Below are positions 1 through 64,000 of a stretch of DNA of 64,000 bases, in pieces. Made by a program: the position numbers and the translations under genes. The notes below the pieces were generated by a model that had not been told where the DNA came from, did no database searches, and was given only the letters and a program-made list of their open reading frames with translations. Positions within the stretch are counted from its first letter, which is position 1. The number at the start of each line of letters is the position of its first letter. Source of the DNA: Selenomonas sp. AE3005 (GTDB taxonomy: Bacteria; Bacillota; Negativicutes; Selenomonadales; Selenomonadaceae); assembly GCF_000686945.1 (NCBI RefSeq), contig NZ_JMME01000016.1:1-64000 (forward strand). Reading direction: 5' to 3'.

Positions 1-239
1 GAAATCTCTGTACTTAGATATAACTCTACTGCATGTTGCTTGAATTGAAAAGAATAAGTTTTCCTATGTCGCGACCGTTTAAGTCCTTGTAAACCATACT
101 TGCGATACACTGCAACCCATTTCGCGATAATTGATTTACTGGAAATGTTATGTTTTTGGGCTAATAAGCCATATCCTGATTTTTTCTGCAGGTATTCATT
201 GACAACCCTCATCTTAAATTCAAAACTATATTTTGCCAT
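1..239 (-). CDS. IS3-family transposase OrfA, partial (helix-turn-helix protein)
   Basis: The first 79 codons of a small basic DNA-binding protein run off the left edge with no stop. The product starts MAKYSFEFKMRVVNEYLQ and shows two consecutive helix-turn-helix-like units (YGLLAQKHNISSKSIIAKWV, then YSFQFKQHAVELYLS). This is the typical layout of IS150-type OrfA, which binds the element ends and is normally joined to OrfB by programmed frameshift. The ATG at 239 follows a pyrimidine-poor stretch containing GGGGGGC, part of the terminal hairpin, rather than a classical ribosome site. The OrfB part is not visible. Confidence 0.8.
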   Translation of the reverse strand, partial: MAKYSFEFKMRVVNEYLQKKSGYGLLAQKHNISSKSIIAKWVAVYRKYGLQGLKRSRHRKTYSFQFKQHAVELYLSTEI

Positions 240-245
240 GAGAAA

Positions 246-288
246 GCCCCCCATAAGTTAGCCTTTCTAGGTCTAACTTATGGGGGGC
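246..288. repeat. Perfect 15-bp inverted repeat inside the IS end
   Basis: Bases 246-260 (gccccccataagtta) pair exactly with 274-288 around a 13-base loop. The hairpin sits between the IS terminus and the OrfA start codon. Such a hairpin could block transcription or translation entering the transposase from outside, as is known for several IS elements; here that role is inference. Confidence 0.75.
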
Positions 289-334
289 AGTACAAACTCG
301 GCAGTCTGTTTTTTATACGCGCTATACATACGTA

Positions 335-889
335 TTATTTAGTCATTTTGGCAGCTTGTTTAGCCAGATATTTCTCACGCAAAGCCAGCTTGTGCTCCAT
401 ACGGCTTACCAATTCCTGTGCCGCCTGCAAATCCTGAGCGTCCGGATGAGCAGCTGCCCTTTCCCAACGTTCACGGCTCTCCGCTCCCCCATGAGGGTCA
501 TTAGGGCCGGCTGCCTGCCGTCTGGCCAGCAGCTCAGGATTTATTTTGCCCATGCAGCCAAACGTACCCAAAATTTCACACCCTGGGCCCAAATTATAGC
601 CAGCCCGGGCAAAAGCTGTGATGGCATGCTCACTCTGGGGCTCTGCCCCATGCGTCTGGAAGAAAACCACCCGGGCATTTTCTACCTTTGCCAGATATTT
701 AAGCGTCAACGCGTCCGGCTGTCCCAACCGCAGCCAGTAACCTATGGCCACAATGTCATAACCGGACAAATCCTGCGGCGCGTCCTGCACCCGAAAGATA
801 TCAGCACTCTCCGCCGCCTCGGCAATGGCCTCCGCCACCTTTTTCGTATTACCTGTCACCGAAGAATAAATTACAGCCCATCTACGCAT
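335..889 (-). CDS. Flavodoxin family protein (BilS-like)
   Basis: A 184-residue flavodoxin-fold protein expected to bind FMN and move electrons in the cytoplasm. The FMN phosphate loop is near the N-terminus (YSSVTGNTKKVAEAI). It is followed by alternating strand/helix segments (YDIVAIGYW, ARVVFFQTHG) and a GTFGCMGKIN segment. The C-terminal 70 residues, rich in HP and charged residues, resemble the flavodoxin group called BilS (partner of bilirubin reductase BilR), but no BilR is next to it, so only the fold is claimed with confidence. The start is ATG 889, preceded by AGGGAG at suitable spacing, not the TTG three codons earlier. It is a single gene between the IS end and the divergent GH114 gene. 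Confidence 0.8.
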   Translation of the reverse strand: MRRWAVIYSSVTGNTKKVAEAIAEAAESADIFRVQDAPQDLSGYDIVAIGYWLRLGQPDALTLKYLAKVENARVVFFQTHGAEPQSEHAITAFARAGYNLGPGCEILGTFGCMGKINPELLARRQAAGPNDPHGGAESRERWERAAAHPDAQDLQAAQELVSRMEHKLALREKYLAKQAAKMTK

Positions 890-1029
890 ACTTATCAACT
901 CCCTATTTACTGCTCCCCTAACTATATCAGTAATTTTTGGTTTTGGCTGTGCTAAATGTTACATATTGCTCTCTTGACATTAAAATGCTAAAATTAAGGA
1001 ACTCTATATAGAATGAAAGGCGTACAATT

Positions 1030-2025
1030 ATGAACAATAAACCAAAATGGTGGCTAAGACTGCTCGTCGGCTTAGGCCTTCTCACCACCAGCACCGCAGC
1101 CATATCCGGAAGTGAGGCCTCAGCTCCCGCTCGCTATGACACCGCTATGGTACAGCTTATTGGCGAGCTGCACCAGTATGCACGTCTGCACCAGCCCCAC
1201 TTCCAACTGCTGGCTAATGGCGGCTCCCCGCTATATTTACCCATTGACGGCAACACGACTGAAAATGCCGCCCAAATGCTGCAAAATGTCGACGGTCAAC
1301 TGGCAGAATCTGTGTTCTTCGGCTTTAATCTGCAGGATGGACAGGAGACGCCTGCGGCAGAAAACAATTTTTTTCTGCACACCCTTGATACGGCTCGCAA
1401 CGGCGGCCTGCCCGTATTCGTCCTTGACTATGTGACAAATGCGGAACAGGCAGCAATATCCTACGAAAAGAATCTGGCGAAGGGTTACATTCCTTTGGCC
1501 TCACCCTACCGGGGCCTTGACGGCATACCGCCCTTCACTCCGCCTCATCTTAACGCTAAAGATATACACTCACTGGCAGAGGTGCAAAACTATCTGGTAC
1601 TACTCAATCCCGGCAAGTTTGCCTCCAGCGCAGATTATTTAAGCAGCCTGCAAAACAGTGATTACGATTTGCTGATTATTGACCTCTATCTGGAAAACCG
1701 CCTGCTGACAAAACAGGAAGTAGCCACGCTCAAACATAAAAAAAATGGCGGACGTCGTCTGGTATTTGCTTACATGAGTATAGGCGAGGCAGAAACCTAC
1801 CGCAATTACTGGCAAAAGGACTGGGATAAGTCCTTGCCCGACTGGCTTGATAAGCCTAACACAGACTGGCAAAACAACTATCGGGTAAAATTCTGGCGCC
1901 CGGAATGGAAGCATATACTATATGGCAGCCCCAATGCCTACTTGGACGAAATCATGCAAGCCGGCTTTGACGGTGCCTTCCTCGATGTCATTGATGTTTA
2001 CCAGTATTTCCAAAACAAGGAATAA
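1030..2025 (+). CDS. Secreted GH114-type glycoside hydrolase (endo-alpha-1,4-polygalactosaminidase-like, PelA hydrolase-domain family)
   Basis: A 331-residue exported protein. Residues 1-26 form a signal peptide (KWWLRLLVGLGLLTTSTAA). The remainder matches the TM1410/GH114 barrel as I know it: DLLIIDLYLE, then YMSIGEAETYRNYW, and a C-terminal FDGAFLDVIDVYQYF. These carry the conserved acidic residues at strand ends. Family members cut alpha-1,4-linked galactosamine polymers, and the N-terminal domain of Pseudomonas PelA belongs here. The gene is convergent with pgaABCD and about 6.5 kb from a Pel operon whose PelA homologue lacks this domain, so it may be the separated Pel hydrolase (inference). 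The ATG at 1030 follows AAAGG. Family assignment is good; substrate is untested. Confidence 0.8.
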   Translation: MNNKPKWWLRLLVGLGLLTTSTAAISGSEASAPARYDTAMVQLIGELHQYARLHQPHFQLLANGGSPLYLPIDGNTTENAAQMLQNVDGQLAESVFFGFNLQDGQETPAAENNFFLHTLDTARNGGLPVFVLDYVTNAEQAAISYEKNLAKGYIPLASPYRGLDGIPPFTPPHLNAKDIHSLAEVQNYLVLLNPGKFASSADYLSSLQNSDYDLLIIDLYLENRLLTKQEVATLKHKKNGGRRLVFAYMSIGEAETYRNYWQKDWDKSLPDWLDKPNTDWQNNYRVKFWRPEWKHILYGSPNAYLDEIMQAGFDGAFLDVIDVYQYFQNKE

Positions 2026-2031
2026 AAATAC

Positions 2032-2075
2032 GGCGCAGTGAAAAATGCGAATGCATTTCTTCACTGCGCCTTTAT
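2032..2075. terminator. Bidirectional rho-independent terminator between the GH114 gene and pgaD
   Basis: ggcgcagtgaa (2032-2042) pairs with ttcactgcgcc (2060-2070). An inner stem aaatgc/gcattt closes a gaat loop. T/A-rich flanks lie on both sides. It separates two convergent genes. Confidence 0.85.
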
Positions 2076-2093
2076 CTTGCTTAATTATAAAGA

Positions 2094-2555
2094 TTATTTT
2101 TTTCGCAACATGCCAATTTCTATAGGTGTTTCGCCATCAATGCAGTAGTAATACCGATGATTACGAAATTCCACTACTGCCACATTACGAATTTGCTGCA
2201 GACGCTCCATGTTATCCTTAGATATGCCATAGAGCTCGCCCACTTCTGCCAGCGACTGTTGAGGAAATTCTTTACGTCTTTTTTTATCGTGAAAAAGAAA
2301 CCAATTATAAAACTGCCAAATCACCATAATAACAACCACAGCAACACAAACCAATGCCATAATAATAAAGAAGTTAGTCTGGTTGTCGTTAGCATTGACA
2401 TACAGCTTATTGTATAAGGTGATGACAATAAAAAACCATAAGATAATGGTGCAAGCTATAGCAATGATATCTTCGAGGACACGCACCAGTAAAGACCGTT
2501 TATGTTTGGCCTCAAATACTGGGGATTTTTTGTCCGAATCCTTTTCTTTCTCCAA
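2094..2555 (-). CDS. pgaD: Poly-beta-1,6-GlcNAc biosynthesis protein PgaD
   Basis: A 153-residue inner-membrane protein that in E. coli binds PgaC and forms the c-di-GMP-responsive synthase complex. Two long hydrophobic segments (about residues 28-50, IIAIACTIILWFFIVITLY, and 64-88, FFIIMALVCVAVVVIMVIW) are followed by a short cytoplasmic tail. The tail resembles the PgaD C-terminus (WFLFHDKKRR ... VAVVEFRNHRYYYCIDG). The gene follows pgaC by 19 bases and ends the pga operon at a bidirectional terminator. Sequence conservation in this family is low, so the call rests on topology, length and position. Confidence 0.85.
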   Translation of the reverse strand: MEKEKDSDKKSPVFEAKHKRSLLVRVLEDIIAIACTIILWFFIVITLYNKLYVNANDNQTNFFIIMALVCVAVVVIMVIWQFYNWFLFHDKKRRKEFPQQSLAEVGELYGISKDNMERLQQIRNVAVVEFRNHRYYYCIDGETPIEIGMLRKK

Positions 2556-2574
2556 TTTTTACTGTCCTCCTTGC

Positions 2575-3840
2575 TTATCCCTTGATACCGCGGTCAGGGC
2601 TGACCCATACAGCCGTAGTGTTCATATCACGTCGGAGTCCTACAGGCGTTGCTACAACAGCGGAAAGTGCGTTGAAAATCCAGTACACCACAGGGTACCA
2701 TATTACCCAAAAATAACTTTTCAACAATGATTTATCATAACGTGAATCGATGAGAATACTAACTAAGAATTGAACCAGACACATAAGGGATATGACCGAT
2801 CCTTTCCAGCTGATAAGTGGATTGCCCAGGTCAGGCAGCATGGCAGAATAACCGCTGCCCACAATGTCAAACAACAGGCGAACGGTCCACAGTAATCCGC
2901 AAATGACAAAGGAATAGGCCCAAAAAACACCTAAAAAGTAATCTAAATAAACCGGCCAAATACGTCGTTCCTTGTAGTGACGCCATACATCGATATGAGT
3001 GCGGATAACTTCCACACCACCTTGTGCCCAGCGTTTACGCTGTACCCAAATGCCTTTCAATGTTTCCGGTACAAGCATCCAACAAACCATATTGGGTTCG
3101 TAACGTACATCCCAGAATTTTGTTTCCATTTTCCAGGTCATTTCGATATCATCAGTGATGGCCGTATTGCTCCACATACCAGCATTGATGATAGCCGTAC
3201 GACGCCAAGCTGCCACAACACCTGATACGGTCATAACCTTACCGATAATACGCTGCGTACGTTTTATCAGACCAATAACACTGGCGTATTCAGCTGTCTG
3301 AATCTTAGCCAGCAAACTGGTACGATTGCGAACCTTGGGATTACCCGTAACTGCCCCGACTCGGGGAAAGTTATTAAAATGCCATACAGCCCATTCAATT
3401 GCATGCTCGTCCAGCATGGAATCAGCATCCAATGTAACGATTATTTCACCATGGCTCATGGCAAAAGCCAGGTTCAGACCATTGGCCTTGCCGAGATTCT
3501 TTTCCATGTGCAGTATCTTGAGGCCGGGATATTCATCCATCAGACCTTCCAATACTTGCTGTGTATTGTCCGTGCTGGCATCATTGATAACGATAACTTC
3601 AAGATTTTTATAATGGTTAGCAAAGATAGAACGCACCGAATCCGCGATATCCCGTTCTTCATTATGAGCCGGAATAAAAACTGATACCAAGGGCTTATGC
3701 GTGAGCACAGGAGGATTTTTATCCCGGCCACGTTCCCTGCGCCAATAGAAGAAAATAGCACCAATTACCCAAATAAGACTCATGATAATTGGGTAATAGA
3801 ACACAAATTCCGCTAACCATAAAATGAATGTGTAAATCAA
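2575..3840 (-). CDS. pgaC: Poly-beta-1,6-N-acetylglucosamine synthase PgaC (GT2)
   Basis: A processive inner-membrane glycosyltransferase that polymerises UDP-GlcNAc. The GT2 signature residues are all present: VFIPAHNEE, VINDAST, LDADSM (DxD), TDDIEMTWK and QRKRWAQGG (QxxRW). N-terminal membrane segments (VFILIYTFILWLAEFVFYYP, IIMSLIWVIGAIFFYW) and three C-terminal ones frame the catalytic domain. An open frame extends to 3885, but AGGAGG lies just after the pgaB stop and points to TTG 3840, giving about 421 residues; E. coli PgaC has 441. The gene sits between pgaB and pgaD in a tight operon. The exact start is the only uncertain part. Confidence 0.93.
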   Translation of the reverse strand: MIYTFILWLAEFVFYYPIIMSLIWVIGAIFFYWRRERGRDKNPPVLTHKPLVSVFIPAHNEERDIADSVRSIFANHYKNLEVIVINDASTDNTQQVLEGLMDEYPGLKILHMEKNLGKANGLNLAFAMSHGEIIVTLDADSMLDEHAIEWAVWHFNNFPRVGAVTGNPKVRNRTSLLAKIQTAEYASVIGLIKRTQRIIGKVMTVSGVVAAWRRTAIINAGMWSNTAITDDIEMTWKMETKFWDVRYEPNMVCWMLVPETLKGIWVQRKRWAQGGVEVIRTHIDVWRHYKERRIWPVYLDYFLGVFWAYSFVICGLLWTVRLLFDIVGSGYSAMLPDLGNPLISWKGSVISLMCLVQFLVSILIDSRYDKSLLKSYFWVIWYPVVYWIFNALSAVVATPVGLRRDMNTTAVWVSPDRGIKG

Positions 3841-3865
3841 AATAAAAACTTTCCTCCTTGGAAAA

Positions 3866-5698
3866 TCACTTATCCCAATGGACAAAGCCCAACGGATAAT
3901 AACCGAGATGCTTCATGCCGGCAGCTTTTAGCGTTTGCATCTGCTTAGCAAAGATTTTGCTATCCAGCCAGCATTTATTATTCCAATCATAGGTTTGAAT
4001 TTTTACCAGAGTTTTGCCCATACCTTGATTATCTTTAACCACCTGAGCAATTTTCTTCAGATACTCGTAAGGCTTTTCCTCTTTGTCCATAAAGGGATAT
4101 GCCATAACTACAGTATAATCATACTTGCGCAGGCAATCTGTATAGCGTTGTCCCAGCCAGTTAGCTGCATCAGCATAAAGCAGGGTTCCGGCGTATACAT
4201 CGCGCATAATAACAGCATGAGGACGCACACTTTTAAAAGCCTTAATGGCACCATCAGCAGCATTGTCAAGTGCTTCAATTTTCCATTGGGTAAAGGCTGC
4301 CTGTTCATCTTTGTCCTTGATGTTAACTGCCAGTAAATCCTTGCCAAATTTTTGGCGGTAAGCTGCCTGTGCTGGCAAGGAAAAATCCTCATCCTGATTA
4401 AGATATAAATCATCCTGCAACAAGACACCAGCTATTTGAGTGTTAGCTGCTAAATCGTAAAATAATCTATTGACATGTTCAAGGCCTTTTTGGTCAAAAG
4501 GACTTAAACGGTGATACCAGCCTTTTTCCCCACGTGATTTAACTGCATTGCTATCATCCTGGCTTATCAGACTTTGATAATTAAGAGTTGGCAGCCACGC
4601 CATTACAATTATCTGTTGCTGTTGCAACCGGTTAGCCACATAATTAAAAATATCGGCTCGCACAGGAATTTGACTATTGGCAAAATATACCTCGTCTACA
4701 TTACCATCACCATCAGGGTCAGCAAACGCCTGCAGTGCTACAGTATTGATATTATTATTTAACAAATTGCTAAGCAACCCTGCAATATTCTGCTCATAAT
4801 GCTGCGAATTCTTGCTATAGATATTATCTAAGTCTACCTGTGCCATGCGGATGCCGGAAGAATCCCAGGTATCATGATTGACAGTCAGTAATTGTTGCAA
4901 CCGATTAACATCAAAATCACTTTCCATGATTATGCGCTTAGCATAAAGCCTAGCATCTTCCCCGACCTCATTTACACCACCATCCAACAGGAACGTAGCG
5001 TCCATGCCTGACTGTGTAGCGATATCTACAGCCTCTTTGGTATAGATGCCATAAGGCCAGACCATAGCCCTCGCCTTATGACCTAAGTTTTCCTGAAAAA
5101 GACTTTGTACTTCATTGATATCGTTGGCTATGCGCGTATGATACTCATCATCAGTTTCATAACGGCCATCGAAATAAAGATGACTGCCGACCACACCGTT
5201 ACGACCGCCCTGCGGGTTGATTGCCTGCTGTTTGTGCATAGCATGAGTATGGGAAACAACAGTCACCAGACCGCTGTCTTCCATTTCCTTCAATTCCGCC
5301 CAAGAGGCTGTGTCGCGTACATCATTAGGTTTTTCCTCATGGTTGGTCCAGGAACTGACAATAGCCAGCATGCCAGGAGCATGATACTTTTTCAGAAGAG
5401 GATATACCTTAGTGTAAAAGGAACGGTAGCCATCATCGAAGGTAATCATTACACTTTTGGCTGGCAAATTAAGTTCGCCACGGCAATAACGCACATATTC
5501 ATCCAAGCTGACGAAATGATAGCCTTCATTCTTAAGAAACTGCAGGTGATTTTCAAAACGCTGATGGCTGACAGCAAAGGCATCGCCAGCACGGTCAACC
5601 TCGTGATAACAAAGAATCGTCACATTGGCAAAAGCTCCATGAGCAGGCAGAATGCAGACAATACTCAGGCAGATAATTAAAAAAAGTTTTTTTAGCAT
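3866..5698 (-). CDS. pgaB: Poly-beta-1,6-GlcNAc N-deacetylase PgaB
   Basis: A two-domain periplasmic enzyme of about 610 residues (E. coli PgaB 672). After a signal peptide (LFLIICLSIVCILPAHGAFA) comes a polysaccharide deacetylase domain (about 25-250) with the catalytic TFDDGY motif and a metal-binding SHTHAMH segment. The C-terminal domain (about 290-610) resembles the GH153-like glycoside hydrolase domain of PgaB (VIMRDVYAGTLLY, TVVMAYPFM). It partly deacetylates the polymer during export. ATG 5698 is chosen because GGAGG sits 8 bases upstream; ATG 5701 directly before it overlaps the pgaA stop. It is translationally coupled to pgaA. No lipobox cysteine is seen, unlike the E. coli lipoprotein. 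Confidence 0.93.
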   Translation of the reverse strand: MLKKLFLIICLSIVCILPAHGAFANVTILCYHEVDRAGDAFAVSHQRFENHLQFLKNEGYHFVSLDEYVRYCRGELNLPAKSVMITFDDGYRSFYTKVYPLLKKYHAPGMLAIVSSWTNHEEKPNDVRDTASWAELKEMEDSGLVTVVSHTHAMHKQQAINPQGGRNGVVGSHLYFDGRYETDDEYHTRIANDINEVQSLFQENLGHKARAMVWPYGIYTKEAVDIATQSGMDATFLLDGGVNEVGEDARLYAKRIIMESDFDVNRLQQLLTVNHDTWDSSGIRMAQVDLDNIYSKNSQHYEQNIAGLLSNLLNNNINTVALQAFADPDGDGNVDEVYFANSQIPVRADIFNYVANRLQQQQIIVMAWLPTLNYQSLISQDDSNAVKSRGEKGWYHRLSPFDQKGLEHVNRLFYDLAANTQIAGVLLQDDLYLNQDEDFSLPAQAAYRQKFGKDLLAVNIKDKDEQAAFTQWKIEALDNAADGAIKAFKSVRPHAVIMRDVYAGTLLYADAANWLGQRYTDCLRKYDYTVVMAYPFMDKEEKPYEYLKKIAQVVKDNQGMGKTLVKIQTYDWNNKCWLDSKIFAKQMQTLKAAGMKHLGYYPLGFVHWDK

Positions 5699-5700
5699 CA

Positions 5701-7599
5701 TTACCACCTCCAGTTATAGCTGGCAGAAAATTGATAACCATCATTGCGTCGATTGTTCTCTGTGCTTGTTTGATTGAAATACTTGTAGATGGTCGTTCCC
5801 AAACGCAGCTGTTGATTATGTGGGAAATCCTTGGTATATTCCAATCTTATATGCGGGGTAAATTCCATGCTGTCATCATTGTCATGGCCCCAACCGAGGA
5901 CAGTTTCACATAACCAGGTGGTTTCAATCTGGGGATAATTCCATTTACGCTGCCAGCCGAGCATATAATCCTCCCGCCGTTCCGGAGAGTTATAGAACCA
6001 TACTTCATGGTCATAACTAGCACGACTGTATTCTAAGAGCAGCCGGTCGCTGAAATTATGCTTTACCTGCAGCAGATGATTTAATCCCACTGTATATTCC
6101 CAGTATTTATTTTGATCATCAAGATCAGCCCATTCATATTGAGCAGCCAACGCAGTTTTCGGTGTCAGTTGATGATTAAAACTGATAGTCTGGTATTTTT
6201 CACGAATGCTGTTTTTTACAGTACCGACATGATTATGCAGACGCATGCCGCGTGTATAGCCTATCTTGGCAGCGTCACCTATATCAAAGACAACTCCCAT
6301 ACTATAGCCGTTTTTGGCATCGTCAACATCATAGCGAATCCACTCACCAGTGATTTCTCCCCAGCCAAATTTTTTACGCAGACCGGATGTGCTTTGCCAA
6401 TACGCTGTACTATTATCGTCATCCTGCAACCAGCTGCGACGGACATCATGTGATAGATATATGTTATGCCCTATGTAATTATCATAGGTTATGCCAACAG
6501 ACTGTTCTTTGTTGCGCTTATTGTCTATAGAGTTTTCATAATAAGTAGTAAGGCTGTGCAGCTGCTGGTTTTCATACGCATTTTGCACAGTCAGGGCAGC
6601 CATATCGCTGTTATCCTCAGCTAAAAGTTTCTGCAGGCCGCTGCGTGCGTCAGCCAGAAGTTCATTATTCAAGTTATTTGCCGCTTGCGCCACCCTGGCA
6701 TCATGAACAATATCCTGGTCGTCACTTTGCAGCAGTTTTCGCAGGATAGAATCTGCCTCATGGTAATAACTACGGTCATCCAGTCGTTCATCACGCTGGA
6801 AATTCAGGTCTTCGTTGCTAAGGTCACGATTTACATTTACGAGATTTTGCGCATAAAGCAACTGATAAGTCTCTTTCTCAGCCGCATCCTTGCCCAGCAA
6901 ACCGAATAACTTTCGAGCAATTCCCAACTGGCCTTCCAGAATAAAGGCAGATGCATCGCCGGCAATGATATTATTGTAGCGTGGAGCAATGTTGGCAATT
7001 TTACTATAGGCTTCAACCGCTTGAGATTCATGTCCCATACGAACTAACGTATATGCATAGCCCAGCTGAACAAAGGGCACATTTTCCGTTTTTTCGTGAG
7101 AAAGAATCGATTCATATATTTTTTTAGCCAGTGGATAATTTTTTTGTCGCAAGGCGACTGCCGCTACATTTTCCAAGCCATATACCGGGAAAGTCTGCCA
7201 GTCTTTTACATATTCCTGAAAAACTGCCAAAGCTTTTTTCGGTTCATTACAAGCCCGCAAAGCCTGCAGATAGTCACTTAGCATAAATTTATCTACCCCG
7301 GGTTTTATATAAGGGGTTAAGATTGCCACTGCACGGCTGGGTTCATCATTATTTATATACATGGCAGCCCGTCGGGCATCCATTTCACGCAGAAAATCCT
7401 GCTGCCCAACAGCCAAAGCTGCTGAACGTGCCTGCTTAAAATAGTTTTCAGCAGCCACATAATCGTGTCGGCGAATAGCATCCTGCCCAGCTGTATTCAA
7501 CTGAGTGTAATCCTGTGGAGCAGCCTGAGCTGTTCCATACAAATTACCAGCCAGCAATAAGCCAATAAGCAGTTCGCTTTTTTGCCAAGTTTTATTCAT
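5701..7599 (-). CDS. pgaA: Poly-beta-1,6-GlcNAc export porin PgaA
   Basis: An outer-membrane exporter of about 632 residues. It starts with a signal peptide (LLIGLLLAGNLYGTAQAA), then a TPR superhelix (about 35-330, repeats such as AGQDAIRRHDYVAAENYFKQ and PLAKKIYESILSHE). The C-terminal part (about 360-632) is made of alternating amphipathic strands ending in YQFSASYNWRW, an aromatic C-terminus typical of OM barrels. E. coli PgaA is longer (807), so the TPR region is shorter here. It is the first gene of pgaABCD, and its presence shows that the host has an outer membrane. ATG 7599 follows AAAGGATAGG. Confidence 0.9.
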   Translation of the reverse strand: MNKTWQKSELLIGLLLAGNLYGTAQAAPQDYTQLNTAGQDAIRRHDYVAAENYFKQARSAALAVGQQDFLREMDARRAAMYINNDEPSRAVAILTPYIKPGVDKFMLSDYLQALRACNEPKKALAVFQEYVKDWQTFPVYGLENVAAVALRQKNYPLAKKIYESILSHEKTENVPFVQLGYAYTLVRMGHESQAVEAYSKIANIAPRYNNIIAGDASAFILEGQLGIARKLFGLLGKDAAEKETYQLLYAQNLVNVNRDLSNEDLNFQRDERLDDRSYYHEADSILRKLLQSDDQDIVHDARVAQAANNLNNELLADARSGLQKLLAEDNSDMAALTVQNAYENQQLHSLTTYYENSIDNKRNKEQSVGITYDNYIGHNIYLSHDVRRSWLQDDDNSTAYWQSTSGLRKKFGWGEITGEWIRYDVDDAKNGYSMGVVFDIGDAAKIGYTRGMRLHNHVGTVKNSIREKYQTISFNHQLTPKTALAAQYEWADLDDQNKYWEYTVGLNHLLQVKHNFSDRLLLEYSRASYDHEVWFYNSPERREDYMLGWQRKWNYPQIETTWLCETVLGWGHDNDDSMEFTPHIRLEYTKDFPHNQQLRLGTTIYKYFNQTSTENNRRNDGYQFSASYNWRW

Positions 7600-7658
7600 T
7601 AGCACCTATCCTTTCTTCTTGGTTCATTAAGATTCTATTAGAACAATCCTAGAAAAAA

Positions 7659-7687
7659 ATTATAGCGCCACTCCTAAAAAAATACAA
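7659..7687 (-). promoter_or_regulatory. Probable promoter of pgaABCD
   Basis: On the minus strand TTGTAT (7687-7682) and a perfect TATAAT (7664-7659) are 17 bases apart, about 60 bases upstream of pgaA. The rest of the 7600-7913 gap is A/T-rich. It holds only this promoter and the thiT terminator; I recognise nothing else in 7688-7824. Confidence 0.75.
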
Positions 7688-7824
7688 TAGGACTTTTGCC
7701 ATCTTTTTAGAAAAAAATTTAAAAACTACCTATTATATAAGAGATATTAAATATTTAAACTTTCAAATCTTCGTTCATATCGCTGATGAATAGATAAAGT
7801 TTTTAATAATCATTCTGTTAATAA

Positions 7825-7872
7825 TTCAAAAGCGGTCCACTGACAAGTTCTAGTCAGTGAACCGCTTTTGAA
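7825..7872 (-). terminator. Terminator after thiT (end of the Pel operon)
   Basis: ttcaaaagcggt (7825-7836) pairs with accgcttttgaa (7861-7872), with a second inner stem cactgac/gtcagtg. It lies 41 bases beyond the thiT stop and separates the pel transcript from the pga promoter. The stem is long but the T-tract outside it is weak. Confidence 0.7.
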
Positions 7873-7913
7873 TATAGCTGTAATACTATTATTTCATCAC
7901 CACATATTTTGCT

Positions 7914-8522
7914 TCAATCACGAACCAACACCATACGCTCGGCTATTTTCCTCACCGGCAACACCTTGATAATAGCACAACAAATAAGCATTTCCGGCAC
8001 CAGATATGTTGCATTTGCAACTAAGGAATACCACACAGGTGACATCCCTTCCGGGGCATAGCTACCAAAAAAGACAACCCCGGAAATAAAATGACAGCCA
8101 AACCGGGCCAGAAAAGCCAGGCCCGTACTCAGATAAAAATGCTGGCGGCTAAGGCCAGCCAGTCCCATAGCCATAAAAGGCAGGGGATAGTCAAACAGCA
8201 CCTGTACAGGATGGAGAATAAAAGGATCTTGAATCATATTTATCATGCCATAGGCAAAACCAGCCAGCATGCCTGTCCCCATGCCAAAGCGATAGCCAAT
8301 AAGCAATAACGGTACCATCGCCCCAGCCGTGACACTGCCCCCCTGTGGCATGTGAAAAATCCGCAGCTGTTCCAATACAACAGCCAGGGCCAGCAGCAGT
8401 GACGTCTGTACCAGTGTTGCTGTACTCATCTTTTCGTGACGCATACGCACCAGACCTATGACTATAACCAGCACACCCAGCAGCGCCAGACATACAGCCG
8501 GTCTTGATAATATTTCCTCCAA
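7914..8522 (-). CDS. thiT: Energy-coupling-factor thiamine transporter substrate-binding protein ThiT
   Basis: A 202-residue membrane protein with about six hydrophobic segments that binds thiamine and works with an ECF energising module encoded elsewhere. The family signature is clear: LRIFHMPQGGSVTAGAMVPL, then GYRFG...GMLAGFAYGMI, HPVQVLFDYPLPFMAMGLAG and a C-terminal PEMLICC helix. TTG 8522 is chosen with GGGAG about 10 bases upstream. The gene starts only 22 bases after the barrel gene, so it is read as the last gene of the Pel operon. That leaves no room for a TPP riboswitch, which often controls thiT. The functional link to Pel is not evident. Confidence 0.88.
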   Translation of the reverse strand: MEEILSRPAVCLALLGVLVIVIGLVRMRHEKMSTATLVQTSLLLALAVVLEQLRIFHMPQGGSVTAGAMVPLLLIGYRFGMGTGMLAGFAYGMINMIQDPFILHPVQVLFDYPLPFMAMGLAGLSRQHFYLSTGLAFLARFGCHFISGVVFFGSYAPEGMSPVWYSLVANATYLVPEMLICCAIIKVLPVRKIAERMVLVRD

Positions 8523-8544
8523 GAACCAACAACTCCCTTGCAGT

Positions 8545-10749
8545 TTAGAAAGATTTATTCCACATCAGGCTCATCTTCCAGCCATGATACGAGTCAGAAG
8601 GACTACCACTGATGTTAAAACGCTCCAGCTTAACCCGCAGTTCCGATCTGTCATCCAGCCGATAGTCGTAGCCTAAAAGCAGAGCTTTCATATGACGATT
8701 TGAATCCCATTTGTTCAAGCGCCAGTTATAACTTTGACCATGAGTTTCGCCAAAGTTCAGCATCACATAGCCGCTTTGCTTTTTATCAAACTGATGACGC
8801 CAGCCCAGTCCGCCGTAATAGCGGTGCGTGCCCCCCGTATCCGCAGCCTGATAGTTTCCAATAACATAATACTGCAATGCATTTCTGCTGTCCATATCCT
8901 TATTTCCAAATAACTGCAAAATCCAATTTTCTCCATCGTAGTTAGTGCCAGTTCCATGGAGACTATTAACGTTAGTTATACTACCGGCCGCATCAGTGAA
9001 ATATCTCAACGTACTTTTATAATCGGACGATGTGGCATTTTCGTGAGTTAATTTCACTGCAAACTGATGATTGTCACCAATATGACGGTACTCCACTTCC
9101 TGGGTAAATTTATTCCCTGGGGCAATGTCTTCCAGCGATTCAGCATTTGCCGGCAGATAACCAAGACTTCTTTCAGCCTGAAGAGCCTCTCGTTCATTCT
9201 GGTTATAGCTGCGGCGGTACTTGTAATCCCCGCGAAAGGTATAGCTAAGCCGACCTGTAATGCTGTCCCGTTCAGTATATTTATGCGTTGCCTCGATACC
9301 AGGCGTAAACTGCCAGCCTTCGTTAAAGGAATTAAATCTAGCCAAGTTGTCAGCCATCATGGCATTTTGATGAACATTATCCTTGCCGGTGGGTACGTTG
9401 ATATTGAGAAAATATTTTACATCATTTATTTTATGGTCATTTTTATAACTTACCCCCAGGGTCGTATCTGTCCAACCGTTGACGCTCCCATCCGGCATAC
9501 CTGTATCCGATGACAACCAGCCTGTAGTCAGGGAAACATCCCACTTTTTTTCTGTAGCATAAAATTCAATCGGCTGATAGAGCTGATGACCATTATAGCC
9601 TGCACCATGCCAGGAATAATATTCAAAGCCACTGCTGATGCCTTTTCCCTCACCAAAATGCGCCAAGTCATAATCGGCTTTCGTTTTCCATTTTTCAGTT
9701 TCCACTAGATTTTGTTCAGCACTTACAACGCTGCTAGCAGCCTCTGCACTCCATTTTTCTGTCTCCGTGGCATAAGTTTCACTCTCATGCAGGTCTCTTT
9801 CCCCATCTGTCTGCTCTGTCAGCAAATCCTGTACCCGTTCTCTGGCCTCACGCTCAGCATCTTCGGCCGCCTCTTTAGCATCCTGCAAGGCATCCAGCTG
9901 ATTATTAAGGTCATCGAGCAAAGACTCCGCACTATCCACTTCTGCATCTAATGCCTCCATCTGGCTGTCATATTCCTGCCACTGCGCCTCATTGTCTGAT
10001 TGTTCGGGGACAATTGCCTGCGCATTGCTGACCATAGCCATAACATCATTCAAACGATTTTGAGCATAGCCTACACTCTCCCAAGCCTTTCGAATGCGTT
10101 CTTCAAGGCCGTCGTTTCCTGTGTGCTGGTATCCCAATTCACGTCCCAGCTGCTCATATTTTGCCTGCATGCTCTGTCTGCGCCCTTGAACGTCCTGCAC
10201 CACTGATTCCTGCGCCCACACCTGAGGTGCAAAATCAGCTACAGCCTGCTGCGCGGCAATAGCCTCCCGGGTACGCTGCGCACTTTCCAGCTGCGCATTA
10301 GCCATCTCCTGTGCAATGCGCTGCATATTCATCTGCGCTTTTTCCAAATTTTGTTTTGCTTCGGCCAAGCCCTTTTCAGCCTCAGCCTTATCCTGTTTTG
10401 CTGTCTGCAAATCTTTTTCAGCCTGTATAAGCGCTGCTGCTGCCTCTTTAGCATTACGCCGTGCCTCATGAAAATCCCGTATCCGATTACGTTCATTACG
10501 TAATGATTCAAAAGCAGCCGGTATATCATTCATGACATTATTGATACCTGCAGCCTCACTATTCATAGCTGGTAATAAAGCCAGCGCACCAATCGAAGCT
10601 GCCTGTGCTGTCTGCCGCAGAGCCGCCTCCTCCTTCATTTTTCGTTTGCGGCGTCTGGTCATGCGCATACTTTGCATGACAAATCTTTTGTATCGTGGTT
10701 CTTCCTCTGCCTGTGCCAACCTGCGGCGGCGCTTACGGCTCATCCTCAT
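8545..10749 (-). CDS. Pel-operon outer-membrane protein: coiled coil plus C-terminal beta-barrel (unrecognised family)
   Basis: A 734-residue protein that I do not recognise. Residues 1-47 are strikingly basic (RKRRRRL, MTRRRKRKMK), followed by a hydrophobic core (AASIGALALLPAMNSEAAG) that looks like a signal peptide with a very long n-region. Residues about 78-210 and 250-345 are A/E/K/Q-rich heptads, a long periplasmic coiled coil. From about 370 to the end alternating aromatic strands (FEYYSWHGAGY, WDVSLTTGWL, WKMSLMWNKSF) form a probable OM barrel with a C-terminal Phe. Its ATG overlaps the pelG stop (ATGA), with AGGAGG upstream, so it is translationally coupled. No PelB or PelC is present. 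I infer that this protein is the OM exit of the Pel system, the coiled coil replacing PelB's TPR scaffold. Confidence 0.7.
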   Translation of the reverse strand: MRMSRKRRRRLAQAEEEPRYKRFVMQSMRMTRRRKRKMKEEAALRQTAQAASIGALALLPAMNSEAAGINNVMNDIPAAFESLRNERNRIRDFHEARRNAKEAAAALIQAEKDLQTAKQDKAEAEKGLAEAKQNLEKAQMNMQRIAQEMANAQLESAQRTREAIAAQQAVADFAPQVWAQESVVQDVQGRRQSMQAKYEQLGRELGYQHTGNDGLEERIRKAWESVGYAQNRLNDVMAMVSNAQAIVPEQSDNEAQWQEYDSQMEALDAEVDSAESLLDDLNNQLDALQDAKEAAEDAEREARERVQDLLTEQTDGERDLHESETYATETEKWSAEAASSVVSAEQNLVETEKWKTKADYDLAHFGEGKGISSGFEYYSWHGAGYNGHQLYQPIEFYATEKKWDVSLTTGWLSSDTGMPDGSVNGWTDTTLGVSYKNDHKINDVKYFLNINVPTGKDNVHQNAMMADNLARFNSFNEGWQFTPGIEATHKYTERDSITGRLSYTFRGDYKYRRSYNQNEREALQAERSLGYLPANAESLEDIAPGNKFTQEVEYRHIGDNHQFAVKLTHENATSSDYKSTLRYFTDAAGSITNVNSLHGTGTNYDGENWILQLFGNKDMDSRNALQYYVIGNYQAADTGGTHRYYGGLGWRHQFDKKQSGYVMLNFGETHGQSYNWRLNKWDSNRHMKALLLGYDYRLDDRSELRVKLERFNISGSPSDSYHGWKMSLMWNKSF

Positions 10750-12227
10750 TTTTTCTCACCTCCTGCCGTTTCCAAATTCACATATTTGTCACCATACAAC
10801 CATAGCGTAAATTTTGTCAAAATTCCATTAGTAGCATTGTAAAACACAGGTTGGGAACAAAAGACCAAATAATTTATGCGTTTGGCGAAATGATTGAGCT
10901 TGATAAAGGCCCAAATAAAGGACAACGCTGCGGCCATAAAAAATGTAAACCCATAACTATATGTACCGCCAAAGTACAAGCCCCACACTCCCAAAACAAG
11001 ATTTGACAGAAAAAACACTGCCGACAGGCTCAGTACGCTTTTCTGATAGTCGAAGTAAACCAGCAGTATATATACCAGCTGCAGCAGACCTGTGAAAAAA
11101 GCGCCAAACAACAATACATTATACATGTTCACCTGATTGTAAGTAATTCCTGACCAACTCAGTAAATAATTACCAATCGCCAGTGCCACCAGGGTAAACA
11201 CTAACTGAAACTCAATTATGTGACGTAATTCGAACCACAACGTATGCAGCAAGTCTTTCCTGGCATCATCTATTTCCCTAAAGTTACCCTTTTGCGTAAT
11301 ATAAGTAAAATAATTCGCATAGCATTCATAGAAATTCGTTTCCACCGTTACCACAAACATCGTCATCAAAGGCAAAATGGACAAAAAAGCATAGAATGTA
11401 ACCACATCATAAATGGGAGAATACAGATATGTTCCCCCTACCAGTACCCCCCATTCTCCCTGCCAAATGATAAGGTTTGGTAAAAACAGCCCCAACATAT
11501 AAAAAGTTGCCGTAAAGAACAATCGCCAGTGCCGTTCAAAATAGGGCAGGAAAGCAAAGTTCTGCCCCATCTTGGGCCTGCCAAAATACTCAGTGATATG
11601 TAACAAAAAGAGCAAATTGATGAGCCCCATACCAATATCCATAGCTAAAAGCCCAGCTTGTTCTGCCTGCATTTCTGTTTGTGTCAAAAATACCCACACC
11701 AAAAAAATACTGGTAAGTACTCCGATTAGATAACTAATCAGCAGCCTGGAGTAACGCTTTACGGCTGACAGATAAACACTTTCTGTCCAAGCCAGCAAAA
11801 GTTCGGCAAAGAATAAATACCCCAACCATTTAGTCAAAAGAGGCAACGGCTTATCCCAAAAGAAAATTCCTGCGGCCACAGCCCCCAAAGACGTGAGAAT
11901 AGCCCCCATGCCAAACAGGGATGCTGTTGCATCGGAAAATCTGCCCAAAGACAGCGAATCTGCCAGGTAGCGGGTCAGTACCATAACAAAACCAGCAGAA
12001 AAAATCTGGGAAAATACAAAAGCATAAACCACTGAGGCCACAAAAATCTGCGCTGCCTCTCCTTCTACGCCATAATAGGCAAAAAGGCTCTGCACCGCCA
12101 GCACCATACTGGTCATCAAGGCAAAGGGGCCAGCAGTAATAATGGCCGAATAGGAATATGCTTTTATATGTCCGGCCGCTGTGCGGGCCGTAAATAATTT
12201 CTTTAGTTCAAAACCTACGCCTGCCAC
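10746..12227 (-). CDS. pelG: Pel polysaccharide inner-membrane transporter PelG
   Basis: A 493-residue polytopic protein with about 12 hydrophobic segments, of the PelG family, related to Wzx/MOP flippases. PelG works with PelD, PelE and PelF to move the galactosamine-containing polymer across the inner membrane. The start MAGVGFELKKLFTART is the family hallmark, and the large loop GQNFAFLPYFERHWRLFF is also typical. It starts 14 bases after pelF and its stop overlaps the next gene by 4 bases. The C-terminal tail (GDKYVNLETAGGEKK) is hydrophilic. Confidence 0.92.
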   Translation of the reverse strand: MAGVGFELKKLFTARTAAGHIKAYSYSAIITAGPFALMTSMVLAVQSLFAYYGVEGEAAQIFVASVVYAFVFSQIFSAGFVMVLTRYLADSLSLGRFSDATASLFGMGAILTSLGAVAAGIFFWDKPLPLLTKWLGYLFFAELLLAWTESVYLSAVKRYSRLLISYLIGVLTSIFLVWVFLTQTEMQAEQAGLLAMDIGMGLINLLFLLHITEYFGRPKMGQNFAFLPYFERHWRLFFTATFYMLGLFLPNLIIWQGEWGVLVGGTYLYSPIYDVVTFYAFLSILPLMTMFVVTVETNFYECYANYFTYITQKGNFREIDDARKDLLHTLWFELRHIIEFQLVFTLVALAIGNYLLSWSGITYNQVNMYNVLLFGAFFTGLLQLVYILLVYFDYQKSVLSLSAVFFLSNLVLGVWGLYFGGTYSYGFTFFMAAALSFIWAFIKLNHFAKRINYLVFCSQPVFYNATNGILTKFTLWLYGDKYVNLETAGGEKK

Positions 12228-12241
12228 TTTCCTTATGCCTC

Positions 12242-13657
12242 CTACACATACATTTGATAAATATCACGATAGCTTTCTAAAAAATGTTCATAAGTGTAAG
12301 CACGTTTTGTACGCTCATAGCCAATGTTTCCCATTTTTCGCCGCAGTTCAAAGTCTTTGCCCAGACGTATCATTTCCTTGGCCATGGACTCAAAATCCAT
12401 AGGTGCCACCACAGCGCCAGCCACGCCTAAATCATCGTTGCTATCTCCATAGATAAGCTCCCGGCAACAGCCAACATCTGTGGTAACGAAAGGACGATGG
12501 GCCGCAAAGCCTTCCAGTACCGCCAAAGGCTGTCCCTCACTGATACTGGAAAGCATCATCAAATCCATCTTTGGCAGATATTCAGCTACATTCACCGAAC
12601 CAGTAAACTCGACATTGGTTATCCCCAACATGGAAACAGTCTGCTGGCACAGCTCATAATACTCTTTGTCTTCACCATAGCCACCCATAATCACAAGTCT
12701 GGCATCAGTAAATTCCTCCTTAAACAGGAAGAATGCTCTTAGCAGTGTTACGATATCCTTAATAGGCACTACTCGCACCACAGCGCCAATTGTTAATGGC
12801 CCATCATGATCCTGCAGTTCTCCAATCTCAGCAAAACGCTCCATATGGACACCATTAGGCACCACACCAATCTTACCAGGGTCACAGCCCAAATCTTTCT
12901 CCAGATTAGCATTATGTTCAAACAGCGTATATACCCTGTTAGCGGTAGCGTAAGACAACTTGGCTAAATTATAAAAATACTGAATCCATACAGACTTAAA
13001 ATCTCCCTTGGCCCAATCACTTTTGATAATCTCCACTTCCCGTTCCCGAGAGTAAATACCATGCTCAGTGATGATAAAGGGCTTATGATAAATCTCCGCT
13101 GCCATAGCACCGATAACACCACAATACCCGGTAGCCACACTGTGATATAAATCTGCCTCTGGCAAATCCTGCTGTAATAGATACAACAATGGCAATAGCA
13201 TTGAGCGTATCGTCCAGAAAAAATCTGTAAACGGCAGATAGCTGTATTTTTCTATATATACCCGTTGAATCACATCAAAGAAGTCGCTGGACATAAAAAT
13301 GTCCAAAGAACTTGCAAAACGGCGGCGTTCGCGAAAAATAGAAGCCAGCTTTTTGATATTCAGCGGCTTACCGCCAATGACCAATTCATAAATAGCCTCT
13401 CGTTCTTCTGACGTTAAGATATTTTCCTGCATTTCACCTGACTGCTGATTCAATATCTCATCCAAAAATTCTTCCTGTACCCCTTTCAAGTTGGGCGGAA
13501 ATTTATACTTGAACGCGCCTCTATCCTTAGCTTCAGCACCTATAGAGTAGATAAAGAACTCGTGCTGCGGAAGTCCTTGAATGAGCATCTGACACCAGGA
13601 AGACACGCCTCCCACCACATAAGGGTAGGAACCTTCGGTTAGTAAACATATTCTCAC
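12242..13657 (-). CDS. pelF: Pel polysaccharide glycosyltransferase PelF (GT4)
   Basis: A cytoplasmic GT4-family transferase, 471 residues, that polymerises UDP-sugar into Pel. It has the PelF N-terminus (ICLLTEGSYPYVVGGVSSW), NGVHMERF in the linker and the EX7E catalytic/nucleotide motif SEGQPLAVLEG followed by VTTDVGCCREL. The open frame can be extended six codons, but GTG 13657 is preferred: AAGGAG lies 8 bases upstream and the GTGA overlap with the preceding stop is typical of coupling. It has no membrane segment and should dock on PelD/E/G. Confidence 0.93.
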   Translation of the reverse strand: MRICLLTEGSYPYVVGGVSSWCQMLIQGLPQHEFFIYSIGAEAKDRGAFKYKFPPNLKGVQEEFLDEILNQQSGEMQENILTSEEREAIYELVIGGKPLNIKKLASIFRERRRFASSLDIFMSSDFFDVIQRVYIEKYSYLPFTDFFWTIRSMLLPLLYLLQQDLPEADLYHSVATGYCGVIGAMAAEIYHKPFIITEHGIYSREREVEIIKSDWAKGDFKSVWIQYFYNLAKLSYATANRVYTLFEHNANLEKDLGCDPGKIGVVPNGVHMERFAEIGELQDHDGPLTIGAVVRVVPIKDIVTLLRAFFLFKEEFTDARLVIMGGYGEDKEYYELCQQTVSMLGITNVEFTGSVNVAEYLPKMDLMMLSSISEGQPLAVLEGFAAHRPFVTTDVGCCRELIYGDSNDDLGVAGAVVAPMDFESMAKEMIRLGKDFELRRKMGNIGYERTKRAYTYEHFLESYRDIYQMYV

Positions 13658-15477
13658 TGTTCCGGCTCCTTCCAATTTATCACAGTGGTGCTGCTATCCG
13701 TCTCTATAAGGTAAGCATCATCACCCACCTTTTTATATGTACCACCGCTAATGTCAGCGATATCCCGGCATTGCCGTAATATAAATCGCAAAGGCTGACG
13801 ATTATTCCCCGTAATGATAGTCATTTTATCCTGTTCGCGTTCCACTTTGTAATCCATATCCAGATAATCAGCAAAATAATTCATCAATTCCACATTTGTT
13901 ACTGCTCGCAAAAACGGGAACCGTGTATTTATTTCCGTTAGAAAATCCTTTAACCCCTGTTCCATATCCGCCCAGCTATAAGCCAGGCTTTCCTCGTAAA
14001 AAAGTTCATCCGGATGAACAAAGTGCGAAAAATTACCGATATAATTTAATATACTGATTTGTTCATACATATTTTGGCGCTTAGGATGATATCCAGCGGA
14101 AGTTCTAGGCAGTTCGTAAGTTCCATCAGCCTGACGCTCGTAATTCTGAATATAGGCCATTGCTTCTGCCGGACCATCATAAAGAGAAGAAAAAATCTTA
14201 ACTTCTGGAAAAACCTCCAAAATTGCGTCCCGTCCTTCAGGACTCAGAATATCTGACGGTGGTACATAGGTTCGCATCGCATAATCTGGATAAGATGCCT
14301 CAATATAACGCCGCAACTCCTGTAAAGACTCCACCATATCCTGTTTTGACGCCCAGGGAACATAATCCAGCTCATCTTCATTATATCCAGCAGGTGCTAA
14401 CGGTTGATGGTTATACCCATGCAGCCCCAGTTCTCCCCCCATCCGCAAGAGCTCACGTCCATAAACAATAAAACTATCCCGAGCTCGTCTGCCTGCTGGC
14501 GCTGGAAATGGTGCCTTGACCACATCACCATAGCTTTCAATAATCAAGCCTGTATATTTAAGGTCATATTCCTTGGCCACCTGCTGCATATAAGGCCACC
14601 AGCGGTAACGGTAAAAACTCTCCGTGGTCATGTGCAGTTCATCATAAATACGCGGATTTATCCCTTCAGGAACTGGCGAAGGAAAATCATCAATATAGAA
14701 AACCTTCGTACCTAAAACTGGATAAATGGTCTCCTGACCACAATGAGCCAGGATGGCTGTAAGGATACCTATATTGGTCTTGTCGTCTCTTACGACACCG
14801 TTATACACCAAAAATTTTCCCTTTCCGGCTTTATGTTCCCAAAGCAACGGCATATCATCTATTCCAGTGATATGTACCATTGCATCCGAAGTCAGCTGAA
14901 CCTTGCTGCAATTCGTATTGTAGGCTGACTCCTCTCCGAAATAAAAGCCCTTACCACCAAAAAGGAAATCTGTCTTCAAGTTAATGCCTTTGACATTGAC
15001 ATTGCCCCCTAAGTCAGCTATTCCAGCAGCAAGCAGAACATCCTGACTTGGCGCGTTTACGGCTTCTAAGGCCAGCAGCAATGCCGCTGTGCCGCCATTT
15101 TCTACATAAGCACGAACCTTATTCAGACTGACAACCCGGTTCAAATCACCAGTCACTATCAAAACGCCGCGATAATTATCCTTTATCTCAATCTCCATAT
15201 CATTTAAAGGAACTGATTTTGAATATTTTTTTTGCTGCGCAATCAGTTTGGACAAGCGATGCTCGGCAAAAACACTGGCAACATCTCTAGAATCATAAAT
15301 AATCAAAAAACTATCCCGAGACTCATCAAATTCGCCTTTATTGTCCAAAACATTCGGTATATTTGCTAAATTTTTTGCACTATCGAGCTTCAAAAAACCA
15401 TCCATGCGGCTGAATTGAAAAAAACACCCCAATAAAATAACAAAGGCGATTATGCCTGCAATCCCGCGCTTATCCAT
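13654..15477 (-). CDS. pelA: PelA-type deacetylase (DUF2194 domain), hydrolase domain absent
   Basis: A 607-residue membrane-anchored extracytoplasmic protein. Residues 7-22 are hydrophobic (uncleaved anchor or signal). Residues 55-260 resemble the middle PelA domain, with Rossmann-like strands (FLIIYDS, GVLIVTGDL). Residues about 275-530 form the deacetylase: YIDDFPSP supplies the Asp pair and GLHGYNHQPL the HxxxH metal site. The N-terminal GH114 domain of Pseudomonas PelA is missing, as in the split PelA reported for Gram-positive Pel clusters (recalled, not checked). It overlaps pelE by 8 and pelF by 4 bases. It is expected to deacetylate the polymer in the periplasm. Confidence 0.85.
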   Translation of the reverse strand: MDKRGIAGIIAFVILLGCFFQFSRMDGFLKLDSAKNLANIPNVLDNKGEFDESRDSFLIIYDSRDVASVFAEHRLSKLIAQQKKYSKSVPLNDMEIEIKDNYRGVLIVTGDLNRVVSLNKVRAYVENGGTAALLLALEAVNAPSQDVLLAAGIADLGGNVNVKGINLKTDFLFGGKGFYFGEESAYNTNCSKVQLTSDAMVHITGIDDMPLLWEHKAGKGKFLVYNGVVRDDKTNIGILTAILAHCGQETIYPVLGTKVFYIDDFPSPVPEGINPRIYDELHMTTESFYRYRWWPYMQQVAKEYDLKYTGLIIESYGDVVKAPFPAPAGRRARDSFIVYGRELLRMGGELGLHGYNHQPLAPAGYNEDELDYVPWASKQDMVESLQELRRYIEASYPDYAMRTYVPPSDILSPEGRDAILEVFPEVKIFSSLYDGPAEAMAYIQNYERQADGTYELPRTSAGYHPKRQNMYEQISILNYIGNFSHFVHPDELFYEESLAYSWADMEQGLKDFLTEINTRFPFLRAVTNVELMNYFADYLDMDYKVEREQDKMTIITGNNRQPLRFILRQCRDIADISGGTYKKVGDDAYLIETDSSTTVINWKEPEQ

Positions 15478-16381
15478 GCATTACCGCCTCCCTGTTTATA
15501 TCCTTGTCCCAGTAGCGAATAGCTGTTAGCGCTTCTTGGGAAAGGTCAATAGGACAAGCCTTTAATTCGCGGATTTTCTGCTGCATTTTTTTTGGTTTGC
15601 GCCAGCTTTGATAGAGCTTTATATACATCATGTAGCTTTCCTCCTTATGGGGAAAATGCTCTCTTAATTCCGCACAAACAAGTTCCGCCTCTGAATAATT
15701 GGCGGTAGACAACAGCTGCTCTATTTCCTCCGTATAATATTCAAGCTTGTCTGGGCACATTTTTTTTAAATAATCCAACAGGCCAATATAATCGCCCTGT
15801 TTTTTACGATAAGTCACATGGTCAATAAATTTTTTCTGTTCCAAATAGCTCTTCAGCATTTGGGCATACTCTGCCAACAAATCCACATTTTCCTGGCCTT
15901 CGCCGCTGACAATAACCGACTCCTTGGCAAATAATTCATTTTCCAATTTTTCCATCCGCGCTGTCAGCATAGCAACTGCATAGTAAGCAATTTCTCTGTC
16001 CCGGTCATGCATAGCCATTTGCAAAATGCTTTCATTATCCACCACTGCCTGTTTAATGGCATCAGTAAAATAATGTCGTTTCTTTTGCACATCATCTACC
16101 AAAAACGCATCATTCAAGGGAATAATATCTTCTCCCAAATGCGTCCCCCGGAAAAAAGCCTCTTGTTCCTTTTCAATTTCCGGCTGACGGTCTTTAGTCA
16201 AGTTCAACAAGTAACAGCTAAGACGATAACCCAGCATCAGCAACAAACCAAAAACAGGTATAGCAAATACAATAACTGTTTCCGTCACCACATGCAAGCG
16301 TGGCTTGCGCTTGATATTTCCCAGAAAGTACAGCAGTGTCAGCACAATATGCAGTAGCGAAAATGCATAAATATCCATCAT
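15470..16381 (-). CDS. pelE: PelE-like inner-membrane protein
   Basis: A 303-residue protein with two N-terminal membrane helices (IYAFSLLHIVLTLLYFLGNI and ETVIVFAIPVFGLLLMLGY). A mostly helical cytoplasmic region follows, including TPR-like helices (LLSTANYSEAELVCAELREHFP, EESYMMYIKLYQSW). This is the topology of PelE, which joins PelD, PelF and PelG in the synthase complex. PelE is poorly conserved, so the call rests on topology, size and position between pelD and pelA. The ATG overlaps the pelD stop. Confidence 0.8.
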   Translation of the reverse strand: MMDIYAFSLLHIVLTLLYFLGNIKRKPRLHVVTETVIVFAIPVFGLLLMLGYRLSCYLLNLTKDRQPEIEKEQEAFFRGTHLGEDIIPLNDAFLVDDVQKKRHYFTDAIKQAVVDNESILQMAMHDRDREIAYYAVAMLTARMEKLENELFAKESVIVSGEGQENVDLLAEYAQMLKSYLEQKKFIDHVTYRKKQGDYIGLLDYLKKMCPDKLEYYTEEIEQLLSTANYSEAELVCAELREHFPHKEESYMMYIKLYQSWRKPKKMQQKIRELKACPIDLSQEALTAIRYWDKDINREAVMHG

Positions 16382-18480
16382 TCCACCGCCTTACAAACAA
16401 CGGTTGCCACACCGGCCCCCTGCAGGCGTTCCTGGACCATGGCCGTAACAGCCTCATCAGCATCCGGCAGCAAAATATATACACCATTGCTGCCTACCCC
16501 TACGAAATCTTCATTACGGATAACGTGACTGAGACGACCATCCAACCCAGCATAGTCAAGATTTGACATGTCAACCTTAAGCACAGCCACCGAAAAATCG
16601 GCCTGCAGGTTTCGTCTGTTTTCCAGTTCTTTGATGATTTTACGGAACTCTTCTGCATGCAGAATACGCGTACCGGAAACAAAGCGCTTTTCCTGTATAC
16701 CTTGCTCATAACGATAAGCTCTGGCCATCGATGCTGAAATCAAGCGCGTGGTAATCGACAAGAGATTCTGCTGATACAGACTCCACTGTTCAAAGCTCAG
16801 ACCAAAAATCGCAATCACGGCAATAACCTTATCCTGATGAACAATCGGCGCCGCCAAATCCGGTGTATCTTTTACCAGTTCCTTGTTGACGAAGACAGTG
16901 CGTTCCTGCAGGATGTTTTGCAGATATGGATAGTCAGCCACACGCAGGGAGCGTGGCTGACGGGACGCCAGCTTACCCATACGGATTTTCTGACGCAAAT
17001 AATACCCATCAGTTCCTACCACATAAATGGCTATATTATCCACTGTAAGTATCTGCGCTGTTACTTCAGCTGCCTGATTGAAAATATTTTCCGGTTCTAT
17101 ACTATCAAGCCGCTTGATAATGCGGTAAAGCCGGCCAATACTGTCATCAGAATTGACAATCTGCCGGTATAACTTATCCTTAACCGCCAGATTTTCTTCA
17201 TAAATACCACGCAAAAAATTATTTCTATCATCAGCCTGCCTTTTATGCCATTGCACAGATTCCTGTTCGAAACGCCGGGCATCAGCAAAATATCCGGTCA
17301 ATGCTGCTGTAAACAGGTAGGCAGTGATATGCAGTATATTTTCCGGCACATAAGTAAGCGAAATAAGCTCTCCGCCCCTGGATAACGAACCCACAATAAA
17401 TATCAGGATTGATATGACCATGGCAATAAATGCCTGCCGCTTACCATAAAGCAACCCCATAGTTCCAATGTAAACAAAATTGACATCCATCTGTGTCTGA
17501 GGATTTACTGTCGTTCCTTGCTGCCAATAGGCAATCCCGGCCATAAGCGCTGCCCCAATGATATTTTCACCGTAAGGAATGAATTTTTTGTACCAGGCGC
17601 GCCAACGAATACTACGAACACGATTTTGCGCCTCAACCCGGTCAGCCTCTACCTTGGCCTGAATATAATTCCATGTCTGTGCCAAGGCCGATTTTCTGTC
17701 ATATTTCAGCTGCCAGCCCAACTCATGTTTGGCCATACTGCTATCCAGTACCGGCTGCACATAAGGAAATGCCTTGAACCCTTTTGTATCATCATTTATA
17801 TCCGGCAAATCCGTTACATCCCTTATCCATGAGGCAAACGCCCCTGCCGTCAAGCCATTGCCCGTACCCAAATTGAGTTCTTCGTTCTGACAGCCACGAG
17901 CTATAGCCCGATAAATACCATACACAGCATCTGACGAATACAAAAAATCCCGTGGCGTTGTTTCATCATCCATACGGGGTAAAATCTCTTTTTTAATGCT
18001 GGCATATAAGGTACGCGCCACCAATCCGTCTTTAGGACTGCTATCAGGGCCATAAACCTCCGGTAACCGAATGATTGTCACGGGAATGATGGCCCATTCA
18101 GACCAAGCCCTGACGGCCTGTTCTGCCACCACAGCCATACCATCAGCAGCCCGTTCTGCCGTCTCGTCCTTAACTGCGGCTGCTGTAGATACGAAATATA
18201 CTGATTCCACCCCATACTCATAAGCCAGCGCCAAAATGTCGGCAAGACGTTGCAGGGCATCAATCCGCTCAGCAGCCAGCCGCTCTGCCGGCCATACGTA
18301 AACAAGCACCGGAATATTATGGATACGCAGAGTTTCTCTTGTCTGCTCCAACGACCCCGTTGCACTAAAATACTCCCAATCTTCCTTTACGAATAGTCTC
18401 TCCAGCTGGTTATCCCAAAAGGGCCTTGCCCCTGTCAGCATAACCTTGCGTTTCAGCTTGTTGTCATGCTGTTCACCCAT
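16378..18480 (-). CDS. pelD: PelD: c-di-GMP receptor of Pel synthesis, with N-terminal epimerase-like domain
   Basis: A 700-residue protein with four parts. Residues about 10-265 resemble an NAD-dependent epimerase/SDR (VYFVSTAAAV, RDFLYSSDAVYGIYRAI, LNLGTGNGL), but the glycine-rich loop is poor (LTGARPFWDNQL) and no clear YxxxK is seen. Residues 300-400 hold four membrane helices. Residues about 440-590 are GAF-like. Residues 600-700 form a degenerate GGDEF domain: RNED at 655-658 is an RxxD c-di-GMP I-site, while the active loop reads GSNGV instead of GGDEF. It should therefore bind c-di-GMP without making it and switch on Pel synthesis. It is the first pel gene, 18 bases after holA. Confidence 0.9.
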   Translation of the reverse strand: MGEQHDNKLKRKVMLTGARPFWDNQLERLFVKEDWEYFSATGSLEQTRETLRIHNIPVLVYVWPAERLAAERIDALQRLADILALAYEYGVESVYFVSTAAAVKDETAERAADGMAVVAEQAVRAWSEWAIIPVTIIRLPEVYGPDSSPKDGLVARTLYASIKKEILPRMDDETTPRDFLYSSDAVYGIYRAIARGCQNEELNLGTGNGLTAGAFASWIRDVTDLPDINDDTKGFKAFPYVQPVLDSSMAKHELGWQLKYDRKSALAQTWNYIQAKVEADRVEAQNRVRSIRWRAWYKKFIPYGENIIGAALMAGIAYWQQGTTVNPQTQMDVNFVYIGTMGLLYGKRQAFIAMVISILIFIVGSLSRGGELISLTYVPENILHITAYLFTAALTGYFADARRFEQESVQWHKRQADDRNNFLRGIYEENLAVKDKLYRQIVNSDDSIGRLYRIIKRLDSIEPENIFNQAAEVTAQILTVDNIAIYVVGTDGYYLRQKIRMGKLASRQPRSLRVADYPYLQNILQERTVFVNKELVKDTPDLAAPIVHQDKVIAVIAIFGLSFEQWSLYQQNLLSITTRLISASMARAYRYEQGIQEKRFVSGTRILHAEEFRKIIKELENRRNLQADFSVAVLKVDMSNLDYAGLDGRLSHVIRNEDFVGVGSNGVYILLPDADEAVTAMVQERLQGAGVATVVCKAVE

Positions 18481-18498
18481 AGATTTTCTCTCCTTTTC

Positions 18499-19545
18499 CT
18501 ATGCTGTCCCACGGCATAGGTCTATCACTACATGTTCTAATACTTCCTCTCCAGCTTGTCCAGTTTTTAAAAGATAATCTGCGTCTATCAGCTCCAGCAT
18601 ATTACGCTTTAGTACTGCTGACGGAAATTGTTGCGCCGCCCGTCCCAGTTTTTCAGCAATAAAGGGATTTAATTCCAGCGGTTTCGCCAAAGCCTTGCCT
18701 CTGATACCTTGCTGCTGTAAGACCTGTGCCTGCCAAAGTTGCCGCACATGACGGGTAAGCAACGCTAGTATCACCGTAAAATATGTGCCATCATTCAGCT
18801 GCCGCCGCAAAAGCTGCAAGGCTTTCTTGGCTTTCCGTTCACTGACAGCATCCAACAAAGCAAATACGGAAACTTCCGGCAAACCGGCAAATACCTGCGT
18901 CAGCAGGTCCTTTGTTATCCGCCGCTCCTTGGTAAAGAGTGCCAGCTTATCAAATTCTCTGTCCAAAAATTCCAGGGAAATCGTCTGCATGGTGCTGACC
19001 ACACCGCTGAAATACTCCATGGCCTCCCTGTCCATATCCTTATTCAGGGATTGCAGTTTTCCCTGCAGCCAGTCATTGATATTCCAGGCACGAATGGCCT
19101 CTGCTTCCAGCACCGCACCGCATTTTTCGATGGTCTTATACAACTTGCGCCGCTTGTCCGCCTTACCATTCTGTACAAAAATGACATAGCTGAACTCCGG
19201 CATGTCTGCCAAAGTTTTTAGCAAGCGTTCCTGTTTTTTATCCTTGCCAGTTTTACCATTATCTTCTTCCTCTTTTTTCTCCTTAAACAGGCTGGTATCC
19301 TGCAAGAACAACACATTTTTACTAGCAAAAAATGGTGCTGTTTCGATAAGGCCAACCAAATCATCTGCATCAACAGTCCCTGTCAGCTTTTGCAAAGCCC
19401 CGGCCTGCTCCTGTTGATTGGCAAACAGTATGGAGAAAATCTTCTCTCTGGCCTTATCCACATAATAATGTTCTTCCCCAGCCAACAAATAGACATGCTT
19501 CAGCCCATCCTTTTGCAAACTGGTCATAAACTCGCCAAATTTCAC
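18499..19545 (-). CDS. holA: DNA polymerase III delta subunit HolA
   Basis: The clamp-loader delta subunit, 348 residues, which opens the beta clamp. It has the family N-terminus (VYLLAGEEHYYVDKAREKI), the TAPFFASKNVLFLQD segment of the AAA-like fold, an acidic/lysine loop (EKKEEEDNGKTGKDKKQER) and the C-terminal collar helices (LLTRHVRQLWQAQVL). ATG 19545 gives the usual length. The Pel operon follows after only 18 bases, so pel may be read from the holA promoter as well as any internal one. In other Firmicutes holA is near comEC; here comEC is 6 kb upstream in the transcription direction. Confidence 0.93.
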   Translation of the reverse strand: MKFGEFMTSLQKDGLKHVYLLAGEEHYYVDKAREKIFSILFANQQEQAGALQKLTGTVDADDLVGLIETAPFFASKNVLFLQDTSLFKEKKEEEDNGKTGKDKKQERLLKTLADMPEFSYVIFVQNGKADKRRKLYKTIEKCGAVLEAEAIRAWNINDWLQGKLQSLNKDMDREAMEYFSGVVSTMQTISLEFLDREFDKLALFTKERRITKDLLTQVFAGLPEVSVFALLDAVSERKAKKALQLLRRQLNDGTYFTVILALLTRHVRQLWQAQVLQQQGIRGKALAKPLELNPFIAEKLGRAAQQFPSAVLKRNMLELIDADYLLKTGQAGEEVLEHVVIDLCRGTA

Positions 19546-19685
19546 AATCTATACCTCTACCAACATGCATTGATTCACTATTATAACACAATTGTTGCGA
19601 GTTTAGCATTAAAAATTAAAGATAAATTAAAAAACAGGCAGCAGACATTTTCCACCTGCGTACTAGAATCCCCTTCCAATGACTA

Positions 19686-19718
19686 TACAAAAATTGACCA
19701 GTCAAATGACTGGTCAAT
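19686..19718 (-). terminator. gdhA terminator
   Basis: attgaccagt (19693-19702) pairs perfectly with actggtcaat (19709-19718). On the minus strand it is followed by TTTTTG, and it lies 20 bases past the gdhA stop. Confidence 0.9.
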
Positions 19719-19737
19719 CTGTAAACATCCTATTATC

Positions 19738-21087
19738 TTATACCAAACCATGCGCCAGCATAACATTGGCCACCTTGACAAAGGCCGTAATGTTGGCACC
19801 GGCCACCAAATCGTCGGGGTCAGCATATTTTTCGGCATTAGCCTTGGCATTCTTGTAAATGTTGGCCATGATATCCTGCAGCTTGCCATCTACTTCTTCA
19901 AACGTCCACTGCAAGCGTTCGGAGTTCTGTGCCATTTCCAGGGCGGATACGGATACACCGCCGGCATTGGCTGCCTTGCCCGGAGCAAAGAGAACTTTGT
20001 TCTGCTGGAAGTAAGCGATAGCGTCCAAAGTTGACGGCATGTTAGCACCTTCGCCTACGGCGATTACACCATTGGCCACGAGTGCCTTGGCGCTTTCGAG
20101 GTCGATTTCGCCCTGGGTTGCACACGGCAGAGCCACGTCACATTTTACTGTCCATACGCCCTTGCAGCCTTCATGGTATTCAGCCTGCGGATGAGTTTCC
20201 ACATATTCCTTGATACGGCCGCGGCGAACCTGCTTAATTTCCTTGACAGCATCGAGGTCAATGCCGTTGGGGTCATAAACATAGCCGTTGGAATCGGAGC
20301 AGGTAACAACCTTGGCACCGAATTCCTGTGCTTTTTCGATGGCATAGGTTGCCACGTTGCCGGAACCGGATACCACTACGGTCTTATCCTTCAGGCTGAT
20401 ATCTTTAGCGTCAAGCATATTCTTGACGAAGTACAGCAGGCCGTAACCGGTAGCCTCCGTACGAGCAAGGCTGCCCCAGAAGTCAACCCGTTTGCCCGTG
20501 AGCACGCCGGCATCATAACTGTCGCGGATACGCTTGTACTGACCGTAGAGATAGCCGACCTCGCGGCCGCCCACGCCGATATCACCAGCCGGAACGTCCA
20601 CATCCGGGCCAATATGACGGTAGAGCTCTGTCATAAAGCTCTGGCAGAAATGCATAACTTCATTGTCTGATTTGCCATGCGGGTCAAAATCCGAACCACC
20701 CTTGGCACCGCCGATGGGCAGGCCGGACAGGGCATTCTTAAATACCTGCTCAAAAGCCAGGAATTTCAAAATATCGAGATTAACGCTGGGATGGAAACGC
20801 AGACCGCCTTTGTACGGGCCGATAGCGCTGCTCATCTGTACACGGAAACCGCGGTTTACATGTACTTCACCTTTATCATCCTGCCAGGGAACACGGAAAG
20901 TAATCACGCGCTCCGGCTCAATAATACGCTCTAAAATCTTCTGTTCCTTAAATTCGGGATGTGCCTCCAACACAGGGATAACGCTTTCCAGCACCTTGGA
21001 CACCGTATTCTTAAACTGCGGCTGGTCCGGGTCGCGTTTTGCAATCAGGTCTAACGTATCTTGTACATACTGTTTCATGTCTGCCAA
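19738..21087 (-). CDS. gdhA: NADP-specific glutamate dehydrogenase
   Basis: Hexameric glutamate dehydrogenase, about 449 residues, assimilating ammonium into 2-oxoglutarate. The catalytic region is intact (GGLRFHPSVN, PIGGAKGGSDFDPHG, DVPAGDIGVGGREVGY), followed by the dinucleotide-binding fold (VVSGSGNVATYAIEKA) with Ser in the position that favours NADP. TTG 21087 is chosen: AAAGGAG lies 8 bases upstream, giving MADMKQYV; the frame stays open to 21171 but with a poor ribosome site. Monocistronic, with its own terminator and an inverted repeat in the promoter region. Confidence 0.95.
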   Translation of the reverse strand: MADMKQYVQDTLDLIAKRDPDQPQFKNTVSKVLESVIPVLEAHPEFKEQKILERIIEPERVITFRVPWQDDKGEVHVNRGFRVQMSSAIGPYKGGLRFHPSVNLDILKFLAFEQVFKNALSGLPIGGAKGGSDFDPHGKSDNEVMHFCQSFMTELYRHIGPDVDVPAGDIGVGGREVGYLYGQYKRIRDSYDAGVLTGKRVDFWGSLARTEATGYGLLYFVKNMLDAKDISLKDKTVVVSGSGNVATYAIEKAQEFGAKVVTCSDSNGYVYDPNGIDLDAVKEIKQVRRGRIKEYVETHPQAEYHEGCKGVWTVKCDVALPCATQGEIDLESAKALVANGVIAVGEGANMPSTLDAIAYFQQNKVLFAPGKAANAGGVSVSALEMAQNSERLQWTFEEVDGKLQDIMANIYKNAKANAEKYADPDDLVAGANITAFVKVANVMLAHGLV

Positions 21088-21146
21088 AGTAATCGCTCCT
21101 TTGTCTTGAAAACTCATACAATTATGTCTACCGATAAATAGTATAC

Positions 21147-21166
21147 TACATTCCTGCCAGAATGTA
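21147..21166. promoter_or_regulatory. Inverted repeat in the gdhA promoter region, possible operator
   Basis: TACATTC (21147-21153) and GAATGTA (21160-21166) form perfect 7-base arms around CTGCCA. A -35/-10-like pair TTGTGT and TAGTAT (N17, minus strand) spans the palindrome. The regulator is unknown. Confidence 0.45.
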
Positions 21167-21229
21167 CACAATTTTATTATATTGAAGAAAATTTATAATA
21201 AATAATGTATACATGTTCAACAACATTAT

Positions 21230-23818
21230 TCAAATGTTGTGCAAGTACTTTCTGGGCAGATTTTTTACAAACGGACTGATATGGCGATAATGGCTGTACA
21301 GCGTCTGCGACCATGACAGGAACAGCTGCTTTCTGGCCCTGGTCATGGCCACGTAAAACAGCCTTGCCTCTTCCTCCAGCCGTCCGCTTTTCACCGCCTG
21401 CATACCAGGGAAAGTCCCTTCCTGCAGCCCCGCCAGGAATACATAATCAAACTCGGAGCCTTTGGCCTGATGAACGGTGATAATGGGTATTTGCTGACGC
21501 TTGGTCAGAATATCCAGTTCCGTATTGGATAAGGTCGTATACCGCAGGAATCTGTCTATCGCATCCAGCGGCCGAACCGCCTCATCATCAAGTTCCTTGG
21601 CCTGCCGGAATAAATCGCGCAGATGTTCTACACGCTGCGGTTCCTTTTGACGCAAGTAATACTTATCCATGCCCCAGCTGACCACAATTTCTCCCAGCAG
21701 CTGCCAGGGACGCAGGCAGCCGGCCTGCTGCCGGATAACCGTCAGCTTGTCTGCCCATTCATCAAACAGCCCCTGATTCTTTGCCATGAGCGCCTGCCGT
21801 ATCTCCACCTGCGGCCGTATATCCCGCTCGACTGCGTACATGAGAATCTCCGCCGTAGCCATAATATCATCTAAAGCATTATGACTGGATTTATGCTGCA
21901 CCTCGCAGTATTTCCCCAGGTATTCCAGCTTATGATTAGGCAGGTTCGGATAAAAGCGCCGGAAAATATCCAGCGTGTCATAATAGAGCGGATACTCCAA
22001 GGGCGGTAAGTCGAGCCGCGACAGCTCACTGCCTAAAATCCGCAAATCATAGGACACATTATGCCCCACGAGCACCGCTCCTTGGGCAAAAGCACAAAAA
22101 TCCTGCAGGACCTGCCGTGGTTCCTCACCATTTTCCTGCAAAAAATCATCGGTAAACCCATGCACCCTGACTGAATCTCCCACCTTGCGCAAAGGTGTCA
22201 AATAGCGGACAAACTCGTCCTTTACTGCGCCCTGCTTATCCAGTCTGATGCCGGCAATCTGAATTATTTCATCTCTCGTCGTATCCACGCCGGTGGATTC
22301 CACATCAAAGACGACGATATTCTCCTCCGGCAGTGCTTTGAGCAGTTCCCCATACGGGTCACCGCTTTTTCTGGCGTCCTCGTCCACAAAATCTGTCAGC
22401 CGCAGGCCCGCGCTGCGTATTTCCTCGCTGGAAAGTTTCTTGATAGTAGCCGGCCCTATTCCCTGGGCAAAACGATTCAGTACTCTTACCAGACTGCCGG
22501 TATCATGCTTGTTGACCGCCAGTTTGAGTACCGCCAGAGCGTCCTTTATTTCCTGCCGCCGAAAGAATTTCTGCTCGTCAATCAGCATAAAGGGCAGCCG
22601 TTCCTTTTCCGTCACAAACCTGCTAAGGGCACGGAAATTCGCGGATAAATCCTTGTTATAGCGGTTGCTGCGCGTCAGAATACAAACGCGGCTGTAGTCC
22701 TGCACCGGCAGCTGCTGAATCATATAGTATATCCACTGGGCCTCCTCGCTGAAATCAGCCGCCCCCTTCAGCACAATAGGTTCCCCATAATCTTTGCTCA
22801 CAGCCTGCAGGCCATCGGGATAAAGGAGATTCACCCGTTCAGGAAAGGAATTGCGCAGCCAGTCAAAGGACGCATTTAACAGCACCTGTGTGGCCCGGTA
22901 GTTTTCATGCAGCACTATGCGCTGCGGACTGTAGTCCTGCTGATACTTGCGCAAAACCAGCTCCGGATGGGAACCGCGCCACTCATAGATGGTCTGGAAA
23001 TAATCACCGCACAGCAGCAGATGGCTGGCCCCGAAAATCTGTGAAATAATCCGGTATTCCAGCAAGCTGGTATCCTGTACCTCATCAATGTTGATATACA
23101 GAAACCGTCTGGCCCATTTGCCAGCCACGCTGCTCTGCCGGAAAAGTTCCTCCACCTGCACCAACAGGTCAGTAAAATCCAGCCCGTGCAGCTCATGCAG
23201 GCGCTTATCATACAGGGCTGTTTTTTCCGCCCCCCACTCCTGCCAGCCTGTATACAGACGCTCATGGAACTGATAGGAATCATCGACCGCCAGCGACTTC
23301 ACACTATGCGGCTCATTTTTAAGCAGCCGCTGCAGAGTTTCGCCATAATCTTTTACCAGGTCACCGCTGTCAATAACATACTCCGCCTTCTTTTCCTTTA
23401 GCTGGTTCATCAGATTCTGCACGGCGCGCAAGGACCATTCCTCGTCCACCAGATCCTTTATCAGCGCCTGACAGTCAGTTTCATCAAAAATCGTAAAGTC
23501 CGTAAATAAATCCGAATTACGCTTGGCCTCGGTTTTAATCACCTCATAGCAAAAGCCGTGAAAGGTCTTTACCATTACACGGCTGCCATTGTCCCCTGCT
23601 ATGGATACTACCCGGTCCCGCATCTCCCGGCAGGCTTTATTGGTAAAGGTCAGGCACAGTATCTCTTCCGGCAGGGCACGATTTTCTGCAATTATATGTG
23701 CAATGCGGCAGGCCAGGGTATTGGTCTTGCCCGTCCCTGCCGGAGCCAAAAGCAAAATATTTGCTGTCAGCTCCTCCACTGCCTGCCGCTGTTCTTTATT
23801 CAGTTCTATATCAGCCAT
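21230..23818 (-). CDS. UvrD/PcrA-like superfamily I DNA helicase with embedded DEDDh 3'-5' exonuclease domain
   Basis: An 862-residue helicase. SF1 motifs are intact: LAPAGTGKTNTL (Walker A), TFTNKACREM, NIDEVQDTS, LCGDYFQTIYEWRGS, ENYRATQ, VHQAKGSEFDYVFLAG and YVAMTRA. Between the two helicase halves, residues about 500-665 encode a DnaQ-like exonuclease: FDVESTG (first D and E, D505), VGHNVSYD, then HNALDD (H646), so all DEDDh catalytic residues appear present. An unwinding plus trimming role in repair or recombination is inferred. ATG 23818 lies inside the 3' end of the upstream small gene (coupled). There is no strong ribosome site, in line with coupling. Confidence 0.88.
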   Translation of the reverse strand: MADIELNKEQRQAVEELTANILLLAPAGTGKTNTLACRIAHIIAENRALPEEILCLTFTNKACREMRDRVVSIAGDNGSRVMVKTFHGFCYEVIKTEAKRNSDLFTDFTIFDETDCQALIKDLVDEEWSLRAVQNLMNQLKEKKAEYVIDSGDLVKDYGETLQRLLKNEPHSVKSLAVDDSYQFHERLYTGWQEWGAEKTALYDKRLHELHGLDFTDLLVQVEELFRQSSVAGKWARRFLYINIDEVQDTSLLEYRIISQIFGASHLLLCGDYFQTIYEWRGSHPELVLRKYQQDYSPQRIVLHENYRATQVLLNASFDWLRNSFPERVNLLYPDGLQAVSKDYGEPIVLKGAADFSEEAQWIYYMIQQLPVQDYSRVCILTRSNRYNKDLSANFRALSRFVTEKERLPFMLIDEQKFFRRQEIKDALAVLKLAVNKHDTGSLVRVLNRFAQGIGPATIKKLSSEEIRSAGLRLTDFVDEDARKSGDPYGELLKALPEENIVVFDVESTGVDTTRDEIIQIAGIRLDKQGAVKDEFVRYLTPLRKVGDSVRVHGFTDDFLQENGEEPRQVLQDFCAFAQGAVLVGHNVSYDLRILGSELSRLDLPPLEYPLYYDTLDIFRRFYPNLPNHKLEYLGKYCEVQHKSSHNALDDIMATAEILMYAVERDIRPQVEIRQALMAKNQGLFDEWADKLTVIRQQAGCLRPWQLLGEIVVSWGMDKYYLRQKEPQRVEHLRDLFRQAKELDDEAVRPLDAIDRFLRYTTLSNTELDILTKRQQIPIITVHQAKGSEFDYVFLAGLQEGTFPGMQAVKSGRLEEEARLFYVAMTRARKQLFLSWSQTLYSHYRHISPFVKNLPRKYLHNI

Positions 23819-24005
23819 TTACGCTTAACGCCGCCTCAAATACTTCCACGCAGTCTTTTTTCTGCCGGGCTGCCAGTATCTCCTCATAGCTGGCCGGGGT
23901 CATTCCCATGCGCAGGAATCTTTCATGCAGTTCTACGGTCTGGTCTGCTGCGGCCTCTGTAATGCCCAGCTTTTTCGCTGCACTTTTAAATTCTTCTGCT
24001 GTCAT
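23811..24005 (-). CDS. Small protein of unknown function
   Basis: 64 residues, mostly helical and acidic/alanine-rich (MTAEEFKSAAKKLGITEAAA). It overlaps the helicase start by 8 bases. AGGAGG lies 9 bases before ATG 24005; the ATG at 24014 is too close to it. The opening resembles a DNA-binding HTH-like small protein (EFKSAAKKLGITEAAADQTV), but this is only an impression. It is probably co-translated with the helicase and could be an accessory factor. Function unknown. Confidence 0.65.
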   Translation of the reverse strand: MTAEEFKSAAKKLGITEAAADQTVELHERFLRMGMTPASYEEILAARQKKDCVEVFEAALSVNG

Positions 24006-24087
24006 ATAAATCATCCTCCTACATATATGAGTCTTACTTCTTGTTAAGTTCTACAGCTACAGGAAAAATTCCTGCTTACAAAGTCCA

Positions 24088-24156
24088 AGGGGCTGATGAT
24101 GTTTTCCTGTGCCTTTGCCGCTTGTGTCTCAGCGCAGGAAAACATCATCAGCCCCT
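24088..24156 (-). repeat. Long perfect hairpin downstream of an exported-protein gene
   Basis: A 22-bp perfect inverted repeat: 24088-24109 pairs with 24135-24156. The loop on the minus strand begins CGCTGAGACACAAGCG, itself able to pair CGCT with AGCG. It lies 20 bases after the stop of the gene at 24177. No strong T-tract follows, so it is terminator-like rather than a clear intrinsic terminator. Its loop shares a motif with the hairpin at 41117-41195. Confidence 0.8.
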
Positions 24157-24176
24157 CGGGCATCTTTATCTACATC

Positions 24177-24905
24177 TCACTTCTGAACATTCTTTAAGAA
24201 GTCCTTAAAGCTGTTTCTCACGATTTTTTCGAAAATATCCTTGCCATCGCCGGCGTAATCATCGGAGCGGACCTCATTCCGGGAATAGATGCACTTATCC
24301 GTAGCAGCGTCATATACATCCAGACGCACCTGCTGGGTAAGCGTCCAGATGGTCTTTTCCGGCACGTATACCGGATACTGCTCAGGAACGCTTTCCTCAT
24401 GTTTGCGCCCGTCACGGTCATAATACTTATAGGTCACATAACGGGTACGCCATTCCGTATGCGCCGGGATTACCCGGGAAGAATACTCATACTGCAAGTA
24501 TTTTGTCCTGGCATAGACATTAACCACCTGCGGCAGATTTTTCTTCCACATGGCCTCGGCTGCTGCCGGATTCTGCTGACGTAGTTTGTCAATATCTTTG
24601 AATTCCAGCAGGGAAACCTGATTTTCCACACGCTGTAATGGCAGGACTGTTATTTTCTGCTTGTTGACCTGCTCCCAAAAAACACTTTTAAAATTTTTTT
24701 CGGCAATGTCTGAGTCCATCTTCACGGCAGACATATCGAAATCATAAACCAGCATTTTTTGTACGCCTTTAAAATTATATCCCGGATCAGCCCATTGCTC
24801 AACATGAGCCGCTGCCGTTCCCGTCAGCAAACAGAAGGCACACAGACAAAACAGAATAAGTTTTGAGCAGGAACGCTGCCAAAGAATCTTGCCTGACATA
24901 AACAT
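24177..24905 (-). CDS. Exported protein of unknown function
   Basis: 242 residues with a signal peptide (LILFCLCAFCLLTGTAAAH) and a mature basic/aromatic domain. Notable segments are KMLVYDFDMSAVKMDS and a central TRYVTYKYYDRDGRKHEE followed by VPEQYPVYVPEKTIWTLTQQVRLDVYDAATDKCIYSR. The latter is reminiscent of periplasmic proteins that treat an assembled stress or surface component, but I do not recognise a family. ATG 24905 follows GAGGAGG. It is 27 bases after the next exported-protein gene, so the two are probably co-transcribed and ended by the long hairpin at 24088. Confidence 0.75.
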   Translation of the reverse strand: MFMSGKILWQRSCSKLILFCLCAFCLLTGTAAAHVEQWADPGYNFKGVQKMLVYDFDMSAVKMDSDIAEKNFKSVFWEQVNKQKITVLPLQRVENQVSLLEFKDIDKLRQQNPAAAEAMWKKNLPQVVNVYARTKYLQYEYSSRVIPAHTEWRTRYVTYKYYDRDGRKHEESVPEQYPVYVPEKTIWTLTQQVRLDVYDAATDKCIYSRNEVRSDDYAGDGKDIFEKIVRNSFKDFLKNVQK

Positions 24906-24932
24906 TCAACCATTCCTCCTCTCAACGCTGAT

Positions 24933-25865
24933 TTATTTTTTGACCGGCTGGTCTTTTATCATATCCTGTACAAGGACAGCCTTCTTGGCCTCCTGCGGCA
25001 TCTCCAGTTTTTTCTCAGCTTTGGGTTCAAGATACATCGTGTATTCCTTCATATCGCTGTAATAAGCGACATAAGCCAGCAGTTCTTCCATATGTTCATC
25101 CCATTTGGCTGATTTGTCGTTAAGTGCAGCGCGCGCTGTTTCCCGAACCACGCCCGTCAGGTCAAGGCTCTGGGTAACTGTATGCCATTTTGTTTTATCC
25201 ACCGTCCAGGTGTACCAAATGTCAGCATTGCGGGTGCCTTCATCAAGCCAGCGCAGGAATTTTCCCTGTTCTTCTTTGTCATCGGCTGTACCCTTATCAG
25301 CAGGGTTGGCTTTGCTGTATTCCTTGATGGTGTCTGCCACCTTATTGCTGTCCAGTCTTACAAACATGGTGCGCTGCGTATTGCTTTCCCTGAGCACCTT
25401 AACGTCTTTGACCAGGGCAATCTGCTTTTCCAGCTCCTGGCTGCTCGGCGTGGCGACAGCATCAGCCAGTACCGCTGCTATACTGGGGGCATTGAATTTC
25501 TCCCACTGTTTGCCTGTCTTATAATAAATCGTCATGTCCTTTTTATTCTGTTCGACATAGAAAGGAATTTTTTCCGTAAGTGTCTCACCCAGCTCATCAT
25601 TCATCAGAACTTCCAGCGCACCGGACAAGCGGGCTGTATCTTTCTTGGTCTGAGCCAAAAATTCCAGTTTAGCATAACCGACTGGCACATAAAGATTGAT
25701 GCTTTCACGTATCACATCTCCATTGGTGCCAACCTTAGCAGGCATGGTCACGGCCTCACGAAAAGCCGCCATATCATCCATAGCTGATACCGGCGTCAAA
25801 TAGGAAAAACCACAAATTGCTGTTCCTAAAAGAACGCGTCCGCCAAGTTTTAACAATTTTTTCAT
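24933..25865 (-). CDS. Exported protein of unknown function
   Basis: 310 residues, signal peptide KKLLKLGGRVLLGTAICGFSYLTPVSA. The mature part has beta-rich segments (VIRESINLYVPVGYAKLEFLAQ, PFYVEQNKKDMTIYYKTGKQWEKF) and a helical middle. It ends in a lysine-rich tail. The alternation of a hydrophobic sheet with a KDMTIYYK strand suggests a lipoprotein-like carrier fold (inference only); no lipobox is seen. The ATG has a strong GGGGAGG ribosome site. It is paired with the gene at 24177. Confidence 0.75.
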   Translation of the reverse strand: MKKLLKLGGRVLLGTAICGFSYLTPVSAMDDMAAFREAVTMPAKVGTNGDVIRESINLYVPVGYAKLEFLAQTKKDTARLSGALEVLMNDELGETLTEKIPFYVEQNKKDMTIYYKTGKQWEKFNAPSIAAVLADAVATPSSQELEKQIALVKDVKVLRESNTQRTMFVRLDSNKVADTIKEYSKANPADKGTADDKEEQGKFLRWLDEGTRNADIWYTWTVDKTKWHTVTQSLDLTGVVRETARAALNDKSAKWDEHMEELLAYVAYYSDMKEYTMYLEPKAEKKLEMPQEAKKAVLVQDMIKDQPVKK

Positions 25866-25890
25866 ACTTTTTCCTCCCCTTACAAATCTT

Positions 25891-25920
25891 TTCCCAATAA
25901 AAAATTAACTCTATTGGGAA
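25891..25920 (-). terminator. Weak hairpin after comEC
   Basis: ttcccaata (25891-25899) pairs with tattgggaa (25912-25920), 29 bases past the comEC stop. No good T-tract follows, so it may only partly separate comEC from the exported-protein pair. Confidence 0.4.
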
Positions 25921-25948
25921 TATTTCTACATTAGCTGAGAATTTCCTG

Positions 25949-28351
25949 CTAAATCCCCTTCTCCGTATACGTTTCCACGCGCATTTTTCTGCCATCAGTA
26001 CAGAATTTGACAGCTCCCTGCTTATCAGTGCGCAATATTTGTATTCCCCGGGCCTGCAGGCGCGCTAACACAGATTTTTTCGGATGGCCAAACGAGTTAT
26101 CCGCACCAACACAAATAACGGCAAACTGCGGTGCTGCCGCCTGTAAAAATTCTTCAGAACTGCTGGTATCTGAGCCGTGATGACCGACCTTAAGTACCGT
26201 ACTGGCTGGATTTATCCCCTCCGCCAGCAGCTGGCTTTCCTTATCCTTGGTAAGGTCGCCGGTGAACAGGAAACTGGCCTGACCATAGGACACGCGGTAG
26301 ACATTGGAGGCCTCATTACCGGTCTTATTGTCCCCAGCCTGCAGTGGCGGTGCAAACAGCACTTCCACAGTCACGCCGTCAACTGTCATCTTTTCCCCCT
26401 GCCGGGCTGTATGAAACTTACGCAATAAGGGTTCATTATCCCCCCAGCCCATACTCCGGGCATAATCAGCCAATCCCTCATCTGCCGTTATGACCTGGTC
26501 AACAGGTATCTTTTTCATAATATCCCCGCAGCCAGCAGCATGGTCCTCATGCGCATGGCTTAGGAACACAGCATCAAGGTGCCGCACCCCCAAATGCAGG
26601 AGATACGGTACGTCCACCTTAGCCCCCACAGCAAAATTTCTGTCCCTTGTGCCGCCACAGTCAAACATAAACGCCCGGCCATGCGGTGTAATTACCAGTG
26701 CGGCATCGCCCTGCCCCACGTCAATAAAATGCACCTGCAATTCTCCCGGCCTTACCATCTGCCAGCTTACAATAAATACCAGTATGGACAGCATGCCTAT
26801 CCCCAGCTGTTTTTTTCTGGCCTGCAAAAATTTCCGCAGGCATTCACGCTGCTCCCCGGTCAGTAAAAACAAACTCAGCACCGCATAATATAACAGGCTC
26901 CAGCCCGCATTCAGCGACGGAATCCATACCGAACTGGCCGGCAGGGCTGCTATTTTCACGGTAAGTTCTGTGACTATCCCCAGCAGCAGGCTGCCACCAG
27001 CAAAGAATATGCCACCGGCCAAAGGGAAAACAAAGGCCAGTACACCGGAAAACAAGCCGAGCACAATCAGCAGTTCCACCAACGGCAGCACCACGATATT
27101 AGCCACTAGAGATGCCAGCGACAACTGATTAAAATACCAGGCCAGTATCGGCAAAGCAGCCAGCTGGGCCGCCAAAGTAATGGATAGGCCGGCCGCTGCA
27201 AACTGCCGGCAGCCATGTTCAAGAAAATATTTTTGCCAGATCGGCGCCAGGTACAACAGTCCGGCCGTGGCCATAAATGACAACTGAAAGCTGATATGAA
27301 ACAGCAGCAACGGCGAAATCAGCAGCATGGCCAGCCCCGTCAGCAATAGTATCCGCCGGGCGTCGCGTTCCCGGTCCAGGGCCAAAGCTGCAAAAGCCAG
27401 GCTGCCCATAATCGCTGAACGGATAACCGGCGGCACCGCCCCGGCCAGTAAACTGTAAATAAAGATAAGCCCTGTCACCAGTAGAGCCGTGACTGCTTTA
27501 GGCAGGCGCAGCAGGCCGCCCAAACCTGCCATCACCGCCGCCAGCAGACTGATATGCGACCCGGATACAGACAAAATATGCACCAGACCAACCAGCGTAA
27601 ATGACTCTACCAAAGCTGGCGATAAGCCATCATAGCCGCCAAACAACATCGCAAAAATAGCCGCTGCCTCAGTCTTGGGCATCACTTTTTCCATCTGCTC
27701 CCGATAATGTCGGCGCACAGCTGCCAGCCTGCGGGTAAAGTTACTGCCATCAACATGTTCAACGCCTATCCCCTGCTTGCCTGCAGACAGGGTGGCTGTT
27801 ATCCCCTGACTTTTTAACAGCATTTGGGTATTTAGCTGCCCAGGATTTTGATAGCCACGCGGAATACGCACCTTCCCGCTGACGCTTATCCTGTCACCTA
27901 TCTGCACCTCCGGCGCATTTGCCTGACGCGCGTATACGTAAAGGCCGCCGCTGGCCTTTTGCACCTGCTGCCTGTCTATGCTGACCTGCGTTACCGCCAA
28001 CAGGTAACGCTGTTTTTGCCCGCCTTGTTCGTCCTGCGTCAAACGTGGTTCTTCCTTAAGCACCCCTTCTACCTTCACCGTTTCCCCGGCAAAATAGGAA
28101 ATGTCACTAACCGGCAATTCGTCGGCTGCAGCAAAACGCAGAATCCCCAACAGAAAAAATGCTGACACTGCTGCCAGCCACGTCCACTTCCGCAGACGCA
28201 GGGCACCATAAAACGACATGCCAACAGCTGTCAACAATGGCACCACTATAACACCTGCTGACAGTTCCCAGATTCTGCCGGCGATTATGCCTGTTCCCAA
28301 AGCCAGCAGTAAACTGGCCAAAAACACTTCCTGCCGTTGACCGATTTCCAT
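25949..28351 (-). CDS. comEC: DNA internalisation channel ComEC/Rec2
   Basis: 800 residues; the inner-membrane channel for transforming DNA. N-terminal membrane helices are followed by an OB-like region, the Competence domain (AIFAMLFGGYDGL, HILSVSGSHISLLAAV, RSAIMGSLAF) and a C-terminal metallo-beta-lactamase domain (HFIDVGQGDAALV, LSHAHEDHAAGC, VGHHGSDTSSSEEF). The HxHxDH metal motif is intact. ATG 28351 is used because AGGAAGTGG lies before it; the frame is open to 28369. It starts 19 bases after comEA and is in the same operon. Together with comEA it implies a DNA-uptake pathway; the pilus genes are not in the window. Confidence 0.95.
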   Translation of the reverse strand: MEIGQRQEVFLASLLLALGTGIIAGRIWELSAGVIVVPLLTAVGMSFYGALRLRKWTWLAAVSAFFLLGILRFAAADELPVSDISYFAGETVKVEGVLKEEPRLTQDEQGGQKQRYLLAVTQVSIDRQQVQKASGGLYVYARQANAPEVQIGDRISVSGKVRIPRGYQNPGQLNTQMLLKSQGITATLSAGKQGIGVEHVDGSNFTRRLAAVRRHYREQMEKVMPKTEAAAIFAMLFGGYDGLSPALVESFTLVGLVHILSVSGSHISLLAAVMAGLGGLLRLPKAVTALLVTGLIFIYSLLAGAVPPVIRSAIMGSLAFAALALDRERDARRILLLTGLAMLLISPLLLFHISFQLSFMATAGLLYLAPIWQKYFLEHGCRQFAAAGLSITLAAQLAALPILAWYFNQLSLASLVANIVVLPLVELLIVLGLFSGVLAFVFPLAGGIFFAGGSLLLGIVTELTVKIAALPASSVWIPSLNAGWSLLYYAVLSLFLLTGEQRECLRKFLQARKKQLGIGMLSILVFIVSWQMVRPGELQVHFIDVGQGDAALVITPHGRAFMFDCGGTRDRNFAVGAKVDVPYLLHLGVRHLDAVFLSHAHEDHAAGCGDIMKKIPVDQVITADEGLADYARSMGWGDNEPLLRKFHTARQGEKMTVDGVTVEVLFAPPLQAGDNKTGNEASNVYRVSYGQASFLFTGDLTKDKESQLLAEGINPASTVLKVGHHGSDTSSSEEFLQAAAPQFAVICVGADNSFGHPKKSVLARLQARGIQILRTDKQGAVKFCTDGRKMRVETYTEKGI

Positions 28352-28370
28352 AGCACCACTTCCTGACAAG

Positions 28371-28928
28371 TCAAATGCAAATCTTGTCCTTCAATTTGGC
28401 AAATTTCGTTTCGCCAATCCCCTTTATTTTTTTGATATCCTCAATTGACTGAAACGCCCCTTCCGTTTCCCGATACTCAATAATGCGCTTAGCCATGGCC
28501 GGGCCCACTCCCGGCAGCGAATCCAGAGCCTTTTCATCAGCAGTATTGATATTTACCAAGCCTTTATCATCCTTGGTCTGCGACCTGGCCCCCGTCCCGT
28601 CCAATTTCCGTTCCGGCACTCTTAATTGCTGGCCGTCTTTAAGCGTTTGTGCCAGATTTACCTTTTCACTGTCTGCGGTAGGCAGCAAGCCCCCACAAGC
28701 GTTAACGGCCTCCGCAGCCCTGGCCCCTTCCGGCAGCTGCACCAGCCCCGGCTTATTGACGCCGCCGGTTACATATATTGTTATTTTCCTGTCCGCTGCT
28801 GAATCCTGCGCCACCGGCAAAGATTCCACGACCTCAGATTCTGTAGCATACAAACCATAGTACGTCCCTCCCAAAGCTGCTACTACCAGTACGATAAGTA
28901 TCAACATAGATTTTTTGTACATAGGCAC
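28371..28928 (-). CDS. comEA: Competence protein ComEA (SLBB plus helix-hairpin-helix)
   Basis: 185 residues anchored by one N-terminal helix (SMLILIVLVVAALGGTYYGL). Residues about 48-105 form an SLBB domain (ITIYVTGGVNKPGLVQLPEG). Residues 122-185 form tandem helix-hairpin-helix units (VNINTADEKALDSLPGVGPA, IKKIKGIGETKFAKLKDKI) that bind DNA in the periplasm and hand it to ComEC. GTG 28928 is preferred, with GAGGTG 8 bases upstream. Confidence 0.95.
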   Translation of the reverse strand: MPMYKKSMLILIVLVVAALGGTYYGLYATESEVVESLPVAQDSAADRKITIYVTGGVNKPGLVQLPEGARAAEAVNACGGLLPTADSEKVNLAQTLKDGQQLRVPERKLDGTGARSQTKDDKGLVNINTADEKALDSLPGVGPAMAKRIIEYRETEGAFQSIEDIKKIKGIGETKFAKLKDKICI

Positions 28929-28980
28929 AATACATTCACCTCACTATCATACGAATAATCTAATCTTTACTTCGCGAGCA

Positions 28981-29014
28981 TAAAAAAAAACTCCTGCCCA
29001 AAGCAGGAGTTTTT
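28981..29014 (-). terminator. serA terminator
   Basis: ctcctgc (28991-28997) pairs with gcaggag (29003-29009). On the minus strand the stem is followed by nine T. It lies 20 bases after the serA stop. Confidence 0.93.
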
Positions 29015-29034
29015 ATCATGACTCACTATTTTAT

Positions 29035-30621
29035 TTAAATAGCATAGAAATTAACCAATTTGGCATCGATGATACCATCTATGCCCTTTACGTCCTTCAA
29101 AACGCTGGCCGGGATATCATGGTCAATGGTCAGGACCATGAGGTTTGTTCCCTCAACTTCGGTCTTGCCCACCTGCATTCCGGAAATGTTAATGCCATGG
29201 ACACCCAGGAAGGTACCAATGGTACCGATAACACCGGGCTTGTTGATATGGGGGCACACGAGAATACGGGCCTGCGGATCAACGTCCACACGGAACTTGT
29301 TGATACGTACGATACGAGCCTCACTGCCAAAGAGCGTACCCTGTACCGTCAGTGTCTTGCCACCGCCAATATCAGCCTTCACCGTAATGAGGTTGGCAAA
29401 GTCTTCGGCCTCTTTCTTCTTGACTTCGGTTACCTTAATGCCACGGCCCTTGGCCAGCCCCGGTGCATTGACGTAGTTTACATCATTCTCCATGATGGGA
29501 TTCAACAGGCCTTTAATCACCGCCGTGGTCAGCATGCCGGTATTAACTTCCGTAATCTCACCGTTATAAGTAACTTCCACCTTCTTGACTGGGGCCTCAG
29601 CCAGAGATGCCACCGTGCCGCCCAGACGTTCAGCCAGCGTCAGGTAAGGTGCGATAACCTTCATTACCTGCGGTGAAACCGGCGCCATATTTACAGCCGT
29701 AGCCACAGGTTCACCTTTAAGCGCTGCCAGAATACCTTCGGATACATCCAGGGATACACCTACCTGAGCCTCTACCGTAGAGGCGCCCAGGTGCGGCGTC
29801 AGCACAATCCCCGGCACACCCACGAGCGGATGGTCTTTGCCCACCGGCTCGCTGGTGAATACGTCAATAGCCGCGCCGGCTACAATGCCCTGCTTTACAG
29901 CCTCCGCCAAATCTTCTTCGACGATAATGCCGCCACGAGCGCAGTTTACAAGGCGCACGCCCTTTTTCATCTTCTTCATCTGTTCCATGGCAATCATGCC
30001 CTTGGTGTCAGGCGTCAGTGGCATGTGTACCGTAATGAAATCCGACTTGGTGATAACGTCATCGAGCGTGCCTACCGTCACACCCAAATCCTTGGCACGG
30101 TCCTCGTTGATATACGGGTCATAAGCGATGACATTCATATCAAAGGCCATGGCTCTTTTAGCCACACCGGAACCGATACGGCCCATACCAATAACGCCCA
30201 AAGTCTTGTTCCGCAGTTCCACGCCCACGTACTGCTTGCGATTCCACTCGCCTTTCTGCATGGTTTCGTTGGCAATGGGGATATTACGGGACATGGCCAG
30301 CATCATAGCCATGGTATGTTCGGTAGCGGCGATGGTATTACCGCCGGGAGAATTGATGACGATAATGCCCTTAGCCGTAGCTGCCGGGATATCAATATTG
30401 TCCACGCCCACACCGGCACGGCCGATAATCTTAAGTTTTTCTGCCCGGTTGATGACCTCTGCTGTTACTTTAGAGGCAGAACGCACCATCAATGCGTCAT
30501 ACTGGGGAATGATTTCCAGCAGTTCCTCTGCGGAAATCTTGTCCCGTACGTCAACCTCAAATTCCTTCTGTAACATTTCTATGCCCTTGGGCGAAATGCC
30601 GTCAGCAGCCAAAACTTTCAT
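29035..30621 (-). CDS. serA: D-3-phosphoglycerate dehydrogenase SerA (long form, ACT domain)
   Basis: First step of serine synthesis, NAD-dependent oxidation of 3-phosphoglycerate. 528 residues, the long type with ASB and C-terminal ACT domains (INKPGVIGTIGTFLGVHGIN, about residues 455-528) that can sense serine. Catalytic core: GRAGVGVDNIDI, dinucleotide loop GMGRIGSGVAKRA, NCARGGIIVEEDL and TPHLGASTVEAQ with the catalytic His. ATG 30621 has GGAG eight bases upstream; the ATG at 30627 is too close. Own promoter and terminator. serC is 8 kb away beyond trp. Confidence 0.96.
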   Translation of the reverse strand: MKVLAADGISPKGIEMLQKEFEVDVRDKISAEELLEIIPQYDALMVRSASKVTAEVINRAEKLKIIGRAGVGVDNIDIPAATAKGIIVINSPGGNTIAATEHTMAMMLAMSRNIPIANETMQKGEWNRKQYVGVELRNKTLGVIGMGRIGSGVAKRAMAFDMNVIAYDPYINEDRAKDLGVTVGTLDDVITKSDFITVHMPLTPDTKGMIAMEQMKKMKKGVRLVNCARGGIIVEEDLAEAVKQGIVAGAAIDVFTSEPVGKDHPLVGVPGIVLTPHLGASTVEAQVGVSLDVSEGILAALKGEPVATAVNMAPVSPQVMKVIAPYLTLAERLGGTVASLAEAPVKKVEVTYNGEITEVNTGMLTTAVIKGLLNPIMENDVNYVNAPGLAKGRGIKVTEVKKKEAEDFANLITVKADIGGGKTLTVQGTLFGSEARIVRINKFRVDVDPQARILVCPHINKPGVIGTIGTFLGVHGINISGMQVGKTEVEGTNLMVLTIDHDIPASVLKDVKGIDGIIDAKLVNFYAI

Positions 30622-30657
30622 ATCCATCGCTCCTTATAATCAAAATAACACTCTTAC

Positions 30658-30686
30658 ATTATAAATTATCCACTTTGTAGTAGCAA
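30658..30686 (-). promoter_or_regulatory. serA promoter
   Basis: Minus strand TTGCTA (30686-30681), 17-base spacer and perfect TATAAT (30663-30658), 37 bases before serA. Confidence 0.8.
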
Positions 30687-30785
30687 GTGTATTTTACCAA
30701 AAAACAAATTTTATTTTAAAGTTTAGCTTTATGCTATTAAATTACTATTTATGTAACAAAACCACAATACCTTCGCCACTGGTAT

Positions 30786-31393
30786 AAATTGCAGGTTGAC
30801 GGTCAAAGAGTTCTTAAAACTATTTCGTTCATACGTGCATGGGGTTCACGGGGGAGTAATTTTTCTGCCTCCGCTGAACGACACACCTCGGGAAATAATC
30901 TTGTCCAGTTACCTGCGCCGGGCAGGCCAACGGCGCTCCTTTCAACGTAGTTGCTTAGCGATTGACTACAGTGTGCCGGCCTTCGCTGCGCTCAGGCAGT
31001 CGCTCCCCGCATAAAAATCACTCCCCCGTTCGCCCCCACAAACGGCCTGTACAATTGCCACGAACTCGTTGCTCCCGTAACAAGAACATCGATGTACCTG
31101 TTACCTGTCACTGCGAAAGAATCATTTTGAACGGACGTTTCTTAGGGCGGAGGTGGTGATGCTTTTCGCAGTGGAACGACTGTCCGAACGCAGTGAGGAC
31201 TGGCCCACAAACTATAGTCACTGGATACTATGATGAATAATCGCGCCGCTGGCCTGCCCGGCGCAAGCTAGCTAAAAAGTGCTGTCGTTTGCTAGTGGGA
31301 CATTTAGTGAAACAGCGAAAAGTATTACCACCTCCACCCGACTGAGCTGTAACAACTAAAAGTAAGCAGGCACTGACCTTCAAACTGCAATTT
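30786..31393. repeat. 608-base intergenic repeat, copy 1
   Basis: This stretch is closely similar over its whole length to 39011-39618 (also 608 bases) and in part to the inverted copy at 60050-60485. The ends are inverted repeats: AAATTGCAGGTTGAC on the left and TTCAAACTGCAATTT on the right. Inside, a roughly 25-base inverted repeat (GGCGGAGGTGGTGATGCTTT near 31146 and its near-complement near 31318) brackets about 170 bases. Small open frames are present but shift between copies; no transposase. With the serA promoter (30658) and the trp terminator this accounts for the whole 30622-31438 gap. Confidence 0.85.
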
Positions 31394-31395
31394 GC

Positions 31396-31438
31396 ATAAA
31401 AAAGCCCGAGGAAACAGCCTGTATCCCTCGGGCTATTT
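31396..31438 (-). terminator. trp operon terminator
   Basis: agcccgagg (31403-31411) pairs with cctcgggct (31426-31434). On the minus strand it ends in TTTTTT and lies directly after the trpA stop. Confidence 0.9.
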
Positions 31439-32212
31439 TTACAGCAAATTCCTAGGATGCATGGACTTCACATAAGCTCCCACATACTCCGGTGCCTCTT
31501 TCCCGTACTTTTCCAGCAATTTCACAATCGCCGACCCCACAATCACGCCATCGGCAATCTTTGCCATACGCTGGGACTGGTCAGGATTCGCAATTCCAAA
31601 CCCAATCGCACAGGGCACATCTGTCACCTTGCGGATTTCCTCCACCATCTCCGACAGATTCGTCGTGATTTCCTTGCGCACTCCGGTTACGCCCAGGCTG
31701 CTCACCACATAGATAAAACCAGCCGCCTCTTTGGCAATCATGGCAATGCGCTCGTGAGAAGTCGGCGCAATCATCGAAATCAGGTCCACCGCATATTTTT
31801 CACTTAACGCCGCAAATTCTTCTTTTTCCTCGAAAGGCAGGTCCGGCAGAATAATCCCATCAATGCCCACTTCCTGACATTTGGCAAAAAAATCCTCACC
31901 GCCGTAGGAAAACACCACGTTGGCATAGGTCATAAACACTAAGGGAATCTTCACGTCCTGCCGCAATTCTTTGACCATCTTGAAAATCTTATTGGTATTG
32001 ATGCCATTTTTTAACGCGCCCAGCGTGGAACGCTGAATTACCGGCCCTTCGGCGGTCGGGTCAGAAAAGGGAATCCCCAGTTCGATAAGGTCAGCCCCAT
32101 TATCCACAGCCGCTTTTATCGCCGCCTTGCTCGTTTCCATATCGGGAAAACCACAGGTAAAAAATGGTATAAAGGCTTTGCCGTTCTTGAATGCGTTTGC
32201 AATATTACTCAT
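31439..32212 (-). CDS. trpA: Tryptophan synthase alpha chain TrpA
   Basis: 257 residues; it cleaves indole-3-glycerol phosphate and channels indole to TrpB. Catalytic region [21 protein letters not shown] holds the conserved Glu and Asp, followed by [15 protein letters not shown] and the phosphate site [12 protein letters not shown] 32212, within the trpB end, has GGGGAGG just upstream. The frame continues upstream but inside trpB. Last gene of trpEGDCBA. Confidence 0.96.
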
Positions 32213-33395
32213 GGATATCCTCCCCCCGATAACGGGCAATGGCAGCGCAATCCTTGTCGCCACGGCCTGATACAGTTACAACGATGATTTTGTCCTTGGC
32301 CAGCTGCGGTGCCAGTTTCATGGCATGGGCAATGGCATGCGAGGACTCAATGGCCGGAATAATGCCCTCCGTCCGTGAGAGGTATTCAAAAGCCTCCACC
32401 GCCTCGTCATCGGTAATGGCCACATACTCTGCCCGGCCGATATCGTGCAGATGGGCATGTTCCGGGCCGACACCTGGATAGTCAAGGCCGGCCGAAATGG
32501 AATACACCGGCGCAATCTGGCCATTTTCATCCTGACAGAAATAGGACTTCATCCCGTGGAAAATCCCCACCCGGCCCGTATTGATAGTTGCCGCCGTTTC
32601 AAAGGTATCAATGCCCCGGCCTGCAGCCTCACAGCCAATCAGGCGTACGCCCTCATCCTCAATAAAGTGATAGAAACTGCCGATGGCATTGGAACCACCG
32701 CCCACACAGGCCAGTACTGCGTCCGGCAGGCGTCCTTCCTTTTCGAGCATCTGGCTTTTAATCTCCTGGGAGATAACCGCCTGAAAATCGCGGACAATCG
32801 TCGGGAACGGGTGCGGCCCCATAACCGAACCTAAGCAGTAATGCGTATCGCTGATACGTGTCGTCCACTCGCGCATAGCCTCGGATACGGCATCTTTAAG
32901 CGTCGCCGTGCCGGAAGTAACCGCTACCACCTTGGCCCCCAGCAGGCGCATACGATAAACATTGAGCGCCTGACGCTCCGTATCCTCCTTGCCCATAAAG
33001 ACCACACAGTCCATGCCCATAAGCGCTGCTGCCGTAGCCGTGGCCACACCATGCTGGCCGGCGCCGGTTTCGGCAATCAGACGTGTTTTGCCCATTTTCT
33101 TGGCCAAAAGCGCCTGCCCCAGCACATTGTTGATTTTATGCGCACCGGTATGGTTCAAATCCTCACGTTTCAGATAGATTTTGGCCCCGCCTAAATCACG
33201 CGTCATTTTCTCCGCATAATATAACCGTGACGGTCTGCCGGCGTAGTCATTTAACAGCTCCGTGAGTTCCTTTTGAAACTGCGGGTCATTTTTATAGTGA
33301 TTATAAGCTGTTTCCAATTCGATTACTGCATTCATCAGGGTTTCAGGAATATACTGTCCCCCATGAATACCAAATCTTCCCTGTGGATTCGTCAT
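32205..33395 (-). CDS. trpB: Tryptophan synthase beta chain TrpB
   Basis: 396 residues, PLP enzyme that condenses indole with serine. Pyridoxal lysine in [21 protein letters not shown], phosphate-binding [13 protein letters not shown] and C-terminal [17 protein letters not shown]. TrpB1 type by length. It overlaps trpA by 8 bases. Serine comes from SerA/SerC, encoded on either side of the operon. Confidence 0.97.
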
Positions 33396-33413
33396 TATAC
33401 TTGCTCCCTTCTT

Positions 33414-34211
33414 CTATCGGCTTACCCTGCCTGCGGCAGTGTAGAATTCTCTTAACTTCTTCTGTTTATCTTCGGCACGCATCAGGGATTCTCCTACCAG
33501 TACGGCACTGGCTCCCATCGCAACAGCAGCTTTTACATCGTCTGCGTTTTTTATACCGCTTTCAGCCACAAACGCCACTTCCTGTGGAACCAATTCACGC
33601 AGATTGGCACTGTTGCGCATATCTACGGAAAAATCTTTCAGGTTGCGGTTATTGACACCAATGATTCTGGCCCCGGCGTTTAATGCCTGCTGCACTTCGG
33701 CGCTGTCATGCGCCTCCACCAGGGCTGACAAGCCCAGCATATCACAGATAGCGATGTATTCCTTAATCTGCCCTTCGTCGAGCAGGGAACATATCAACAG
33801 TACTGCTGACGCCCCGAGTAGTTTGGCCTCATAAATCATATATTCGTCCACGGTGAAATCCTTGCGCAGGCAGGGAATCTGCACGGCAGCAGCTATTTCC
33901 TGCAAATACTTATCACTGCCTAAAAACTCCCGCGGTTCAGTGAGCACGGAAATGGCATCAGCACCAGCCGCCTCATAGTCTTTGGCAATCTGCAGATAAG
34001 GAAAATCCGGGGCAATCAGCCCCTTGGACGGTGAGGCCTTTTTACATTCGCAGATAAAGGACAATTCCTTTTGCTGCAGGGCTTTTTCAAAGGCAAACTT
34101 ACCTTGGGGCAGGGCCAGTGCGGTCTCGCGTATCTGTGCCAGCGGCTGCCCTGTCTTGGCGGCTGCCACCCGTTCCCGGGCGAAACCAGCTAATCTATCG
34201 AGTACATTCAT
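33414..34211 (-). CDS. trpC: Indole-3-glycerol phosphate synthase TrpC
   Basis: 265 residues, monofunctional TIM barrel. Key residues are in [44 protein letters not shown] and [11 protein letters not shown]. It is not fused to a TrpF domain, and only 18 bases separate it from trpB. The ATGA overlap with trpD shows coupling. Confidence 0.96.
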
Positions 34212-35239
34212 GCCACTGCCCCCGCCTCATTGCTGACAGCAATAAACTTTTCCAGTGTTGCCATAGCCTTGCCGGAGTCGATAAGCTCGGCTGCCAGTTC
34301 AATCCCGGCTGCCAGCGTAGCCGCTTTGCCGTTGATGTAAAGTGCCGCCCCGGCGTTTAAAAGCACTGCATTGCGTTTATGCCCCTTTTCCCCCTGCAGA
34401 ATACTGCGCGTAATGGCTGCATTTTCTGCCGGCGTGCCGCCCACTAAATCTTCCTTGATGCAGCGTTCCATACCGAAGTCCTCCGGTTTAATGGTGTAAG
34501 CCTTTACCCAGCCATCGCGGATTTCACAGATGGACGTGGGCGCTGACAGGGAGATTTCGTCCAGTTTGTCCTTGCCGTAAACGACCATACCGCGCTCTAC
34601 CCCCAGACTGCTGAGAACATGCGCCAACGGTGCTACCAGATATTCATCGTAAACACCGAGCAGCTGCCGTGTAGGCGAGCCGGGATTGGTCAGGGGCCCC
34701 AGGATATTAAACACCGTCCTGACCCCCAGTTCCTTACGGATAGCCCCGACATATTTCATGGAAGTATGATATTTCTGCGCGAAGAAGAAACACATACCCA
34801 CTTCCTGCAGGAGTTTCTTGCACATTTCCGGACTCTGCTGAATATTGACGCCCAAAGCCTCCAGACAATCGGCCGTGCCGCATTTGGACGAGGCGGCCCG
34901 GTTGCCGTGCTTGGCCACCTTAACGCCGCCGGCTGCGGCTACCAGACTGGCCGTGGTGGAGATGTTAAAACTCTGGCTATGGTCACCGCCCGTGCCGACG
35001 ATATCACAGATATCAAGGCCCGTGTCCACCTTTGTGGCATGGTCACGCATGGCCGCAGCACAGCCGGCAATTTCTTCCGTGGTTTCTGCCCGTGCACTCT
35101 TGGTGGATAGTGCCGCCAAAAACGCCGCGTTCTGCGTCGGCGAAGTCTGGCCGCTCATGATTTCATTCATAACGGCATAGGCCTCGTCATAAGTCAAATC
35201 TTCTTTATCAACAATTTTTATAATAGCGTCCTCAATCAT
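34208..35239 (-). CDS. trpD: Anthranilate phosphoribosyltransferase TrpD
   Basis: 343 residues; joins anthranilate to PRPP. Motifs [17 protein letters not shown] and [21 protein letters not shown] are intact, with the N-terminal dimer helices ([27 protein letters not shown]). ATG 35239 follows GGGAG. Separate from TrpG, unlike in E. coli where the two are fused. Confidence 0.97.
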
Positions 35240-35255
35240 CTTCGTCTATCTCCCT

Positions 35256-35822
35256 TCACTCAGCCAAGAAATTTTGCAATATAGTACGCCCCTGTGGTGT
35301 CATAATCGATTCCGGGTGAAACTGCACACCATACAAGGGAAAATCTTTGTGCGCTACCGCCATGACCTCACCATCTGCGGTGCGTGCTGTTACCTCCAGC
35401 TCCGCCGGCAGTGTTGTCTGGTCAGCCACCAGTGAATGGTATCTGGCCACCAGCATACCTTCCGGGCAGCCTTTAAACAAAGGACAGTCTGCCTTAAAGG
35501 TCACCGCTGACTGCTTGCCATGCATCAATTCTTTGGCGTAGGTGATAACAGCCCCTGACGCTGCACAAATGGCCTGATGGCCCAGACATACACCTAAGGT
35601 TGGAATCTCCCGGCCCAGTTCCCGGGCAATTTCCATGAGATTACCAGCATCCTCCGGACGGCCCGGCCCCGGCGACAGGATTATATGACTCGGTGACAGC
35701 TGCCTAATCTCAGCCACACTCATTTCATCATTGCGTATCACCCGGATATCCGGCTCTATCTCCCCTACCAGTTGGTAGAGATTATAGGAAAAACTATCAT
35801 AATTATCTACTAAGAGTATCAT
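35256..35822 (-). CDS. trpG: Anthranilate synthase glutaminase component TrpG (PabA-like)
   Basis: 188-residue class I glutamine amidotransferase. Catalytic Cys in LGVCLGHQAI, His-Glu in VQFHPESIM, oxyanion ILSPGPGRPEDAG. ATG 35822 is chosen: GGAGG lies upstream and the ATGA overlaps the trpE stop. The longer frame to 35882 lies inside trpE. It may also serve para-aminobenzoate synthesis, as single amphibolic glutaminases do. Confidence 0.95.
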   Translation of the reverse strand: MILLVDNYDSFSYNLYQLVGEIEPDIRVIRNDEMSVAEIRQLSPSHIILSPGPGRPEDAGNLMEIARELGREIPTLGVCLGHQAICAASGAVITYAKELMHGKQSAVTFKADCPLFKGCPEGMLVARYHSLVADQTTLPAELEVTARTADGEVMAVAHKDFPLYGVQFHPESIMTPQGRTILQNFLAE

Positions 35823-37315
35823 AGGTCTATCTCCTCCGCCTGCGTCAGCGCCTGCACAACGGCTTGGGCCTTGTTGATACATTCCCGGTATTCTTTTTGC
35901 GGTACGGAATCTGCCACAATCCCGGCTCCGCTGCGGATAAATACCTGCCCATTTTTCTTATAGGCCAGGCGTATGGCAATGCAGGTGTCCATATTGCCGG
36001 CAAAATCTATATAGCCGATGGCGCCGCCGTAAATGCCCCGTTTATTAGTCTGGCCGTTAAGGCTGGGCGGATTTTCCAGCTCCCCAATCAGCTGACAGGC
36101 CCGAATCTTGGGAGCGCCCGACAAAGTTCCTGCCGGCAGCACCGCACCGATAGCGTCGAGCGCGTCACAGTCTTGACGAATTCTGCCACGAACGGTGGAA
36201 CCAATGTGCATGACATGGGAAAAGCGTTCAATAGAATGGAGTTTTTCGACCTCCACCGAACCAAACTCACTGATTTTGCCCAAATCATTGCGTCCGAGGT
36301 CAACCAGCATATTGTGTTCTGCCAGTTCCTTTTCATCCGCTAGTAATTCCGCCTCCAAGGCCTTATCATCTGCCTCTGTTTTCCCCCGCGGGCGCGTGCC
36401 GGCCAAAGGAAAAGTATGCAGCACACCATCTTCCAGCTTAACAAGTGTTTCCGGTGAGGCCCCGGCAACCTCTACATCCAGCCCGGAAAAGTAAAACATA
36501 TACGGAGAAGGATTTATCGTGCGCAGCACCCGGTAAGTGTTCAGCAGGCTGCCGCTGAACGGAGCAGAAAACCGATTGGACAGGACAATCTGAAAGATAT
36601 CGCCTTCCCTGATATGTGTCTTGGCTTTGTCCACCATCTGGCAAAATTCATCTTCGCCAAAGAGGGGCTGCACTTCTCCCAGCAAATGCCCCGCCGGCTC
36701 CCCGGCCTGCTGGCCGCTGCGCAGCAGCTTTACCAGCCGCGCCAATTCCTGCCCGGCCTTGGTGTATTCTGCCTCCACATCAGTCAGTGGCATGTTGACG
36801 ATTATAATGATTTTCTGACGTACATTATCAAAGGCAATCACCTTGTCAAACAACATTAAATCTATATCCCGAAAATCATAGGGGTCTGCAGCTGTCAGCG
36901 GCCTCCGCACCTTGGGTTCACTGTACCCCACAAAATCATAGGCAAAGTAGCCCATAAGACCGCCGGTAAACGGCGGCAGCCCGGAAATTCTGGGGCTGCG
37001 GTATTTTTTGAGCAGCTGCCGGATTTCCCCGGCCGGGTTGCCCGTGTCCCTGACATTTTCCCCGTCACTATACTGGCCATTGTTGCAGGTGATTTCTCTT
37101 TGCGGTTCAAAACCCAAAAACGTAAACCTGCCCCATTTATCACTGGCCTGTGCTGACTCCAACAGGAAACAATGGTCAGATACATTTTTTAATATGCGCA
37201 GGGCTGCCAAGGGCGTGATGAAATCGGCCAGTATCTCCGTGCTCAGCGGCAATATATCATAATCACCGCTGGCAGCGTAGGCCTTTGCTGTTTCCAGCGT
37301 CGGAAAGACTTTCAT
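35819..37315 (-). CDS. trpE: Anthranilate synthase component I TrpE
   Basis: 498-residue chorismate-using enzyme. The N-terminal LLES motif (CFLLESAQASDKWGRFTFLG) marks the tryptophan feedback site. The catalytic half has FQIVLSNRFSAPF, FPLAGTRPRGKTEADD, HVMHIGSTVRGRI, AGTLSGAPKIRACQLI and RSGAGIVADSVPQKEY. ATG 37315 has a strong AAGGAGG. First gene of the operon, directly under the T-box leader. Confidence 0.97.
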   Translation of the reverse strand: MKVFPTLETAKAYAASGDYDILPLSTEILADFITPLAALRILKNVSDHCFLLESAQASDKWGRFTFLGFEPQREITCNNGQYSDGENVRDTGNPAGEIRQLLKKYRSPRISGLPPFTGGLMGYFAYDFVGYSEPKVRRPLTAADPYDFRDIDLMLFDKVIAFDNVRQKIIIIVNMPLTDVEAEYTKAGQELARLVKLLRSGQQAGEPAGHLLGEVQPLFGEDEFCQMVDKAKTHIREGDIFQIVLSNRFSAPFSGSLLNTYRVLRTINPSPYMFYFSGLDVEVAGASPETLVKLEDGVLHTFPLAGTRPRGKTEADDKALEAELLADEKELAEHNMLVDLGRNDLGKISEFGSVEVEKLHSIERFSHVMHIGSTVRGRIRQDCDALDAIGAVLPAGTLSGAPKIRACQLIGELENPPSLNGQTNKRGIYGGAIGYIDFAGNMDTCIAIRLAYKKNGQVFIRSGAGIVADSVPQKEYRECINKAQAVVQALTQAEEIDL

Positions 37316-37349
37316 AAATAACCTCCTTTGTCCTCTCTGTCAAAGGAAG

Positions 37350-37662
37350 TCCAACAAAAAACGTCCTTGACAGAACATTACATTCTATCAAGGACGAATA
37401 TGTGTCAAAACATAATCCGCGGTGCCACCTTGGATTCATGACCACCTGGCCATGCACTTAAGGATACAATCATATCCCCGGAAACTTACGCGTTCCTCAC
37501 GTTGCAGAATACTCTGGCTGACAAGTCAAACCATTTGACTGCACCCTCAACGGTCCATTTGACAATCTGTATCTTGCCTGACTCGCAGCAACGCAGGCTC
37601 TCTGGGAAGGCATAACTGTCTTTATCTCCGTCTCATCGGTTTACAATATTAACTTGGAAATT
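37350..37662 (-). promoter_or_regulatory. Tryptophan T-box riboswitch (tRNA-Trp leader of the trp operon)
   Basis: The T-box core, on the minus strand AGGTGGCACCGCGGATT (37430-37414), is unmistakable. Downstream is the terminator stem gtccttgacagaa (37363-37375) with ttctatcaaggac (37383-37395), followed by GTTTTTTG. In stem I an AGAGAGCC...GCTGCGAG arrangement is visible, and TGG followed by ACC (37557-37555) fits a Trp specifier codon. Uncharged tRNA-Trp should stabilise the antiterminator and allow trpE-A transcription. Confidence 0.93.
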
Positions 37663-37668
37663 GATGTT

Positions 37669-37697
37669 AGCTTATCATCTATTGACACTTATGTCAA
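37669..37697 (-). promoter_or_regulatory. Promoter of the T-box-trp transcript
   Basis: Minus strand TTGACA (37697-37692), 17-base spacer ending TGA, and TAAGCT (37674-37669) as an extended -10. The -10 match is mediocre. Confidence 0.55.
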
Positions 37698-37779
37698 GGA
37701 TTTTTTCGCTCTTTTGTAAAATTTATCCGTTTAATATTTTCAAATGTGTTTTTTAGGTAAACAATTAACGTTATTTGCC

Positions 37780-37808
37780 TTGCTTTTCCTCACATTTAGC
37801 GTTAAAAT
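37780..37808 (+). promoter_or_regulatory. serC promoter
   Basis: TTGCTT (37780-37785), 17 bases, TAAAAT (37803-37808), 56 bases before serC and divergent from trp. Confidence 0.65.
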
Positions 37809-37864
37809 AATACCAGCAAAAACATCTGTAACAACGTAAATTTACAGTTTTTAGGAGGTATTCC

Positions 37865-38956
37865 ATGGAAGCAAATCGTGTATATAACTTCAACCCCGGC
37901 CCGGCTACACTGCCTTTGTCGGTGTTAAAAGAGGCTCAGGCTGAATTCTTAAACTTCGGCGACAGCGGTATGTCCATTCTGGAAATCAGCCATCGCGCCA
38001 AGCCCTATGCAGCTGTTCATGCGCAGGCCAAAGCCGATATCAAAGAGCTGATGGGCCTCGGTGATGATTACGAAGTTATCTTTTGTCAGGGCGGTGCCAG
38101 CCAGCAGTTTGCCATGATTCCCTTGAACTTTGCCAGCAAGGAACATCCCGGCAGCTATGTCCTGTCCGGCAGCTTTGCAACCAAAGCCTATCAGGAGGCG
38201 GAACTCCTTGGCGTTGGTGAAATCGCCGCGTCCAGCAAAGACAAGGATTTCAAACACATTCCCACGCAGGATGAACTCAAGATAAATCCGCAGGCTGCTT
38301 ATGTACATCTGTGCTACAACAATACCATTTACGGCACGGAATACCATTACATTCCTGAAACCAACGGCGTACCGCTCTTTGCCGATATGTCCTCCGATAT
38401 GTTGTCACGTCCTTTGGACTTCAGCAAATTTGACTTCATCTACGCCGGTGTGCAGAAAAACCTGGGTCCTGCCGGTGTCGTACTCGTCGTAGCCAAGAAA
38501 TCCCTCCTGGAAAAGAGCCCGGAAACACTGCCGACTATGTTCCGTTACAGTACGTTCTATAAAAAAGATTCCCTCTACAACACACCGCCGGCTTTCTGCA
38601 TCTACATGGTAGGCAAGGTTGCTGCCTGGATTAAATCCGAAGGTGGTCTTGCTGAAATGGCTAAGCGCAATGAAAAGAAAGCCGCTGTGGTTTACAATGC
38701 TATCGACAGCTCCGATGGTTTCTATCGCGGCCATGCCGACAAGGACAGCCGTTCTTTTATGAACGTCACCTTCCGTCTGCCCAGCGAAGAACTCGAGGCA
38801 AAATTTGTGGCTGAGGCTCTGCAGGAAGGTCTCAGCGGTGTCAAAGGCCACCGCAGCGTAGGCGGCATGCGTGCCTCCATCTACAACGCCATGCCCTATG
38901 AAGGTGCCGAAAAACTGGCCCAGTTCATGGATAAATTCCGTAAGGCTAACGCTTAA
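37865..38956 (+). CDS. serC: Phosphoserine aminotransferase SerC
   Basis: 363 residues, PLP-dependent second step of serine synthesis. Typical start VYNFNPGPATLPLSVL, substrate loop SHRAKPY, the GGASQQFAMIPLN segment, the PLP lysine in FIYAGVQKNLGPAG and a C-terminal VGGMRASIYNAMP. AGGAGG lies 8 bases before the ATG. Monocistronic, with promoter and terminator, divergent from the trp operon. Confidence 0.97.
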   Translation: MEANRVYNFNPGPATLPLSVLKEAQAEFLNFGDSGMSILEISHRAKPYAAVHAQAKADIKELMGLGDDYEVIFCQGGASQQFAMIPLNFASKEHPGSYVLSGSFATKAYQEAELLGVGEIAASSKDKDFKHIPTQDELKINPQAAYVHLCYNNTIYGTEYHYIPETNGVPLFADMSSDMLSRPLDFSKFDFIYAGVQKNLGPAGVVLVVAKKSLLEKSPETLPTMFRYSTFYKKDSLYNTPPAFCIYMVGKVAAWIKSEGGLAEMAKRNEKKAAVVYNAIDSSDGFYRGHADKDSRSFMNVTFRLPSEELEAKFVAEALQEGLSGVKGHRSVGGMRASIYNAMPYEGAEKLAQFMDKFRKANA

Positions 38957-38972
38957 TTTACACATACCCAAA

Positions 38973-39008
38973 AGAACCGTTGACATTTTGTCAGCGGTTC
39001 TTTTTTTG
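38973..39008 (+). terminator. serC terminator
   Basis: agaaccgttga (38973-38983) pairs with tcagcggttct (38991-39001) with one G-T pair, followed by eight T. Confidence 0.92.
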
Positions 39009-39010
39009 GT

Positions 39011-39618
39011 AAATTGCAGTTTGACAGTCAATGAATTCTTAAAAATACCCCGTTCATGCGTGCCTGGGGTTCACGGGGGAGTAATTTTTCTGCCTCCGCT
39101 AAACGACACACCTCGTAAAATACTGCTGTCCAGTTACCTGCGCCGGGCAGGCCAACGGCGCTCCTTTCAGCGTAGTTGCTTAGCTGAGCCCAACAGTGTG
39201 CCGGCCTTCGCTGCGCTCAGGCAGTCGCTCCCCGCATAAAAATCACTCCCCCGTTCGCCCCCACAAACGGCCTGTACAATTGCCACGAACTCGTTGCTCC
39301 CGTAACAAGAACATCGATGTTCCTGTTCCCTGTCACAGCGAAAGAGTCATTTTACACGGACGCCGCTTAGGGCGGAGGTGGTGATGCTTTTCGCAGTGGA
39401 ACGACTGTCCGAACGCAGTGAGGACTGGCCCACAAACAATAGTCGCTGGACATTGAGCTGAACCATCGCGCCGCTGGCCCGCCCGGCGCAAAGTCGCTAA
39501 AAAAACCAGACGTTTGCTGGTGGGACATTTAGTGAAACAGCGAAAAGTATTACCACCTTCACCCGACTGAGCTGTAACAGATAAAATAAAGCAGGCATTA
39601 ACAGTCAAACTGCGATTT
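39011..39618. repeat. 608-base intergenic repeat, copy 2
   Basis: Same orientation and exactly the same length as copy 1 (30786-31393), with substitutions scattered along it. The ends are AAATTGCAGTTTGAC and GTCAAACTGCGATTT. It fills the space between the serC terminator and the convergent gene at 39617, and its last two bases are part of that gene's stop codon. Internal inverted repeats are as in copy 1. Confidence 0.87.
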
Positions 39619-41002
39619 ATATGTGCCGCGTCACCGTAAACCTCCACAGCTTAACCGGCTCGTTTGCAGCTATATTTCCTTTCTTCCGCGCAATGCTTAC
39701 CTGCTGCTCCACCGTATCAACACCGGCTAAATCCGGCAGCAGCAGCCCGCGCCGCTGACCGCATTCCACGATGACACCATACTTTTTCACATCCAGTTCT
39801 TGCTCACTCTCAATAGCCTCCGGCTCTGATAATACGTCCACATCATAGACCAAATCTGGCAGTTCCTCCGCAGTCACTGGCCCAAAACGCGGGTCCGCAG
39901 TCCCGGCTGATACCGCATTATGCAAAATCTCCAGCGCTAAGTTTTCCCGTACCGGCAAAATCGTCCCAATGCAGCCCCTTAGCTGTCCGTCCTTTTTCAG
40001 CGATACAAACGCCCCGGCTTGATTACTGGTTAATTCTGCCGGTAAATCAACCGGCAAAGTCCCCCGTTTGCCTGTCCGTACATAAGTTTCCAGCGAGTAC
40101 CTCGCCAAAGCTATATACGGGTCCTCATTTGCACGGAGCCTGTCCATTTCCTGCCGGTGCAGTTCAGCTGCCTGTTCGCCGATATTACGCGATTCATCAT
40201 TTCCCTGCGGCTCAAAGACAGCCACACCATAGCCTACCCCAAAGGGCCCTTCCAGGGACAACAGCCGTGCCTTTACCTGCTGCCTGTCCAATGCTCCGGC
40301 CATTATCCAAAAGGAACGCAAACCGCACTCAGCTGCGCTGTCAGCCAGCTCGGCCGGAGTGGTCAACAGTTTTAAAAAGTCGCCCTGGGCAAAACACTCT
40401 CCCATACGCTTATCAAACACCGGGCCTGCCGGGTCAAAACCATACGGACCATCAGCCGTTAGTTTATGCGATAAATCACCGCTGGCCACCAGGACTACCT
40501 GCCTGTTTAAATCCCTGGCCGCCTGTTTTATCAGTACGCCCAAAGCATAGTGATGGTCACGGGACAGGCCGGACAAACCTATCCGTACAATTTTTCCTTT
40601 ATAACCAGCCTGCTGTAAAAAGCGCAGGGGAATCATCGTACCATGGTCCAACTCCCCGTCCTGCCTGCCCAAAGTCCCGGCCGGCAGTTTGATGGAGTCA
40701 GCCAGGCCTGACAAGTGTTTGACAAAGATGGTATCATAGTCAGCCTGAAGTCTTACTTCACCATGCCCAAAAGCAGCAAAACTCCCCTCAGCCCGTTCCC
40801 CGGCTGATATCTGCAGATAGTCAGCATACATTTTGGCATGCGGACTGACAATTACCACCAAATCAGGATTTTTCGCAGCTGCCCAGGCAGCAGTCTCCTG
40901 ATAAGCAGCAATCGTATCTGCTATCCCCTGCTCCCGGCCCTGTCCTATCTCCGGCAATATTAACGGCGGATGAGGCACCACACAAGCTCCTAATAAAGGC
41001 AT
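39617..41002 (-). CDS. AmmeMemoRadiSam-type fusion: LigB-like (MEMO/dioxygenase) domain plus AMMECR1 domain
   Basis: 461 residues. Residues 1-265 resemble class III extradiol dioxygenase/MEMO proteins (GACVVPHPPLILPEIG, VIVSPHAKMYADY, ELDHGTMIPLRFL, VASGDLSHKL), with metal-type His residues conserved. Residues about 295-460 form an AMMECR1 domain (GAFVSLKKDGQLRGCIGTI, PRFGPVTAEELPDLVYDVDVL). Family members are thought to act with a radical SAM enzyme in an undefined modification; no such gene is adjacent. ATG 41002 has GGAGG upstream; an upstream extension of the frame lacks one. The stop codon overlaps the end of repeat copy 2. Confidence 0.87.
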   Translation of the reverse strand: MPLLGACVVPHPPLILPEIGQGREQGIADTIAAYQETAAWAAAKNPDLVVIVSPHAKMYADYLQISAGERAEGSFAAFGHGEVRLQADYDTIFVKHLSGLADSIKLPAGTLGRQDGELDHGTMIPLRFLQQAGYKGKIVRIGLSGLSRDHHYALGVLIKQAARDLNRQVVLVASGDLSHKLTADGPYGFDPAGPVFDKRMGECFAQGDFLKLLTTPAELADSAAECGLRSFWIMAGALDRQQVKARLLSLEGPFGVGYGVAVFEPQGNDESRNIGEQAAELHRQEMDRLRANEDPYIALARYSLETYVRTGKRGTLPVDLPAELTSNQAGAFVSLKKDGQLRGCIGTILPVRENLALEILHNAVSAGTADPRFGPVTAEELPDLVYDVDVLSEPEAIESEQELDVKKYGVIVECGQRRGLLLPDLAGVDTVEQQVSIARKKGNIAANEPVKLWRFTVTRHI

Positions 41003-41116
41003 ATTTACACCTCCTGCAGTATAGTGATTTCCCTGTGAATTATTCTCTCCTTCATCATAATTCGTCCCTGCCGATAAAAATCCTTTTCCCTTACTGTTGT
41101 GTTTAAGTAAAACTAA

Positions 41117-41195
41117 GCCCGGCAAAGGGCAATGGCTTTTCTTCGCTTGACGCATCATGTGTATCAGCGAAGAAAAGTTATGCCCCCTGCCGGGC
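41117..41195 (-). repeat. Long imperfect hairpin downstream of the Mrp gene
   Basis: 41117-41147 pairs with 41166-41195 (about 30 pairs with a few mismatches; GCCCGGC ends, CTTTTCTTCGCT core). It lies 18 bases after the Mrp stop. The minus-strand apex reads CGCTGATACACATGATGC, matching the apex of the hairpin at 24088. It probably limits read-through between the Mrp and AMMECR1-type genes, although the T-tract is weak. Confidence 0.8.
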
Positions 41196-41212
41196 GTCTT
41201 AAGTTTATAAGT

Positions 41213-42046
41213 TTATTTATCTAATTCCAGCAATTTTTCCGTTGCCTGATTAAGCCAGTCACCATCAGTTGTCTCAATCTGTCCGGCATCACACTCAGCT
41301 GCCAGCTGGGGCATAATGGGAATCCTGCCCAAAACATCCAGCTTATACTGCCCGGCAATCTCCTCAATATGGCTCTGACCATATATTTCATGACGCTTGC
41401 CGCAATCCGGACACTCAAAGTAACTCATATTTTCCACCAGGCCCAGGATTGGCACCTTCATGGCCTCAGCCATCTTAACGGCCTTTTCCACAATCATGGA
41501 TACCAGTTCCTGCGGACTCGTAACGATGATGATACCATCCAGCTTGATGGACTGCATTACCGTCAGCGGCACATCGCCGGTTCCCGGCGGCATATCCACA
41601 AACATGTAATCCACATCCTGCCAGATAAAATCATGCCAGAACTGTTTGACCACACCGCTGATAATTGGGCCGCGCCATACCACGGGGTCCGTAGTATTTT
41701 CCAGCAGCAGGTTCATGCTGACAATATCAATACCACCGGCCGACGTCACCGGATATGCGCCCTGCTCACTGCCATGCACCTCACCACTTACGCCAAACAT
41801 CTTGGGAATGGACGGGCCGGTAATATCGGCATCCATAATGCCCACATGCTTGCCTTTACGGGACATGGCTACCGAGAGCAAGCCCGTTACCAGGGATTTG
41901 CCCACGCCGCCTTTGCCGCTGACCACGGCGATTACGTGGCGGATATCACTGAGTTCATGCGGCGCCTCATGCATATCCTGCTTGCGTGTATCAGCCCCAC
42001 ACGTGGAACCGCAGGAACTGCAGTCATGATTACATTCTTCAGCCAT
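41213..42046 (-). CDS. Mrp/NBP35-family iron-sulfur carrier ATPase (ApbC-like)
   Basis: 277-residue P-loop protein of the MinD/Mrp group, a cytoplasmic iron-sulfur cluster scaffold or carrier. Deviant Walker A VVSGKGGVGKSLVTG, VDMPPGTGDVPLTVMQS, and the paired cysteines of the cluster site CPDC in MSYFECPDCGKRHEIYG. A short cysteine-rich N-terminus (CNHDCSSCGSTC) gives extra possible ligands, as in NBP35-like proteins. Single gene with a strong ribosome site; downstream of rpoC but past a terminator. Confidence 0.93.
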   Translation of the reverse strand: MAEECNHDCSSCGSTCGADTRKQDMHEAPHELSDIRHVIAVVSGKGGVGKSLVTGLLSVAMSRKGKHVGIMDADITGPSIPKMFGVSGEVHGSEQGAYPVTSAGGIDIVSMNLLLENTTDPVVWRGPIISGVVKQFWHDFIWQDVDYMFVDMPPGTGDVPLTVMQSIKLDGIIIVTSPQELVSMIVEKAVKMAEAMKVPILGLVENMSYFECPDCGKRHEIYGQSHIEEIAGQYKLDVLGRIPIMPQLAAECDAGQIETTDGDWLNQATEKLLELDK

Positions 42047-42061
42047 TGCTAAAACCTCCTA

Positions 42062-42104
42062 AAATAAAAAGGAGAGAACTATCCTGTTGGATTGTTCCCT
42101 CCTT
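42062..42104 (-). terminator. rpoBC terminator
   Basis: aaggagagaactatcc (42069-42084) pairs with ggattgttccctcctt (42089-42104). TTTTTATTTT follows on the minus strand, 20 bases after the rpoC stop. Confidence 0.9.
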
Positions 42105-42123
42105 AAATTTATGCTTTATGCAG

Positions 42124-45100
42124 TTATGCCTCTACAGTTTCGTCAGCGGCAGTTTCCGTTTCCTCTACCGGTTTCGGGTCCTTATCCACAATCTTAAGGT
42201 TGCGGTAACGGCTCATACCAGTACCAGCCGGAATCAGCTTACCGATGATAACATTTTCCTTAAGGCCGATAAGCGGGTCAACCTTGCCCTTGATGGCGGC
42301 ATCCGTGAGTACACGGGTGGTTTCCTGGAAGGATGCAGCCGACATGAAGGAATCGGTAGCCAGAGAGGCCTTGGTAATACCCAGGAGAATCGGTTTTGCC
42401 ACAGCGGGTTCGCCGTCTTCCTCGATAGCCTTGGTATTGGCAGCCTCGAACTGGTTGATATCGATGTATTCGCCCGGCAGAAAATCCGTGCTGCCAGATT
42501 CTTCAATCTTGACCTTATGGAGCATCTGACGGACCATAACTTCGATATGCTTATCGTTGATTTCTACACCCTGAGACTTATACACTTTCTGTACTTCGTA
42601 TACCAGATAGCGCTGGGTAGCCTGCAGACCGCAGACACGCAGAATGTCATGAGGATTGATAGAACCTTCGGTGAGTTTGTCACCCGGTTTTAAATGCATA
42701 CCCTGCTTGGCAGCCATACGGGCACCATACGGGATTGCATATTCGCGGGGTTCGCCTTCTTCCGGAACGATGGTAACTTTGCGCATACCCTTGCCGGAAT
42801 CTTCGACCTCAGCACGGCCTTCAATCTCAGCGATGATGGCGTGATGTTTCGGCTTACGTGCCTCGAACAATTCTTCGACACGCGGCAGACCCTGGGTGAT
42901 ATCGTCACCGGCAACACCGCCGGAGTGGAAGGTACGCATTGTAAGCTGTGTACCCGGTTCACCGATGGACTGAGCAGCGATGATACCAACTGCCTCACCG
43001 ATTTCAACCTCGGCCTGATTAGCCAGGTCGCGGCCATAGCACTTAATGCAGACACCGAACTGCGACTTACAGGTAAGTACGCTGCGGATGGATACGCGGT
43101 CACGAACCTTTTCGATACGCTTAGCCATATCCTCATCAACAGTGTCGTTGATGGAGGCCAGACGTTCACCCGTAGCCGGGTCGTCGATGTTTTCAGCCAG
43201 CACACGGCCCACGATACGTTCAGCCAGGGATTCGATGATACCATCGCCTTCCTTGATGGCCTCAACTTCGATACCACGGACGTTGTTATTGCGAACACGT
43301 ACTTCCTTGGCGTCGGAGGCGAGCATCTGGTCGATGAGCTCAGCCGTAAGTTTGGTACCAGCGGCTACTACTACGTTATTAGCGGAATCAACCACATCAC
43401 GGGTTACTTCCTTGCCGCTCATTTCGTGAATCATGGAATCCTTCACCTTGGCACGGGCAGCTTCATCCGGCTCGCCCAAAGTGATGGCCTCGGTAATCAT
43501 AGCGTTGCTGATAGCAGCCTCGGAGGCCAGGGAAGAACCACGGACCATGATTTCGCGGATTTCTTTCTCGCCGATAACGGCCAGTTTCTCTTCATCCAGA
43601 ATTGTATCACGGACAAAGAGTACTTCCTTGGTTGCCGGGTCGATAACATCAGCCCCCAACAGACGGCCCATCAGGCTGTCATTGAGAATTTCCAGAGCGT
43701 CAAAGGTGGACTCGGCCAAACGGGCACGAGACTGAACCAGATTGAGCGTGGAAATATCGCAGTCCTCTTCACGCACGATAACATCCTGGGCCACGTCAAC
43801 CAGACGACGGGTGAGGTAACCGGAGTCAGCGGTACGCAGTGCCGTATCGGCCAGACCTTTACGGGCACCATGCGAGGAAATAAAGTAATCGGATACGGAC
43901 AGACCTTCACGGAAGTTAGCCGTGATCGGCAGGTCGATGATTTTACCGGACGGGTCAGCCATCAGACCGCGCATACCGGCCAGCTGACGCATCTGCTGTT
44001 TGTTACCACGGGCACCGGAGTCAGCCATCATGAAGATCGGGTTGAAGGCGTCCATGTTGTCCATCATGGCGTCAGCTACGTCGTCCGTAGCCTTGGACCA
44101 GAGGTCAACAACCTTGTGATAACGTTCTTCTTCCGTAATCAGACCACGGTCATAGCGGCGTTCAACCTTGTTAACAATCTGCTGCGTGTCGCTGATGATG
44201 GTCTTTTTCTTCGGCGGCACGATAACGTCGGAGATAGCAACGGTCATACCAGCTACGCAGGCGTAGTGATAACCGAGGTTCTTAACATCATCGATAACAT
44301 GTGCCGTTTCCGTAGCCCCAAAGGCGTTATAGCACTTGGCAACCAGCTTGCCCAGTTCCTTCTTGTTCATCAGAACGCCCAGGCACCACTGGTCTGTTTC
44401 CTTATCCTTATAGAAATAACGGATTTCCTTGGGCAGGATTTCATTGAAAATCATGCGGCCCAAAGAGGTTTTAACGAGGCCATAACCTTCCATGCGGCAC
44501 TGAATAGCAGCCTGCAGGTCAAGGTCATGCTGCTGATAAGCCAGCAGTGCCTCGGCAATACCCGTCAGCACCTTGCCTTCGCCCTTGGCACCAGGACGGA
44601 TATTGGTCAGGTAGTAAGAACCCAGAACCATGTCCTGAGAAGGAACGATGATAGGCTTACCATCCTTAGGAGCAAGGATATGGTTGGCAGCCAGCATCAG
44701 AATACGGGCCTCCGTCTGAGCCTCCGAGGACAACGGCAGATGGATAGCCATCTGGTCACCATCGAAGTCAGCGTTGTATGCCGTACAAGCCAGCGGATGC
44801 AGTTTCAGAGCGCGGCCTTCGGTGAGTACCGGCTCGAAGGCCTGAATACCCAGACGATGCAGCGTCGGGGCACGGTTCAGGAGTACCGGATGCTCTTTGA
44901 TAACATCTTCGAGTACGTCCCAAACCTCAGGACGGGCACGTTCCACCATACGTTTAGCGGATTTGATATTGTGAGCGGCTCCCGAAGAAACCAGCTTTTT
45001 CATAACAAAGGGTTTGAAGAGCTCCAGTGCCATTTCTTTCGGCAGACCGCACTGATGGAGTTTCAGTTCCGGACCAACGACGATAACGGAACGGCCGGAG

Positions 45101-46113
45101 TAGTCAACACGCTTACCGAGAAGGTTCTGACGGAAACGGCCCTGCTTACCTTTCAGCATATCGGAAAGGGATTTGAGCGGGCGGTTGCCCGGGCCCGTAA
45201 CCGGACGGCCGCGGCGGCCGTTATCAATCAGAGCGTCAACAGCTTCCTGCAGCATGCGTTTCTCGTTGCGCACGATAATATCCGGCGCACCGAGGTCGAG
45301 CAGGCGTTTCAGGCGGTTGTTACGGTTGATAACACGACGATAGAGGTCGTTGAGGTCAGAGGTAGCAAAACGGCCGCCATCGAGCTGCACCATCGGGCGC
45401 AGTTCAGGAGGAATGACCGGTACTACATCCATAATCATCCAGGAAGGCTTGTTGCCGGACTTGCGGAATGCCTCCACAACTTCCAGACGGCGGATAGCAC
45501 GAATCTTCTTCTGGCCGGAGGCCGTACGTACTTCCTTGCGCAGAACTTCGCTCATGCGCTCCAGGTCAAGTTCTTCCAGAAGTTCCTTGATGGCCTCGGC
45601 ACCCATGCCAACACGGAAAGTGTTGCCATATTTTTCGAGGGCATCGTGGTATTCCTTTTCAGACAGCAGGCTCTTCTTGGCCAGGTCCGTATTGCCGGCA
45701 TCGAGCACGATGTAGTAAGCAAAATACAGAACCTTTTCCAGCGCGCGCGGGCTGATATCTAAGATCAGGCCCATGCGGCTCGGAATGCCCTTGAAATACC
45801 AAATATGTGAAACCGGCGCAGCCAGTTCGATATGTCCCATGCGCTCACGGCGAACCTTGGCGCGCGTAACTTCAACGCCGCAGCGGTCGCAGACAATGCC
45901 CTTATAGCGGATACGCTTATACTTACCGCAATGGCATTCCCAGTCACGGGTCGGGCCAAAGATACGCTCGCAGAACAGACCATCGCGCTCAGGTTTGAGC
46001 GTACGATAGTTGATGGTCTCCGGCTTTTTGACCTCACCGTAGGACCACTCCCGGATTTTATCCGGGGAGGCCAGACCGATGCGCATCGAATCAAAATTAT
46101 TTACATCCAGCAA
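42124..46113 (-). CDS. rpoC: RNA polymerase beta' subunit RpoC
   Basis: 1329 residues. N-terminal zinc cysteines [20 protein letters not shown], catalytic [16 protein letters not shown], bridge/trigger region ([21 protein letters not shown]) and a C-terminal [19 protein letters not shown] followed by an acidic tail. TTG 46113 ([13 protein letters not shown]) follows GGGAG. It starts 18 bases after rpoB. Confidence 0.98.
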
Positions 46114-46131
46114 AGAGATGACACTCCCTTC

Positions 46132-49100
46132 TTATTCGTCACCATTATCCCCATCGATTGCGTCCGGCTCTACGATAGAACCCAGGCTGCCGATGTCGGC
46201 AATGATGTCGTCCGGCTTTTCATCATCAGAGGGTGCTCCTTCATCATAGGAGTCTTCCTGTTTCGGTGCAGCGGCACCTTCCTGGCTGGGGTCAACCCCG
46301 GCCACATCAAAATCAAGTTTCTTAGCCGTTTCGTTGATATCTTCTTCGTCCTCATCCTGCAAGGAGATTTCCTTGGCATCTTCGTTGAGAACCTTGATAT
46401 CAAGGCCGATGGACTGCAGTTCCTTAATGAGTACCTTGAAGGACTCCGGCACCCCCGGTTCAGGGATGTTTTCGCCCTTGACGATAGCCTCATAAGCCTT
46501 AACACGGCCAACCACGTCATCGGACTTAACCGTCAGGATTTCCTGCAGGGTATAAGCGGCACCGTATGCTTCCAGTGCCCAAACTTCCATTTCACCGAAA
46601 CGCTGGCCGCCGAACTGGGCTTTACCACCGAGCGGCTGCTGGGTAACGAGGGAGTACGGGCCGGTAGAACGGGCATGAATCTTATCCGCAACCAGATGAT
46701 GCAGCTTAAGGAAGTAAGTGCAGCCAACGGTTACGCGGTTTTCGAACGGTTCACCGGTACGGCCGTCATAGAGGACCGTCTTGGCATCGTCAGCAAGGCC
46801 GGCAGCACGGATAGTACCAAACACTGCCTCGTCACTTGCACCGTCGAATACCGGCGTTGCAATATGCAGACCTGCCACATCAGGAATCGGCATACCATTC
46901 TTGTCAAAGTCATAACCAGCTTCACGCAGACGTGCTTCCACAGTCGGATCACCATCTTTAATCTGCTGGCCCAGAACCTTAACGGCCATACCCAGGTGTG
47001 CCTCGAGAATCTGACCGATGTTCATACGGGACGGCACGCCGAGTGGGTTCAGCACGATATCAACCGGCGTACCATCCGGCAGGAACGGCATGTCTTCCTG
47101 ACGCATAATGCGGGAAACGACACCCTTGTTACCATGACGGCCGGCCATCTTATCACCGACGCTGATTTTACGTTTCTGCGCAATGTAAACACGCACCAGA
47201 CGGTTTACACCAGGCGGCAGTTCATCGCTGTTATCACGGCTGAAAATCTTCACGTCTACGATTTTGCCCTGTTCACCATGCGGTACACGCAGGGAAGTAT
47301 CGCGGACTTCGCGGGCCTTCTCGCCGAAGATAGCACGCAGCAGACGTTCCTCAGCGGTGAGTTCCGTTTCACCTTTCGGCGTAACTTTACCAACGAGGAT
47401 ATCGCCAGGACGTACATCGGCACCAATGCGGATGATACCTTCTTCGTCCAGGTCCTTCAAGGCTTCTTCAGCCACATTCGGGATATCACGCGTGATTTCC
47501 TCAGGACCGAGTTTCGTATCACGGGCATCGCATTCGTATTCTTCAATATGAATGGACGTATAGAGGTCACGTTTTACGAGGTTTTCGGACAACAGTACGG
47601 CGTCCTCGTAGTTGTAACCTTCCCAAGGCATATAGGCAACAACGATGTTGTAACCAAGTGCCAGTTCGCCGTGGTCCGTAGCCGGGCCGTCAGCGATGGG
47701 CTGTTTTTCAACGACTTCATCGCCCTTGTAGACGATAGGAATCTGATTTATGCAAGTTCCCTGGTTGGAACGGATAAATTTCTGGAGTTTGTAATGGTCA
47801 AGCTCACCATTCTTCGTGCGGATATCAATGTAATCAGCAGTTACATTTTCAACCACACCGGCACGCTTAGCCAGAATCATAACGCCGGAGTCGCAGGCAG
47901 CCTTGTATTCCATACCGGTACCAACGAGCGGTGCCTGCGTACGGAGCAAAGGAACAGCCTGACGCTGCATGTTCGCACCCATGAGGGCACGGTTAGCATC
48001 GTCGTTTTCGAGGAACGGAATCATTGCCGTAGCAATGGAGAACACCTGACGCGGGCTAACGTCCATGTAGTCAACAGACTCACGGGCATGCAGGCCGGTT
48101 TCCTCATTGTAACGAGCCGTTACACGCGGATTTACGAACCATTCGTTTTCGTCCAGCGGTTCGTTGGCCTGTGCAATTACGAGCTCATCCTCTTCGTCAG
48201 CGGTGAGGTAACGCACTTCATCCGTTACACGCTGCGTTTCCTTGTCCACACGGCGGTACGGCGTTTCCATAAAGCCGAACTGGTTCACGCGGGCATAAGT
48301 TGCCAGCGAACCGATAAGACCGATGTTCGGGCCTTCAGGAGACTCTACCGGACACATACGGCCGTAATGGGAGTTATGTACGTCGCGGACTTCGAAACCG
48401 GCGCGTTCACGGGACAGACCGCCCGGGCCAAGGGCCGACAGACGGCGCTTATGCGTAAGTTCGGACAGCGGATTGTGCTGGTCCATGAACTGGGACAGCT
48501 GGGAGGAACCAAAGAATTCCTTGATAGCTGCCACTACCGGACGGATGTTGATAAGTGCCTGCGGCGTGATAACATCCACGTCCTGAATGGTCATGCGTTC
48601 GCGAACCACGCGTTCCATACGGGACAGACCAATGCGGAACTGATTCTGCAGGAGTTCACCTACAGCGCGCACACGGCGGTTGCCCAGATGGTCAATATCA
48701 TCAGTATTGCCTACACCATCCATCAAGTTGAGCAGATAGTTAATAGAGGCAATAATATCGTTTTTCGTAATCGTACGCTCATGAATATCCAGCGTCGGCG
48801 AGCACAGGAGTTTCATGCGGCTGCCATCTTTTTTCAGCAGGTACAGCTGCACGATTTCGCCTTCGCCAAACAGCTGGCGCTCACGCTCGATATCAACAGC
48901 GTCGAGCATATCTTCCGTTACTACCTCGCCCTGAGGAATAACGATTTCGCCAGTTTCTTTGTCAACAATCGGCTCAGCCAGAACCTTGCCGAGGATACGG
49001 CGCTTCCAGCCCAGCTTCTTGGTGAGTTTATAACGGCCAACAGTAGCCAAATCATAACGCTTCGGGTCAAAGAACAGCGAATCGAGGAGCTGCTGTGCAT

Positions 49101-49860
49101 TGTCCTCATTAGCCGGTTCACCCGGGCGCAGACGGCGGTAAATTTCAATTACAGCCTTACCCTGGGATTTAACGTCCTCGCCGTCACGCTCGAGCGTATT
49201 CATAATGCGGGGATCTTCACCAAAGAGGTCAATGATTTCTTCATCCGTAGCAAAGCCAAGGGCACGAATAAAGTAGGTTACCGGCATCTTACGGGTGCGG
49301 TCGATACGGACAGATACCACATCATTGGTATCCGTTTCGAGTTCAATCCATGCACCACGGTTCGGAATAACCGTTGCATTATAAAGATGCTTACCTGTCG
49401 GGTCAATTTCCTCTCCATAATATGCACCTGGAGAACGAACCAACTGGCTGACGATAACACGTTCTGCACCGTTGATGATAAACGTACCGGTATCAGTCAT
49501 GAGCGGGAAATCACCCATGAATACTTCCTGTTCTTTAATTTCGCCCGTCTCACGATTGATAAGACGCACATTCACCCGAATGGGAGCTGCCAGCGTTACG
49601 TCACGCTCTTTGCACTCGTCGAGCTCATACTTGGGCTCGCCCAGCGAAAAGCTCTCAAAGGACAGTACGAGATTCCCCGAAAAGTCCTGAATCGGCGAAA
49701 TGTCATTAAAGATGTCCTGCAAACCTTCATCGAGGAACCACTGGTAGCTGTTCCGCTGGATATCCAGCAGATGCGGCATTTCCATGACTTCCTTGATTTT
49801 AGCATAGCTATACCTGGTTCTTTTGCCTACCGGCACAGGATTAAATAACAAATCCTTCAC
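46132..49860 (-). CDS. rpoB: RNA polymerase beta subunit RpoB
   Basis: 1242 residues. The rifampicin pocket reads [20 protein letters not shown] then [17 protein letters not shown], the susceptible residues as far as I can see. Catalytic [16 protein letters not shown] and the C-terminal [20 protein letters not shown] are present. The acidic C-terminal tail (about 50 residues, [11 protein letters not shown] ... [10 protein letters not shown]) is longer than in many relatives. GTG 49860 start. Confidence 0.98.
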
Positions 49861-49904
49861 CCCTTAGCCTGATTTTACTAGAATTATTTCTTGAAATGAA
49901 GGGC

Positions 49905-49913
49905 ATTATAGCA
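49905..49913 (-). promoter_or_regulatory. Extended -10 promoter for rpoBC
   Basis: TGCTATAAT on the minus strand (49913-49905) with no good -35. It lies 45 bases before rpoB and downstream of two terminators, so it is needed for independent rpoBC transcription. Confidence 0.6.
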
Positions 49914-49940
49914 CGCCTAAAGAGGCGGAATAGATGAACA

Positions 49941-49977
49941 AGAAAAAAAACAAGGTCTAATCAAAATTTACACCTTG
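49941..49977 (-). terminator. Second terminator or attenuator in the rplL-rpoB gap
   Basis: caaggtctaa (49951-49960) pairs with ttacaccttg (49968-49977) with one mismatch; eight T follow on the minus strand. Confidence 0.75.
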
Positions 49978-50089
49978 CTTCCAGTTCCTTTCCGCTTGCG
50001 CACACTAATCCCTATTCAATTTCCTGTAGTTAATAATACTAACACCTTTAGCATGATATGTCAAGGGTAAATCCTTGGCATTTTACAAA

Positions 50090-50128
50090 AAAATAAAGAG
50101 GAGGCATTTCCGCAGAAATGCCTCCTCT
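50090..50128 (-). terminator. rplL terminator
   Basis: agaggaggcatttc (50097-50110) pairs perfectly with gaaatgcctcctct (50115-50128). TTTATTTTTTTG follows. It lies 25 bases past the rplL stop. Confidence 0.93.
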
Positions 50129-50152
50129 ATGCTGCTTATGCAGCGAACCGAA

Positions 50153-50518
50153 TTACTTCAGTTCAACCGTAGCACCAGCTTCTTCGAGCTTCTTCTTGAG
50201 CTCTTCAGCTTCAGCCTTAGCAACGTTTTCCTTAACGGTAGCAGGAGCGCCATCAACGAGTTCCTTAGCTTCCTTCAGGCCGAGACCCGTAGCTTCACGA
50301 ACAGCCTTGATAACGTTGATCTTCTTGTCGCCAGCGGAAGCGAGGACAACGTTGAATTCGTCCTTCTCTTCAGCAGCAGCAGCAGCGCCGCCAACAGCAG
50401 CAACTGCAACCGGAGCAGCAGCGCTAACGCCGAACTTTTCTTCCATAGCCTTTACGAGCTCAGACAGCTCGAGGACAGTCATGTTTTCAATGGCTTCCAT
50501 AATCTGATCTTTAGTCAT
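50153..50518 (-). CDS. rplL: Ribosomal protein bL12 (L7/L12)
   Basis: 121 residues: N-terminal dimer helix ([20 protein letters not shown]), alanine-rich hinge ([20 protein letters not shown]) and the C-terminal factor-binding domain ([24 protein letters not shown]). It binds L10 on the stalk. A ribosome site TGGAGG precedes the ATG. Confidence 0.98.
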
Positions 50519-50585
50519 TTTAATATACCTCCAAAAAAATCTTTCTTTAAATTCTTAATAAGTTATATAAGTTGAAGAGAACGCC

Positions 50586-51125
50586 TTAGGCGGATTCCTT
50601 CTGAGCGCGAATAGCGTCAAGCACATAAACAGCGTTGCGAATAACACCCTGCAGTACGTTGACCGTATTGCTGATAGGAGCATTCATGCTGCCCAGCATC
50701 TTGGCGATGAGTTCTTCGCGGGACGGCAGGTCTGCCAGAGCCTTAACCTCTTTAGCATCAATAACCTTGCCTTCAACCGTACCAACCTTAACAGTCAGCA
50801 CTTCGTTTTCATCGAGCTTGTTCTTCTTGATGAAACCGCAGATAACTTTTGCCGGAGCAATAGCATCCTCCGTGGAGAATGCGAAAGCCGTGGTGCCCTC
50901 GAGATGAGCATCAAAACCTTCGATACCTGCTTCCTTCGCAGCCAGGCGGAGCATCGTGTTTTTAACAACATGGTACGTTACACCAGCGGCGCGAAGTTCA
51001 CGACGGAGCTGCGTATCCTGAGCAACCGTAAGACCACGGTAGCTGGTCAGCACAACACCTTTAGCGTTCGTCAGCTGATCCTTCAGTTCAGCAACGATAG
51101 CCTGTTTCTTCGTCAAATTTGCCAT
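50586..51125 (-). CDS. rplJ: Ribosomal protein uL10
   Basis: 179 residues, start KKQAIVAELKDQLTNAKGVVLTSYRGL, C-terminal helix (ISNTVNVLQGVIRNAVYVLDAIRAQKE) for L12 docking. Under the control of the L10 leader upstream. Confidence 0.97.
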   Translation of the reverse strand: MANLTKKQAIVAELKDQLTNAKGVVLTSYRGLTVAQDTQLRRELRAAGVTYHVVKNTMLRLAAKEAGIEGFDAHLEGTTAFAFSTEDAIAPAKVICGFIKKNKLDENEVLTVKVGTVEGKVIDAKEVKALADLPSREELIAKMLGSMNAPISNTVNVLQGVIRNAVYVLDAIRAQKESA

Positions 51126-51169
51126 TTTCTAGTTACACCTCCTGCCTGTTTAAGATTTATTAAAGCCTG

Positions 51170-51356
51170 TAAAAAAACCTCCGGCTGCGTCCGCCGGAGG
51201 TTGAATTTTCAAATTCATGGTGCTCCGGCCTCGGCAGGCGACAAAAAATCGTCGTTAGATGATAGATATCAAACCTGCTGTCTACAGCCATCGTTATACA
51301 GTTGTCGGAACATTACGTTCCGCAAGGCCGGAGCCTCGTCTGAACCGGACTCTAAG
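51170..51356 (-). promoter_or_regulatory. Ribosomal protein L10 leader with terminator
   Basis: The 230-base rplA-rplJ gap is highly structured. On the minus strand GGCTCCGGCCTTGCGGAAC near 51325 pairs with the CCGAGGCCGGAGCACC block near 51230. A strong hairpin cctccggc (51178-51185)/gccggagg (51193-51200) follows, with seven T. This matches the known autoregulatory L10(L12)4 leader in position and layout; the fold was not computed. Confidence 0.8.
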
Positions 51357-51358
51357 AA

Positions 51359-52039
51359 TTAGAGCTGAACAGGGATGCCAGGGCCCATCGTTGCGCTAAC
51401 CGTAATGGAGCGCATGTACTGGCCTTTAGCAGCCGCCGGTTTTACACGGTTCAGTGTATCAATCAGGGCCTGGAAGTTCTGCTGGAGCTTCTCAGCGTCG
51501 AAAGATGCCTTGCCGATCGGGCAATGTACATTACCAGCCTTATCGGTACGGTATTCGACTTTACCTGCTTTAATCTCGGATACAGCCTTCGTGAGGTCCA
51601 TGGTAACCGTACCCAGTTTCGGGTTCGGCATGAGGCCGCGGGGGCCGAGAACCTTACCAAGACGACCGACAGTGCCCATCATGTCCGGAGTAGCTACTGC
51701 GACATCGAAGTCGAGCCAGCCGCCCTGGATCTTCTGGACGATTTCATCGGAACCAACGAAGTCAGCACCTGCTGCCTCTGCTTCCTTAACCTTTTCGCCC
51801 TTTGCGAAAACGAGTACGCGCTTGGATTTACCAGTGCCGTGCGGCAGTACCATAGCGCCACGTACCTGCTGATCAGCATACTTCGGATCTACGCCGAGAC
51901 GTACGTGCAGTTCGATAGTTTCATCAAACTTCTTCGTAGCCGTCTTTTTAACGAGTTCCATAGCCTCAGCAGCCGTGTAGAACTTGCCAGCTTCAACGAG
52001 CTTGCAAGCGTCCTGATATTTCTTACCAGCTTTAGCCAT
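51359..52039 (-). CDS. rplA: Ribosomal protein uL1
   Basis: 226 residues. [19 protein letters not shown] start, [20 protein letters not shown] and the [16 protein letters not shown] signature. ATG 52039 with GAGAGGAG upstream; the longer frame has no ribosome site. L1 also represses its own rplKA mRNA in many bacteria. Confidence 0.97.
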
Positions 52040-52104
52040 TGTAAGTTTTCTCCTCTCGTGGTAATAACGGTTATTGCCTCCCACAGGGATGAAATGTGAA
52101 CTAA

Positions 52105-52530
52105 TTAGTCAACGATTTCGATACCCATGCTGCGAGCCGTGCCCTCGATCATGCGAGTAGCAGCCTCGATATCAGCAGCGTTGAGGTCTTGCATTTTAGT
52201 TTCAGCAATCTTCATTGCTTCAGCGCGGGGCAGTTTTGCCACCTTGTTCTTGTTCGGTTCACCGGAAGCCTTGTCGAGCTTAGCAGCCTTCTTCAGAAGA
52301 ACAGCAGCCGGCGGAGTCTTCGTGATGAACGTGAAGGATCTATCCTCAAAAACCGTAATCTCAACAGGGATGATGAGACCTGCCTGAGCCTTGGTTCTCT
52401 CGTTGAATTCCTTACAGAACCCCATGATGTTGACACCAGCCTGACCAAGTGCCGGACCTACCGGAGGAGCCGGATTAGCCTTACCTGCAACAACCTGAAG
52501 TTTTACAACTTTAGAAACTTTCTTTGCCAT
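52105..52530 (-). CDS. rplK: Ribosomal protein uL11
   Basis: 141 residues: [20 protein letters not shown] start and the C-terminal rRNA-binding domain ending [16 protein letters not shown]. GTPase-centre protein and stringent-response partner. Confidence 0.98.
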
Positions 52531-52568
52531 TTAATTTCACCTCCCAAAAAGGATTTACGTGGCTTCAA

Positions 52569-53117
52569 TCAAATAGTTTCGACCTGATCAAAGCCAAGGT
52601 CAATCGGGGTTTCCTCTACGAGAACCTTTACACGACCCTTTTCAGCGTCGATTTCCGTAATAGTACCCGTATAATTTTCAAATACTCCCGAATTGATACG
52701 AACCACATCCCCGATAGCTACATTGAGTTCGGGTTTAAGCTCTTCTTCGCCCATGGATTTCAAGATACGTTTCGCTTCAGCATCGGTAAGCGGTATCGGG
52801 TGTTTTTCAGAACCAACGAACCCGGTAACACCGGTGGTGTTGCGCACAACGTACCAGGAGTGTTCATCGACAATCATGTCAACCAGCACATAACCTGGGA
52901 AGACTTTTCGCGGAACGACCTTTTTCTTGCCGTCCTTGATTTCGACCTCATCCTCAACGGGCACAACGACATTGAAAATCATGTCGCGCATATTGGCCGT
53001 ATGAATCAGGCGTTCAAGGTTTGCTTTAACCTTGTTTTCATAACCTGAATAGGTATGAATTACATACCATGCTCTGCCAGGGTTATCCTGTCGCAGGTCC
53101 ATCTCTTCGTTTGCCAT
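52569..53117 (-). CDS. nusG: Transcription elongation/antitermination factor NusG
   Basis: 182 residues. NGN domain (RAWYVIHTYSGYENKVKANL, PGYVLVDMIVDEHSWYVVRN) and KOW domain (IGDVVRINSGVFENYTGTIT). ATG 53117 is preferred over a TTG five codons upstream because GAGGG sits before it. Confidence 0.96.
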   Translation of the reverse strand: MANEEMDLRQDNPGRAWYVIHTYSGYENKVKANLERLIHTANMRDMIFNVVVPVEDEVEIKDGKKKVVPRKVFPGYVLVDMIVDEHSWYVVRNTTGVTGFVGSEKHPIPLTDAEAKRILKSMGEEELKPELNVAIGDVVRINSGVFENYTGTITEIDAEKGRVKVLVEETPIDLGFDQVETI

Positions 53118-53134
53118 GCTACCCTCACTCAAGC

Positions 53135-53308
53135 TTACCTTAAAATGATGTGGAACAATCTTGCAAAGATGGTATCACAGAACCAGATCAGAACGCAGAC
53201 AATCGCTACAGCAATGCCTACGACAACAGTATAGTTGACAAGTTCCTTCTTGGTCGCCCATGATACTTTTTTCAATTCGGCGATTACTTCGTCTATGAAC
53301 TTCTTCAC
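53135..53308 (-). CDS. secE: Preprotein translocase subunit SecE
   Basis: About 57 residues with one membrane helix (NYTVVVGIAVAIVCVLIWF), preceded by the amphipathic FIDEVIAELKKVSWATKKEL. Clamps SecY. GTG 53308 is my choice (MKKFIDE); a TTG at 53338 is possible. Confidence 0.9.
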   Translation of the reverse strand: MKKFIDEVIAELKKVSWATKKELVNYTVVVGIAVAIVCVLIWFCDTIFARLFHIILR

Positions 53309-53344
53309 AGTTACTTCACATCTCCGTTCAACCCGCAAAAGCGA

Positions 53345-53494
53345 TTACTTCGTCTCTTTGTGCGTCGTATGTTTCTTGCAGAACTTGCAATACTTATTGA
53401 ACTCCAGACGATCCGGGTTGTTCTTCTTATTCTTGTTGGTGCGGTAGTTGCGGCTATGGCACTCCGTGCACTCCAACGTGATATTGTTGCGCAT
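53345..53494 (-). CDS. rpmG: Ribosomal protein bL33
   Basis: 49 residues, [17 protein letters not shown] ... [15 protein letters not shown]. Two CxxC pairs show the zinc-binding form. Conserved position before secE-nusG. Confidence 0.95.
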
Positions 53495-53552
53495 CTCTTG
53501 TTTACACCCCTTACGCTCAGATACTATGACTCTTTCACAATGTCACTAATAC

Positions 53553-53581
53553 AATTTAGCACACTTGGAAAAGCCTGTCAA
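53553..53581 (-). promoter_or_regulatory. Promoter of rpmG-secE-nusG-rplKAJL
   Basis: Minus strand TTGACA (53581-53576), 17 bases, TAAATT (53558-53553), about 60 bases before rpmG. Confidence 0.8.
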
Positions 53582-53629
53582 CAAAAAAACCTTGACAAGT
53601 CAAAATTTAATTATCGCCATCTTACATAA

Positions 53630-53653
53630 AATAAAACCCCTGAATCAGGGGTT
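53630..53653 (-). terminator. tRNA cluster terminator
   Basis: aacccct (53635-53641) with aggggtt (53647-53653); TTATTTTAT follows on the minus strand, just after tRNA-Met. Confidence 0.85.
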
Positions 53654-53665
53654 CATTTAACTAAT

Positions 53666-53742
53666 TGGTGGCGGCACAGAGATTCGAACTCCGGACACTG
53701 CGGGTATGAACCGCATGCTCTAGCCAACTGAGCTATGCCGCC
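53666..53742 (-). tRNA. tRNA-Met (CAT), elongator
   Basis: 77 bases with encoded CCA. GGCGGCA...TGCCGCC acceptor, anticodon loop TTCATAC, TTCGAATC T-loop. The paired first base argues for an elongator. A CAT anticodon could also be tRNA-Ile2 after lysidine modification. Confidence 0.88.
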
Positions 53743-53747
53743 ATATA

Positions 53748-53823
53748 TGGAGCTGATAACCAGGATTGAACTGGTGACCTTATCCTTACCAAGGATACGC
53801 TCTACCGACTGAGCTATATCAGC
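53748..53823 (-). tRNA. tRNA-Thr (GGT)
   Basis: 76 bases with encoded CCA. GCTGATA/TATCAGC acceptor, anticodon loop TTGGTAA flanked by TATCC/GGATA. Confidence 0.92.
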
Positions 53824-53835
53824 AACATTAACATT

Positions 53836-53911
<76 letters not shown>

Positions 53912-53957
53912 ATTACTCTATCATATCTTATCAGCACTGTCAAATATAAAATATATT

Positions 53958-54033
<76 letters not shown>

Positions 54034-54097
54034 ATTAACCTGGTTCCTGCTGCTTTGCGCTCTCGCGCTCCGCCGCGTCATCGGCTGACAATAAAAG

Positions 54098-54126
54098 ATT
54101 ATATAGCATCGATATTTATATGTCAA
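54098..54126 (-). promoter_or_regulatory. Consensus promoter for the tRNA cluster
   Basis: Perfect TTGACA (54126-54121), 17 bases, perfect TATAAT (54103-54098), 65 bases upstream of the first tRNA-fMet. The intervening leader is GC-rich. Confidence 0.92.
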
Positions 54127-54223
54127 CACCTTTTTTATATTTTTTTCATTTTTAATTCCCTTGCTTTAGTTTTCCCCCTCTCATCTGGCTCCAGCCTTCA
54201 TTATTTGTTTTATATAGGACTTA

Positions 54224-54402
54224 AAAATGCTATAACGAGGCAAGAAAATGTCCCCCACCTCAGCAGGTGGGGGCACGAATACCAAAACAGACGGCGAGCA
54301 TATCTCCCGCCTCGTTGCGAAGCGAAGCTAGTCCTTTAGGGAAACGCCAAGAGGAAGTTTTGCCTATGGCAAAACTGGAACAACGGCGTTATAATAGCTT
54401 TT
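54224..54402. other. About 180-base structured element with inverted ends (MITE-like or RNA)
   Basis: The ends AAAATGCTATAACG (54224-54237) and CGTTATAATAGCTTTT (54387-54402) are near-perfect inverted repeats. Inside are a hairpin cccccacct/aggtggggg (near 54263-54284), aacgaggc/gcctcgtt, and agttttgcc (54356-54364) with ggcaaaact (54368-54376). No credible gene. It lies 58 bases before the gene at 54460, so it could be a small mobile element, an IS200/IS605-type remnant or a leader RNA; none is established. Confidence 0.6.
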
Positions 54403-54459
54403 GAGAAACGACATTTCATTTATATGTCAATATTCAGCAGAGAAAGGATTTAAGAAACT

Positions 54460-54846
54460 ATGAAAATTGCAGTTACCTATGACAACGGCCAGATTTTCCA
54501 GCACTTCGGCCATACCTCCCAGTTTAAAGTTTATACTGTTGAAAACAACACCGTCACCGAATCCCATATTTTAGACAGCAACGGTGCCGGTCATGGCGCT
54601 CTGGCTACCCTCCTGCAGACCGAAAAGATTGATACCCTTATCTGTGGCGGTATCGGTGCCGGTGCACAAAACGCTTTGGCTGCAGCCGGCATTACCCTTT
54701 ATGGTGGTGCACAGGGCGATACGGATGCCGCTGTAAATGATTTACTGGCCGGCCGCCTCGCCTACAATCCTGACGTTCACTGCAGCCACCATGACCATGA
54801 ACACGGAGAAGGTCACAGCTGCGGCAGTCACGGCTGCCACCACTAA
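54460..54846 (+). CDS. NifX/NafY-type iron-molybdenum-cofactor-binding domain protein with His-rich tail
   Basis: 128 residues. The core (MKIAVTYDNGQIFQHFGHTS, LICGGIGAGAQNALAAAGI) is the dinitrogenase iron-molybdenum cofactor family fold, common in anaerobes without nitrogenase, where it probably handles metal or iron-sulfur clusters. The last 22 residues are rich in His and Cys (HCSHHDHEHGEGHSCGSHGC), a likely metal-binding tail. Co-directional with the next gene, 18 bases away. Confidence 0.87.
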   Translation: MKIAVTYDNGQIFQHFGHTSQFKVYTVENNTVTESHILDSNGAGHGALATLLQTEKIDTLICGGIGAGAQNALAAAGITLYGGAQGDTDAAVNDLLAGRLAYNPDVHCSHHDHEHGEGHSCGSHGCHH

Positions 54847-54864
54847 TACAGGGAGGATACAGCC

Positions 54865-55470
54865 ATGAAAGCCGATTGTGCCAACTGCCCAAGCCACGCC
54901 TGTTATACCAAGGGCGTGAACTGCACAGGCATTGACAAGGAAACAATTCTGGCCGCCTATGATGAGCAGGAACGTCAAATAATGAAGGCTGCCGCTTATG
55001 TGGAAGGCACTTTCTACAGCAATATTACCCGGCTGCAGGAAACTGCAGAATTTGCCAAGGCCATGGGTTATAAAAAACTCGGCATGGCTTTCTGCATTGG
55101 CCTGAATGCGGAGGCGAAATACATCGCCCGCTATTACAGGCAGCAAGGCTTTGAATTTTACAGTGTCTGCTGTAAAAATTGCAGTTTCAATAAAAAAGAA
55201 CTGGACTTAAAACAGGTCAAGCCCGAACTTGCACATGAGGCCATGTGCAATCCGAAAATGCAGGCTGAAATTCTTGCCGGAAAAGGTACAGAGTTATTTA
55301 TCTCCTGTGGTCTGTGTGTTGGACACGATACGCTGTTCAATTCTGCCTGCCCCGGCCCGGTCACCACACTCGTGGTCAAGGACAGGCTGCTGGCTCACAA
55401 TCCTCTGGGCGCCATCTATTCCCGGTATTGGAAACGCAACCTGGGCATTATGGATGACGATGAAGTTTAA
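54865..55470 (+). CDS. DUF1847-family cysteine-rich metal-binding protein
   Basis: 201 residues. Cysteines cluster at the N-terminus (DCANCPSHACYTKGVNC) and again in VCCKNCSF and ISCGLCVGHDTLFNSACPGP, suggesting bound metal or iron-sulfur. The family has no known function that I can state. An operon with the NifX-like gene supports a shared role in metal handling (inference). Confidence 0.83.
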   Translation: MKADCANCPSHACYTKGVNCTGIDKETILAAYDEQERQIMKAAAYVEGTFYSNITRLQETAEFAKAMGYKKLGMAFCIGLNAEAKYIARYYRQQGFEFYSVCCKNCSFNKKELDLKQVKPELAHEAMCNPKMQAEILAGKGTELFISCGLCVGHDTLFNSACPGPVTTLVVKDRLLAHNPLGAIYSRYWKRNLGIMDDDEV

Positions 55471-55476
55471 AACAAC

Positions 55477-55520
55477 AAAAATGACGGTAGAGGTACTCAT
55501 GCCTCTACCGTCATTTTTAT
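55477..55520. terminator. Bidirectional terminator between the DUF1847 gene and the phosphofructokinase gene
   Basis: atgacggtagagg (55481-55493) pairs with cctctaccgtcat (55502-55514), with AAAAA before and TTTTTATTTTT after. Confidence 0.93.
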
Positions 55521-55522
55521 TT

Positions 55523-56797
55523 TTACGCCTCAGCAGTTACATCTTTATCTGCCGGGAATAAATAGCTGTATCTTTCCTTGAATTCTGCCGGCGTCATGCG
55601 ATATGCATTAGCCAGGCCCGGGTCATCAAGGTCACCCTTTTCGAGGCGCATCATGAGGCCTCTGGCAATCTGATAATGTACGGAATCGATGTTGACCTTG
55701 CGCACCATCGTCTTGCCGGTAGCCGGGTCCTTGATATCCTCAAAGCGCATGGGCACTGCCTTGTTATCCTGAATGGAAATCAGGGCGCCGCTGTCGCCGG
55801 ACATCAGGAACTGTACGGCCGAATATCCCAGCTGGCGTGCATAGTCAATATCATAAGCGATAGGAGCCGTGCAACGGAGTTCATAGCCGATTTCCTTATC
55901 GATGATGCTGACTTTGATATCCAGCTTTTTAACTTCAGCCAGAACAGCCTGTTTGAGGATTTCACCAAAGTCCAGTTCACTGTAACGAATATGGCCATGT
56001 TCATCGGTGACCACCGTACCCAGTTTCTTGAAATCTTCCGGCGCAATCTTTTCAATTACACCTTCAGCAATTACAGCCACACCGTAATTCTTACCCGTAA
56101 GGTAACGTTTTACAATTGCGCCTGTGATGATATCTACCACCTGCTGCAGGGGAATCTTATCCTCCGGGAATTCCTCCGGAATAATGGTGAGAGCTGCGCC
56201 TGCACTTCTGCCCATGCCCAGAGCCAAATGGCCGGCCGTACGGCCCATAGCAATGGTGAAGTACCAGCGGTTGTTGGTAGTACGGGCATCTTCCATCAGG
56301 TTTTCTACTTCCTGCGTACCGAAAGCACGCGCCGTTTCAAAACCAAACGTCGGAATCCCCTCCGGCAATGGCAGGTCATTATCAATCGTTTTCGGCACAT
56401 GCACTACGTTGATAGTGCGTCCCATCTTGCGGGCATAATCGGAAACAGCAGCCGAGCTGTAAGCCGTATCATCACCGCCGATGGTTACGAGGTGCGTTAC
56501 ACCCAGTTCCGTTAAAGTTTCCACAACCGTGCGCAAATCAGATTCTTTTTTCGTCGGATTGAACCGGGACATCTTCAGAATGCAGCCGCCGGTCAGATGG
56601 ATACGGCTGATATTCTTCGGTTCCAAACGAACATAATTTTTTTCACCGCGGGCCAGTCGGGAAAAACCATCGTACATACCCAGTACGTCCCAGCCCTGAC
56701 GGGTTGCTTCATTGACGACACCGGAGATAACGCTGTTAATGCCGGGAGCCGGTCCCCCACCGCAAACCACGGCAATTACATTTTTGATACCAATCAT
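55523..56797 (-). CDS. PPi-dependent 6-phosphofructokinase-type enzyme
   Basis: 424 residues of the PfkA superfamily. The loop that reads GGDGS in ATP enzymes is GGDDT here (D110), and PGTIDND is replaced by PKTIDND (K136). These two substitutions are the established markers of pyrophosphate-dependent phosphofructokinase. CGGGPAPGIN, GFETARAFG and AMGRTAGHLALG are also present. It would interconvert fructose 6-phosphate and fructose 1,6-bisphosphate reversibly using PPi. Its ribosome site GGGGG lies inside a hairpin (56802-56856). Third gene after map and the DEAD-box helicase. Confidence 0.88.
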   Translation of the reverse strand: MIGIKNVIAVVCGGGPAPGINSVISGVVNEATRQGWDVLGMYDGFSRLARGEKNYVRLEPKNISRIHLTGGCILKMSRFNPTKKESDLRTVVETLTELGVTHLVTIGGDDTAYSSAAVSDYARKMGRTINVVHVPKTIDNDLPLPEGIPTFGFETARAFGTQEVENLMEDARTTNNRWYFTIAMGRTAGHLALGMGRSAGAALTIIPEEFPEDKIPLQQVVDIITGAIVKRYLTGKNYGVAVIAEGVIEKIAPEDFKKLGTVVTDEHGHIRYSELDFGEILKQAVLAEVKKLDIKVSIIDKEIGYELRCTAPIAYDIDYARQLGYSAVQFLMSGDSGALISIQDNKAVPMRFEDIKDPATGKTMVRKVNIDSVHYQIARGLMMRLEKGDLDDPGLANAYRMTPAEFKERYSYLFPADKDVTAEA

Positions 56798-56801
56798 AAG
56801 A

Positions 56802-56856
56802 AAATCCCCCTTTTTTTAGACTACAGTAATAAGATTTCGCCTAAAATGGGGGATTT
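56802..56856 (-). promoter_or_regulatory. Hairpin covering the phosphofructokinase ribosome binding site
   Basis: Minus-strand AAATCCCCCATTTTAG (56856-56841) pairs with CTAAAAAAAGGGGGATTT (56819-56802). The right arm contains the GGGGG ribosome site 8 bases before ATG 56797. Position after the helicase gene suggests translational control; a terminator is less likely because no T-tract follows. Confidence 0.6.
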
Positions 56857-56875
56857 CCTGCTTTATTGTGAAATT

Positions 56876-58189
56876 TTAATGTTTTCCCATATGCGAACGT
56901 TTCGTTGCATTGGATTTATTTCGCACTTTGGCCCGGCGGCTGCGGTCGTTGCGCCCTTTATGCGCAGCGCCCTTGCGGTTGGCATACTTGGATAAAGGTT
57001 TAGCCTTGGCTTTTTTCTCCTGCCGCTCTTTTTTTATCTCATCCATGATTTTGGCCTGCTTTTCCAGACGCTTATGATGACGCTCAGAATTTTCCTTGCG
57101 GATACGGCTCTTAATGCCGCTCTCTATCCGGCGCAGCAGGTCATACTGCCGGGCATTGACAAAGGTTATGGCCTTGCCGTTTTCGCCAGCTCGGCCTGTA
57201 CGGCCGATACGATGAATATAACTTTCCGTGTCGTGGGGGATATCGTAGTTAAACACATGGGTAACACCTTCGATATCGAGCCCCCTGGCTGCAATATCCG
57301 TAGCACAGAGAATCTGCAGCTCAGCCTTGCGGAAACGTTTCAGAACCAGGGCACGCTGTACCTGTGACAGGTCACCATGGAGTTCATCCACCAGATAACC
57401 TCTGGCCGCAAGGGCCATCGTCACCATGTGGGCACGTTGTTTGGTATGACAGAATACCATGGCCAGATACGGATTATCGCTGTTAATGCACTCACAGAGG
57501 CGGTCAATTTTGTTTTCCTCCGTGGTATCAATAATAATCTGTTCAATGGCGTCCAGCGTTATGTGCTCGCTCTTAATCTGAATATTTTCCGGTGCCTGCA
57601 TGTACTGAGCAGCCAAAGCCTTAACCCGCGGCGGCATCGTGGCCGAAAACAGCATAAACTGCCGGTCATTGGCCGCAGCCTTGAGCAGCACCTCTACGTC
57701 CTCGATAAAGCCCAGTTTCATCATTTCATCAGCTTCATCCAGAACCACTTTGTTGACATTATTTAAGCTTATGGTCTGACGGCGCAGATGGTCCAGCAGC
57801 CGCCCCGGTGTCCCGATGATGAGCTGCGGATGACGGCGCAGTTTCTGTTTCTGCCGTTCAATATCCTGACCGCCGTAAATAACCAGCGAGGAAATGCCGG
57901 CAGCCTCACCCACGACCGCCGCAACCTTGGCCACCTGAATGGCCAGTTCCCGGGTTGGCGTTACGATAAGTGCCTGCGCAACTTCCGCCTGCGGTTTGAT
58001 TTTTTCCAGGATGGGCAACAGGAAAGCCAGCGTCTTGCCGGTTCCGGTCTGGGCCTGCACAATGAGATCCCGGCCGGCCCGTGCCAGGGGAATAGCTTTT
58101 TCCTGAACCGGTGTAGCCTCGCGAATTCCCTGTTTCGCCAGCACCTCACAAATATTCTGGGAAATCCCCAGTTCTGCGAATCTTGTCAT
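56876..58189 (-). CDS. DEAD-box ATP-dependent RNA helicase
   Basis: 437 residues. Q motif (FAELGISQNICEVLAKQGIREATPVQEKAIP), AQTGTGKT, PTRELA, GTPGRLLDH, DEADEM, SATMPP and HRIGRTGRAG are all intact. The last 75 residues are very basic (RKENSERHHKRLEKQAKI ... KGRNDRSRRAKVRNKSN), typical of RNA-binding tails in CshA/RhlE-type helicases for ribosome assembly or mRNA turnover. ATG 58189 overlaps the map stop by one base. Confidence 0.93.
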   Translation of the reverse strand: MTRFAELGISQNICEVLAKQGIREATPVQEKAIPLARAGRDLIVQAQTGTGKTLAFLLPILEKIKPQAEVAQALIVTPTRELAIQVAKVAAVVGEAAGISSLVIYGGQDIERQKQKLRRHPQLIIGTPGRLLDHLRRQTISLNNVNKVVLDEADEMMKLGFIEDVEVLLKAAANDRQFMLFSATMPPRVKALAAQYMQAPENIQIKSEHITLDAIEQIIIDTTEENKIDRLCECINSDNPYLAMVFCHTKQRAHMVTMALAARGYLVDELHGDLSQVQRALVLKRFRKAELQILCATDIAARGLDIEGVTHVFNYDIPHDTESYIHRIGRTGRAGENGKAITFVNARQYDLLRRIESGIKSRIRKENSERHHKRLEKQAKIMDEIKKERQEKKAKAKPLSKYANRKGAAHKGRNDRSRRAKVRNKSNATKRSHMGKH

Positions 58190-59061
58190 TATGACGAGAG
58201 TACCTCCGTCCCTGTTTCCGTAATCAAAATGGTCTTTTCCCACTGCGCGGACAGTTTTTTATCCTTAGTGCGCACCGTCCAGTTGTCCTTGGCGTCTACT
58301 ACGACCTGCTTTTTACCCTGATTTATCATGGGTTCTACAGTGAGAACCATGCCGGGCACGAGCAGCATACCCGTACCGGGTTCGCCTTCATGCAGTACAA
58401 ACGGTTCTAAATGGAAATCCTTGCCGACTCCATGACCGCCTAAATCCGTAACTACGCTGTAGCCGTTGGCATGCGCATAATCACCGCAGGCAGCGCTGAT
58501 ATCGCCCAGAAAATGCCAGGGTTTGGCTGCCGCAATCCCCCGTTCCATGCATTCCTTGGTAACACGGACCAGACGTTCTGCCTCCGGGGATACTTCCCCT
58601 ACCATAAACATTCTGGAGGCGTCAGCATAGTAACCATTAAGCGTGGTCGTTATATCGACATTGACGATATCCCCTTCTTTAAGAATGGTCTTCGGCGAGG
58701 GAATACCGTGGCAGACAACCTCATTTATGGAAATGCAGCAGCTCTTGGGAAAGCCTTCATAATTGAGGCAGGACGGATACGCGCCATGCGACTCAATATA
58801 TTCCTGCACAGCCTTATCTATAGTCGCCGTGTCCACGCCCGGCTTAATAAGCGAGGCTGCCACATCCAGTGCACCATCGTTGATTACGCCGGCAGCCCGA
58901 ATCATGGCGATATCTTCCTTGTTGTTGATAATTTTACGGGGCGGACGTACCTGCCCTTTAAAAACATCAAACTTGATTTCCTTGATGCGTTCATCAAATT
59001 CAGCATGGCACTTCTTGTACTTCTTGCCGCTGCCACACCAACAAAGTTCATTTCTCTGCAT
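58189..59061 (-). CDS. map: Methionine aminopeptidase with N-terminal SEC-C zinc motif
   Basis: 290 residues. The first 20 form a SEC-C motif (ELCWCGSGKKYKKCHAEF), then the pita-bread peptidase. Metal ligands are visible in VDITTTLNGYYADASRM (two Asp), GHGVGKDFHLEPF (His), VLTVEPMINQ and TETGTEVLSS (Glu). Removes the initiator Met. ATG 59061 with AAAGGAG upstream; the frame continues upstream without support. Confidence 0.95.
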   Translation of the reverse strand: MQRNELCWCGSGKKYKKCHAEFDERIKEIKFDVFKGQVRPPRKIINNKEDIAMIRAAGVINDGALDVAASLIKPGVDTATIDKAVQEYIESHGAYPSCLNYEGFPKSCCISINEVVCHGIPSPKTILKEGDIVNVDITTTLNGYYADASRMFMVGEVSPEAERLVRVTKECMERGIAAAKPWHFLGDISAACGDYAHANGYSVVTDLGGHGVGKDFHLEPFVLHEGEPGTGMLLVPGMVLTVEPMINQGKKQVVVDAKDNWTVRTKDKKLSAQWEKTILITETGTEVLSS

Positions 59062-59230
59062 AAAATGCACAATCTCCTTTAAACTCTTCGCTATCATAAA
59101 GTTGCCAATCTATCCTACTAATAAAATACACAATACATTATTATAACCCCATTATCAGATTTTGACCATAGCCAAAATCTGCAAACTATTTTTTTGTGAA
59201 CAACTTCCTGTATTAACTTTTAGGACCAAT

Positions 59231-59259
59231 TTGACCTGTCAACTCATAATATGTTATAC
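59231..59259 (+). promoter_or_regulatory. Promoter of the NlpC/P60 gene
   Basis: TTGACC (59231-59236), 17 bases, TTATAC (59254-59259), about 43 bases before the start codon. Confidence 0.75.
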
Positions 59260-59301
59260 TAATCAAGGTTTTGTGTATACAAGTTAAAGGAGGTTTTTTG
59301 C

Positions 59302-59976
59302 TTGCGTTTGGCAAAACATGGCTGCCTGCTGGCGGCAGCAGCTATTTTTTTCAGTTCAGTTTCCTTTGCCGAGGCAGCCAGCTTTCATCTCGGTGATACA
59401 GGCTCTGAAGTCGTAGAGATTCAGCAAGCCCTGGCTAGCCGCGGTTATGATGTTACCGTGGATGGTGATTACGGCCCTGCTACCAAGGCAGCTGTAGCTG
59501 AATTCCAAAATGACAATCATCTGAATGTTGACGGCGTTGTCGGCAGCGCATCTTATCAGGCCCTGCTCCACCGCGCCATGCCTGTAGGTGCCCATAAATC
59601 TTATTTGGCCGGTCAAAGCGGCATTGTAAATCTGGCCCAGCAGTTCCTGGGTGTGCCCTATGTTTGGGGAGGTTCCTCGCCCAACGGTTTTGACTGCTCC
59701 GGTTTCGTGCAGTATGTATATGCCCAGCAGGGTATCAGCCTGCCGCGCACAGCCGATATTCAGGCCACAGCCGGTTACCCGGTAGATAAAGAGGACCTGC
59801 AGCCCGGCGACCTGGTATTTTTCGCCGGTGACTACGTGAACATTTCCCACGTGGGCATTTATGTAGGTGACGGCAAAATGATTCATGCCTCTTCCAGTTA
59901 CGGTATTGCCTATGATTCCTTATCCCGTGACTACCGCGTGGCCCACTACGCTGGTGCCTGCCGCGTAATCAACTAA
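59302..59976 (+). CDS. Secreted NlpC/P60 cell-wall hydrolase with peptidoglycan-binding domain
   Basis: 224 residues. Signal peptide (GCLLAAAAIFFSSVSFAEAA), PG_binding_1 domain at about 30-90 (HLGDTGSEVVEIQQALASRG), then NlpC/P60 with catalytic Cys in NGFDCSGFVQYVY, His in NISHVGIYVGDG and the third residue in MIHASS. Cleaves peptidoglycan peptides. TTG 59302 is chosen because AAAGGAGG lies 8 bases upstream. Monocistronic. Confidence 0.94.
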   Translation: MRLAKHGCLLAAAAIFFSSVSFAEAASFHLGDTGSEVVEIQQALASRGYDVTVDGDYGPATKAAVAEFQNDNHLNVDGVVGSASYQALLHRAMPVGAHKSYLAGQSGIVNLAQQFLGVPYVWGGSSPNGFDCSGFVQYVYAQQGISLPRTADIQATAGYPVDKEDLQPGDLVFFAGDYVNISHVGIYVGDGKMIHASSSYGIAYDSLSRDYRVAHYAGACRVIN

Positions 59977-60004
59977 GTTAAATAATTTATCGCAGTTAAT
60001 GCAG

Positions 60005-60050
60005 AGCCCCCATAAGTTGGATTTATTGTAGCTTATGGGAGCTTTTTTTA
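60005..60050 (+). terminator. Terminator of the NlpC/P60 gene
   Basis: agcccccataag (60005-60016) pairs with cttatgggagct (60032-60043) with one mismatch, then seven T. The left arm matches the IS end at 249-259. Confidence 0.88.
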
Positions 60051-60485
60051 TTGCAGTTTGACGGTTAGTGCGTGCTTACTTTTATTTGTTACAGCTCAGT
60101 CGGGTGGAAGTGGTAATACTTTTCGCCCTGAGCAACATCCGTGTAAAATGAATATTTCGCAGTGACAGGTAACAGGTACATCGATGTTCTTGTAACGGGA
60201 GCAACGAGTTCTTGGCAATTGAAATGTCCGTTGCCGGGGCGAACGGGGGAGTGATTTTTATGCGGGGAGCGACCGCCTGAGCGCAGCGAAGGCCGGCACA
60301 CTGTAGTACACAGCTAAGCAAACACGCTGAAAGGAGCGCCGTTGGCCTGCCCGGCGCAGGTAACTGGACAATTATATTTTCCGAGGTGTGTCGTTTAGCG
60401 GAGGCAGAAAAATTACTCCCCCGTGAACCCCATGCACGCATGAACTGGATACTTTTAAGAACTCGTTGCCTGTCAAACAGCAATT
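60050..60485. repeat. Intergenic repeat, copy 3 (inverted and shortened)
   Basis: The reverse complement of the copies at 30786 and 39011, about 436 bases. It has the same ends (ATTGCAGTTTGACGGT on the left; TGTCAAACAGCAATT on the right). It lacks about 170 internal bases, the segment bracketed by the internal inverted repeat in the full copies. It lies between the terminators of the NlpC/P60 gene and aspS, and with them fills the 59977-60571 gap. Confidence 0.85.
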
Positions 60486-60489
60486 CAAC

Positions 60490-60527
60490 AAAAAAGTCCG
60501 CTGACAATTTCGTCAGCGGACTTTTTC
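60490..60527. terminator. aspS terminator
   Basis: aagtccgctgac (60494-60505) pairs with gtcagcggactt (60512-60523); A and T tracts on both sides. Confidence 0.9.
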
Positions 60528-60571
60528 TGCTGTCAGGAAGATATCCCCCTAAACAGAGCTTTATAGTTCAC

Positions 60572-62383
60572 TTAAGCATTTTCTTCCTGCTTAGTTTCTT
60601 TTTTCTTTACGGCCGTGCGGATGGACAGCTCGCGGAGCTGCTTATCATCAACTTCAGACGGAGCGTTGGACATTACGTCACGGGCACTCTGCGTCTTCGG
60701 GAAGGCGATGACGTCACGGATGGACGCACGCTTAGCCATAATCATAACCAGACGGTCAAGGCCGAAAGCGAGGCCGCCATGAGGAGGCGTACCATACTGG
60801 AAGGCATCCATCATGAAACCGAACTTCGCATGTGCCTCTTCCTGCGTGAGGCCCAGGGATTCGAATACCTTTTCCTGCAGTTCTGCATTGTAGATACGCA
60901 GGGAGCCGCCGCCGATTTCTACACCGTTCAGTACCATGTCGTAAGCGTTAGCCTTTACGCGGCCCGGATCAGTGGCGAGGAATTCGATATCTTCGTCACG
61001 CGGAGCCGTGAACGGATGATGCATAGCTTTCCAGCGTTTTTCTTCGTCGCTCCATTCGTACATCGGGAAGTCAACAACCCAGAGGAAACGGAGTTTATCC
61101 GGGTCAATGAGATTGCGTTCCTTGCCCATTTCGAGACGGAGCTGGCCGAGAGCCGTGTCAACAACGAGGCGCTTGTCAGCCACAACGAGCAGCAGGTCGC
61201 CGGTCTTGGAGCCGGTTGCCTCAGCAATCTTGGCAAAGGTTTCATCGCTGTAGAACTTCTTGAAGGGGCTCTTAACGCCTTCTTCGCTGTACTGAATCCA
61301 GGCCAGGCCCTTGGCACCATAAATCTGTACAAACTTAACGAGTTCATCCAGACGGCGGCGCGGAATATCAGCATAGCCGTCCACCTTAATGCACTTAACC
61401 ATGCCGCCGTTTTCAATAACGGCATTGAACACCTTGAAGTCAGAGCCTTTAACGTACTCGGAAATGTCCATGAGCGGCATATCAAAGCGCAGGTCCGGCT
61501 TATCAGAACCGTATTTATCCATAGCCGTATCCCAATCCATGCGTTCAAACGGCGTTTCCACCTTGGCGCCGATGGATTTTTCAAAGAGTTCCTTAACCAT
61601 TTCTTCCATAATGGTCAAAATTTCTTCCTGGCTCTTGAAGGACATTTCGATATCGAGCTGGGTGAATTCCGGCTGACGGTCAGCACGCAGGTCTTCATCA
61701 CGGAAACAGCGGACAATCTGGAAGTACTTTTCAAAACCGGCAACCTGCAGAATCTGCTTGAAAATCTGCGGAGACTGCGGCAGAGCATAGAACTCGCCCG
61801 GGTTTACACGGCTCGGCACGAGGAAGTCGCGTGCACCTTCCGGCGTGCTCTTGCAGAGCATCGGCGTTTCGATTTCGAGGAAACCGTTGCGGTCAAAGTA
61901 ATCGCGCATAATCTTCGTCACACGGTGACGCAGAATGATGTTCTTCTGCATTTCCGGACGGCGCAGGTCGAGATAGCGATACTTCAGGCGCAGCATTTCA
62001 TCTACGTCAATACCATCCTGAATGTAGAACGGCGGCGTCTTAGCCTTGTTCAGAATACGCAGTTCGGTGCAAACCACTTCGATTTCACCGGTTTCGATGT
62101 TGCTGTTTACCGTTTCTTCGCTACGGGCGCGTACGGTACCGCGAACGGCGATACAGAACTCGTTGCGCAGGGATTCTGCCTTGTGGAACGTGCCGCCTTC
62201 CATGCTGGCTTCATCAAAGACAACCTGCACGAAACCGGAACGGTCACGCATATCCACGAAAATCAATCCACCATGGTCACGACGGCGTGCTACCCAGCCG
62301 CACAGCACTACATCAGTGCCTACATTTTCCTTGCGAAGCTCGCCACAATGATGGTCGCGCTTCATGCCTTGCAATGTTTCCAT
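60572..62383 (-). CDS. aspS: Aspartyl-tRNA synthetase AspS
   Basis: 603 residues, class II. N-terminal OB anticodon domain, motif 2 (FRDEDLRADRQPEFTQLDIE), an inserted GAD domain, and motif 3 (GGLAFGLDRLVMIMA). FLEIETPMLCKSTPEGARDF and QSPQIFKQ are the aspartyl-adenylate site. The ATG overlaps the hisS stop by one base (TAATG). Confidence 0.97.
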   Translation of the reverse strand: METLQGMKRDHHCGELRKENVGTDVVLCGWVARRRDHGGLIFVDMRDRSGFVQVVFDEASMEGGTFHKAESLRNEFCIAVRGTVRARSEETVNSNIETGEIEVVCTELRILNKAKTPPFYIQDGIDVDEMLRLKYRYLDLRRPEMQKNIILRHRVTKIMRDYFDRNGFLEIETPMLCKSTPEGARDFLVPSRVNPGEFYALPQSPQIFKQILQVAGFEKYFQIVRCFRDEDLRADRQPEFTQLDIEMSFKSQEEILTIMEEMVKELFEKSIGAKVETPFERMDWDTAMDKYGSDKPDLRFDMPLMDISEYVKGSDFKVFNAVIENGGMVKCIKVDGYADIPRRRLDELVKFVQIYGAKGLAWIQYSEEGVKSPFKKFYSDETFAKIAEATGSKTGDLLLVVADKRLVVDTALGQLRLEMGKERNLIDPDKLRFLWVVDFPMYEWSDEEKRWKAMHHPFTAPRDEDIEFLATDPGRVKANAYDMVLNGVEIGGGSLRIYNAELQEKVFESLGLTQEEAHAKFGFMMDAFQYGTPPHGGLAFGLDRLVMIMAKRASIRDVIAFPKTQSARDVMSNAPSEVDDKQLRELSIRTAVKKKETKQEENA

Positions 62384-63648
62384 TAACCTTTCACCTCAGA
62401 AATTAGCTTATCAACAATATTATCAAAAGAAACTTTCTCCTGCTCGCTCTTAGCCATATCCTTGAGCTGTACGCAAGCTTCTTTGACTTCATCTTCACCG
62501 ATGATTAAGGCAAAACGGGCGTTGGCCTTGTTTGCCTGTTTCATCTGGGCCTTCATGCTCCGGCCTGCATAGTCCATACCGGCTTTGAGTCCGGCCTGAC
62601 GCAGCTGCGTCAGCAGCTTAAAGGCTGCGCCCTGGGCCTCTTCGCCCAAAGCCACCACAAAAGCGTCAGTCTGCGTGTCCATTTCCGGCAGGAGATTCTG
62701 TTTCTCCAAGGCCAGAAGTACACGTTCCAAGCCCGTGGCAAAACCTACGGCCGGTGTCGGATTGCCGCCGATTTCCTCAATGAGTCCATCATAGCGGCCG
62801 CCGCCTGCTACGGCACTTTGCGCACCGAGGGGCGGATATTTAATCTCGAACGCCGTCTTGGTGTAATAATCCAAGCCGCGCACGAGACGGGCATCAAGTT
62901 CAAATTCCACGCCAGCTTCTGACAGGAAATGCTGTACCTTATGGAAGTGTTCCTGACATTCCTCACAAAGGCAGTCCGTAATCTTCGGGGCGTCAGCCAT
63001 ATAAGGCTTGTCGGCATCGGCCTTGCAGTCGAGGATACGCAGCGGACTGCGCTCAAAGCGGTCTTTGCAGTCATCGCACAAATCTTCGAGCTTATCACGG
63101 AAGAAATCCTGCAATACCTTGCGGTATACCGGACGGCATTTCGGACAGCCCACGGAATTCAAGGACAGCTTGAGGTCTTTGAGTCCCAGACCGCCCAGGA
63201 GGTCCATAGCCAGCATTATGATTTCGGCGTCTACTGCCGGATTGGACTCGCCCAGAGCCTCAACACCGAACTGATGGAATTCGCGCATACGGCCGGCCTG
63301 CGGACGGTCATAACGGAACATGGAGCCGATGTAGAAGAGCTTGGTCAGACTGCTGTCGCCATAGAGCTTGTTCTGCAAATAGGCACGCACAGCCGACGCC
63401 GTGTTCTCCGGACGCAGGGTAATGCTGCGGTCACCGCGGTCGGTGAAGGTATACATTTCCTTGTCCACCACATCCGTTCCCTCGCCGATACCGCGATGGA
63501 ACAGTTCCGTATGCTCAAACATCGGCGTGCGGATTTCCTTGTAGCCATAACGGGCACACAGGTCACGGATTTTTTCTTCCACATAGGTCCATTGTCCGAC
63601 GGTATCGGGCAATATGTCCTTTGTCCCTCTTGGGGCATTGGTTAACAT
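62383..63648 (-). CDS. hisS: Histidyl-tRNA synthetase HisS
   Basis: 421 residues. Class II motif 2 (FRYDRPQAGRMREFHQFGVE), histidine-specific RGLDYYTKTAFE and AVAGGGRYDGLIEEIGG, C-terminal anticodon domain. hemZ-hisS-aspS is a common Firmicute order; spacing to hemZ is 14 bases. Confidence 0.97.
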   Translation of the reverse strand: MLTNAPRGTKDILPDTVGQWTYVEEKIRDLCARYGYKEIRTPMFEHTELFHRGIGEGTDVVDKEMYTFTDRGDRSITLRPENTASAVRAYLQNKLYGDSSLTKLFYIGSMFRYDRPQAGRMREFHQFGVEALGESNPAVDAEIIMLAMDLLGGLGLKDLKLSLNSVGCPKCRPVYRKVLQDFFRDKLEDLCDDCKDRFERSPLRILDCKADADKPYMADAPKITDCLCEECQEHFHKVQHFLSEAGVEFELDARLVRGLDYYTKTAFEIKYPPLGAQSAVAGGGRYDGLIEEIGGNPTPAVGFATGLERVLLALEKQNLLPEMDTQTDAFVVALGEEAQGAAFKLLTQLRQAGLKAGMDYAGRSMKAQMKQANKANARFALIIGEDEVKEACVQLKDMAKSEQEKVSFDNIVDKLISEVKG

Positions 63649-63662
63649 TCGTCTTACTCCCC

Positions 63663-64000
63663 CTAATTTGCGCAGGCCTCATCAAGCAGAGCCCGCCGTT
63701 TTTCGATGTAAATATCAATATCACGCAGGTAAGTCACTAAATCCTTGGCATTGAAGGAGGACTTCATGCGCTTATTCTTAAAGTCAACCACCTTGCTGGT
63801 GGCGGCCCCGCCAATGCCTATAATGGTCTGATGTTCTTCCATTATCTGGATATTATACATACCCTCGGCACCTTTATGGGCGCAGCCGATATTTTCCAAA
63901 TCACCGGCCATATAGCCTTGACGATATAGATAATAAGGCTCATAACCGTATTTACTCATATAACCCATAGCAACTTCCGCCATTTGACGGGTAACTTCTG
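63663..64000 (-). CDS. hemZ: Oxygen-independent coproporphyrinogen III oxidase-like HemZ, C-terminal part
   Basis: The last 112 residues of a radical SAM protein cut by the right window edge. The frame is open to 64000. YGYEPYYLYRQGYMAGDLEN and the GIGGAATSKVV segment match the HemZ C-terminus. The radical SAM cysteines lie outside the window. Haem pathway role is from the family. Confidence 0.85.
   Translation of the reverse strand, partial: EVTRQMAEVAMGYMSKYGYEPYYLYRQGYMAGDLENIGCAHKGAEGMYNIQIMEEHQTIIGIGGAATSKVVDFKNKRMKSSFNAKDLVTYLRDIDIYIEKRRALLDEACAN

Follow-up and report, generated by a model that had tools for sequence, protein, structure and literature searches.

A stalk-and-barrel protein encoded after pelG is probably the outer-membrane exit component of the Pel system in Selenomonas

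Main finding

The 734-residue protein encoded at the end of the pel operon of Selenomonas sp. AE3005 is probably the outer-membrane exit component of the Selenomonas Pel system, with its part in transport deduced from predicted structure and gene context. An earlier reading of the same DNA, made from the letters alone (the sequence-only reading), had proposed that this gene encodes a new type of Pel exit channel; the structure models and the gene contexts described below support that proposal, the passage of polymer itself being what they would imply. The window referred to throughout is the whole stretch of 64,000 nucleotides analysed.

The pel operon of the Selenomonas window

All genes of the operon are on the minus strand. 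pelD (16378..18480) encodes a protein matching the SDR/epimerase family PF01370 (E 4.3e-9) and a GAF domain; pelE (15470..16381) was assigned by its conserved position and has no Pfam family above the cut-off; the deacetylase-type pelA (13654..15477) matches DUF2194 (PF09960, E 5e-123); pelF (12242..13675), for the glycosyltransferase, matches DUF3492 (E 1.4e-78) and GT4-type domains; and pelG (10746..12227), for the inner-membrane Pel transporter, matches PF16933 (E 2.2e-120). The ORFs and, for all but pelE, the Pfam matches bear out the sequence-only reading, which had listed these five genes. Its description of the operon as a series of overlapping genes holds for the other neighbours but not for pelF and pelG, which are separated by a 14-base gap. 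The candidate gene (8545..10749), supported as an ORF, by homologues and by AlphaFold2 models, does overlap the pelG stop with its start, as had been said, the two sharing the sequence ATGA. Its start codon is preceded by AGGAGG, and a thiamine-transporter gene, identified from the ORFs and Pfam, begins 22 bases past the end of the candidate gene.

In PelD the epimerase-like (SDR) domain is N-terminal and is accompanied by the GAF domain; towards the C-terminus, an RNED (RxxD) motif can be made out by eye at the place where a GGDEF-like domain would end. DUF2194 we take, from gene context, to be a marker of Pel deacetylases. No GH114 match was found in the window PelA with Pfam. Since the fusion of PelD to an epimerase domain is known in clostridia and streptococci (excerpts of PMC7112168), the operon is, judged by its sequence, of the Gram-positive pelDEADAFG type.

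Sequence of the candidate protein

The candidate can be divided into three parts, all on the minus strand: an Arg/Lys-rich N-region with a predicted signal peptide (residues 1–66, 10552..10749, from the sequence), a helical stalk of two long helices with a low-confidence tip (residues 67–365, 9655..10551, from the AlphaFold2 model), and a C-terminal beta barrel (residues 366–734, 8545..9654, from AlphaFold2 and DSSP). The hydrophobic stretch of the N-region, which ends in SEAAG, is presumably a signal peptide, and by eye cleavage would occur near SEA/AG. Between the signal peptide and the barrel lie 242–333 aa in 25 family members. The N-region also carries unusual repeated MRMSRKR/MRMTRRR motifs, with three copies by pattern in some relatives; among the ORFs searched of the fetched loci, at least two MRMSRKR-like repeats were found only in relatives of the candidate.

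No Pfam family matches the window protein at E<=0.1, and hence it has no TPR, SLH or PF24604 match. At E<=1, three of the 25 family members (L061, L084 and L078) match PF13557, which the window protein does not. The match of the L061 barrel (2.1e-6; 28.4 bits against a cut-off of 22) covers 105 residues, and those of L084 and L078 are under the cut-off. L061 is a protein 66% identical to the window candidate; its match points to a barrel, not to what the barrel does. Searches of Pfam, NCBIfam and PDB did not place the protein clearly in any family unconnected with export, a finding that would have spoken against the exit-channel proposal. Coiled-coil look-alikes obtained with the full-length profile against PDB and with individual members against NCBIfam were not taken as homology, and the barrel profile found nothing among PDB sequences at E<=10.

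Unusually long members of 869–1194 aa are encoded at L065 5073-8657, L169 7684-10536, L170 7016-9799 and L171 7441-10050; the L065 protein has a long insert after barrel strand 7, within the loop.

Predicted structure and fold comparison

The full mature candidate was modelled by AlphaFold2 with 17 relatives. The model (mean pLDDT 85.3, pTM 0.64, with low confidence at the tip between the helices) has the two-part fold anticipated from the sequence, long helices followed by a barrel-like C-terminus: helices occupy mature residues 6–140 and 184–297, and beta strands run from there to the C-terminus. The barrel modelled separately reached a mean pLDDT of 91.2 and a pTM of 0.83, which makes the barrel a highly confident prediction. 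Its DSSP string contains 21 strand segments, which we read as 16 membrane strands and, on the periplasmic side, seven short turns, a count obtained by joining bulge-split pieces and taking 173–181, 213–223 and 229–241 as loop extensions.

Among the structure matches listed, the barrel-only model aligned with the polysaccharide exporters PgaA (Z 18.6), BcsC (Z 18.1) and AlgE (Z 17.0), and also with CdiB (Z 19.6), BamA (19.3) and porins (about 17–18); the full model aligned with PelB at Z 18.1, tied with other barrels among the matches listed. As the exporters score like CdiB, BamA, CymA and the porins, the comparison shows a fold, not a function. OmpM is not named among the matches listed for either model, which excludes nothing. 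Net lumen charge, by a crude estimate, ranged from -8 to +4 in 23 members and was -1, near neutral, in the window protein. The PelB lumen is reported as anionic (excerpts of PMC12141448); an acidic lumen was rejected as a mark of Pel transport here, as none was clearly visible in the 23 members by this crude estimate.

Distribution and linkage to pelG

Counts over 100 genomes and over 380 Negativicutes genomes include the present Selenomonas genome. With the whole candidate protein as query, 32 of 100 genomes matched at E<=0.001. Three of these 32 (G016, G056 and G081) were not counted as having the family, with a short fragment or a coil match only, and because of these matches the barrel alone was used for the 380-genome searches. 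PelG matched in 29 of the 100 genomes, over the cut-off in 28. In the larger set the barrel-only profile matched 66 of 380 genomes at E<=1e-6, usually with one gene copy per genome, and PelG was found in 59: both were present in 57, pelG only in 2, the barrel only in 9 and neither in 312 (Fisher p 1.8e-55, a guide only because the genomes are related).

The two genes are also adjacent. In 52 of the 57 genomes with both, the barrel match lies on the same strand 461–1665 bases after pelG, a spacing that is the room of the stalk. The remaining five comprise one genome with the barrel 6.8 kb from pelG in the same cluster (G034), one in which the gene is split over contigs with its coil part after pelG (G032), and three with barrel and pelG on different contigs (G024, G048 and G292). 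As for the two genomes with pelG only, the contig ends 52 bases past pelG in G020, and in G176 a coil-like ORF after pelG is cut by the contig end. The question raised with the sequence-only reading, whether the gene follows pelG in other Negativicutes, can thus be answered in the affirmative for genomes of seven families. Named relatives are mostly from Selenomonas or Selenomonadaceae, with more distant ones in Anaerovibrio and Megasphaera, in keeping with a genome resembling that of Selenomonas ruminantium.

In one genome (G070; L089 9171-12578), PelG and the relative of the candidate form a single ORF of 1135 residues. The joint, RRSVAAALAVFVAGYASPLWA, is a signal-peptide-like stretch, and no in-frame ATG occurs in the 50 residues before RRSVAAALAVFVAGYASPLWA. 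The sequence of this single case suggests either that a joint precursor is cleaved by signal peptidase or that the assembly is in error.

PelG proteins of 705 and 772 aa were noted at L119 10412-12529 and L121 10415-12733, in Cetobacterium and a Fusobacterium vincentii record. Their C-terminal extension has a lipobox-like LSGC/LGGC start and YDxxGYN-type repeats. Directly after PelG (L119 12519-13436, L121 12734-13684) is encoded a protein of 305–316 aa, barrel-like by eye, which to judge from its sequence and place is perhaps a different Pel exit in Fusobacteria. In Fusobacterium nucleatum, a pelG operon is responsive to putrescine (excerpts of PMC12826042).

Search for known exporters

The sequence-only reading had noted that the operon contains neither a TPR-barrel PelB nor a PelC lipoprotein. 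The PelB barrel profile PF24604 has no match in 100 genomes, the present one among them, which bears out the absence of PelB from the operon and shows no PelB barrel elsewhere in the same genome. Since the same profile did find PelB in a Caballeronia record used as a positive control, a hidden PelB was rejected. For PelC, no such ORF was seen in the operon among ORFs of at least 100 aa, and one Caballeronia sequence used as query gave no match in this genome, a weak search run without a positive control. Comparisons of the candidate barrel with PelB, window PgaA and Fusobacterium barrel sequences gave no support for a relationship, these being weak, single-sequence comparisons. Among the scanned neighbours of family members, no other exit protein was recognised by Pfam.

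Relatives in other gene clusters

In five of the nine barrel-only genomes (G297, G304, G129, G156 and G157), the gene is located in a GT2-synthase cluster. The Pfam scan took in parts of all five clusters and found GT2 in each. In addition, it detected GGDEF, a DUF2334 deacetylase over the cut-off and BcsB in G297, BcsB in G304, a polysaccharide deacetylase over the cut-off in both G156 and G157, and, under the cut-offs, deacetylase and bactofilin matches in G129. In two loci (G070 C19 and G157 C14), the gene is beside a cellulose-synthase-like gene with GT2 and PilZ domains, after which come a gene of unknown family and then MBOAT, AlgX-like and GH5 genes. The assignments were made by Pfam in G070 and, in G157, by Pfam for GT2 and PilZ and by similarity for the rest; from their gene content, both loci look like an acetylated-cellulose operon.

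In a tree of 45 barrels the two cellulose-type sequences form one clade, association with GT2 needs two changes, and the Pel-linked sequences do not form one clade. The tree, in which some sequences (L160 above all) are long-branched and of doubtful placement, fits a switching of partners.

Six genomes carry a copy away from pelG and, among the neighbours scanned, outside recognised polysaccharide clusters: G024 and G048, with pelG on another contig, and G047, G061, G162 and G198, which have no pelG; G292, with pelG on another contig, is left out of this count. The copies of G061 and G162 are near a phosphofructokinase gene (L083 9443-10666; L161 1798-2877). That of G047 adjoins a type II secretion ATPase gene, and at a distance of 6 kb the opposite strand carries a GT2+PilZ gene. 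The copy of G198 is on a short contig where one neighbour was scanned and gave no Pfam match, and for that of G048 two neighbours were scanned.

The exit-channel idea can be widened from Pel to several kinds of polysaccharide-synthase cluster. In Negativicutes, gene context links the stalk-plus-barrel proteins with no fewer than two further types of synthase cluster, so that the family would be a general exit module for synthase-dependent polysaccharides. More tentatively, in a reading somewhat less likely than not, the family would constitute an undescribed TPR-free exporter class of diderm Firmicutes, built on a helical hairpin of about 20 nm that connects the barrel with the synthase in the inner membrane, swapped among Pel, cellulose-like and GT2-BcsB systems, and in one lineage made as a PelG polyprotein cut by signal peptidase.

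Proposed role and alternatives

According to our proposal, the candidate precursor would be secreted by means of its signal peptide and fold into the outer membrane as the predicted beta barrel, its N-terminus being on the periplasmic side. Its pair of long helices may reach over the periplasm to the PelDEG/PelA complex, the stalk then doing the scaffold job that TPRs do in PelB, PgaA and BcsC. Pel would be made by PelF, pass through PelG, be partly deacetylated by PelA and leave via the barrel. If straight, the helices (135 and 114 residues, at 0.15 nm per residue) would measure about 20 and 17 nm, and the modelled TPR scaffold of PelB is more than 20 nm long and may span the periplasm (excerpts of PMC12141448), a correspondence which suggests that the stalk replaces the scaffold and that the barrel is the exit. 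What the analysis shows is gene order, co-occurrence, a predicted fold and the other synthase contexts; from these we infer the location in the outer membrane, the contact with the inner-membrane complex and the passage of polymer. Counting against an exit role are the generic fold, the near-neutral lumen of the crude estimate, the stray copies in six genomes and, in the weak single-sequence comparisons, the lack of a sequence link to the PelB or PgaA barrels.

The copies kept in some genomes without pel would also suit a protein that is an outer-membrane anchor, its barrel serving as a foot while the coiled coil keeps a grip on the Pel machinery, on peptidoglycan or on the finished polymer and Pel leaves by another route. 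Negativicutes already possess a coiled-coil-plus-barrel tether of this kind, OmpM (excerpts of PMC10628300). We consider an anchor unlikely: an SLH match is absent from the window protein and from the 24 relatives scanned singly, on which ground an OmpM-like tether was rejected, the gene is usually present once per genome and mostly in polysaccharide clusters, and the neighbours scanned offer no other exit protein that Pfam recognises. Less probable still is a porin for the uptake of Pel fragments freed by a neighbouring GH114-like hydrolase. A GH114-like gene lies immediately downstream of 20 of the 49 barrel ORFs, porins belong to the same fold class, and the name of PF13557, the barrel family matched by L061, refers to phenol degradation; but the other 29 (fragments included), among them those of cellulose-like and GT2 clusters, have no such neighbour, the position and overlap of the gene are tied to pelG, and a porin needs no long periplasmic stalk. 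In the window the GH114-like gene (1030..2025, plus strand; PF03537, E 5.9e-17) is displaced beyond the pga genes, and elsewhere it often directly follows the exporter gene.

The window contains a further barrel protein, which the sequence-only reading does not mention, encoded by a PgaA-type gene (5701..7605, minus strand; TPR plus barrel, with weak TPR and porin Pfam matches) located 0.9 kb downstream of the candidate at the head of pgaB and pgaC, pgaC being so named because its sequence, read by eye, is GT2-like. On account of its strand, its proximity and these matches it could be supposed to export Pel besides its own polymer. Yet the genes that it heads are pgaB and pgaC, and both the candidate and the thiamine-transporter gene stand between it and pelG. 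At E<=1e-10 it has relatives in 19 of 100 genomes; among the 28 genomes whose PelG match exceeds the cut-off, only 6 have one, the present genome included, and therefore it was rejected as a general Pel exporter; that it should export Pel in the window seems very improbable. We regard the stalk-and-barrel protein as the better candidate for the Pel exit. The row of pgaA, pgaB and pgaC (2575-7605) places a classical TPR-barrel exporter beside a TPR-free one.

Novelty and significance

The candidate is not described in the literature searched, whose coverage lies outside most subscription papers and all preprints, nor in the excerpts of PMC7112168, PMC7112194, PMC12141448, PMC10628300, PMC5491611, PMC13254593 and PMC12826042. 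The same literature does not address the route by which diderm Firmicutes move such polymers over the outer membrane. The family offers a reason for the absence of PelB from the pel operons of diderm Firmicutes, gives one named gene to delete, and can serve as an annotation marker for polysaccharide gene clusters of Negativicutes. The arrangement suggests a monoderm-type operon that acquired a new exit in a cell with two membranes.

Comparison with known systems

A 16-strand barrel is common to PelB, BcsC and PgaA (excerpts of PMC12141448). Like PelB, the candidate is encoded in a pel operon and has a C-terminal barrel predicted, by our reading, to consist of 16 strands, as well as a long periplasmic part of similar reach. 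Unlike PelB, it has long helices in place of TPRs, no PF24604 match and no sequence similarity that we could find; the Selenomonas operon has no PelC-like gene, and the candidate gene comes after pelG, whereas pelB comes after pelA in the Caballeronia control. With PgaA and BcsC it shares the barrel fold (the Z scores given above), and its relatives are found beside BcsA-like and BcsB genes, but it has no TPR match and no sequence match to the window PgaA. OmpM, also of the class Negativicutes, carries an SLH domain at its N-terminus, and its coiled coil is triple (excerpts of PMC10628300). The candidate resembles it in having a coiled coil and then a barrel in a single chain, and differs in lacking an SLH match, in having two long helices and in its location in polysaccharide clusters. 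PF13557 (Phenol_MetA_deg) barrels are matched by the relative L061 and not by the window protein; that profile has no stalk, and nothing in the name of the family points to export.

The operon itself is like the Gram-positive pelDEADAFG operon of Bacillus cereus and others in its core genes and its deacetylase-only PelA, and like those of clostridia and streptococci in its epimerase-fused PelD. Hosts of the Gram-positive operon have no outer membrane and no need for an exit protein; the Selenomonas operon differs in adding the gene for the candidate exit protein after pelG. No sequence relation to the known exporters compared was detected. The candidate probably does the same job in synthase-dependent export as those exporters, with the same class of barrel and a different scaffold.
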